From Hoeflea sp. BAL378 (GTDB taxonomy: Bacteria; Pseudomonadota; Alphaproteobacteria; Rhizobiales; Rhizobiaceae), in assembly GCF_000759435.1 (NCBI RefSeq), contig NZ_JRJG01000039.1:1-38957 (forward strand): a stretch of DNA of 38,957 nucleotides, written 5' to 3'. The notes beneath the pieces are model-generated. The model was not told where the DNA came from. It saw only the letters and a program-made list of their open reading frames with translations, and did no database searches. The stretch's first letter is position 1. The number at the start of each line of letters is the position of its first letter. A program made the position numbers and the translations under genes. Shown piece after piece: positions 1-38,957 of this stretch.

Positions 1-210
1 CCTGCGCGCGGCCCGGCCATCTTCTTCGCCGCCAGAGCCAGCTGGCGTCGCCCGGGCAGGGTGCGGCGAACGATTGTTCCCCTGGATCCGGACATTGCGT
101 AATCGTGGGCAGCGCCGCTTCGGGATCGGCGCAAAATTCTTCTTTGACCGGGACGCGGACATGCGGGATAACCGCTTCCACATCCATCACGGGCAGAAGG
201 GGAGACGTCC
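1..210. other. Left edge and metZ leader, no gene assigned
   Basis: No gene can be assigned here. A plus-strand frame is open from the window edge to a TAA at 100-102 and could be the tail of an upstream gene. A minus-strand frame with an ATG at 95 runs out through the left edge. Neither is long enough to identify. In the metZ leader a 6-bp hairpin (112-117 with 127-132) is followed by an A/T-rich stretch at 133-145. It could be an attenuator, but I do not see the conserved core of a SAM-II riboswitch. Confidence 0.3.
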
Positions 211-1494
211 ATGCCGAACAAACAGCCAGGTTTCGACACGCTAGCGATCCATGCGGGAGCGCAGCCGGATCCGGCCACCGGCGCGCGCGCCACGCCGATC
301 TACCAGACCACCAGCTTCGTCTTCGAGGACGCCGATCACGCCGCCTCGCTGTTCGGACTGAAGGCCTTCGGCAACATCTACACCCGCATCATGAACCCGA
401 CCCAGGCAGTGCTCGAGGAGCGCCTGGCGGCGCTTGAGGGCGGCACGGCGGCGCTGGCCGTGGCCTCGGGCCACGCGGCCCAGCTTCTCGTCTTCCACAC
501 GATCATGAGCCCGGGCGACAATTTCATCGCCGCCAACCGGCTCTATGGCGGCTCGATCAACCAGTTTGGCCACTCGTTCAAGTCGTTCGACTGGCAGGTG
601 CGCTGGGCCGATCCGGCCGACATGGCCAGTATCGAAAGCCAGATCGACGATCGCACCAAGGCGATCTTCATCGAAAGCCTCGCCAATCCCGGCGGCACCT
701 TCGTCGACATCAACGCCATCGCCGAACTGGCGCACAAGCACGGCCTGCCCTTGATCGTCGACAACACCATGGCCTCGCCCTACCTGATCCAGCCGATCGA
801 GCACGGCGCCGACATCGTCGTCCATTCGCTCACCAAGTTCATCGGCGGCCACGGCAATTCGATGGGCGGCGTCATCGTCGACGGCGGCTCGTTCGACTGG
901 TCGAAATCCGGCAAATACCCGATGCTCAGCGAGCCGCGGCCGGAATATGGCGGCATGGTGCTGCACGAGACCTTCGGCAATTTCGCCTTCGCCATCGCCT
1001 GCCGGGTTCTGGGCCTCAGGGATTTTGGCCCGGCGATCTCGCCGTTCAACGCCTTCATGATCCTCACCGGCGTCGAGACCCTGCCGCTCAGGATGCAGCG
1101 CCATTCCGACAACGCGCTCGAAGTCGCCAACTGGCTCGCCAAGCACGACAAGGTCTCCTGGGTGTCCTATGCCGGCCGGCCCGAGCATGAGAACCATGCG
1201 CTGCAGCAGCGCTACGCGCCCAAGGGCGGCGGCGCGGTCTTCACCTTCGGCCTCAAGGGTGGCTACGAGTCGGGCGTCAAGTTCGTCGAGGGGCTGGAGA
1301 TGTTCTCGCACCTCGCCAATATCGGCGACACACGCTCGCTGGTCATCCACCCGGCCTCCACCACCCACCGCCAGTTGACGCCCGAGCAGCAGGTGGCCGC
1401 CGGCGCCGGCCCCGACGTGGTGCGGCTGTCGGTCGGAATCGAGGACGTCAAGGACATCATCGCCGATCTCGAGCAGGCGCTCGAGAAGGCCTGA
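211..1494 (+). CDS. metZ: O-acetylhomoserine sulfhydrylase (Cys/Met metabolism PLP enzyme)
   Basis: This 427-residue protein belongs to the Cys/Met metabolism fold-type I PLP-enzyme family. The opening block (GFDTLAIHAGAQPDPATGA) and the long insert around residues 230-300 are typical of O-acetylhomoserine aminocarboxypropyltransferase, which makes homocysteine from O-acetylhomoserine and sulfide in the cytoplasm. The PLP lysine is K209 in HSLTKFIGGHG, preceded by the cofactor-binding aspartate in VDNTMASP. The start at 211 has a GGGGAG Shine-Dalgarno sequence just upstream. The gene stands alone and ends in a strong terminator. Whether the physiological substrate is O-acetyl- or O-succinylhomoserine cannot be told from sequence, so metY is an alternative name. 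Confidence 0.93.
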   Translation: MPNKQPGFDTLAIHAGAQPDPATGARATPIYQTTSFVFEDADHAASLFGLKAFGNIYTRIMNPTQAVLEERLAALEGGTAALAVASGHAAQLLVFHTIMSPGDNFIAANRLYGGSINQFGHSFKSFDWQVRWADPADMASIESQIDDRTKAIFIESLANPGGTFVDINAIAELAHKHGLPLIVDNTMASPYLIQPIEHGADIVVHSLTKFIGGHGNSMGGVIVDGGSFDWSKSGKYPMLSEPRPEYGGMVLHETFGNFAFAIACRVLGLRDFGPAISPFNAFMILTGVETLPLRMQRHSDNALEVANWLAKHDKVSWVSYAGRPEHENHALQQRYAPKGGGAVFTFGLKGGYESGVKFVEGLEMFSHLANIGDTRSLVIHPASTTHRQLTPEQQVAAGAGPDVVRLSVGIEDVKDIIADLEQALEKA

Positions 1495-1519
1495 CCCTCC
1501 CATCAACTGGACTGCGCGA

Positions 1520-1550
1520 GGCCCGGCAGGCACTGCCGGGCCCCTTTTTG
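1520..1550 (+). terminator. Rho-independent terminator after metZ
   Basis: A perfect 10-bp GC-rich stem (1520-1529 with 1533-1542) around a 3-base loop is followed by CC and five T residues. It lies 25 bases after the metZ stop codon. Confidence 0.9.
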
Positions 1551-1625
1551 TTGCGGTCAACACCATGAAATGGTTGCGAAAAGCCGGGGCTGCTGCTTTG
1601 ATGAAGACAAAAGGGGGCCCAGGCC

Positions 1626-2426
1626 ATGATCCGATCCATCGTCTTCGTCGCGGTGCTGCTCGCGCTTGAGCTAGCTCCGGCCCGCGCCCAGGTTTTGACC
1701 TCGATTCCCGCGGCTGCGGCGGACGATCCGAAAGCCTTCTGGAGCGCGGTCATGGAGGAGTTCTACGGCGGCTACGACAAGCGCGCGAAATGCTGGATCG
1801 GCGCCGTGGGCGGTGAGACGCTCTGCATGCGGCCGCACCTCGTCTCGACCGTCTCCGTCGAAGGAGCGCCGACGCATTTCGTCGCCATGGCCGGCTATGC
1901 GCCGGGGGCCGACGGCGGGCGGGCCGACTGTCATGCCTGTACCGGCAAGCTCGGCCTGGTCATCCTCAGGGAAGCAGGCGAGCGGCTGGCGCTGGTGGCG
2001 CGCAACGATCTTGCCACCGACGCCGGCTCCTGGGGCACGGTGCCGCCGGAGGAGGCGTTCCGCGTGGTCGAGTTCGGCAAGGGCAATCATGGCTGGCTCA
2101 TGGAGTTCTTCTACACCGGGCAGGGCTACACGGAAGGCGGCGTCGGCATCTTCGGCGCCGTCGGTGACAGGATCCTCGATCTGGGGTTCGTGTCGACCCA
2201 TTCGGACAATGGCGGCGCCTGCGGCGAGGGCCTGGGGGAGTGCTATGTCTACAGCTACGAAATCCTGAGCGACCCATCCGGCTCAGACTCCCGCTTTGCC
2301 GACCTGATCGCCCGCAAGCTGGAAAGCACCGCGGCAAGCTCGCCCGAAACGGTTCGGATCCCGTTCTCCGAGACGGCGCTCACCTATGAGACGCCCGCAG
2401 CGCTTCAGGCGGCACTGGGCAAGTGA
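1626..2426 (+). CDS. Exported protein of unknown function
   Basis: I do not recognise a family for this 266-residue protein. It begins with a clear Sec signal peptide: a short basic start, a hydrophobic core (IVFVAVLLALEL), and a likely cleavage after ARA near residue 22. The mature part is therefore probably periplasmic. It contains several cysteines, including CWIGAVGGETLC and DCHAC, and a further pair in GGACGEGLGEC, which could form disulfides. The acidic, aromatic-rich middle looks like a globular beta-rich domain. The ribosome-binding site is weak. It follows the metZ terminator, so it has its own promoter or very low expression. The coding frame is consistent throughout and no paralogue is seen in the window. 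Confidence 0.75.
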   Translation: MIRSIVFVAVLLALELAPARAQVLTSIPAAAADDPKAFWSAVMEEFYGGYDKRAKCWIGAVGGETLCMRPHLVSTVSVEGAPTHFVAMAGYAPGADGGRADCHACTGKLGLVILREAGERLALVARNDLATDAGSWGTVPPEEAFRVVEFGKGNHGWLMEFFYTGQGYTEGGVGIFGAVGDRILDLGFVSTHSDNGGACGEGLGECYVYSYEILSDPSGSDSRFADLIARKLESTAASSPETVRIPFSETALTYETPAALQAALGK

Positions 2427-2508
2427 CTTCGGCCTCAATTGATCTGCCGCAACGCATGGCGGATCTCCCGGCGCTAGACTTTCTCAAAGTTCACGTGCTG
2501 GAGGCCCC

Positions 2509-2805
2509 ATGTCCCGACCCCTTTCAAGAACCATTGCCCTGTCCGCGGCCCTGTTCATCGGCCTGACGCCGGTCGTTCAGGCGCAATCGTCCGATCCGGC
2601 CTGGCTCGACCGGCTGTCGGAGCAACTGGCCGTCGAGGAGGATTGCGCGGTGGAATACTATGTCAACATCAAGGAGGGCCAGTTGGCCGGGCGGCTGACC
2701 TTCGAGGCCCGCGCCCAGTGCGCCGACGGCCGTCAGTTCGACGGATCGCTGATCGAGCCCGCCGAAGAGTTCACGATCTCCGAATGCGGCGTCCAGGTCT
2801 GTTGA
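2509..2805 (+). CDS. Small exported protein of unknown function
   Basis: This is a 98-residue protein with a signal peptide (basic MSRPLSR, hydrophobic core, likely cleavage after VQAQ near residue 26). The mature part is about 70 residues and has four cysteines, two of them in CGVQVC at the extreme C-terminus, which suggests a small disulfide-bonded periplasmic domain. A GGAGG Shine-Dalgarno sequence lies 5 bases before the ATG, which decides the start. I do not recognise the family. Its last 73 bases overlap the 3' end of the convergent DUF6653 gene, so either the overlap is real or one C-terminus is mis-called. Confidence 0.7.
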   Translation: MSRPLSRTIALSAALFIGLTPVVQAQSSDPAWLDRLSEQLAVEEDCAVEYYVNIKEGQLAGRLTFEARAQCADGRQFDGSLIEPAEEFTISECGVQVC

Positions 2806-3269
2806 CCGGAAGCGGCACCGGGTTCCGCCGCCCTGTCCGCCGCGAGCCAGGCCATGCCGTCGCAGAACCAGAGCTTGAACACCGAGGCGAGCATCGCGCC
2901 GGTGAAGGACGCCCAGGGATCGAGCGCCCACAGGCCATAGGCGAGCGGAATGAGCGACACGCCCGCGAGCGCCGACAGGATCATGGCCCGGCGGGCATGA
3001 TGGGCGGGGATCGGCCGGGTCTTGCGGGCGAGCCAGAGGCGTTCGCCGAGCACCGCCCGGGACGCCCAGTTGTCAAGCGAGGCGGGCGGCGGAAAGGCGC
3101 GCGGGTTGATGAGTGCCCAGGCGATCAGGACCGCGACCGGAACGAGGCACCACCAGCCGATCCACACCCGGCTCCAGACGGCGAGCGCCAGCAGGGCAAG
3201 GATCGGAACCCGGGTCCAGAAGCTCCATGGATTGGCATGACGCGCCCAACTGGCGTCGGTCATGCCCAT
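2733..3269 (-). CDS. DUF6653-like integral membrane protein
   Basis: The protein has 178 residues if the ATG at 3269 is used; ATGs at 3299 and 3263 are alternatives. The N-terminal block RHANPWSFWTRV followed by a tryptophan-rich hydrophobic pair of segments (AVWSRVWIGWWCLVPVAV) matches what I know of the DUF6653 family, whose function is unknown. Two further membrane segments lie around MILSALAGVSLIPLAYGL and the ASVFKLWFCDGMAWLAAD block. The last residues, after AWLAADRAAEPGA, look non-conserved and overlap the convergent small exported gene. It is divergent from the cupin gene with about 70 bases between them. The family call is from memory of the motif. Confidence 0.65.
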   Translation of the reverse strand: MGMTDASWARHANPWSFWTRVPILALLALAVWSRVWIGWWCLVPVAVLIAWALINPRAFPPPASLDNWASRAVLGERLWLARKTRPIPAHHARRAMILSALAGVSLIPLAYGLWALDPWASFTGAMLASVFKLWFCDGMAWLAADRAAEPGAASGQQTWTPHSEIVNSSAGSISDPSN

Positions 3270-3340
3270 CGAGCTTTCAATTGCTTTGTCGAGGCGCATC
3301 GGTTCATTCTACAGATCAATCCCATCGCAGGCGAGGCATC

Positions 3341-3685
3341 ATGGCCAACGAAAATCTCATCCCCGTCGCTCCGTCGGTTGACCCTGAAGTCTCCAGGCCC
3401 GACGCCGGCAAAGTTCTTTCCGGAGATCCGGTCCACACGACATGGAACTTGGAAGAGCGCGACGGGCTCTATTGCGGCATCTGGCAGTCGACGCCCGGCA
3501 AGTGGAAGATCGCCTATGACGAATGGGAGTATTGCCGCATCCTGGAAGGCGTGTCGGTGATCGCCGAGGACGGCGGCGACGCCGTAACGGTCAGGGCCGG
3601 CGACAGTTTCATCCTGAGGCCCGGCTTCAAGGGAAGCTGGGAAGTGCTTGAAACGACTCGCAAGGACTATGTGATCAAGCTGTAG
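3341..3685 (+). CDS. Cupin domain protein
   Basis: This 114-residue protein is a single small cupin of the (S)-ureidoglycine aminohydrolase-like cupin_3 type. The key features are the tryptophan-rich first half (GIWQSTPGKWKIAYDEWEYC), the strand ILEGVSVIAEDGG, and the turn RAGDSFILRPGFKGSWEVLE. Metal ligands are poorly conserved compared with classical cupins, so the activity cannot be inferred. The ATG at 3341 has a GAGG element upstream and gives the usual family length. Longer in-frame starts would run through the divergent promoter region. The stop codon is one base before the bciA frame opens, which implies co-transcription and probable translational coupling. Confidence 0.8.
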   Translation: MANENLIPVAPSVDPEVSRPDAGKVLSGDPVHTTWNLEERDGLYCGIWQSTPGKWKIAYDEWEYCRILEGVSVIAEDGGDAVTVRAGDSFILRPGFKGSWEVLETTRKDYVIKL

Positions 3686-3686
3686 A

Positions 3687-4718
3687 GTGTTGCCCGTGTC
3701 CCTGACTCCGCCATCCGAAAAATCCCCTCGTCCCAGGCGTGTTCTGGTGCTCGGCGCGACCGGAACAATCGGCCGCGCCACCGTCAAGGCGCTGGTGGAC
3801 CGCGGCCACGAGGTGGTGTGTTTCCTGCGCACCAATGCCGGCTTCGGTGTCGACCACGCGCCGGACGAGACCTCGAGGTTGCTGCACGGCGCGGCGCTGC
3901 GCTTCGGCGACGTCACCGATCCCGCGTCCGTCGATGCGGACGGGTTTCACGGCGAGAAGTTCGATGTGCTGGTGTCGTGCCTCGCCTCGCGCACCGGGAC
4001 GCCCAAGGATGCCTGGGCCATCGATTACCGGGCCCATTGCCATGCGCTGAAAGCGGCCAAGGCCGACGGCGTCGAGCACATGGTGCTGCTCTCGGCGATC
4101 TGCGTGCAGAAGCCGCTGCTCGAGTTCCAGAAGGCCAAGCTCGCCTTCGAGGCGGAGCTGATCGCCTCGGGGATGACCTATTCCATCGTCCGCCCGACCG
4201 CCTTCTTCAAGTCGCTCTCGGGCCAGGTCGAGCGGGTAAAACGCGGCAAGCCGTTCCTGGTGTTCGGCGACGGCGAACTGACCGCCTGCAAGCCGATCAG
4301 CGATCGCGATCTGGGCGAATTCATTGCCCGGTGCCTCGATGATCCGGCCTGCCGGAACCGGATCCTGCCGATCGGCGGACCCGGAGAGGCGATCACGCCG
4401 CGCCAGCAGGGGGAGGAGCTGTTCCGGCTTCTCGGCCGGGAACCCAGGTTCCGGCACGTGCCGGTGGCGCTGCTCGACGCCGTCATCCTCGCGCTGGACA
4501 CTCTTGGCATCGTCTCGCAGCGCCTCAAGGACAAGGCGGAGCTCGCCCGCATCGGCCGCTATTACGCCACCCAATCCATGCTGGTGCTCGATCCAGGAAC
4601 CGGCCGCTACGACGCTGCCGCCACGCCGTCCTTCGGTTCGGACACGCTGTTTGACTATTACCGGCAACTGATCCGCGGCACGGCCAGGGCCGAGCGCGGC
4701 GACCACGCGGTGTTCTGA
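3687..4718 (+). CDS. bciA: Divinyl (bacterio)chlorophyllide 8-vinyl reductase-like (BciA family)
   Basis: The protein has 343 residues from the GTG at 3687. A GTG at 3696 is an alternative and has an AGAG element at better spacing. It is an atypical short-chain dehydrogenase: GATGTIG (residues 23-29) forms the NADPH-binding turn. The block from QKAKLAFEAELIASG through SIVRPTAFFKSLSGQ and the later ILPIGGPG and RFRHVP motifs are those I associate with BciA. BciA reduces the C8 vinyl group of divinyl chlorophyllide in bacteriochlorophyll synthesis. No other photosynthesis gene is in the window. It is coupled to the preceding cupin gene and convergent with the P450. Divergent homologues in non-phototrophs are usually annotated only as NAD(P)H-binding proteins. 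Confidence 0.78.
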   Translation: MLPVSLTPPSEKSPRPRRVLVLGATGTIGRATVKALVDRGHEVVCFLRTNAGFGVDHAPDETSRLLHGAALRFGDVTDPASVDADGFHGEKFDVLVSCLASRTGTPKDAWAIDYRAHCHALKAAKADGVEHMVLLSAICVQKPLLEFQKAKLAFEAELIASGMTYSIVRPTAFFKSLSGQVERVKRGKPFLVFGDGELTACKPISDRDLGEFIARCLDDPACRNRILPIGGPGEAITPRQQGEELFRLLGREPRFRHVPVALLDAVILALDTLGIVSQRLKDKAELARIGRYYATQSMLVLDPGTGRYDAAATPSFGSDTLFDYYRQLIRGTARAERGDHAVF

Positions 4719-4727
4719 TAAGGCGGC

Positions 4728-5936
4728 CTAGCGGACCATCAGGCTGTCGAGCCCGTGGAAATGGTAGCTGTCGCGGTAGCGCGGAGCCGTCGCAAGCGCG
4801 AGATCCGGCCGGCGGTCAAACAGAACCGACAGCGACTGCTGCATCTCGAGCCGCGCCAGGGGGGCGCCGATGCAGAAATGCAGGCCCGCGCCGAAGCTCA
4901 CATTCTTCTGGTCGGCGCGGCCCGGGCGGAATTCGTCGGCGGCCTCGAAGGCGGACGGATCGCGGTTGGCGGCGCCCAGCAGCAGCGCCACCTGTTCGCC
5001 GGGCTTGAGCGTCACCGGCCCCAGATCGACCGCCTCATAGGCATAGCGGGTGAACATGTGCAGCGGCGCGTCGAACCTGAGCGCCTCTTCGATGCTCGCG
5101 GCCGCAAGCTCCGGGGTCGCAAAGAAGCGGCGCGGGTCGCCACCCTGGTCGAGGATGGTCTTCACCGCATTGCCGGTCTGGTGCACGGTGGCCTCGTGGC
5201 CGGCGTTGAGCAGCAGCACGCAGGTCGAGATCAGCTCGGCGTCCGAGAGTTTCTCGCCGGCGTCGCGCACCGCGATCAGCGCAGACAGCAGATCGTCGGC
5301 GCCGGTGTGGCGGTGCTCCTCGATATGGGCGGTGAGAAACGCGCCGAATTCGGCCGAGGCGCGGTTGGCGCGCTCCTCGGTCGCCCGCGACCTGTGCGGC
5401 ACATACATCTCGCACATGGCGTGCGACCAGGCGAGCAGGTCGGCGGCGCGGCCGACCGGCACGCCGAGCAGTTCGCAGATCACCGTGAGCGGGATCGGCG
5501 TGGCGAACGACGGCAGCAGATCGAAGCTCCCGCCCAGGGGCAGGGCGTCGACGAGATCGTGGGCGAGGGCGCCGATGCGCGGCCTGAGCCGCTCCACCGA
5601 GCGCGAGACGAAGGCGCGGTTGACGAGCGTCCTCAGCCGCGTGTGCGCAGGCGGCTCGCGCTCGAGCAGTGAGCCGCTCTCGATCCGGTCGAAATCGCTG
5701 AGGTGCCCGCGCCCCTCGACCGGGTTGAGCGGCGCGCCCCAGCGGTTCTCGCGCCCGAGCCGGCGGTCGCGCAGAAGCGCGTTGACCTGGTCATAGCCCG
5801 CAACGCACCACAGGCCATAGTCCTGCCAGAAGAAGACAGGCGAGGCGCGGTGCATCTCGGCGTAGAACCGGTAGGGGTCCTGGACAAAGCCGGGATCGCG
5901 GGGATCCTGCGAGACGGAAAGCTGGTGCGTGGTCAT
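4728..5936 (-). CDS. Cytochrome P450
   Basis: This is a complete soluble bacterial class I P450 of 402 residues. The I-helix oxygen-activation motif is AGHEAT (245-250), with Glu-Ala where many P450s have Asp/Glu-Thr one step later. The K-helix ExxR is E284-R287. The haem-thiolate motif is FGAGLHFCIGAPLARLE with the ligand C355. No membrane anchor is present. The substrate is unknown. There is no ferredoxin or ferredoxin reductase gene next to it, so electron partners must come from elsewhere. It is convergent with bciA (9 bases apart) and divergent from the VOC gene. It could oxidise a lipid, terpenoid or xenobiotic, which the sequence does not show. Confidence 0.93.
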   Translation of the reverse strand: MTTHQLSVSQDPRDPGFVQDPYRFYAEMHRASPVFFWQDYGLWCVAGYDQVNALLRDRRLGRENRWGAPLNPVEGRGHLSDFDRIESGSLLEREPPAHTRLRTLVNRAFVSRSVERLRPRIGALAHDLVDALPLGGSFDLLPSFATPIPLTVICELLGVPVGRAADLLAWSHAMCEMYVPHRSRATEERANRASAEFGAFLTAHIEEHRHTGADDLLSALIAVRDAGEKLSDAELISTCVLLLNAGHEATVHQTGNAVKTILDQGGDPRRFFATPELAAASIEEALRFDAPLHMFTRYAYEAVDLGPVTLKPGEQVALLLGAANRDPSAFEAADEFRPGRADQKNVSFGAGLHFCIGAPLARLEMQQSLSVLFDRRPDLALATAPRYRDSYHFHGLDSLMVR

Positions 5937-6063
5937 GGGTGACGTGTATCGTGGAACGGCAGCCTGTAAAATCCGTTATTCGGCCCGGCCCCGCCTGCGG
6001 CGGAGAAAAGTTGTGAATGGGCGCCCTGTCATGCGCCGAAAGCGAGAAGGACGGACCGCCGGC

Positions 6064-6456
6064 ATGTCCCTTGGTGAAATCCACAATCTGGATCATACGG
6101 TCATCTTGTGCCGAAACCTCAGCGCGACGCGGGCCTTCTATCGCGATGTGATGAAGTTCCCGCTCGAAGTCGACCGCGAGACCTGGGTCAGCTTCCGGAT
6201 CGGCGCCACGCTGCTCACGCTCCGGCCGCGAGGCAGATGGTCGGTTTGCGACGATGGCGATGTGGCGCCGGGCTCGGCCTGCGTCCAACTGGCCTTCAGG
6301 GTTCCGCCACCCGCGGTCGACTCCTGCCATTCCGAGCTTGTCGCGGCGGGTGTCGAGATCCTGCGTGCGCCAACCGATCTGCCCGACTGGCGTCACCGCA
6401 CGGTGTTCTTCCGCGATCCCGAGGGCAACATCATCGAGATCTACGCGGAATTCTGA
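6064..6456 (+). CDS. VOC (glyoxalase/dioxygenase superfamily) protein
   Basis: The protein has 130 residues from the ATG at 6064, which places the domain at its usual distance from the N-terminus. An AGAAGGA element lies 12 bases upstream; an ATG at 6031 would add 11 basic residues. The two beta-alpha-beta-beta-beta halves start at IHNLDHTVILCRNL and at the SACVQLAFRV strand. H11 and E125 (in GNIIEIYAEF) are in the positions of metal ligands. The middle ligand position carries glutamine (VQLAF) instead of histidine. The FRDPEGNIIEIY ending is the family signature. The substrate is unknown. It is divergent from the P450, so the two may share a regulatory region. Confidence 0.85.
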   Translation: MSLGEIHNLDHTVILCRNLSATRAFYRDVMKFPLEVDRETWVSFRIGATLLTLRPRGRWSVCDDGDVAPGSACVQLAFRVPPPAVDSCHSELVAAGVEILRAPTDLPDWRHRTVFFRDPEGNIIEIYAEF

Positions 6457-6477
6457 TCGAGATGATCGCTCACCGCC

Positions 6478-7071
6478 TCAATGGCAGCGGCGCTGGCCCG
6501 ACACCTGCACCCAGCCTGACGAGGCGGGGCTGATCTCGACGGTGCGCGCCACCGTCCTGATCACCGGCGGCACGTGACGCGCGACCGTCCGGGCGGGCTC
6601 GACCACCACCGTCCGGGCGCGGTGCGCGTAGCGCGCGGGGATCCGCTCGTGCACGGTGCGGGCCGGCTGGACGACGACCGTATGGGCCTGCGTCGCGTAT
6701 TGCGCCGGATGCACCACCTTGCACAGCGTCCTGACGCCATGGACATGGCGCCATTCCCAGCCGATCGATTCCGGCCGCACCATCACCGTCTGGTGCACGG
6801 TCCTGACCACGGCCGGGATGTGCCGGGCGACCAGCCGTTCGGGCTCGATCAGGACGCGCTCGACGACCTCGCCATAGCGCGCCGGGATGGTCTCGTGCAC
6901 CACCCCGCCGGGGCGGACCACCACCTGCTCGTGCACGGTCCTGTAGACCGCGGGCTGGTGCACCTGCTGGTAGCAGGCGAGCGTGGTGCCGCCCGCAAGC
7001 GCCGGCGAGGCGACGGACAGGGCGAGGAGGGCTGAAAACAGGCTGCGGCGAATGGGCAAACACGCGATCAT
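6478..7071 (-). CDS. Exported protein with an internal duplication rich in VVV-P and IPARY motifs
   Basis: The protein has 197 residues from the ATG at 7071, chosen because an AGGGAG Shine-Dalgarno element lies about 6 bases upstream and the start opens a signal peptide (basic RRSLF, hydrophobic core, cleavage near ALAGG). The mature part consists of two similar halves of about 60 residues. Each half runs VVV-x-P, then IPARY, then a second V-x-x-x-P with ARHIP or ARHVP, then RTV, then a serine-tryptophan ending (IGWEW or SGWVQ). Histidines and arginines recur regularly, and one cysteine occurs near the start and one at the end. I recognise no enzyme family. It is probably a periplasmic or surface beta-strand repeat protein. 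Confidence 0.72.
   Translation of the reverse strand: MIACLPIRRSLFSALLALSVASPALAGGTTLACYQQVHQPAVYRTVHEQVVVRPGGVVHETIPARYGEVVERVLIEPERLVARHIPAVVRTVHQTVMVRPESIGWEWRHVHGVRTLCKVVHPAQYATQAHTVVVQPARTVHERIPARYAHRARTVVVEPARTVARHVPPVIRTVARTVEISPASSGWVQVSGQRRCH
6535..6910 (-). repeat. Two diverged copies of a ~60-residue protein-coding unit
   Basis: Within the exported protein, the segment starting VVVRPGGVVHETIPARY and the segment starting VVVQPARTVHERIPARY align over about 57 residues. Both continue with an E-P-x-R block, ARH[IV]P, R-T-V, and a Gly-Trp end. The DNA copies have diverged, so this is an old intragenic duplication rather than a recent tandem repeat. The boundaries are approximate. Confidence 0.6.
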
Positions 7072-7264
7072 GATACGCTCCCTGGCGACGCGCGCGGTGT
7101 TTCTGAACCACCGTCTTCGCGTCCTGTTGAAACAAGTGTGCCGCACCGGATTTCAAGATTGAAGTAAAGCCTGTATCCGTTGCCAATGCAACAAGCAGAC
7201 GTGGGCGCCGTTGGGCGTCGCGCCAAGGTCTCACGGCAGAACATGCCTCCTGTTTGCTTGTTCA

Positions 7265-7302
7265 GGCCTGCCTCGGGGCCCGGCCGGGGGCGGACGCAGG
7301 CC
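7265..7302 (-). terminator. Possible hairpin after the lysE-family gene
   Basis: A 7-bp inverted repeat (7265-7271 with 7296-7302) encloses a very GC-rich loop and lies directly after the stop codon of the lysE-family gene on the minus strand. No T-run follows, so it is at best a weak or Rho-assisted terminator. Confidence 0.3.
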
Positions 7303-7304
7303 GG

Positions 7305-7916
7305 TTAGTCCGCCGCGGCCAGGAGCACCGGCGCCATCGACGCCACCAGCAGGATCGCCATGGCGATGTTGAACACCGCGATGCGGTTGCCATGCGCGAG
7401 GAAGCTGCGCAGCGCCGTCCCGGAGGCGGCCCACAGGCTGATCGAGGGAAGATTGACCGCGGCAAACACCAGCACCAGCGCGATCAGGCTTTTGACCGGC
7501 GCGCCCGGCTCGACATAGGTCGCCGTCACGATGATCGCCACGGTCCAGGCCTTCGGGTTGAACAGTTGCAGCATCGCCGCCTGCGCGAAGCTGAACGGCC
7601 GCCCGATCTCGGTCGACTCTCCCGAGCCCAGGGACCGGCTGCGGGCGATCTTGGCGGCGAGCCACAGGACATAGAGGCCGCACGCCGTCTTGACGGCGAT
7701 GCCGATCAACGGATGGGACTTGAGGATCTGCCCAAGTCCCAGACCCACCAGGGCGACCATGCTCAGGAAGCCGAGACTGACGCCGAAAACGAGGGGCAGG
7801 GTGCGGGCGAAGCCGAAATTCGCCCCCGAGGCGAGCAAAAGGAAATTGGCCGGGCCCGGAGACACGGACATGACGAAGGCGAAGCCCATCAGGGCGAGGG
7901 CGGTATCGAGCGGCAC
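7305..7916 (-). CDS. LysE/RhtB family exporter
   Basis: The protein has 203 residues from a GTG at 7916, which is supported by a GGGAG element 9 bases upstream and by the usual family length of about 205. It is an inner-membrane protein with about six hydrophobic segments. The family signature SVSPGPANFLLLASGANFGF occurs near residues 16-35 and LFNPKAW in the middle. LysE/RhtB proteins export amino acids or related small molecules. The gene is divergent from an AraC-family regulator with about 118 bases between the starts, a common arrangement for an exporter controlled by its neighbour. The substrate cannot be inferred. Confidence 0.88.
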   Translation of the reverse strand: MPLDTALALMGFAFVMSVSPGPANFLLLASGANFGFARTLPLVFGVSLGFLSMVALVGLGLGQILKSHPLIGIAVKTACGLYVLWLAAKIARSRSLGSGESTEIGRPFSFAQAAMLQLFNPKAWTVAIIVTATYVEPGAPVKSLIALVLVFAAVNLPSISLWAASGTALRSFLAHGNRIAVFNIAMAILLVASMAPVLLAAAD

Positions 7917-8034
7917 GGTCGCGAACTCCCGGATTGTGGTGGCCTCGGCGCTTCTAGCAGGCGCACATCGGTGGTTCACTGCCTGATCCAAGCAATTACT
8001 TTGCAGATCGTCCGAATTCTGCTTGCATGGGCCG

Positions 8035-9003
8035 ATGGACATTTATTCGGAGGTCTTTTCGGCGTTGCGTCTGGAGGCCGGGCTCTATTTCAGGGCCTGC
8101 CTCCGGGGAGATTTCGCGCTCCGCCTGGCTGAGGAACAGCGGCGCATCCGCTTTCACCTTGTGCTCGACGGCGCGTGTTTCGTGACGGTGCCGGGCCAGG
8201 ACCAGGTCCGTCTCGCCCGGGGCGATTTCGTGCTGATCCCGGATGGAGCCGCGCAGACGCTCTCCTCGGGCCGCGACGTCAGCGCGGCGGTCGCCCTGTC
8301 GGACGCCCTGTCCCGCGCGCAGCCTGTGGACGGCGAGTTCCGGTACGGCGCGGGGGATCCCCTGTGCCGGCTTCTCTGCGGTTTCCTGCGGTTTGACGAG
8401 GCGCTGGACCATCCGCTCCTCAAGGGCCTGCCGCCGCTGATCGTGCTCCAGCGATCGGACGATCCGGCGGCGGCCGGGATCACGGCCGCGCTGGCGCTGC
8501 TGCGCGCCGAGGCGGACGGTCCGGGCGCGATGCAGGCCTCGATCATCCACCGGGTCGTGGAAATCCTGCTAATGCAGACGGTCCGCTCGGGCCTGGCCGG
8601 GCAGGCGGCGCCGGCAGCGCTCTACTCCGCCGCCCTGGCCCACCCCCGGCTGTTCAGGGCCCTTTCGGCGATCCACTCCCGTCCCGAGGCGGCTTGGACC
8701 GTGGACAGCCTGGCCGCTGTCGCGGGCATGTCACGCTCGCGCTTCGCCCAGATCTTCACAAGGGCCGTCGGCATGACCCCGGTCGGCTATCTCACCCACT
8801 GGCGGATGATCCGGGCCCGGGAACTGCTGGCCGCGCCCGGACCCGGCATGGCCGACATCGCCGCCCGTTGCGGATACCTGTCCGTCCCCGCCTTCGGCCG
8901 CAGGTTTGCCGCGACATTCGGCATCGGCCCGGGCGAATGGCGCAGGCGCAGCCGGTCGTCAGCGGAAAATGCAGGGGAGGCGCGGGCAAATCCGAAACCG
9001 TAA
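8035..9003 (+). CDS. AraC family transcriptional regulator
   Basis: The protein has 322 residues from the ATG at 8035; a TTG four codons upstream is less likely. The N-terminal part (about residues 15-200) is a cupin-like sensor domain with the sequence FVTVPGQDQVRLARGDFVLIP, of the cupin_6 type in many regulators of exporters and oxidoreductases. The C-terminal about 100 residues hold two helix-turn-helix units, seen at VDSLAAVAGMSRSRFAQIF and MADIAARCGYLSVPAFGRRF, ending GIGPGEWRRR. It probably controls the divergent lysE-family gene. The inducer is unknown. Confidence 0.9.
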   Translation: MDIYSEVFSALRLEAGLYFRACLRGDFALRLAEEQRRIRFHLVLDGACFVTVPGQDQVRLARGDFVLIPDGAAQTLSSGRDVSAAVALSDALSRAQPVDGEFRYGAGDPLCRLLCGFLRFDEALDHPLLKGLPPLIVLQRSDDPAAAGITAALALLRAEADGPGAMQASIIHRVVEILLMQTVRSGLAGQAAPAALYSAALAHPRLFRALSAIHSRPEAAWTVDSLAAVAGMSRSRFAQIFTRAVGMTPVGYLTHWRMIRARELLAAPGPGMADIAARCGYLSVPAFGRRFAATFGIGPGEWRRRSRSSAENAGEARANPKP

Positions 9004-9059
9004 CCTCAATTTAACGCCGGTGGTGAACAAGTCCTCCAAACCCTTTCGCCGCCTTGCGT

Positions 9060-9089
9060 CTTGAAGCGGCGGGGGGGCACACTCTATGT
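9060..9089 (+). promoter_or_regulatory. Candidate RpoH-type promoter of clpP
   Basis: CTTGAA (9060-9065) is separated by 17 bases from TCTATGT (9083-9089). This matches the heat-shock consensus described for Sinorhizobium RpoH (CTTGAC-N17-CYTATNT) at nearly every position. It lies about 70 bases upstream of the clpP ATG. It was found by eye and has not been tested. Confidence 0.5.
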
Positions 9090-9158
9090 AGTGGGTTCAA
9101 GAAGACTGATTCCCTGCGGGCCCGTGCGTCTGCCGGGCCGTTTGACAAGGGAAGCGCA

Positions 9159-9785
9159 ATGAAAAACACAGTCGATACCGCCATGGCCCTGGTGCCCATG
9201 GTCGTTGAACAGACGAACCGAGGCGAACGGTCCTACGACATCTACTCGCGGCTGCTCAAGGAGCGCATCATCTTCATCACCGGCCCGGTGGAAGATCACA
9301 TGGCGACGCTGGTCTGCGCCCAGCTTCTGTTTCTCGAAGCCGAGAACCCGAAGAAGGAAATCGCGCTCTACATCAATTCGCCGGGCGGCGTGGTCACCGC
9401 CGGCATGGCGATCTACGACACCATGCAGTTCATCCGGCCCGCGGTGTCGACGCTCTGCGTCGGCCAGGCAGCCTCGATGGGCTCGCTGCTGCTGTGCGCC
9501 GGCGAGAAGGGCATGCGCTTTGCCACGCCCAACGCCCGCGTGATGGTGCACCAGCCTTCGGGCGGCTTCCAGGGCCAGGCCTCCGACATCGAGCGCCATG
9601 CCCAGGACATCATCAAGATGAAGCGCCGGCTCAACGACATCTATGTCAAGCACACCGGCCAGGATTACGAGACGGTGGAAAAGACGCTCGACCGCGATCA
9701 TTTCCTCACCGCCGACGAAGCGCTCGAATTTGGCCTTATTGACCGCGTAATCGACAAGCGGGAATACATCGAAGCGCCGGTCTAG
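9159..9785 (+). CDS. clpP: ATP-dependent Clp protease proteolytic subunit
   Basis: The protein has 208 residues, the normal ClpP length, from the ATG at 9159 with an AAGGGAAG ribosome-binding site. It forms the double-heptamer serine protease chamber that degrades proteins unfolded by ClpX or ClpA. The catalytic triad is S106 (GQAASMGS), H131 (MVHQPSGG) and D180 (DRD), nine residues shifted from E. coli. The short N-terminal segment before [15 protein letters not shown] may be processed. clpX lies 315 bases downstream in the same direction. In Caulobacter relatives ClpXP drives the cell cycle by degrading CtrA, which is relevant to divK and pleD in this window. Confidence 0.97.
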
Positions 9786-10100
9786 ACAGGCGTTTGGCGC
9801 TTTCGGGTCGAACGGGTCGGGCTTTTCACGGCCACTGCGCTTCTCCTGCAACACGTTTTCGTGTGGGTGGGGTGGCGCGGGCGCTTGCGAGCGCTAATAT
9901 GAGTGTTAAGTCTATGTTCAATTTCTCTGGCGTAGCATCGTCAGATTGACGGGGATTCGTTGCCACCGGCGTCGGGAATGGTTACCTGAGGTTCGGTATG
10001 TACCCCGAGATTGCCTGTATGCCTTGACGCCCCGGCGTTGTAAGGTGCCAGGCGCCAGACATCCGGGCTTGAAGGCCGGGATTGCGGGAAGGAAAGTGAA
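9786..10100 (+). other. clpP-clpX intergenic region
   Basis: This 315-base gap has no convincing gene. Two small hairpins are present: ACACG-TTTT-CGTGT at 9851-9864, and GCGCT-TGCG-AGCGC at 9881-9894. Neither is followed by a T-run, so read-through from clpP into clpX is possible. A CtrA-like half-site on the minus strand (GTAACCAT, complement of 9978-9985) is one base off TTAACCAT and may be chance. A clpX promoter is likely but I cannot place it. Confidence 0.4.
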
Positions 10101-11381
<1,281 letters not shown>

Positions 11382-11417
11382 CGGCGCGCCGCATCCGGAC
11401 CGGAACGAGTTTGAGAG

Positions 11418-11450
11418 CGGGCCCTTCGGGGCCCGTTCGCATTTGTTAGC
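11418..11450 (+). terminator. Probable terminator after clpX
   Basis: A 7-bp perfect GC stem (11418-11424 with 11429-11435) is capped by the very stable TTCG tetraloop. It is followed by a moderately T-rich tail (TTCGCATTTGTT). It lies 36 bases after the clpX stop. Confidence 0.7.
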
Positions 11451-11633
11451 GCGCGGCAGGAGACACGGTCGCGGAACTGCGGCGACCGCCCGCCTGAGGG
11501 CAGGCGCCCTTCGGGGGGGTCTGCACCGTGCCGGCGGGCGCCCGCGTTTTTCGCGTCCCTCCAGCTTCCCGCCACTTTCATTCTCTAATATCGTGTCGAA
11601 TCGGACATGGAGCAATTACCGGCGTTTGCCCGA
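11451..11633 (+). other. GC-rich structured stretch between clpX and lon
   Basis: No gene is seen. CGCCCGCC (11487-11494) can pair with GGCGGGCG (11533-11540). Inside it is a smaller hairpin (11498-11501 with 11506-11509). The right arm continues into CCCGCG followed by five T residues (11547-11551), so it may be a second terminator or a structured leader. Confidence 0.35.
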
Positions 11634-11663
11634 CTTGAAACCGGGGCGGCGGTTCTCCAATTA
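11634..11663 (+). promoter_or_regulatory. Candidate RpoH-type promoter of lon
   Basis: CTTGAAA (11634-11640) is followed after a heat-shock-like spacing by CTCCAATTA (11655-11663). That resembles the E. coli sigma-32 minus-10 element CCCCATNTA with two mismatches. It lies about 110 bases upstream of the lon ATG. The match to the Sinorhizobium RpoH consensus is weaker than at clpP. Confidence 0.4.
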
Positions 11664-11773
11664 GAGTGCAACGGGCTTTACGCCTGAAAAGGACGCGAAT
11701 GGCGGTTGCTGGATGAGCCGGGGCCGCGACCCGCGTTGCCAATCGGCCCGCTGGGGCCAGGAAAGGAAATCAT

Positions 11774-14206
<2,433 letters not shown>

Positions 14207-14263
14207 GTCTGCCGCCGCTCGACCCTGTGGGTTCGGGCGGGGACGGGCATCGGACGAAAAATG

Positions 14264-14308
14264 CTGAGCGCCGCGCGTCCTCCAGGATGCGCGGCGCTCT
14301 CAGTTTTG
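14264..14308 (+). terminator. Rho-independent terminator after lon
   Basis: A perfect 11-bp stem (14266-14276 with 14289-14299), extended inside by three more pairs, is followed by TCAGTTTT. It lies about 60 bases after the lon stop codon. Confidence 0.85.
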
Positions 14309-14413
14309 ACCGGTCATTACTGGTCGATCGGGCGCGGGGGAGAAATTCCCCGCCAGATTCGGCGCAGAACCTGTGAAAACCGCGTAAAAAGTGGGTTTGT
14401 CGGGGGAGTTTTG

Positions 14414-14441
14414 TTGCACCGAACCGCGAGATGCGTAGGAT
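14414..14441 (+). promoter_or_regulatory. Candidate housekeeping promoter of hupB
   Basis: TTGCAC (14414-14419) and TAGGAT (14436-14441) are 16 bases apart. They lie about 50 bases upstream of the hupB start and downstream of the lon terminator. This is a plausible sigma-70 promoter judged by eye. Confidence 0.45.
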
Positions 14442-14490
14442 CACCGCATCGAACAGATTGAGTCGACATAACGCCAGGAAAGGGACGGAA

Positions 14491-14763
14491 ATGAACAAAA
14501 ATGAACTCGTGGCCGCTGTGGCCGAGAAATCGGGCATCAGCAAGGGGGACGCTACATCGGCTGTCGAGGCGGTTTTTGAAACCATCACAGGCGAACTGAA
14601 GAACGGTGGCGATGTCCGCCTGATCGGCTTCGGCAACTTCACCGTGTCGCGCCGCGAAGCCTCCAAGGGCCGCAATCCGCAGACCGGCAAGGAAGTTGAT
14701 ATTCCTGCCCGCAACGTGCCGAAGTTCTCGGCCGGCAAGGGCCTCAAGGACGCCTGCAACTAA
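14491..14763 (+). CDS. hupB: DNA-binding protein HU
   Basis: The protein has 90 residues, the exact HU length, from the ATG at 14491 with an AGGAAAGGGACGG ribosome-binding site. In-frame upstream starts would add an unrelated basic extension. The family signature GFGNFTVSRREASKGRNPQTG covers the beta-arm that inserts into the DNA minor groove, and the ending VPKFSAGKGLKDA is typical. HU is an abundant nucleoid protein that bends DNA without sequence specificity and acts as a dimer. The gene is monocistronic, between the lon terminator and its own strong terminator. Confidence 0.97.
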   Translation: MNKNELVAAVAEKSGISKGDATSAVEAVFETITGELKNGGDVRLIGFGNFTVSRREASKGRNPQTGKEVDIPARNVPKFSAGKGLKDACN

Positions 14764-14791
14764 GCAGCGTCCTGCAGGCATGTGACGATTG

Positions 14792-14821
14792 AACCCGGGC
14801 GCTGGCGTCCGGGTTTTTTTG
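14792..14821 (+). terminator. Rho-independent terminator after hupB
   Basis: A 10-bp stem including one G-U pair (14792-14801 with 14806-14815) has a 4-base loop and runs into a tract of eight T residues (14814-14821). It lies about 30 bases after the hupB stop. It also isolates the downstream microprotein promoter from hupB transcription. Confidence 0.92.
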
Positions 14822-14881
14822 TGCCCGGAACCGGGCGCGAGGGGCGAAGCAGGGGGAGGCAGAAACCTGGCACGGATGCGC

Positions 14882-14910
14882 TTGACAACGGAACAGAGAT
14901 AGAACATAAG
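14882..14910 (+). promoter_or_regulatory. Sigma-70 promoter of the 28-residue microprotein gene
   Basis: A perfect minus-35 TTGACA (14882-14887), a 17-base spacer and a minus-10 CATAAG (14905-14910) predict transcription starting near 14917. A consensus minus-35 is uncommon in this GC-rich sequence. Confidence 0.7.
14891..14905 (+). promoter_or_regulatory. LexA (SOS) box in the microprotein promoter
   Basis: GAAC (14891-14894), seven bases, then GAAC (14902-14905) is a perfect match to the alphaproteobacterial LexA direct repeat (GTTC-N7-GTTC read on the other strand). It fills the spacer between minus-35 and minus-10, so bound LexA would block RNA polymerase. Confidence 0.75.
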
Positions 14911-14940
14911 AGATACACAAGATGAATACAGGAGCTGATC

Positions 14941-15027
14941 ATGACTGCATTTGCCCGTGACCTTGCCGCTTTCGTCTCCATGTCGCTGTTCGTGGCGAGC
15001 TTCGCCGTTCTGGCGATGGCGTTCTGA
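14941..15027 (+). CDS. SOS-controlled 28-residue single-span membrane protein (SidA-like candidate)
   Basis: The reading frame begins MTAFARDLAAF and ends AVLAMAF before a TGA. Residues from about 9 to 28 form one hydrophobic alpha-helix (FVSMSLFVASF core), preceded by a short head with R6 and D7. An AGGAG Shine-Dalgarno sequence sits at 14930-14934, six bases before the ATG, which is ideal. A consensus promoter with a LexA box inside it lies just upstream. Caulobacter SidA is also a LexA-repressed inner-membrane microprotein of about 29 residues; it inhibits division through FtsW/FtsI. I infer a similar role from size, topology and control, not from an alignment. It could instead be another SOS-induced membrane peptide or toxin. 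Confidence 0.72.
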   Translation: MTAFARDLAAFVSMSLFVASFAVLAMAF

Positions 15028-15255
15028 CTTTCCGTCACTTTGATATGAATCTGGCGCTCTGGTCGCCAGGTTCTCCGCCCGTCGCGGCTCCGGCCGCGGC
15101 GGTGATGCCCGGCCAGCGCGGCACTTGATTGTGCAGCGCCCGCATTTTCTGATCCCGGCTCTGGACTTTGCGGTCCCGGTCCTCACAATTGACGCTTGAG
15201 TCTTTGGTCGCGCCGGTCCGGCGCCTGACCGCGGATCAATCGGCAGGGGATCACA
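15028..15255 (+). other. Leader region of dnaE
   Basis: No gene is seen. A 6-bp hairpin (15051-15056 with 15064-15069) follows the microprotein stop and may act as a weak terminator. A poor promoter match, TTGATT (15125-15130) with TCTGAT (15148-15153) at 17 bases, is the best candidate for dnaE. No LexA box is seen here. Confidence 0.35.
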
Positions 15256-18200
15256 ATGGCGCGGGACAACAAATCGGCCAGGCTGCTGGCCAATCTGGCC
15301 GCCGGCACGCCGCAGGCGCGCGGGCGTGACGGCGTGGCCGACGACCGTGGCGTCGCCGCTTGGCCCGGATTCGTGCATTTGCGGGTGCATTCGGCCTATT
15401 CCCTGCTTGAGGGCGCGCTGCCGATCAAGACCCTGATCAAGCGCGCGGTCTCCGATGCGCAGCCGGCGCTGGCCATCACCGACACCAACAATCTCTTTGG
15501 CGCGCTCGAATTCTCGGTCAAGGCCATGGAAGCCGGAATCCAGCCGCTGATCGGCTGCCAGCTCGACATCGACATGCAGGACGCTGAGGCGGGCGAGCGG
15601 CGGTCGTCGCACCGCGATCACCTGCAGAAGTCGCCGCATATCGTGCTCTATGCCGCCACCCCGGCCGGCTACGACCGGCTGGTCGCCCTGGTCAGCCAGG
15701 CCTATCTCGGCGGCGAGGGGTCCGACCGTCCCCACATCGCCCTGTCCTGGCTCGAGGAGGGAGCCGAAGGCCTGATCGCGCTCACCGGCGCGGGCGGCGG
15801 GCCGATCGACCAGGCCATGCGCGACGGCCATCCGGACCTGGCCAAGGCCCGGCTCACGCGGCTGCAGGCGGTGTTCGGCGACCGGCTCTATGTCGAGCTG
15901 CAGCGCCAGCGCGGCTATGATCGCACCCACGAGGCCCGGATGATCGCGCTCGCCTACGAGTGCGAGGTGCCGCTGGTGGCGGCCAACTCCGCCTTCTTCC
16001 CCACGCCCGACGATTTCGAGGCCCATGACGCGCTGATGGCGGTGGCCTGCAACGCCGTGATGTCGGACGACCGTCGTCCGCGGCTGAGCGTCGACAACTG
16101 CCTCAAGTCGCGCGCCGAGATGATGGAGCTGTTCGCCGACATTCCCGAGGCCTTGGCAAGCAGCGTCGAGATCGCCCGCCGCTGCAGCGCCATCGTCGAG
16201 AGCCGCGCGCCGATCCTGCCGCGGTTCACCGGCGGCGGCGAGGACGACCCGGAAGCGGCCCTTGCCGCCGAGGCCGACGAGTTGCGCCGCCAGTCGATCG
16301 AGGGGCTCGACCGCCGGCTGGCCCGGATCGGCATGGCCGAGGGCTTTACCGAGGCCGATTACCGCGAGCGGCTCAAGGTCGAGCTCGACATCATCGAATC
16401 GATGAAGTTCCCCGGCTACTTCCTGATCGTCGCCGACTTCATCAAATGGGCCAAGGGGCAGGGCATCCCGGTCGGGCCCGGCCGCGGTTCGGGCGCGGGC
16501 TCGCTGGTGGCCTACGCGCTCACCATCACCGATGTCGATCCGCTTCGCTTCTCGCTGCTGTTCGAGCGCTTCCTGAACCCCGCCCGCGTGTCGATGCCCG
16601 ACTTCGACATCGACTTCTGCCAGGACCGCCGCGAGGAGGTGATCCGCTACGTGCAGAAGAAATACGGCCGCGAGCAGGTGGGCCAGATCATCACCTTCGG
16701 AAGCCTGCAGGCGCGCGCGGCGCTGCGCGACGTCGGCCGGGTGCTCGAAATGCCCTACGGCCTGGTCGACCGGATCTGCAAGCTGGTGCCCAACAACCCG
16801 GCCAATCCGACGCCGCTGCACAAGGCGATCGAGGAGGAGCCGCGCTTTGCCGAGGAGATGGAGAAGGAGCCCGCCGTCGAGCGCCTGCTCGACATCGCCC
16901 AGAAGCTCGAGGGCCTCTACCGCCATGCCTCGACCCATGCCGCGGGCATCGTCATCGGCGACCGGCCGCTGTCGCAGCTTGTGCCGATGTACCGCGATCC
17001 GCGCTCGGATATGCCGGTCACCCAGTTCAACATGAAATGGGTGGAGCAGGCGGGCCTGGTCAAGTTCGACTTTCTCGGCCTCAAGACCCTCACCGTGCTC
17101 AAGACCGCGGTCGATTTCATCGCCAAACGCGGCATCGCGGTCGATCTCGAGGCCCTGCCGCTCGATGACGGTCCCACCTACGAGATGCTCTCGCGCGGCG
17201 AGACCGTCGGCGTGTTCCAGGTGGAATCGGCGGGCATGCGCAAGGCGCTGATCGGCATGCGGCCCGACCGCATCGAGGACATCATCGCGCTGGTGGCGCT
17301 CTACCGCCCGGGTCCGATGGAGAACATCCCGGTCTACAACGCGCGCAAGCACGGCGACGAGGAACTGGCCTCCATCCATCCCAAGATCGACGATCTGCTG
17401 GCCGAGACCCAGGGCGTGATCGTCTACCAGGAACAGGTGATGCAGATCGCCCAGGTGCTGGCCGGCTACTCGCTCGGCGAAGCCGACCTGCTGCGCCGCG
17501 CCATGGGCAAGAAGATCAAGGAGGAGATGGACAAGCAGCGCGCCCGCTTCGTCGAGGGCGCGGTCGAGCGCGACGTCTCCAAGCCGCAGGCCGACATGAT
17601 CTTCGACCTGCTGGCCAAGTTCGCCAATTACGGCTTCAACAAGTCGCACGCCGCGGCCTACGGCATCGTCTCCTACCAGACCGCCTATCTCAAGGCGCAT
17701 TATCCGGTCGAGTTCCTGGCCGCGTCGATGACCTACGACATGTCGAACACCGACAAGCTCAACGATTTCCGCCAGGACGCCAAGCGGCTGGGGATCGAGG
17801 TGGCCGCCCCCTCGGTGCAGACCAGTTTCCGCCACTTCGAGACCGGCGAGAACCGCATTTACTACGCGCTCGCCGCCATCAAGGGCGTGGGCGACGCGGC
17901 CGTCGAGCACATCGTCGAGGCGCGCGGCGACACGCCCTTTGCCTCGCTCGAGGATTTCTGCACGCGCATCGACCCGCGCCAGGTCAACCGCCGTGTGCTC
18001 GAAAGCCTGATCGCCGCAGGCGCGCTCGACTGTTTCGGCCACGACCGCGCGGCGCTCAGCGCCGGCCTCGACCGGATCCTCGGTTTCGCCCAGCGCGCCC
18101 AGGAAAACCGCATCAGCGGCCAGAGCGACATGTTCGGCATGGGCGGCGCCTCGCAGGAGAGTTCCGAATCGATCCATCTGCCCGCGGCCCCGCCCTGGCT

Positions 18201-18822
18201 GCCGGCGGAAAAGCTGCACCGCGAATACCAGGCGCTGGGCTTTTACCTCTCCGCGCATCCGCTTGATTCCTATAATGAACTTCTGGCCAAGATGCGGGTG
18301 CAGACCTGGGCCGATTTCTCGCTCGCGGTCAAGGCCGGCGCCACCGCCGGACGGCTCGCGGGCACGGTGACCAGCAAGCAGGAGCGCAAGACCCGCACAG
18401 GCAACAAGATGGGGATCGTCGCCTTCTCCGACAGTTCCGGCCAGTATGAGGCGGTGCTGTTCTCCGAAGGCCTGGCGCTCTACCGCGACCTGCTCGAACC
18501 GGGCAAGTCGATCGTCATCACGGTCAATGCCGAGGAGCGGCCGGAAGGCATCGGGCTCAGGATCCAGACCGCCGATTCGCTCGAGGACCGCGCCGCCCGC
18601 GGTCAGTCGGCGCTCAGGGTCTACATGCGCGACGCTCGTCCGCTGAATTCCGTCTCGACCCATCTCAAGGCCCATGGCGAAGGGCAGGTGTCCTTCGTCA
18701 TGATCAAGGATGACGGCCGCCGCGAGATCGAGGTGACGCTGTCGGACCGCTACAAGATCTCGCCGCAGATCGCCTCGGCGCTGAAGGCGGCCCCGGGCGT
18801 GCTCGACGTCGAGCTGGTCTGA
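15256..18822 (+). CDS. dnaE: DNA polymerase III subunit alpha
   Basis: The protein has 1188 residues. It is the replicative catalytic subunit (DnaE1), not the shorter mutagenic DnaE2/ImuC. The N-terminal PHP domain begins at FVHLRVHSAYSLLEGALP. The polymerase active site carries D449 and D451 in PDFDIDFCQDRREEV, and GPGRGSGAGSLVAYALTI lies just before it. Later parts include the tandem helix-hairpin-helix region (IKGVGDAAVEHIVEARG) and an OB-fold at about residues 1030-1110. An N-terminal extension of about 35 residues before the PHP domain is common in this order. An AGGGGATC element precedes the ATG. Confidence 0.97.
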   Translation: MARDNKSARLLANLAAGTPQARGRDGVADDRGVAAWPGFVHLRVHSAYSLLEGALPIKTLIKRAVSDAQPALAITDTNNLFGALEFSVKAMEAGIQPLIGCQLDIDMQDAEAGERRSSHRDHLQKSPHIVLYAATPAGYDRLVALVSQAYLGGEGSDRPHIALSWLEEGAEGLIALTGAGGGPIDQAMRDGHPDLAKARLTRLQAVFGDRLYVELQRQRGYDRTHEARMIALAYECEVPLVAANSAFFPTPDDFEAHDALMAVACNAVMSDDRRPRLSVDNCLKSRAEMMELFADIPEALASSVEIARRCSAIVESRAPILPRFTGGGEDDPEAALAAEADELRRQSIEGLDRRLARIGMAEGFTEADYRERLKVELDIIESMKFPGYFLIVADFIKWAKGQGIPVGPGRGSGAGSLVAYALTITDVDPLRFSLLFERFLNPARVSMPDFDIDFCQDRREEVIRYVQKKYGREQVGQIITFGSLQARAALRDVGRVLEMPYGLVDRICKLVPNNPANPTPLHKAIEEEPRFAEEMEKEPAVERLLDIAQKLEGLYRHASTHAAGIVIGDRPLSQLVPMYRDPRSDMPVTQFNMKWVEQAGLVKFDFLGLKTLTVLKTAVDFIAKRGIAVDLEALPLDDGPTYEMLSRGETVGVFQVESAGMRKALIGMRPDRIEDIIALVALYRPGPMENIPVYNARKHGDEELASIHPKIDDLLAETQGVIVYQEQVMQIAQVLAGYSLGEADLLRRAMGKKIKEEMDKQRARFVEGAVERDVSKPQADMIFDLLAKFANYGFNKSHAAAYGIVSYQTAYLKAHYPVEFLAASMTYDMSNTDKLNDFRQDAKRLGIEVAAPSVQTSFRHFETGENRIYYALAAIKGVGDAAVEHIVEARGDTPFASLEDFCTRIDPRQVNRRVLESLIAAGALDCFGHDRAALSAGLDRILGFAQRAQENRISGQSDMFGMGGASQESSESIHLPAAPPWLPAEKLHREYQALGFYLSAHPLDSYNELLAKMRVQTWADFSLAVKAGATAGRLAGTVTSKQERKTRTGNKMGIVAFSDSSGQYEAVLFSEGLALYRDLLEPGKSIVITVNAEERPEGIGLRIQTADSLEDRAARGQSALRVYMRDARPLNSVSTHLKAHGEGQVSFVMIKDDGRREIEVTLSDRYKISPQIASALKAAPGVLDVELV

Positions 18823-18891
18823 CCGGAGGCGATTGACGGCGGTCCGGGCGTTGGTACTATCGCTGATCTTCCCCGTTCAGGATCGTCGCCC

Positions 18892-19656
18892 ATGCTCAAA
18901 ATCATCCGCTTCGCCCGGCTTATTCCGGGGCTCGTGCTCGCGTCCTTCCTAGCGGTGGCAGGGGCTGCGGCCGGTGACGCGCCGCAACCCAAACTCGGGG
19001 CCAACGCGGTTCCGCTGACGGCCGACCATGCCTATCTGACCAAGGCGGCAGCGGCCGACTACTGGGCCTTCTCCGCCTTCGTCAAACCGCAATTCACCAC
19101 CTCGGCCTGCTCGATCGCCGCCGTCACCGGCGCGCTCAACGGCCTGCGCGGCCTGCCGCCGCATGCCGAGGACACGGTGACGACCCAGCCGCAGATGCTC
19201 GATCTCGTGGCCGATCCCGAGTGGGCGACCCTCTCGGCGGAAGGCGGCGACGGAGTGAAGTTCGACCAGCTCGTGGCCTTCACCGGCAAGGCGCTCAAGG
19301 CCGCCGGCATGGAGGCCTACCGCACCGAGACGCTCAAACCCGCTGCCGAGGATGCCGCCACGCTCGACGCGGTGCGCGCGCTTCTCAAGGCCAATGAAGC
19401 CTCCGCGGACGACGCGCTGCTCTTGTATTTCAACCAGGGCGTGGTGACCGGCGACTGGGACGGGCCGCATGTCTCGGTGATCGGCGCCTATGACGCCGAG
19501 GCCGACAGGGTGCTCATCCTCGAGGTCGACCAGGAATGGTACATTCCCTACTGGACCCCGACATCCGTGCTGCTGAAGGCGATGCTCAAGCCCACCAGCG
19601 CCGAGCACGGCGTGCTCGAAGGCGAAACCGGCGGCCTCGTCCACATCGTCAAGTAG
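18892..19656 (+). CDS. Exported phytochelatin-synthase-like cysteine peptidase
   Basis: The protein has 254 residues with an N-terminal signal peptide or anchor (hydrophobic IPGLVLASFLAVAGAAAG, cleavage near residue 28). The papain-like triad of the phytochelatin synthase family can be placed at C73 (TTSACSIAAV), H193 (DGPHVSVIGAYD) and D213 (LILEVDQEWYIPYW). Bacterial single-domain members usually hydrolyse glutathione or glutathione conjugates to gamma-Glu-Cys rather than polymerise it. The export signal places this one in the periplasm. It follows dnaE by about 70 bases but may be independently transcribed. The family call rests on the spacing and context of the three catalytic motifs. Confidence 0.8.
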   Translation: MLKIIRFARLIPGLVLASFLAVAGAAAGDAPQPKLGANAVPLTADHAYLTKAAAADYWAFSAFVKPQFTTSACSIAAVTGALNGLRGLPPHAEDTVTTQPQMLDLVADPEWATLSAEGGDGVKFDQLVAFTGKALKAAGMEAYRTETLKPAAEDAATLDAVRALLKANEASADDALLLYFNQGVVTGDWDGPHVSVIGAYDAEADRVLILEVDQEWYIPYWTPTSVLLKAMLKPTSAEHGVLEGETGGLVHIVK

Positions 19657-19722
19657 AGCCCGATTTCGATTCCGGACCATGCCCTTACAGGCGTTTCCGG
19701 ACTCAGCTTCTCCAAACCTCCG

Positions 19723-21045
19723 CTACTTGTCGCGATCGCGCTGGGGCGCGGCTTCGCGGCCCCTGCCGAAGGTGTAGCCGGTCTCGACGATGTCGCGGCC
19801 GAACTTCTGCCGCACCTTGTCGATGGCGCTTTCAGCCACCGCCCGGCGCGCCGCCGCCGGATCCACGAGGTCGGGCGGGTCGGCGCGGGCGGCGTCGGTG
19901 AGGTCGGTGACGCCGATGCCGATCAGCCGAAACCGGTCCTGGCCGAGCTCGCGCTCGAGCAGGTGTAGCCCGGTGCGGAAGATCCGGTCGGCGAGCACCG
20001 TCGGGTCCTCGAGCTTGAAATTGCGCGTGCGGTTCTTGAAGTCCGGGGTCTTGAGCTTGAGCACCACTGTCTGCCCGGCGATGCCCGACGCCTTGAGCCG
20101 GGCCGAGACCTTCTCCGACAGCCGCCGCAGCACCGGCACCAGGTCGCTGGCCTGCGACAGGTCGGTGTTGAAGGTGGTCTCGGCCGACACGCTCTTGGCG
20201 CCCTCGTTGGGCTGGACCGTGCGCTCGTCCTCGCCGCGCGAGAGATGATAGAGCCGCTTGCCCATCACCCCGTAGCTGCGCATCAGCGCGGTCAGCTCCA
20301 TGGTCTGCAATTGCCCGATGGTGCGGATGCCGTCGCGTTCGAGCGTGGCGGCGAAAGCCTTGCCCACGCCCCAGATCAGGCTCACCGGTCTGGGCGCCAG
20401 GAATGTCAGCGCCTCCTGCTTGCCGATCACCGAGAACCCGCGCGGCTTGTCGAGATCGGAAGCGACCTTGGCCAGGAACTTGCAGTAGCTGAGGCCGACC
20501 GACAGGGTGATGCCGACCTCGGCCTCGACGCGGGCGGCGAAGCGCGCCAGCGTCCGGGCAGGGGTGTCCTTGTGCAGCCGCTCGGTCCCGGCGAGGTCGA
20601 GAAACGCCTCGTCGATGGAGATCGGCTGCACCAGCGGCGTCAGCTCCTCCATCAGCCTGCGCACCTCGCGCCCGACGCGGGCGTATTTCTCCATGTCCGG
20701 CTTGAGCACGATCGCTTCGGGGCAGGCCTCGAGGGCCTTGAACATCGGCATCGCCGAGCGCACGCCGTGGATGCGGGCGATGTAGCAGCAGGTGGAGACC
20801 ACGCCGCGCTTGCCGCCGCCGATGATCAACGGCTTGTCGGCGAGCTCGGGATTGTCGCGTTTCTCGACGGTGGCGTAGAACGCGTCGCAGTCCACATGCG
20901 CGAGCGTAAGCGCATCGATCTCGGGATGGCGGATAAGCCGCGGGCTGCCGCAGGCATGGCAGCGCCTGACGCCGTGGCGCGCGGGCGTCAGGCAGTCGCG
21001 GCAAAAGCCGGGCACCGGACGTAGGGGCGGAGGCGCTTGGGTCAT
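19723..21045 (-). CDS. dinB: DNA polymerase IV (Y-family, translesion)
   Basis: The protein has 440 residues from the ATG at 21045; an upstream TTG would lie on the LexA box. Catalytic acidic residues are D52 and D54 (HVDCDAFY) and D145/E146 (SIDEAFLD), with Y57 as the likely steric gate. Palm, thumb and little-finger regions are complete. Before the polymerase domain is an extra N-terminal segment with two CxxC pairs (C15, C18, C29, C32), which looks like a small zinc ribbon and is seen in alphaproteobacterial DinB. A perfect LexA box and a promoter lie upstream, so the gene should be induced by DNA damage. Confidence 0.95.
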
Positions 21046-21060
21046 CGACTCGTCGCGAGA

Positions 21061-21075
21061 GAACAAAGGTTGAAC
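21061..21075 (-). promoter_or_regulatory. LexA (SOS) box between dinB and the GNAT gene
   Basis: GAAC (21061-21064), seven bases, then GAAC (21072-21075) is a perfect alphaproteobacterial LexA direct repeat. It overlaps the expected start of dinB transcription (promoter TTGTGA-N17-TAATCT on the minus strand, 21110 to 21082). Confidence 0.8.
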
Positions 21076-21098
21076 ATTGGCAGATTACGCAATAATCT
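21070..21098 (+). promoter_or_regulatory. Candidate promoter of the GNAT gene overlapping the LexA box
   Basis: TTGAAC (21070-21075) and TAATCT (21093-21098) are 17 bases apart. The minus-35 includes the right half of the LexA box. The minus-10 is one arm of an inverted repeat (AGATTA-CGCAA-TAATCT, 21082-21098) whose other arm serves as the dinB minus-10 on the opposite strand. Confidence 0.45.
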
Positions 21099-21139
21099 TG
21101 CGACTCACAAGCCTGCCGATCCAGCGAAAGCCAGCGCGC

Positions 21140-21718
21140 ATGACCCTGACCATCCACCCCGTCACACCGGAGCTCTGGCCGAAGCTGGAGGCGCTGTTCG
21201 GCCCGCAGGGGGCCTGCTACGGCTGCTGGTGCACCTACTTCCGGCTGGCGCCGAAGCAGCGCGAGACCCTGAGCCACGACGACAAGAAGCAGATCCTGCG
21301 GCAGGCGACGCAGGCGCCGCTGCCGCCGGGCCTGATCGCGCTCGACGACGGCGAGCCGGTGGGATGGGTGCAGGTGACGCCGCGCGCCGATGTGCCGCGC
21401 TGGAACACCGACCGCACGGTCTCGCGGCCGCTCGACGGCGATGACCCGGCGGATCCGGGGCTCTGGGCGATCTCCTGCTTCTTCATCCAGGCCAAGCGAC
21501 GCGGGCAGGGCATCAGCCACGTTCTGCTCGATGCGGCGGTCGCCCATGCGCGCGACAACGGCGCCCGGGTGGTCGAGGCCTGCCCGATGCTCAAGGCCAA
21601 GCAGTCGAAATCGGTCGGGCTGTTCGTCGGGTCCGTGTCGGTCTTCGAGAAGGCCGGGTTCACGACGGTCATCGAGCGCAAGCCCGGCAGGCCGCTGATG
21701 CGCCGGCTGCTGGAATGA
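21140..21718 (+). CDS. GNAT family N-acetyltransferase
   Basis: The protein has 192 residues from the ATG at 21140. The acetyl-CoA pyrophosphate-binding motif is KRRGQGISHVLLDAAVAHA (R/Q-x-x-G-x-G/A type), preceded by the strand LWAISCFFIQ. The N-terminal stretch GACYGCWCTYFRL is characteristic of a subgroup with a conserved cysteine-tryptophan cluster. The substrate is unknown. It is divergent from dinB, and its probable promoter overlaps the same LexA box, so it may be part of the SOS regulon. Its 3' end faces the HAD gene. Confidence 0.85.
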   Translation: MTLTIHPVTPELWPKLEALFGPQGACYGCWCTYFRLAPKQRETLSHDDKKQILRQATQAPLPPGLIALDDGEPVGWVQVTPRADVPRWNTDRTVSRPLDGDDPADPGLWAISCFFIQAKRRGQGISHVLLDAAVAHARDNGARVVEACPMLKAKQSKSVGLFVGSVSVFEKAGFTTVIERKPGRPLMRRLLE

Positions 21719-21753
21719 CGGCCAGGCCTGCCGTCTCCGCCGGGCCGCGCCGC

Positions 21754-22404
21754 TCAGCGCGCCGCGGCGAAATGCGCCCTGATCAGCTCTTCGGCATGGG
21801 GCCAGTCCAGGGCGATGTCGACGCCCTCGCCGGGATGCGGCGCCAGACCGCGAAAGATGTCGTTGGCGATCAGGTTGAGCAGCAGTGTGCCGGGAACGTG
21901 CTGGCGCACCGACTGCAGGTTGACGAAGATATCGTCGATGAACACCACCGGATGGGTCCGCGATCCGTGCAGAGCCAGCACGGCGGGACCCTTGGCGGCT
22001 TCGGTGGCGATCATCGGGTAATCGAAGCCGTGCAGGGTCAAGAGACGCCGCCGGACCGCGCGGTGGCGCGGCGGCATCGCCGTCAGGAAGACGATGTCGG
22101 CTTCCCCGGACAGCCGCGCGAGGCTGTCGGCGGCGGCGAGCACGGGCGTCTGCCAGGCGTCCTGTCCGGTGAAGAACGCCTCCAGCAGCCGCGCCACCTC
22201 ATCCGCCGGGGTCTCTCCGCCATCGTCGAGGCTGAACACATTGCCGTTGAGGCGAAACGACGTCGGCCTGAGCTCATGGCCGTTGGCGGTGAGGAAGGCC
22301 TGGAAGGGCGTGACGAACTCCAGCACCACCTCGTCAATGTCGCAGACGATCAGCGGCCGCTCGCCCAGGACGATGTTGTCATGTTCGGCGTCGGGGATGA
22401 GCAT
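21754..22404 (-). CDS. HAD-superfamily hydrolase-like protein
   Basis: The protein has 216 residues from the ATG at 22404; a GTG at 22410, overlapping the DUF3572 stop, is an alternative. HAD motif I is D22-I-D24 (VCDIDEVVLEF), motif II is FLTAMP, and motif IV is VFIDDIFVN. The long helical insert between motifs I and II is a type-1 cap. The protein is soluble and the substrate unknown. It is co-transcribed with DUF3572 just upstream. The position next to divK-pleD recurs in related genomes as far as I recall, but no functional link is established. Confidence 0.8.
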   Translation of the reverse strand: MLIPDAEHDNIVLGERPLIVCDIDEVVLEFVTPFQAFLTANGHELRPTSFRLNGNVFSLDDGGETPADEVARLLEAFFTGQDAWQTPVLAAADSLARLSGEADIVFLTAMPPRHRAVRRRLLTLHGFDYPMIATEAAKGPAVLALHGSRTHPVVFIDDIFVNLQSVRQHVPGTLLLNLIANDIFRGLAPHPGEGVDIALDWPHAEELIRAHFAAAR

Positions 22405-22406
22405 GG

Positions 22407-22670
22407 TCACGCCTGGCTGCTCCCGCCAAGCGCATGGAAGGCGCGCGTAACGTCTTCGGGCCGGGTGCCGGTGGCGGCGCAGAACTCCATCAGCGTCGGC
22501 TCGTGGTTCATCAGGAACTCCAGCACGCCCGCCAGAAATCCGGGCTCCCTGGCGGCTTCGCGAAGATTGCCCGCTTCAAGGCCTGTCAGCGCCAGGAAGC
22601 GGCCCATCAGTTCGGGCTCGCCGGCCAGCCAGACCAGCACCCCGATCGCCGTATCTTCCGCATCCGCCAT
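22407..22670 (-). CDS. DUF3572 family protein
   Basis: The protein has 87 residues from the ATG at 22670, preceded by GGAGGGG. An earlier ATG would add 12 basic residues. The sequence MADAEDTAIGVLVWLAGEPE, followed by RFLALTGLEAGNLR and a leucine-rich helical C-terminus (AGVLEFLMNHEPTL), is typical of DUF3572, a small all-helical alphaproteobacterial family of unknown function. It is the first gene of a two-gene unit with the HAD hydrolase and divergent from divK. Confidence 0.85.
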   Translation of the reverse strand: MADAEDTAIGVLVWLAGEPELMGRFLALTGLEAGNLREAAREPGFLAGVLEFLMNHEPTLMEFCAATGTRPEDVTRAFHALGGSSQA

Positions 22671-22889
22671 GGCTTTTCCGCCCCTCCATTTTGACTTGAG
22701 CCGCATTCGAAACGACCGATTACCACTTTTTCAACCTAATGGAACTAAGGTGTGGGCGTTGACGGGCATTGCGGATCGGATTTGTCGCACACAAATACGG
22801 CGCATCGCAGGTGAAAACCATCACCGGCAGCCGGCAACAACGGGATCCGGAAGGCGTATGGCCTGGCCGGATCGGGGATGGGAACGGAT

Positions 22890-23261
22890 ATGACAAAGCA
22901 GGTGATGATTGTTGAGGACAACGAACTCAACATGAAACTCTTCCGGGACCTGATCGAGGCGTCCGGCTACAAGACGATCCAGACGCGCAACGGCCTGGAG
23001 GCGATGGATCTCGCCCGCCTGCACCGTCCGGATCTGATCCTGATGGACATCCAGCTCCCCGAGGTTTCCGGTCTCGAAGTCACCAAATGGCTCAAGCAGG
23101 ACGACGACCTGCACATGATACCGGTGATCGCGGTCACCGCCTTCGCCATGAAGGGCGACGAGGAGCGCATCCGCCAGGGCGGCTGCGAGGCCTATATCTC
23201 CAAGCCCATCTCGGTTCCCCGCTTCATCGAAACCATCAAGACCTATCTTGGCGATGCCTGA
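22890..23261 (+). CDS. divK: Single-domain response regulator DivK
   Basis: The protein has 123 residues and consists of one receiver domain only. The phosphoacceptor is D53 ([13 protein letters not shown]), with the acidic pair E9/D10 and K in the YISKPIS motif. The start [20 protein letters not shown] matches DivK; an upstream ATG would add four residues. DivK is phosphorylated by DivJ and dephosphorylated by PleC. Its phosphorylated form inhibits the CckA-ChpT-CtrA relay through DivL. pleD follows after 15 bases in the same transcript. Confidence 0.96.
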
Positions 23262-23276
23262 GGGCGGAGAGAACCC

Positions 23277-24650
23277 ATGACCGCGCGCATCCTGGTGGTT
23301 GATGACATTCCGGCCAATGTGAAGCTTCTCGAGGCGCGGCTGATGGCCGAGTATTTCGAGGTCCTCACCGCCGCCGACGGGATCACCGCGCTCGACATCT
23401 GCGACCGGACTCCGGTCGACCTGATCCTGCTCGACATCATGATGCCCGGCATCGACGGGTTCGAGGTCTGCGAGCGGCTCAAGAGCAATCCGCGCACCGC
23501 CCATATTCCCGTCGTCATGGTGACGGCGCTCGACCAGCCGGCCGACCGCGTCCGCGGCCTCGAGGCCGGCGCCGACGATTTCCTGACCAAGCCGGTCAAC
23601 GACCTGCAGCTCATGACCCGGGTCAAGAGCCTGATCCGTTTCAAGGCGCTGAGCGACGAACTCCGGCTTCGCGCCGAGACCGCGCGCAGCATCGGCCTGG
23701 AAACGCTGCTGGCGCCGCACCAGAGCCAGCTCGAGGAGCCCGGCATGGTGCTCCTGGTCGACAGCCGGGCCAACTCGCAGGACCGCATGAACCGCGCCCT
23801 GAAGGGCATCGCCGAGGTCACCGCCATCGGCGACCCGCAGGCGGCGCTGTTCGAGGCGGCCGAAAAGCCCTATGAGCTGGTGATCGTCTCGTCGTCGCTC
23901 GAGGACTATGATCCCCTGCGGCTCTGCTCGCAACTGCGCTCGCTGGAGCGCACGCGCTTCATTCCCATGCTGGTGGTGGCCGAGCAGGGCGAGGAGGAGC
24001 TGGTGATCCGGGCGCTGGAGCTCGGCGTCAACGACTACCTGCTGCGGCCGCTCGATCCCAACGAGCTGATCGCCCGCAGCGTCACCCAGATCCGCCGCAA
24101 GCGCTACACCGACCGGCTCCGGGCCAGCCTGTCGGAATCGATCGAATTCGCCGTCACCGACGCGCTCACCGGCTTGAACAACCGCCGCTATCTCGACACC
24201 CATCTGGCGACGCTGGTCGACCGGTCGAATCGCCGCGGCCGGCCGCTGTCGGTGCTGATTGCCGACATCGACCATTTCAAGGCGTTCAACGACGCCCATG
24301 GCCACGAAGGCGGCGATGATGTCCTGCGCCAGTTCGCCCGCCGTCTCAGGGGCGCGGTGCGCGGCGCCGACCTCGCCTGCCGCTATGGCGGCGAGGAATT
24401 CGTGGTGGTGATGCCGGACACGACGCCGGAAACCGCCGCCCAGGTGGCCGAGCGGCTGCGCGAGGAAGTCGCCACCCTGCCGTTCCGGGTTTCGGCATCG
24501 GGCGCCATGGTGCATGTGACCACGTCCGTCGGCATCGCGACGCTGGAAAAGGACGGCGAGGGCGCCGATTCGCTCATCCGCCGCGCCGACAAGGCGCTGT
24601 ATCAGGCCAAGAATGACGGGCGCAACCGCGTCGTCGGCCAGGCCGCCTAG
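23277..24650 (+). CDS. pleD: Diguanylate cyclase response regulator PleD
   Basis: The protein has 457 residues arranged as receiver, pseudo-receiver and GGDEF. The first receiver has D53 (LILLDIMMPGIDG). In the second (about 155-270) the phosphoacceptor position carries serine (LVIVSSSLEDYD), as expected for the adaptor domain used in dimerisation. The GGDEF active site is G371-G372-E373-E374-F375, and the feedback-inhibition I-site R362-x-x-D365 lies just before it. PleD makes cyclic di-GMP and controls the motile-to-sessile transition and polar development. It is co-transcribed with divK. Confidence 0.96.
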   Translation: MTARILVVDDIPANVKLLEARLMAEYFEVLTAADGITALDICDRTPVDLILLDIMMPGIDGFEVCERLKSNPRTAHIPVVMVTALDQPADRVRGLEAGADDFLTKPVNDLQLMTRVKSLIRFKALSDELRLRAETARSIGLETLLAPHQSQLEEPGMVLLVDSRANSQDRMNRALKGIAEVTAIGDPQAALFEAAEKPYELVIVSSSLEDYDPLRLCSQLRSLERTRFIPMLVVAEQGEEELVIRALELGVNDYLLRPLDPNELIARSVTQIRRKRYTDRLRASLSESIEFAVTDALTGLNNRRYLDTHLATLVDRSNRRGRPLSVLIADIDHFKAFNDAHGHEGGDDVLRQFARRLRGAVRGADLACRYGGEEFVVVMPDTTPETAAQVAERLREEVATLPFRVSASGAMVHVTTSVGIATLEKDGEGADSLIRRADKALYQAKNDGRNRVVGQAA

Positions 24651-24851
24651 CGATATCCGGGCCGCAGCGGCACTCCCTGAGTCGGTGATTTCCCCTGAGC
24701 TCGTCCGCTTGTGCGCGCTTTGTTCCGCGCTTCATGTTTCATTAACTTTGTAATTAAAATTAACCACAATAGTGGACAGGCTGGAGACGAAGTTAAGAAA
24801 CTATTGATTTTTTTCGAGATTGGTACAAATGTCCAATCCACATGCAGCGTT
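24651..24851 (+). other. AT-rich intergenic region upstream of the candidate small RNA
   Basis: No credible gene is seen. The stretch 24730-24830 is markedly richer in A and T than its surroundings. It contains TTAA at 24742 and 24754, and TTAACCAC at 24760-24767, one base off the CtrA site TTAACCAT. The N7 spacing of a full CtrA site is not met. Confidence 0.4.
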
Positions 24852-24880
24852 TTGGCACTGTCACAGAGACAGTCTATGAT
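24852..24880 (+). promoter_or_regulatory. Strong sigma-70 promoter of the candidate small RNA
   Basis: TTGGCA (24852-24857), a 17-base spacer and TATGAT (24875-24880) each match consensus at five of six positions. The spacer carries a perfect inverted repeat, ACTGTC-ACAGA-GACAGT (24857-24873), in the position of an operator. Transcription would begin near 24887. Confidence 0.65.
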
Positions 24881-24886
24881 TGCTGG

Positions 24887-25042
24887 AATTCACGAAAACC
24901 CCATGATGTTCAGGTCCGCCGCATCTCCTGGGTCGTGGGGTGGCCGATCGAGATCAATGCACAGTGGCATCCTCGTTCCACGCATTAGTTTTGATCGGCC
25001 TTTGACACAAAAAACCCGCTTCCGGAAGGAAGCGGGTTTTTT
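24887..25042 (+). ncRNA. Candidate trans-acting small RNA between pleD and rpmG
   Basis: About 155 bases lie between a strong promoter and a strong terminator and can fold into three consecutive hairpins. Hairpin I pairs 24898-24906 with 24933-24941 (nine pairs, one G-U) and 24911-24914 with 24927-24930. Hairpin II pairs 24942-24949 with 24993-25000 (eight perfect pairs), 24956-24960 with 24982-24986, and 24964-24967 with 24978-24981. Hairpin III is the terminator. The hairpin II loop exposes TCCTC (24970-24974), and TCTCCT lies at the tip of hairpin I; both could pair with ribosome-binding sites. An open frame here runs through the terminator and is not credible. It may belong to one of the rhizobial alpha-r sRNA families, which I cannot check. 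Confidence 0.62.
25009..25042. terminator. Bidirectional terminator between the small RNA and rpmG
   Basis: A perfect 15-bp inverted repeat (25009-25023 with 25028-25042) around a GGAA loop has six A residues on the left and six T residues on the right. It therefore works as a terminator for the plus-strand RNA and, about 45 bases after the rpmG stop, for the minus-strand operon. Confidence 0.93.
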
Positions 25043-25086
25043 GCTATTGGAGATATACGTCCTGCTGCCGGGCAGGGCGGCCAGGA

Positions 25087-25254
25087 TTACTTGATCTTGG
25101 CTTCCTTGAATTCGACGTGCTTCTTGGCGATGGGATCGTACTTGGTCTTCACCATCTTGTCGGTGAAGGTACGGCTGTTCTTCTTGGTAACGTAGAAAAA
25201 GCCGGTGTCGGCGGTCGACAGGAGCTTGATCTTGATGGTGGTCGCCTTGGCCAT
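25087..25254 (-). CDS. rpmG: 50S ribosomal protein L33
   Basis: The protein has 55 residues, the normal L33 length. It starts [20 protein letters not shown] and ends with a lysine-rich tail (EFKEAKIK). It is the zinc-independent type, because the CxxC pairs are absent. The sequence [18 protein letters not shown] is the family core. A GAAGG element precedes the ATG. It lies in the large ribosomal subunit near the E site. It is the last gene of the minus-strand series, has a probable promoter of its own, and ends at the bidirectional terminator. Confidence 0.97.
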
Positions 25255-25321
25255 GGTGTCTTGCCTTCTTCAAAAATGAAGCCGCGGACAGCACAGAGGC
25301 TCCACGGCGAAACTTGCGCGG

Positions 25322-25349
25322 AAACTACAAAAGCCCCGCTGAAAGTCAA
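25322..25349 (-). promoter_or_regulatory. Candidate promoter of rpmG
   Basis: On the minus strand TTGACT (25349-25344) and TAGTTT (25327-25322) are 16 bases apart. They lie about 70 bases before rpmG and overlap the stop codon of the MFS gene. This would let L33 be expressed independently of the upstream operon. Confidence 0.4.
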
Positions 25350-26530
25350 GCCCGTTTTGGCCCCAGCACCATGCGAAACATGGTGAGAGCCACATAAAGC
25401 GCAAAAAAGAACGCCAGCGCCCAGGCAAAACCGTGATGGCCGGCCACATCCATGGCCGCGCCGATGGTCTGCGGGCCCACCAGCATGCCGAGCGCATAGC
25501 AGAACACGAAGGCCGCATTGGCCGAGGCGAGGTCCGCCCCGTGCAGCTTGTCGCCCAGATGCGCGAGACCGACCGTATAGAGGCCGGCGACGCTGCCGCC
25601 CCAGAACAGAAGGATCACCGCCGTCACCAGCCAGTTGTGGATCAGGAAGGGCAGGGCGAGCGAGCCGACCAGGCCGATGATGGCAAACAGCGACAGGAGC
25701 CTTCGCCGGTCGCCGATCCGGTCGGCGATCAGCCCGACCGGGATCTGGAACAGCACATTGCCGAGCCCCATCATCATCAAAAGGAGCGCACCCTGCGATT
25801 CGGTGAAGCCGGTGCGGTTGGCATAGACCGGAAACAGCGCCAGGCCGCCCGATTCCACCGCGCCGAATATGAACACCGCGGCGGTCGCCGTCGGCACCAG
25901 GAAGATGTAGCGCATGAAATGATAATTGGGGGCGGCGTCGATCACCGGGTTTTCCTTGCGCGCCATCAGGATCGGCACGGCCGCGAGCAGGATCACGCCG
26001 GCGCCGATCGCAAACGGCAGGATGCCTTCCGACCCGATCACCGAGAAGATCAGCGGCCCCGCCGCAAAGCCGAGCGAGAGCACCGTGGCGTAGATGCCGA
26101 GCACCAGGCCCCGGCGCGACGGCGGCGCGGCGGTGTTGATCCAGAATTCCGACAGCACGAACAGGATGGTGATGGCGCCGTGGAACACGATGCGCAGAGG
26201 AAACCACATCCACAGCGCCTCGGCGAAATAGAACCCGAGCGCGCTGATCGCGGCGGCGACGATCGAGGCCACCATGGTGTTGACCACGCCCAGCCGCTGC
26301 GCGATCATCGTCGAGAGCGGCGCGGCGACCATCGCCGCCACCCCGGCCATGGCCGAATTCAGGCCGATCATCGTCGACGACACGCCGCGCTTCTCGAGAA
26401 TGACCGACAACAGCGGCAGCCCCAGGCCGATGGCGATGCCGACCGCGGTGATCGCCGCCACGGCTGCAATCAGGGCTGGCCAGTGAATTACCTCGCGGAC
26501 CGCCGGGTTGCGTAAGGGTGACTGATCCAT
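25346..26530 (-). CDS. MFS transporter
   Basis: The protein has 394 residues, with about twelve hydrophobic segments, the usual topology for a major facilitator. The loop 2-3 signature is degenerate (STMIAQRLGVVNTM). The equivalent after helix 8 is clearer (GLIADRIGDRRRLL), and there is a conserved glutamate-serine-glycine (AVESGGLALFPVY). It resembles the sugar-efflux/YcaD-like MFS group whose substrates are unknown. It is located 11 bases after the NUDIX gene in the topA-rnr transcript. It is probably a proton-coupled exporter, but the substrate cannot be inferred. Confidence 0.88.
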   Translation of the reverse strand: MDQSPLRNPAVREVIHWPALIAAVAAITAVGIAIGLGLPLLSVILEKRGVSSTMIGLNSAMAGVAAMVAAPLSTMIAQRLGVVNTMVASIVAAAISALGFYFAEALWMWFPLRIVFHGAITILFVLSEFWINTAAPPSRRGLVLGIYATVLSLGFAAGPLIFSVIGSEGILPFAIGAGVILLAAVPILMARKENPVIDAAPNYHFMRYIFLVPTATAAVFIFGAVESGGLALFPVYANRTGFTESQGALLLMMMGLGNVLFQIPVGLIADRIGDRRRLLSLFAIIGLVGSLALPFLIHNWLVTAVILLFWGGSVAGLYTVGLAHLGDKLHGADLASANAAFVFCYALGMLVGPQTIGAAMDVAGHHGFAWALAFFFALYVALTMFRMVLGPKRA

Positions 26531-26541
26531 CTGGGTTGGCC

Positions 26542-27261
26542 TTAAATCAATTCGCGAACAAAATGTCCGTTGCGGAAATAGTAAAACGGAACCGCCCTGC
26601 CGAACGGCAAGGACGGATCCTCCTCGAGCGCCTTGACGACGTCGGTGAGGATCACCTTGGTTATCCTGGGCAGGGGATGGCTGTCATGCGCGTCGACCGG
26701 CAGCCATCTCAGGTCATGCAGTTCGTCGCTGTCCCGGATCGCTGACGGATCCAGTCCGAGTTCGTCGCAGAAACAGGTGAAGAACCGTGTGTCGAACCGC
26801 CGCGGCTGGCCCGGAGGCGTGATCGCCCGGGCGAGATAGCGAAAATGCGAGACGTCGGGTCTGAGGCTGCCCTCGTATTCGGCGGGCGTCAGCGAAAGAT
26901 GCGCCTCCTCGTGCATCTCGCGCGCCGCCGCCACCGCCAGGCCGCGCGCGGCCTGGGCATGAAACCGGGCCTTCGTCCGCTGCATCAGCTTGTCGGCCAC
27001 CGCATCGCCCAGCGGGCGCGCCAGCGGCGTGCGGTTGTCGCCGGGATCGCGCCGGCCGCCGGGGAAGACATAGAGATCGGGCATGAAGGCGTGGCCCTTG
27101 CCGCGCTTGCCCAGAAGCGCGCGCGGCACCGCATGGGACCGGTCCAGCAGGATCAGCGCGGCGGCGTCGCGCGGCGTACGCGGCGCATGGCGCTTGGCGC
27201 TCATCCCGGCCCGGTGGTCTTCCGTGAGAACGTCGATCTTCACGGCGCCGCTGTCATTCAT
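26542..27261 (-). CDS. NUDIX hydrolase
   Basis: The protein has 239 residues. The Nudix box is recognisable but degenerate: the core AREMHEEAHLSL fits REUxEExGU, while the upstream glutamate of the consensus is replaced in QAARGLAVAA. The fold starts at DAAALILLDRS with the sequence PDLYVFPGGRRDPGD. The C-terminal half (FDTRFFTCFCDELG, ELHDLRWLPVDA) is like the NUDT19/RNU group, which acts on CoA or nucleoside diphosphate derivatives. Its ATG overlaps the DUF983 stop by four bases (ATGA), so the genes are translationally coupled. Confidence 0.88.
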   Translation of the reverse strand: MNDSGAVKIDVLTEDHRAGMSAKRHAPRTPRDAAALILLDRSHAVPRALLGKRGKGHAFMPDLYVFPGGRRDPGDNRTPLARPLGDAVADKLMQRTKARFHAQAARGLAVAAAREMHEEAHLSLTPAEYEGSLRPDVSHFRYLARAITPPGQPRRFDTRFFTCFCDELGLDPSAIRDSDELHDLRWLPVDAHDSHPLPRITKVILTDVVKALEEDPSLPFGRAVPFYYFRNGHFVRELI

Positions 27262-27707
27262 CGCGCATCCTCATAGGCGGGCTCGGCAAGCATCGGTTCT
27301 TCCGATTGGCCGTCGAACCCGTGCATACGCAAGGCCCATTGCAGGCCGATGACCCCGCCCTTGAGCGGCGGCAGCAAGGCCAGCGTCAGGATCACCGTGA
27401 CCGGAATCCAGATCGCCAGATGCTGCCAGCTTTCGAGCACCAGCCAGGTGTCGGTGGCCATGAAGCCGGCGACGACGATGTGGCCGACGATGAAGATCGC
27501 CAGATAGGGCGGAAAATCGTCGGCGCGGTGGTGGTGCATTTCCTCGCCGCAGGCGGCGCAGGCGTCGACCGGCTTGAGGAAGGCCCGGAACAGCCGGCCT
27601 TCGCCGCAATTGGGGCATCGTCCGAGCAGGCCGCGCTTGACCGCGCGGAACGTCTCGCGGGGTCCGTCCTGTGCATCCTTGGATGTCGTGCCGCCGAATT
27701 CGAGCAT
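27258..27707 (-). CDS. DUF983 family membrane protein
   Basis: The protein has 149 residues. The N-terminal half contains a zinc-ribbon-like pair CPNCGEGRLF and CAACGEEM, then the motif HHHRADDFPPYL that defines DUF983. Two hydrophobic segments follow (IFIVGHIVVAGFMA and the VTVILTLALLPPL block). The function is unknown. It is conserved in alphaproteobacteria next to rnr and a NUDIX gene, as here. It lies 62 bases after rnr and overlaps the NUDIX start by four bases. Confidence 0.9.
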   Translation of the reverse strand: MLEFGGTTSKDAQDGPRETFRAVKRGLLGRCPNCGEGRLFRAFLKPVDACAACGEEMHHHRADDFPPYLAIFIVGHIVVAGFMATDTWLVLESWQHLAIWIPVTVILTLALLPPLKGGVIGLQWALRMHGFDGQSEEPMLAEPAYEDAR

Positions 27708-27769
27708 CGCTCTTCTCCTGATCTCGAGCGGACGCCGGGTGGCGCCGCTGGTTTTCCTGTTGCGCCCCG

Positions 27770-30139
27770 TCAGCGCCGCCCGCGCGCCGGGCGGGTTCCG
27801 GGCTTCTTCGGGCCGCCGCGCCGCGCCCTGCCGGACTTGTGGAACGACTTGGCGCCGGCGGGCATCTTGTGCCCTTCGCTCAGCATCTCGAAGCGCATCG
27901 ACCCGGCCAGCGGAATCACCTCCACCAGTTTGACCTCCACGCTGTCGCCCAGCCGGTAACCCAGCCCGGTTTTCTGTCCCGTCAACGCCTGATGAGCCTC
28001 ATCGTAGATATAGTAGTCAAGACCGAGAGTTGAAACCGGGACGAAGCCGTCTGCGCCAAATTGCGGCAGGCTGATGAAAAGCCCGGATTTGGTGACGCCG
28101 GAGATCCGCCCGTCAAAGGCTTCGCCGATGCGACCGGCGAGATGGTGGGCCACCAGCCGATCCACCGTGTCGCGCTCGGCGGCCATGGCGCGGCGCTCGG
28201 TGACGGAAATCTCGGCGGCGATGTCCTCGAGCTGAGCCTCTTCCGCCGGCGTGATGCCGCCTTCGCCCAGTCCGAGGCTGCCCACCAGCGCGCGATGCAC
28301 GATCAGGTCCGCATAGCGGCGGATCGGCGAGGTGAAATGGGCATATTTCATCAGGTTGAGGCCGAAATGGCCGAGGTTCTCCGGCGAATAGATCGCCTGG
28401 CTCTGGCTGCGCAGCACCATCTCGTTGACCATGATCTGATGCGGCTCGCCCGAGACGCGGGCGAGGATGCCGTTGAACGCGCTGGCCCGCACCGCGGCGC
28501 CGCGCGCCAGCGACAGGCCGAGCGTGCCCAGGAACTCGCGCAGCACCTCCTGCTTGGCGAGCGACGGCTGGTCGTGGACCCGGTAGATCAGCGGCTGCCT
28601 GCGCTTTTCCAGCGTCTCCGCCGCGGCCACGTTGGCCTGGATCATGAATTCCTCGATCAGCCGGTGCGCGTCGAGCCGCTCGGGCACGATCACCCTGTCG
28701 ACCTTGCCCTCGGGCGTGAGCAGGATCTTGCGTTCGGGCATGTCGAGATCGAGCGGCTGGCGGCGGTTGCGCTCACGCTTCAACACCGCGTAGGCGTTCC
28801 ACAGCGGCTTCAGGACAGGCTCGAGCAGCGGGCCGGTCTGGTCGTCGGGATTGCCGTCGATCGCCGCCTGGGCCTGCTGGTAGGATAGCTTGGCGGCACT
28901 CTTGATCATCACCCGGTGAAAGTGATGGGAAATCTTGCGGCCTTCGGCCGAAAACACCATGCGCAGCGCCAGCGCCGGCCGGTCCTCGCCCTGGCGCAGC
29001 GAGCACAGGTCGTTGGAGATCCGTTCGGGCAGCATCGGCACCACCCGGTCGGGGAAATAGGCCGAGTTGCCGCGCTTCAGCGCTTCCCGGTCGAGCGCCG
29101 AGCCGGGGCGCACATACCAGGACACGTCGGCGATCGCCACCGTGGCGATGATGCCGCCGGGATTGTCGGGCGAGGGGTCTTCCTCGGCGAAGACCGCGTC
29201 GTCGTGATCCTTGGCGTCGCTCGGGTCGATGGTGACGAGCGGCATGCGCCGCCAGTCCTCGCGTCCGCCCGCAAGCGGCGCGGACCTGGCTTCCTCGGCG
29301 GCCTTGAGGACTTCGGCCGGAAACACATGCGGAATGCCGTGCGAGTGGATGGCGATCATCGAGATCGCCTTCTCGCCCTCGACCGAACCCAGCACCGTGT
29401 GCACCCTGGCGCGCGGCAGGCCCATGCGGGCCGTGCCCGCGGTTTCCACCTCCACCAGGTCGCCGTCCTTCGCGTCCTTGGTGGAGTCGGGGTCGATCGC
29501 GAATTCCTCGCCGCGCCGTTCGATCGGCATCAGCCTGCCGCCGCCGCCGGGCGTCGCGCGGAAGACCCCGAGAACGAGGCCCTCGCGCCGGTCGAGGATC
29601 TTCATGATGCGGGCGGTGTAGGTGGTTTTCGCACCGTGCGTGGTGGCGAAGATCCGCGCCAGGACCTTGTCGCCGATGCCGGCCGCGGTCGAGGGCGTGC
29701 GGCTCTTGCCGCGATCGCGCCCGGCATTGGATTGCCTCACGGTGACGACCGGGGCGGCGCCATGATCCTCGAGCCATTCCGCCGGACGCGCGATCAGGTC
29801 GCCGTCGGGGCTGCGCATGGTGATCTCGATCACCGTCACCGCGGGCAGGGTGCCCGGACGCCTGAGCATCTTGCGGTCGCGCTCGATCAGGCCCTCGTCC
29901 TCGAGCTCGCGCAGCAGGTCCTTGAGCTCCGCGCGGGTGTCGCCCTTGAGGCCGAAGGCCTTGGCGATGTCGCGCTTGGAGGCGCGATCAGGGTTCTCGC
30001 CGAGAAAGCGCAGGATCGTGTCCCTGTCGGGAAGATCGCCGCGGCGGAACTGCGGGCGCTCTTCCCCCGCCGGCGCATCCGGTGTCCCGGGTTTCGGCTT
30101 GCCGGTCTTGGGTCCGGATGGGCGGGGCGGGTGTCCCAA
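27770..30139 (-). CDS. rnr: Ribonuclease R
   Basis: The protein has 789 residues and the domain order is N-terminal winged helix (RDTILRFLGENPDRASKRDI), cold-shock domains, RNB catalytic domain and S1 domain (GRISGVTKSGLFISLPQFG), with a basic tail (RARRGGPKKPGTRPARGRR). The RNB active site is TIDPSDAKDHDDAVF with the metal-binding aspartates. It is a processive 3'-5' exoribonuclease that digests structured RNA. No ATG exists near the N-terminus; a TTG at 30139, three bases after the topA stop, has a GAAGGA element seven bases upstream and is the best start. It is coupled to topA. Confidence 0.95.
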   Translation of the reverse strand: MGHPPRPSGPKTGKPKPGTPDAPAGEERPQFRRGDLPDRDTILRFLGENPDRASKRDIAKAFGLKGDTRAELKDLLRELEDEGLIERDRKMLRRPGTLPAVTVIEITMRSPDGDLIARPAEWLEDHGAAPVVTVRQSNAGRDRGKSRTPSTAAGIGDKVLARIFATTHGAKTTYTARIMKILDRREGLVLGVFRATPGGGGRLMPIERRGEEFAIDPDSTKDAKDGDLVEVETAGTARMGLPRARVHTVLGSVEGEKAISMIAIHSHGIPHVFPAEVLKAAEEARSAPLAGGREDWRRMPLVTIDPSDAKDHDDAVFAEEDPSPDNPGGIIATVAIADVSWYVRPGSALDREALKRGNSAYFPDRVVPMLPERISNDLCSLRQGEDRPALALRMVFSAEGRKISHHFHRVMIKSAAKLSYQQAQAAIDGNPDDQTGPLLEPVLKPLWNAYAVLKRERNRRQPLDLDMPERKILLTPEGKVDRVIVPERLDAHRLIEEFMIQANVAAAETLEKRRQPLIYRVHDQPSLAKQEVLREFLGTLGLSLARGAAVRASAFNGILARVSGEPHQIMVNEMVLRSQSQAIYSPENLGHFGLNLMKYAHFTSPIRRYADLIVHRALVGSLGLGEGGITPAEEAQLEDIAAEISVTERRAMAAERDTVDRLVAHHLAGRIGEAFDGRISGVTKSGLFISLPQFGADGFVPVSTLGLDYYIYDEAHQALTGQKTGLGYRLGDSVEVKLVEVIPLAGSMRFEMLSEGHKMPAGAKSFHKSGRARRGGPKKPGTRPARGRR

Positions 30140-30141
30140 TG

Positions 30142-32799
30142 TCAGTCCTTCTTCGCCTTGGCGGATGCGGGTTTCTTGGCGGCGGCCTTCGGCTTGGCTG
30201 CCTTCTTGGCGGCGGGCGCCTTCTTTGCCGCGGCTTTCTTGGCCGGCGCCTTCTTGGCCGGGGCCTTCTTGCCGGACGCGCCGGCCTTCGCCGTGATCAT
30301 CTCGAGCGCTTCCTCGAGCGTCACCTCGGTCGGCGCCTTGTCTTTGGGCAGCGTCGCATTGACCTTGCCCCAGTTGACATAGGGCCCGTATTTGCCGTCG
30401 CGCACCGTGACCGGGCCGCCATCGGGATGGTCGCCCAGCGTCTTCAGCGCCGCCGGCGTTCCCCGTCCGCGGCCGGGACCCTTGGCGGCCTTCTCGGCAA
30501 TGACCGTGACCGCGCGGTTGAGGCCGATGGAGAACACGTCCTCGATGGTCTCGAGATTGGCGTAGCCGCCGTCATGCAGCAGGAACGGACCGTAGCGGCC
30601 GAGCCCGGAGGAAATCATCTTTCCCGTTTCCGGGTGCTGGCCGATGTCGCGCGGCAGGCTGAGCAGGGCCAGCGCCTTCTCGTGGTCGATCGAATCCACC
30701 GTCCATCCCTTGGGCAGGCTGGAGCGCTTGGCCTCCTTGCCCTCGCCGCGCTGGACATAGGGACCGAACCGGCCGGTGCGCAGGGTGATGGGTTCTTCCG
30801 TGTGCGGGTCCTTGCCGAGGTCGCGCGGCTCGTTGGACAGCGCCGCGTCGCCCTCGCTGGTCTGGTCGTTGGACAATTGCCGGGTGAAGTTGCAGTCGGG
30901 ATAGTTCGAGCAGCCGACGAAGGCGCCGTACTTGCCGAGCTTGAGCGACAGGTTGCCGGTGCCGCAGGTGGGGCAGATGCGCGGGTTCGAGCCGTCCTCA
31001 CGCACCGGGAAGACGAGCGGCGCCAGCGCCTCGTTGAGGGCGTCGAGCACCTGGGTGACACGCAGGTCCTTGGTCTCGTCGAGATGGGCGTGGAACTCGG
31101 TCCAGAATTCCCTGAGCACGTCCTTCCAGGCCAGTTCGCCGGCTGAGATCCGGTCGAGCTTCTCCTCGAGATCGGCGGTGAAGCCGAACTCGACATAGCG
31201 CTCGAAGAAGTTCTCCAGGAACGCGATCACCAGGCGGCCCTTGGCCTCCGGGATCAGCTTGCGCTTGTCGATGACCACGTATTCGCGGTCGCGGAGGGTG
31301 GCGAGCGTCGAGGCATAGGTCGAGGGCCGGCCGATGCCCAGCTCTTCCATCTTCTTGATGAGCGAGGCTTCCGAATAGCGCGGCGGCGGCTCGGTGAAGT
31401 GCTGCGTGGCGTTGATCTTGTCCTTGGCGAGTTTTTCCTGCGCGTTGATCTCGGGCAGGCGGGCATCGTCGTCATCGTCGCCGTCCGGCTGCTCGCCGTC
31501 TTCCTTGGCGTCGGTATAGGCGGCGATGAAGCCGTCGAAGCGGATCACCGATCCGGTGGCGCGCAGGCCCGCGGTCTTGCCGTCCTTGGTGGCGGTGATG
31601 TCGACCGTGGTGCGCTCGATCTCGGCCGAGGCCATCTGGCTGGCGATGGCGCGCTTCCAGATCAGGTCGTAGAGCTTGAGCTGGTCGGCGTCGAGATAGC
31701 GCTTGACGTCGTCGGGGGCGCGCTCGAAGCCGGTCGGGCGGATGGCTTCGTGGGCTTCCTGGGCGTTCTTGGCCTTTGTCGTGTAGATGCGCGGCTTCTC
31801 CGGCCGGTAGCGATCGCCGAAGCGGTCGGCGATGGCGGCGCGGGCCTCGTCGATGGCTTCGGGCGCCATCTGCACGCCGTCGGTTCGCATATAGGTGATG
31901 AGACCGACGGTCTCGCCGCCGATGTCGATGCCTTCATAGAGCCGCTGCGCCACCTGCATGGTGCGCGAGGCGTTGAAGCCGAGCTTCGACGAGGCCGCCT
32001 GCTGCAGCGTCGAGGTGGTGAAGGGGGCGGACGGGTTGCGCCGCGTGGGCTTGGCCTCGACGCTGTCGGCGACGAAGGACGCGCCCTCGAGCATCTCCTT
32101 GATCTGGCCGGCCAGTTCGCCGCCGGTGACCGACATCCGGGTCATCTTCTCGCCGTTGTGGGAGGTCAACCGGGCGGTGAAGCCGTCGCCGCGCGGGGTC
32201 TTGAGGTCGGCGGAGATCTGCCAGTACTCTTCCGAGTTGAAGCGTTCGATCTCGCTCTCGCGGTCGCAGACGAGCCTGAGCGCCACCGACTGGACGCGGC
32301 CGGCCGAGCGGGCGCCGGGCAGCTTGCGCCACAAGACCGGCGACAGGTTGAAGCCCACCAGGTAGTCGAGCGCCCGGCGCGCCAGATAGGCGTCGACCAG
32401 CGGCGTGTCGATCTGGCGCGGATGTGCCATGGCATCCAGCACCGACTTCTTGGTGATCGCGTTGAAGACCACGCGGGAGACGGTCTTGTCTTTCAGCGCC
32501 TTCTTCTTGGTCAGGACCTCGAGCACATGCCAGGAAATCGCCTCGCCCTCGCGGTCCGGGTCGGTTGCGAGAATGAGCGAGTCCGCGACCTTGAGCGCGT
32601 CGGTGATGTCCTTGAGCCGCTTGTTGGAGGCGGTGTCGACTTCCCACGACATGGCGAAGTCCTCGTCGGGGAGAACCGAGCCGTCCTTGGCCGGCAGATC
32701 GCGGACATGGCCGAACGAGGCCAGCACCTTGTACCCGCTTCCGAGGTATTTGTTGATCGTTTTTGCCTTCGCAGGCGATTCGACTACCACTACATTCAT
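30142..32799 (-). CDS. topA: DNA topoisomerase I
   Basis: The protein has 885 residues from the ATG at 32799 (MNVVVVESPAKAKTINKYLG), the normal type IA start. An earlier in-frame start would add an unrelated leader. The TOPRIM domain comes first (SLILATDPDREGEAISWH). The catalytic tyrosine is Y303 in LITYMRTDGVQM. A four-cysteine zinc ribbon (CPTCGTGNLSLKLGKYGAFV then CSNYPDC) and several C-terminal topo repeats (LGRYGPFLLHDGG, DGKYGPYVNWG) follow. The end is a lysine-alanine-proline tail typical of rhizobia. It relaxes negative supercoils and is first in the topA-rnr-DUF983-NUDIX-MFS series. Confidence 0.97.
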   Translation of the reverse strand: MNVVVVESPAKAKTINKYLGSGYKVLASFGHVRDLPAKDGSVLPDEDFAMSWEVDTASNKRLKDITDALKVADSLILATDPDREGEAISWHVLEVLTKKKALKDKTVSRVVFNAITKKSVLDAMAHPRQIDTPLVDAYLARRALDYLVGFNLSPVLWRKLPGARSAGRVQSVALRLVCDRESEIERFNSEEYWQISADLKTPRGDGFTARLTSHNGEKMTRMSVTGGELAGQIKEMLEGASFVADSVEAKPTRRNPSAPFTTSTLQQAASSKLGFNASRTMQVAQRLYEGIDIGGETVGLITYMRTDGVQMAPEAIDEARAAIADRFGDRYRPEKPRIYTTKAKNAQEAHEAIRPTGFERAPDDVKRYLDADQLKLYDLIWKRAIASQMASAEIERTTVDITATKDGKTAGLRATGSVIRFDGFIAAYTDAKEDGEQPDGDDDDDARLPEINAQEKLAKDKINATQHFTEPPPRYSEASLIKKMEELGIGRPSTYASTLATLRDREYVVIDKRKLIPEAKGRLVIAFLENFFERYVEFGFTADLEEKLDRISAGELAWKDVLREFWTEFHAHLDETKDLRVTQVLDALNEALAPLVFPVREDGSNPRICPTCGTGNLSLKLGKYGAFVGCSNYPDCNFTRQLSNDQTSEGDAALSNEPRDLGKDPHTEEPITLRTGRFGPYVQRGEGKEAKRSSLPKGWTVDSIDHEKALALLSLPRDIGQHPETGKMISSGLGRYGPFLLHDGGYANLETIEDVFSIGLNRAVTVIAEKAAKGPGRGRGTPAALKTLGDHPDGGPVTVRDGKYGPYVNWGKVNATLPKDKAPTEVTLEEALEMITAKAGASGKKAPAKKAPAKKAAAKKAPAAKKAAKPKAAAKKPASAKAKKD

Positions 32800-32950
32800 A
32801 AGGTTGCTCGCACTCGGGCCTGGAATCCGGCAAGCCGCGCGAATTCGCGCCGTGCCGATTTGGCCCACGAAATGTACAGGGAAATCGGTGCGGTCAAGTC
32901 CATCTTCCGAATTACAGCCATTTCACAACCCGAATACAACCCATGCGCGA

Positions 32951-32990
32951 TTACAACTGTATTGCAATTTAAGATATTTTAGCTATCGTA
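32951..32990 (+). promoter_or_regulatory. AT-rich promoter region upstream of the small gene at 33053
   Basis: Two overlapping candidates are present: TTACAA (32951-32956) with TATTTT (32975-32980) at 18 bases, and TTGCAA (32962-32967) with TATCGT (32984-32989) at 16 bases. The stretch is distinctly AT-rich for this region. I cannot choose between them. Confidence 0.4.
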
Positions 32991-33052
32991 TCATCAGCAA
33001 CTGCCTGGCCGCCTGCGATGAGCGGTTGCATCGACAGAACGGGGAAATCACG

Positions 33053-33262
33053 ATGCCAACCCGGCCCCCCCAAGGCTCACTGGAGAAGGCCCGAACGGAG
33101 CAGAACCTGGCTTATATCAGGCAGATGCTGGCCGAACTGCGCGTGGTTGCGGCCAATGAAAACGCCGACATGCTCTGCTACCTGATCGAGATGGCCTATA
33201 TCGAGGCGGGCGATGTCCTGGCCGGTCACCGGCCGCTGACCCTGGCCGGGACCTTGCGCTGA
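33053..33262 (+). CDS. Conserved small protein of unknown function
   Basis: The protein has 69 residues and starts at the ATG at 33053 with a GGGGAA element upstream. It has a predicted two-helix shape: a charged helix (EKARTEQNLAYIRQMLAELR) and an acidic one (NENADMLCYLIEMAYIEAGD), ending near the C-terminus with a short loop. No signal peptide or membrane segment is seen. It is located between the divergent topA and the convergent dprA, and I recall similar small proteins at this position in other rhizobia. The function is unknown. The next gene on the other strand ends 15 bases away. Confidence 0.75.
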   Translation: MPTRPPQGSLEKARTEQNLAYIRQMLAELRVVAANENADMLCYLIEMAYIEAGDVLAGHRPLTLAGTLR

Positions 33263-33277
33263 CGGCTTCGGGTTCCC

Positions 33278-34429
33278 TTAAAGCTCATCGCAGGCGAGCG
33301 ACACCATGCCGCCGGGATGCCGGTGCAGCCGTCCGGCAAGATCCAGCTCGAGCAGCACCAGATAGACCGTCGCCGCCGCCACGCCGGTGTGCCGGATGAT
33401 GTCGTCGATGTCGGCCGGCGAGGGTCCCAACGCCTCGATCACGCGGGCGCGGTCATCGTCGCGCGGCGCCTCGAACGGACCCTCGTCCCCGGTGCCGGGT
33501 TCCTCCATCACCGGCTCGTCATCGGAGAACATCCGGCTCGACGGCGCCAGCGCGTCGATCACGTCGCGGCTTTCGGTGGTGACGATCGCGCCCTCCTTCA
33601 GCAGCCCGTTGGTGCCCACGGCGCGCGGATCGAGCGGCGAGCCGGGAACGGCGAAGACCAGCCGGCCGAAATCGGCCGCCCGCCGCGCGGTGATCAGCGA
33701 GCCGGAGCGCTGCGCCGCCTCGATCACCACCAGGCCCAGGCTGATGCCGGCGATCAGCCGGTTGCGCCGCGGGAAATCGCGGGCCCGCGGCTCCCAGCCC
33801 ATCGGCATCTCGCTGATGGCGAGGCCGCCGCCGGCGCAGATCTCGCGGTAGAGGTCGAGGTTCTCGGGCGGGTAGGGCTGGTCGAGGCCGCCGGCGAGCG
33901 CGGCGATGGTGCCGGTCTCCAGGCTCGCCCGGTGGGCCGCCGCATCGATGCCGCGCGCCAGGCCCGAGACCACGACATAGCCCGCGGCCCCAAGCTCGCG
34001 CGCCATCCGTGCGGCCATCTTCGCACCCGACACCGAGGCGTTGCGCGCGCCGACGACGCCGACGGACGCCGTTGTCGCTAGCGACAGATCGCCTTTGGCG
34101 GCGATCAGCGGTGGCGCGCCGTCGATGCGCCGCAGGGCCGGCGGATAGTCCGGCTCGCCGATGCCGATGAACACGGCGCCGAATTTGCGCGCCGCCTCGA
34201 GTTCGGCTTCCGCATCGGCGACGCTGGCGACCCTGATCGACCGCGCCGAGCCGCCGCGCCGGGACAGTTCGGGCAGTTGCTCGATCGCCGTCTCGGCGGA
34301 TCCGAAATGGTTGATCAGGTCGCGGAACGTGGCGGGGCCGACATTGTCGGAACGGATCAGGCGCAGCCAGGAGAGCCGCTGGCGATCGGAAAGGATGACA
34401 CCGCGTCTCCCTTCGCCGCCGCCGGACAT
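33278..34429 (-). CDS. dprA: DNA-processing protein DprA
   Basis: The protein has 383 residues. The N-terminal helical domain starts WLRLIRSDNVGPATFRDLI. The Rossmann-fold core carries GVVGARNAS, YVVVSGLARGIDAAAHRASL, GTIAALAGGLDQPYPPEN and PRRNRLIAG, the single-stranded-DNA-binding signature. A C-terminal winged helix (SPADIDDIIRHTGVAAATVY) is present, as in DprA of naturally transformable bacteria. DprA loads RecA on incoming single-stranded DNA. Its presence is common even in species not known to transform. Its ATG overlaps the plsY stop by one base (TGATG). Confidence 0.95.
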   Translation of the reverse strand: MSGGGEGRRGVILSDRQRLSWLRLIRSDNVGPATFRDLINHFGSAETAIEQLPELSRRGGSARSIRVASVADAEAELEAARKFGAVFIGIGEPDYPPALRRIDGAPPLIAAKGDLSLATTASVGVVGARNASVSGAKMAARMARELGAAGYVVVSGLARGIDAAAHRASLETGTIAALAGGLDQPYPPENLDLYREICAGGGLAISEMPMGWEPRARDFPRRNRLIAGISLGLVVIEAAQRSGSLITARRAADFGRLVFAVPGSPLDPRAVGTNGLLKEGAIVTTESRDVIDALAPSSRMFSDDEPVMEEPGTGDEGPFEAPRDDDRARVIEALGPSPADIDDIIRHTGVAAATVYLVLLELDLAGRLHRHPGGMVSLACDEL

Positions 34430-35046
34430 CAGCTTTTGTCCCCGATCCGGCCTTCGGTGCCCGACAGCAACCGGCCGATGTTCTGGTGATGCTTGAGGAT
34501 GGTGATCACCGACAGGACCACGAACAGCGACGCCACTTCCGGCCGGTCATAGAGATAAAGTGCGACCGGCACCGCCACCGCCGCGCTCAGCGCCGCCAGC
34601 GACGAGTAGCGGAACAGCTTGGCCATGCCGAGCCAGACCGCGGCGAAGACCAGCACGATCATCGGCGCCAGGCCCAAGAGCACGCCCAGATAGGTGGCCA
34701 CGCCCTTGCCGCCCTTGAACTTGAGCCAGACCGGATAGAGATGGCCCAGGAACGCGCCAAGCCCGGCGATCAGCGCCGCTTCCATGCCGAGAACGTAGCG
34801 CGCGGCGACCACCGCCACAGTGCCCTTGAGCGCATCGGCGAGCAGCGTCAGCGCCGCGAGCTTCTTGTTGCCGGTGCGCAGCACGTTGGTGGCGCCGATA
34901 TTGCCCGAGCCGATCTTGCGCACGTCGCCCAGGCCCGCCATCCGGGTCAGGATCAGGCCGAAGGGGATCGAACCGCACAGATATCCGCCAAGGAGCGCGG
35001 CGAGCATTTCGGGCGTCGAAAGGGACCAACTCACCAGATCGGGCAC
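34429..35046 (-). CDS. plsY: Acyl-phosphate:glycerol-3-phosphate acyltransferase
   Basis: The protein has 205 residues and is an integral membrane protein with five or more hydrophobic segments. The three family motifs are intact: [21 protein letters not shown], and [13 protein letters not shown]. It transfers acyl groups from acyl-phosphate (made by PlsX) to glycerol-3-phosphate in the first step of phospholipid synthesis. The start is a GTG at 35046, supported by GGAG nine bases upstream. It lies 48 bases after pyrC and is coupled to dprA. Confidence 0.96.
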
Positions 35047-35094
35047 GAGGGTATTCTCCGTAGGAATGCGCCGGAACGGCAGGGGACGCGGCGG

Positions 35095-36372
35095 TCAGGC
35101 GCGATGGACTGTGACACCCGCAACCAGTGTTTGCAATACCTTGCCGCTGAAACGGGCGTCCTCGAACGGGCTGTTCTTGGATTTCGAGACGATGTCGTCC
35201 TTGGACAGCACCCAGGGATAGTCGGGATCGATGAGCGCGATGTCGGCGCTCGCCCCGGGAGCGAGCGTTCCCGCGTCGAGACCGAGGATCCGGGCCGGTC
35301 GGGTCGACAGGGCGTCGACCAGCCGCATCAGCGGCACGTCGCCCGCATGATAGAGCCGGAGCGCCGCGGCCAGAAGGGTCTCGAGCCCGATCGCGCCGTT
35401 CTCGGCGTCGGCGAAGGGCAGGCGCTTGGTGTCGACATCCTGCGGGTCATGCGCCGAGACGATGATGTCGATGGCGCCGTCGGCAAGCGCCGCCACCATG
35501 GCGACCCGGTCATCCTCGGTGCGGAGCGGCGGCGACAGCCGGAAGAAGGTGCGATACTCGCCGATGTCGGTCTCGTTCAGGGTCAGATGGTTGATCGAGA
35601 TGCCGGCCGTCACCTTGAGGCCGTTGGCCTTGGCCGTGCGGACGATGTCGGCCGATTGCGGCACCGAAATGCTCATGGCGTGATAGCGCGCGCCGGTGAG
35701 CCCCGCGAGCCTCAGATCGCGTTCGAGCGGAATGATCTCGGCCTCGCGCGGGATCCCGGGCAGGCCGAGCCAGCTCGCGAACAGGCCCTCGTTCATCACG
35801 CCCGTTGCGCCGAGCCGCCGGTCCTGCGTCGCCACCGCGATCACCGCGTCGAAATCGCGCGCATAGGTCATGGCGCGGCGCATCACCGCCGGGTTGTCGA
35901 CCGTGTGCCGGCCGTTGCTCAGCCACACGGCGCCGGCTTCGAGAAGCAGGCCGAACTCGGTCATCTCCTCGCCCTTGAGCCCCTGGGTCAGCGCCGCGGC
36001 CGGATAGACATGGACGACCGCCTCGTCGCGCGCCAACCGCTGGACGTAATCGACCAGCGCCACGTCGTCGATCACCGGATCGGTGTCGGGCATCATGATG
36101 ATCGAGGTGACGCCGCCCCGGGCCGCCGCCCGGCTCGCCGAGGCGATGGTCTCGCGGTGCTCTGCGCCGGGTTCGCCGATATGGACGCAGGCGTCGACCA
36201 GGCCGGGGATGGCGATCAGGCCCGCGCAGTCCTCGATCTCGGCGTCGGCCGGAACCGTGGCAGTCGCGCCGATGGCCGCGATCCTGCCGTCGACGATGAC
36301 GATGGCGCCGGTCTCGTCCATCTGCGAGGACGGATCGATGATCCGGACATTGGCGAGTACCCGCGGCTTCAT
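35095..36372 (-). CDS. pyrC: Dihydroorotase-like protein, probably catalytically inactive (PyrC' type)
   Basis: The protein has 425 residues from the ATG at 36372; the frame stays open upstream but only antiparallel to pyrB coding. The amidohydrolase fold is clear. Metal-site residues are missing: the HxHxR motif reads C62-V-H64-I-G66, the HAED position reads VATQD, and the usual TDHAPH reads SAHDPQ (A307). It retains [11 protein letters not shown] and [10 protein letters not shown]. Loss of ligands at three sites fits the non-catalytic dihydroorotase homologue PyrC' (PyrX), which supports aspartate carbamoyltransferase assembly in other bacteria. A genuine dihydroorotase should lie elsewhere. 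The ATG overlaps the pyrB stop by four bases. Confidence 0.85.
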
Positions 36373-37301
36373 GGCTGGTTCCCTTCGGACAGCATCAGCG
36401 TCTCCATCACCGCCATGCGCACCGCGACCCCCATCTCGACCTGCATCTCGATCACGCTCTGCGGACCGTCGGCGATGTCGGAGGCGATCTCGACGCCGCG
36501 GTTCATCGGGCCCGGATGCATTACCAGCGCGTCGGGCTTGGCAAGGCTCAGCTTGTCGGCATCGAGCCCGTAATAGCGGAAATATTCCCTGACCGAAGGC
36601 ACGAAGGAGCCGGCCATGCGCTCGCGCTGCAACCGCAGCATCATCACCACATCGGCGTCCCTGAGACCGTCCTCCATGCGCCGGAACACTTCCACGCCCA
36701 TCTCGGCAATCCCGGAAGGCAGCAAAGTCGAGGGAGCAATCACGCGAACGCGTGCGCCGAGCGCATTGAGCAGCAGGATGTTGGAGCGGGCGACGCGCGA
36801 ATGCAGCACGTCGCCGCAGATGGCCACGGTCAGCCGGGCGACCTTGCCCTTGGTGCGGCGGATGGTGAGCGCGTCGAGCAGAGCCTGGGTTGGGTGCTCG
36901 TGCGCCCCGTCGCCGGCATTGATCACCGGGCAGCCGACCTTCTGCGACAACAGCGCCACGGCGCCGGCGGAGGAATGGCGCACGATCAGCACGTCCGGCC
37001 GCATGGCGTTGAGCGTCATCGCGGTGTCGATCAGGGTCTCGCCCTTCTTGACGCTCGAATTGGCCACCGACATGTTCATCACGTCGGCGCCGAGCCGCTT
37101 GCCGGCGAGCTCGAACGAGGCCTGCGTCCGGGTGGAGGCTTCGAAGAACAGGTTGATCTGGGTCAGGCCGCGCAGCGTCGAGGTCTTCTTGTCGCGCCGG
37201 CGGGAAATCTTCACCGCCTCGTCCGCCTTGTCGAGCAGAAAGAGGATGTCCTGCTCCGAAAGCCCCTTGATTCCGAGAAGGTGGCGGTGCGGAAATGACA
37301 T
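36369..37301 (-). CDS. pyrB: Aspartate carbamoyltransferase catalytic subunit
   Basis: The protein has 310 residues from the ATG at 37301 ([19 protein letters not shown]); an ATG four codons earlier lacks a ribosome-binding site. The carbamoyl-phosphate motif is [19 protein letters not shown], followed by [12 protein letters not shown] and the aspartate loop [12 protein letters not shown]. It catalyses the committed step of pyrimidine synthesis, giving carbamoyl-aspartate. No regulatory pyrI is present. It overlaps pyrC by four bases (ATGA), so the two products are likely made in equal amounts as expected for a PyrB-PyrC' complex. Confidence 0.97.
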
Positions 37302-37333
37302 CGTGGGTCCCATAGGATTGAAGACGTGTGCGG

Positions 37334-37362
37334 TCTATAGAAAGGTTCCGGGGCAGGGGCAA
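37334..37362 (-). promoter_or_regulatory. Candidate promoter of pyrB operon
   Basis: On the minus strand TTGCCC (37362-37357) and TATAGA (37339-37334) are exactly 17 bases apart, about 35 bases upstream of the pyrB start. The elements match sigma-70 well for this GC content. Confidence 0.55.
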
Positions 37363-37430
37363 GCTTGCGCCGCCCCGAAAAGCGCTGTGTCCCCATGCAA
37401 AACCGCGCGAATCCCTGTAAGCGAGGTCCG

Positions 37431-38957
37431 ATGAGCCCGATCCAAGCCTTTGGCCCCCAGGCCGAGAACCAGAGCCCGCCCTTTTCCGGGCACAATGCCT
37501 ATCGCGCCGATCCGCTTCTCAAGGATATCGCCGCCGACATGCCGCGTGCGTTGCGCGATGATTTCGAGACCGTGGGCAAGTTCGTGGCCTCCGCGGAGGC
37601 GCAGGACCTGGCCCGCATTGCCAACCGCGCCGTGCCGGAACTGAGGACCCATGACGCCTCGGGCAACCGCATCGACCAGGTGGATTTCCATCCGAGCTGG
37701 CACGCGCTGATGCGCCGCTCGGTCTCGGTCGGGCTGCAGGGCTCGGTCTGGGAGGGGCGCCGCGAGGAAAAGGGCTTCGCCCACCAGGCCCGCGCCATCC
37801 GCTTCTATCTCACCGCGGGGCTCGAATGCGGCCATCTCTGCCCGCTCACCATGACCAATGCCTCGATCGCCGCGATCATGGCCTCGCCGCGAATCGAAAA
37901 GGCCTGGGCGCCGCAGATCGTCTCGCGCCGCTATGATTCGAGCCACCGCCCGGCCATGCAGAAATCCGGCGTCACCATCGGCATGGGCATGACCGAGAAA
38001 CAGGGCGGCACCGATGTGCGCGCCAACCAGAGCCGGGCGGTCCGCGCCGGCGAGGGCGTCTACCGGCTGTCGGGGCACAAATGGTTCATGTCCGCGCCGA
38101 TGTCGGACGCCTTCGTCATGCTCGCCCAGACCGGCCAGGAGGGCGACGGCGATCTGAGCTGCTTCCTGGTGCCGCGCATCCTGGAAGACGGCAGCCTCAA
38201 CGGCTTGCGGCTGCAGCGGCTGAAGGACAAGCTCGGCAACCGCTCCAACGCCTCCTCCGAGGTCGAGTTCGAAAACACCTTCGGCTTTCTCCTGGGCGGC
38301 GAGGGCGAGGGCATCCGCACCATCCTCGACATGGTGACGCTGACCCGGCTCGACTGCGCGCTGGCCTCGGCCGGCATGATGCGCGCGAGCCTCGCCGAAG
38401 CGGTGCACCATTGCCGCCACCGCCGCGTCTTCGGGCAACTGCTGATCGACCAGCCGCTGATGATCCGCGTGCTCGCCGATCTCGCGCTCGACACGGCGGC
38501 GGCCACGGCGCTGTCGCTGCGCCTGGCCCGCGCCTTCGACAATGCCCGCGACAACCCCGCCGAGGCCGCCATCGCCCGGCTGATGACGCCGGTGGTGAAA
38601 TACTGGGCCTGCAAGATCGCGCCGTCGGTCATCTACGAGGTGATGGAGTGCATGGGCGGCAACGGCTATGTCGAGGAGCGCGCCGTCGCCCGGCATTACC
38701 GCGAGGCGCCGGTCAACGCCATCTGGGAAGGGTCGGGCAATGTCATGGCGCTCGACGTGCTCAGGGTGCTTACCCGCGGCCGCGACCTGTGCGAGGTCGC
38801 GCTCGACAGCATCAATGCCGATCTCGGTCCTGCCGGCCCGCGCACCGTCGATGTGCTGAGGGCCTGCATGGCGGTGGCCGAGCGCGACGAGGGGGCGGCA
38901 CGGATGCTCACCGAGCAACTGGCGCTCGCGGCCGCCGCGGCCGAACTGACCCGGCTC
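37431..38957 (+). CDS. AidB-like acyl-CoA dehydrogenase family protein, 3' end beyond window
   Basis: The frame is open from the ATG at 37431 (GCGAGG five bases upstream) to the right edge: 509 residues with no stop. Family length is about 540-550, so only the end is missing. The FAD-binding sequence GMGMTEKQGGTDVRANQS, the GHKWFMSAP turn, the RLDCALASAGMM helix, HRRVFGQLLIDQPLM, and MECMGGNGYVEE with NAIWEGSGNVMALDVL mark an acyl-CoA dehydrogenase fold. The long N-terminal helical part (QARAIRFYLTAGLECGHLCP) is as in AidB, the DNA-alkylation response flavoprotein of E. coli. It could also be a plain isovaleryl-CoA dehydrogenase-like enzyme. It is divergent from pyrB. Confidence 0.88.
   Translation, partial: MSPIQAFGPQAENQSPPFSGHNAYRADPLLKDIAADMPRALRDDFETVGKFVASAEAQDLARIANRAVPELRTHDASGNRIDQVDFHPSWHALMRRSVSVGLQGSVWEGRREEKGFAHQARAIRFYLTAGLECGHLCPLTMTNASIAAIMASPRIEKAWAPQIVSRRYDSSHRPAMQKSGVTIGMGMTEKQGGTDVRANQSRAVRAGEGVYRLSGHKWFMSAPMSDAFVMLAQTGQEGDGDLSCFLVPRILEDGSLNGLRLQRLKDKLGNRSNASSEVEFENTFGFLLGGEGEGIRTILDMVTLTRLDCALASAGMMRASLAEAVHHCRHRRVFGQLLIDQPLMIRVLADLALDTAAATALSLRLARAFDNARDNPAEAAIARLMTPVVKYWACKIAPSVIYEVMECMGGNGYVEERAVARHYREAPVNAIWEGSGNVMALDVLRVLTRGRDLCEVALDSINADLGPAGPRTVDVLRACMAVAERDEGAARMLTEQLALAAAAAELTRL

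What the first reader, a model, noticed from the sequence alone, without database searches (positions are those of the whole stretch)
14882..15027. LexA-controlled 28-residue membrane microprotein, a candidate SidA-like division inhibitor
Seen directly: a consensus minus-35 (TTGACA), a perfect GAAC-N7-GAAC LexA box filling the spacer, a minus-10, an AGGAG ribosome-binding site at ideal spacing, and a 28-codon frame encoding one hydrophobic helix with a short charged head. A strong terminator insulates it from hupB. Known: Caulobacter SidA is a LexA-repressed inner-membrane protein of about 29 residues that blocks division through FtsW/FtsI. Inference: this gene does the same job in this organism. 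It is short enough to be missed by standard gene finders and lies between hupB and dnaE.
Basis: partly seen in the sequence, partly recalled or inferred. Interest (0 to 1): 0.85.

Follow-up and report, generated by a model that had tools for sequence, protein, structure and literature searches.

The report
SidA-like SOS division inhibitor in rhizobia
A 28-residue membrane protein gene under a DNA-damage switch, sitting just before the replication polymerase gene dnaE, is very probably a divergent relative of the Caulobacter cell-division brake SidA; similar hidden genes recur across many Alphaproteobacteria and in some phage genomes.

Summary
ORF 14941-15027 (28 aa) has a LexA box inside its promoter, an AGGAG RBS, and purifying selection (pN/pS 0.09 over 16 congeneric sequences). 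A LexA-boxed one-helix ORF (24-40 aa) lies upstream of dnaE in 55 of 115 genomes of the order, reverse-strand control 4 of 115. In a family I take to be Caulobacteraceae, the ORF at this place is SidA: 26 of 26 submitted match NCBIfam NF033228 at E up to 10, and 66 of 68 dnaE loci have it with a perfect or one-mismatch LexA box. The window protein misses NF033228 but scores 16.7 bits on a profile of those SidAs (1000 shuffles, maximum 13.2; 265 decoys, maximum 6.4). So it is a divergent SidA homologue at the same locus, not a NF033228 equivalog. In five relatives box and ORF stay together with no dnaE within 1.5 kb, so the box serves the microprotein. Some phage contigs carry box-less copies. 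Division inhibition through FtsW/FtsI/FtsN is inferred, not shown.

The parts
14491..14763 (+). hup (HU family DNA-binding protein), upstream neighbour
   Evidence: Pfam PF00216, 116.5 bits
14791..14816 (+). terminator hairpin plus T run between hup and the microprotein promoter
14882..14887 (+). -35 element TTGACA
   Evidence: TTGAC kept 9 nt before the box in 19 of 20 loci and 10 nt in one
14891..14905 (+). LexA box GAACagagataGAAC in the promoter spacer
   Evidence: perfect box in 41 of the 44 best family loci, the other three one mismatch off (L019 and L032 are one place, so 40 of 43 distinct places, own included)
14905..14910 (+). -10-like element CATAAG, 17-nt spacer
   Evidence: read; not called by the consensus scan
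14930..14934 (+). ribosome-binding site AGGAG, 6 nt before the start
   Evidence: AGGAG or GGGAG at this place in all 16 genus loci (read)
14941..15027 (+). 28-residue single-helix membrane microprotein, SidA-like
15256..18822 (+). dnaE, DNA polymerase III alpha, the conserved downstream neighbour
   Evidence: Pfam PHP, PF07733 and others; one of two TIGR00594 matches in the genome
21061..21075 (-). second LexA box in the window, before dinB; positive control
19723..21045 (-). dinB (Y-family polymerase), SOS-type neighbour
   Evidence: Pfam IMS and IMS_C

Best explanation
The gene is a divergent homologue of sidA, at the sidA locus. LexA sits in the promoter spacer and represses it. When RecA filaments trigger LexA cleavage, a short-leader mRNA makes a 28-residue protein with a short N-terminal head carrying an Arg-Asp pair and one helix that inserts in the inner membrane. 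There it most likely holds the late divisome subcomplex FtsW/FtsI/FtsN in its inactive state, so that cells do not divide over a damaged chromosome. Supported here by computation: gene, frame, selection, box, conserved locus, homology to SidA. Inferred: LexA binding and induction, transcript start, membrane insertion, divisome target.
For: Frame conserved with pN/pS 0.09. LexA box in the promoter in 16 of 16 genus loci, perfect in 41 of 44 family loci. Own lexA has GAACACATATGGAAC 80 nt before its start; own recA has a one-mismatch box. LexA-boxed one-helix ORFs upstream of dnaE: order 55 of 115, reverse-strand control 4 of 115; class 12 of 41 and 12 of 60 loci, controls 0 of 43 rows and 1 of 60. 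At the same place in f79 the ORF is SidA by NF033228: 26 of 26 submitted at E up to 10; the two whose bits were shown pass the cut-off. Window peptide 16.7 bits on the f79 SidA profile against 13.2 for the best of 1000 shuffles and 6.4 for the best of 265 decoys. Profile-profile probability 88.6, E 2.6e-6; 0 of 300 column shuffles reach the score. Box and ORF persist without dnaE within 1.5 kb in five of 26 genomes searched by handle. Published SidA: 29-aa inner-membrane protein, interacts with FtsW, suppressed by ftsW/ftsI mutations (PMC4211646, passages).
Against: No NF033228 match for the window protein; 1 of 45 non-f79 relatives hits it, weakly (E 0.038). Pairwise BLASTP with a SidA finds nothing. 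The Trp of SidA's FVWM is missing. Of the 133 non-f79 members scored, only 70 beat the 95th percentile of their own shuffles on the SidA profile. On the f1 profile 15 of 28 SidAs beat the 99th percentile of decoys and 3 the maximum. Conservation does not fall clearly on one helix face (p 0.067). 60 of 115 order genomes fail the strict upstream-of-dnaE criteria. No expression or phenotype data.
Confidence: 0.74

Rival explanations
1. The LexA box serves dnaE, and the short frame is only a leader peptide or by-product in the dnaE 5' region.
For: dnaE follows after 228 nt without a called terminator. dnaE is named among LexA-regulated genes of C. crescentus that a comparative study found again in other alphaproteobacteria (PMC3323433, section 8). 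Read-through into dnaE is possible.
Against: In G113, G640, G125, G145 and G120 box and ORF are kept with no dnaE within 1.5 kb; the dnaE match of G113 and G640 has no box within 1.1 kb. The protein, not just a frame, is conserved and is related to a proven effector. The gap to dnaE varies widely.
Confidence: 0.08
2. A TisB-like SOS toxin: a small hydrophobic peptide that depolarises the membrane and makes persisters (TisB recalled, not fetched).
For: Same size, hydrophobicity and LexA control as recalled for E. coli TisB.
Against: The leader inferred from the promoter is only about 24 nt and the folding of the start region is ordinary (z 0.5), unlike the long structured tisB leader (recalled). 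Sequence and locus are shared with SidA.
Confidence: 0.07
3. A SidA relative that has drifted to another inner-membrane target or purpose in rhizobia, for example polar-growth or envelope enzymes.
For: The SidA core FVWM is missing; Rhizobiales grow unipolarly (PMC7327166, start of abstract only).
Against: LexA box, locus, size and the R-[DE]-x2-A-x2-S-x3-F pattern are kept.
Confidence: 0.15

Closest known systems
SidA of Caulobacter crescentus (CCNA_02004; NCBIfam NF033228)
   Same: 28 against 29 aa, one hydrophobic helix, LexA box in the promoter, directly upstream of dnaE (seen in f79 genomes), profile similarity starting at Met1
   Different: Not matched by NF033228; no FVWM; function not tested
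DidA (C. crescentus CCNA03212)
   Same: Damage-induced one-helix inhibitor acting on the FtsW/I/N subcomplex
   Different: 71 aa, SOS-independent, binds FtsN (PMC4211646 passages); not compared by sequence here
YneA / SosA / SulA
   Same: SOS-induced division inhibitors
   Different: yneA, sulA and sidA are called unrelated in PMC4211646 (passage); SosA seen in a search listing only
TisB (recalled)
   Same: Small hydrophobic LexA-controlled peptide
   Different: Different mode of action; long regulated leader (recalled)

Membership tests
SidA (NCBIfam NF033228 equivalog) | Score above the curated cut-off of NF033228 (35 bits) | tested here: not met
   No family reported for the window peptide up to E 10; two f79 SidAs 59.7 and 50.8 bits
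SidA (NCBIfam NF033228 equivalog) | FVWM core seen in most f79 SidAs | tested here: not met
   Window has FVAS at the aligned place
SidA-like family in the wide sense (same locus and ancestry) | Sequence similarity to SidA beyond composition | tested here: met
   16.7 bits on the f79 SidA profile; shuffles maximum 13.2, decoys maximum 6.4; hhalign E 2.6e-6 with 0 of 300 column shuffles as good. BLASTP negative
SidA-like family in the wide sense (same locus and ancestry) | Position directly upstream of dnaE | tested here: met
   Window; 44 of 44 best family loci; SidA in 66 of 68 f79 dnaE loci
SidA-like family in the wide sense (same locus and ancestry) | LexA box in its promoter | tested here: met
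   binding itself not tested
SidA-like family in the wide sense (same locus and ancestry) | About 29 aa with a single membrane-spanning helix | tested here: met
   28 aa; best 15-residue mean hydropathy 2.25. Prediction from hydropathy only
SidA-like family in the wide sense (same locus and ancestry) | SOS-induced inhibition of division through FtsW/FtsI/FtsN | not testable with these tools
   Needs expression, filamentation and interaction experiments

The most novel reading that the evidence does not exclude
A SidA-type checkpoint family, hidden as small genes of about 24-40 codons before dnaE, is the ancestral SOS division brake of a large part of the Alphaproteobacteria. It explains the LexA sites so far credited to dnaE, and has been captured by rhizobial phages, which make a box-less copy near their recombination genes to stop host division on their own schedule.
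Probability: 0.5. Interest if true: 0.78.

Novelty: new variant of a known kind. Interest (0 to 1): 0.64.

Why it matters
In the papers I saw, an SOS division inhibitor of the Alphaproteobacteria is named only in Caulobacter. If this is right, rhizobia and many relatives use one shared, LexA-released brake on septal wall synthesis, and the reported LexA control of dnaE needs re-reading, because a small, easily missed gene lies between the box and dnaE. It also gives dozens of natural variants for mapping the SidA-divisome contact, and a phage-borne set that may bypass LexA.

Tried and rejected
Rejected: the ORF as chance; the box as dnaE's own. Led nowhere: the A2 profile across 387 class genomes gave noise outside the family (114 of 387 at E up to 1; after the two family members the best is E 0.005), so I scanned upstream of dnaE instead. 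The genus-rich group f30 was first taken for Caulobacteraceae; the 25 named records found were mostly unnamed alphaproteobacterial MAGs. Helical-face test not significant. Column rotation as an hhalign null is poor because it keeps long runs of columns (3 of 100 reach the score). Nine supposed decoys scored above the window; six of them stand in rows as ORFs upstream of f79 dnaE, one is a shortened form of such a row, two look alike; I replaced that control with antisense decoys. No phage-record match; viral-contig scans with the genus and SidA alignments found none.

Limits of the counts: one search lists L114 twice among class rows and it belongs to the order, so 14 of 43 rows becomes 12 of 41. 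The 101 class loci come from 320 genomes with a dnaE match (10 of them own, family or order), taken from the listed best matches, not at random. The family loci are the best matches only. Names f1, f79 and so on are the tool's. f79 as Caulobacteraceae rests on PopZ similarity (its top two hits and several others are f79, with other families in between) and on NF033228.

Full report
WHAT IS THERE. A hairpin with a T run closes hup upstream. dnaE starts at 15256 (Pfam), 228 nt after the stop. The box by itself is not rare enough to convince (3 in the window, 0.93 expected); but a second one stands before dinB, a core SOS gene type in alphaproteobacteria (PMC3323433, section 7). The genome's lexA has a perfect box 80 nt before its start, and recA, whose contig begins about 150 nt before it, a one-mismatch box GAACAAATAGGGTAC (no perfect one).

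IT IS A GENE. tblastn finds the protein in 15 of 17 same-genus relatives; the two misses are assemblies only 75-77% complete. Among 16 genus sequences, differences fall 259/43/1127 on codon positions 1/2/3, and pN/pS is 0.09. All 16 keep a perfect LexA box 50-53 nt before the start, and over 20 loci the TTGAC start lies exactly 9 nt before the box in 19 and 10 nt in one. In the wider family, 78 of 151 genomes match at E up to 10 (the query was a consensus of my own; the weak end of that list includes matches inside long frames, likely chance). Of the 44 loci read, which are the best matches, 41 have a perfect box, the other three a one-mismatch box, and all 44 have a dnaE match 0.2-0.8 kb downstream of the start (one place occurs twice).

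IT MARKS A CONSERVED LOCUS. Because 28-aa queries fade fast, I located dnaE by its N-terminus and scanned 1.1 kb upstream for a perfect box followed by an 18-60-aa one-helix frame. Order: 55 of 115 dnaE loci, frames of 24-40 aa, 47 of them 28-36 aa; reverse-strand control 4 of 115. Class: 12 of 41 and 12 of 60 loci, controls 0 of 43 rows and 1 of 60. The class loci were picked from listed best matches. Of the 60 order loci that fail, some show a similar frame with a one-mismatch box (for example L078, L085, L171, L227); for the others I do not know whether the gene is lost or elsewhere.

LINK TO SidA. Literature: SidA is a 29-aa inner-membrane SOS protein that interacts with FtsW and is suppressed by ftsW and ftsI mutations (PMC4211646, passages). 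A lexA mutant filaments because of sidA (PMC12700426, passages). sidA is CCNA_02004 (PMC10769358, passage) and dnaE is CC1926 (PMC1839093, table passage). That the two tags are neighbours is my own recollection of the tag offset. In f79, 36 of 68 dnaE loci meet the strict criteria, control 2 of 68, and the frame is mostly exactly 29 aa. With a profile built from 28 of these frames, 66 of 68 loci have it, 41 with a perfect and 25 with a one-mismatch box; 252 windows inside the same dnaE genes gave 0 and 2 (the profile comes from the same family, so this counts presence, not independence). NCBIfam NF033228, cell division inhibitor SidA, matches 26 of 26 frames submitted at E up to 10 (24 of the 28 profile frames and two others); the two whose scores were shown pass the cut-off (59.7 and 50.8 against 35 bits). 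Two of the 26 also touch other models weakly (MmpA, E 0.014; SCO2097, E 0.12). So SidA sits at this locus with this box.

IS THE WINDOW PROTEIN HOMOLOGOUS? It has no NF033228 or Pfam match, 1 of 45 relatives has a weak one, and BLASTP sees nothing. Profiles do: 16.7 bits on the f79 SidA profile, 1000 shuffles maximum 13.2, 265 antisense one-helix decoys maximum 6.4, and 35 of 37 f1 proteins above every decoy. Against own shuffles, 35 of 37 f1 proteins beat the 95th percentile on the SidA profile, but only 70 of 133 of all non-f79 members; 27 of 28 SidAs do so on the f1 profile. The reverse decoy test is weaker: 15 of 28 SidAs above the 99th percentile, 3 above the maximum. hhalign gives probability 88.6 and 91.1, and none of 300 column shuffles reaches the score for either. 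The shared pattern is M1, R6-[DE]7, A10, S13, F17. So the tie to SidA is good for the window's own family and less even for the most distant members.

BOX AND PROTEIN TRAVEL TOGETHER. Of 26 genomes searched by handle, five hold a boxed ORF with no dnaE within 1.5 kb (L429, L430, L431, L433, L435). In three of these the gene just upstream reads as lolD (my reading of the translations). In G113 and G640 the dnaE match lies on another contig and has no box within 1.1 kb. In S. meliloti Ak57 the order is proS, a lipoprotein-releasing permease gene, an ABC ATP-binding gene, a gap with no listed gene, dnaE (the PLSDB gene table is incomplete), and the gap holds MADFVRDLAAFASMSLFIVSISVIALGL with two boxes; Shinella sp. 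PSBB067 and Sinorhizobium sp. M103 have the like. Window and relatives therefore seem to have broken one old order on either side, while box and microprotein stayed joined. PMC3323433 (sections 7 and 8 read) reports dnaE among LexA-regulated genes found in alphaproteobacteria; I did not see its per-species figure. The simplest reading is that the small gene between is the target, with dnaE perhaps also induced by read-through.

PHAGE COPIES. Three genomes hold a second, box-less copy (L425, L438, L440). In two (L425, L438) it lies near phage exonuclease-like genes. A scan of viral contigs with two of them found 12 loci. Ten were scored: 15.9-50.1 bits on the f1 profile, shuffles maximum 13.3, but only 0.2-12.0 on the SidA profile; pN/pS is 0.60 over 8 distinct sequences. 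None of the 12 has a box within 110 nt. I infer phage capture of the effector.

MECHANISM. Best reading: LexA leaves the promoter on damage, the peptide enters the inner membrane and keeps FtsW/FtsI/FtsN inactive. Induction, insertion and target are inferred from SidA. The leader folds unremarkably, against a TisB-like scheme (recalled). The stretch between the ORF and dnaE is more structured than shuffles (z -2.5), so a terminator without a T run is possible.

NOVELTY. In the listings (12 of 175 papers listed), and the passages I opened, SidA as a division inhibitor appears only for Caulobacter among the Alphaproteobacteria; the two rhizobial hits opened were the Sidak test. The library is limited to open licences, and the 2011 SidA paper is not held. 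The kind is known; this broad, divergent family, its locus, and the phage copies appear new.

Noticed in passing
L443-L454; L425, L438, L440: Box-less SidA-like microproteins of 29-33 aa on 12 viral contigs and as second copies in three genomes, near exonuclease-like genes where the neighbours were tested (L425, L438): possible phage-borne division inhibitors.
   Followed up: partly
window 21061-21075 and 19723-21045 (-): A second LexA box stands just before dinB, so the window holds two LexA-type promoters within about 6 kb.
   Followed up: partly
window 18892-19656: A gene with a Pfam phytochelatin synthase match directly after dnaE; its role was not looked into.
   Followed up: no
L323-L347 and f30 loci L233-L262: A large, mostly unnamed alphaproteobacterial MAG lineage carries its own SidA-like form, often starting M(A)W-x-KDAAAG; 29 of 30 loci read have a perfect LexA box.
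   Followed up: partly
window 15047-15101: Two strong GC hairpins between the microprotein and dnaE without a T run; may end or attenuate the transcript.
   Followed up: no
L372, L376, L388-L392 (f79 genus g189): Pairs of perfect LexA boxes 18 nt apart upstream of dnaE in 7 of 9 genomes of this genus.
   Followed up: no
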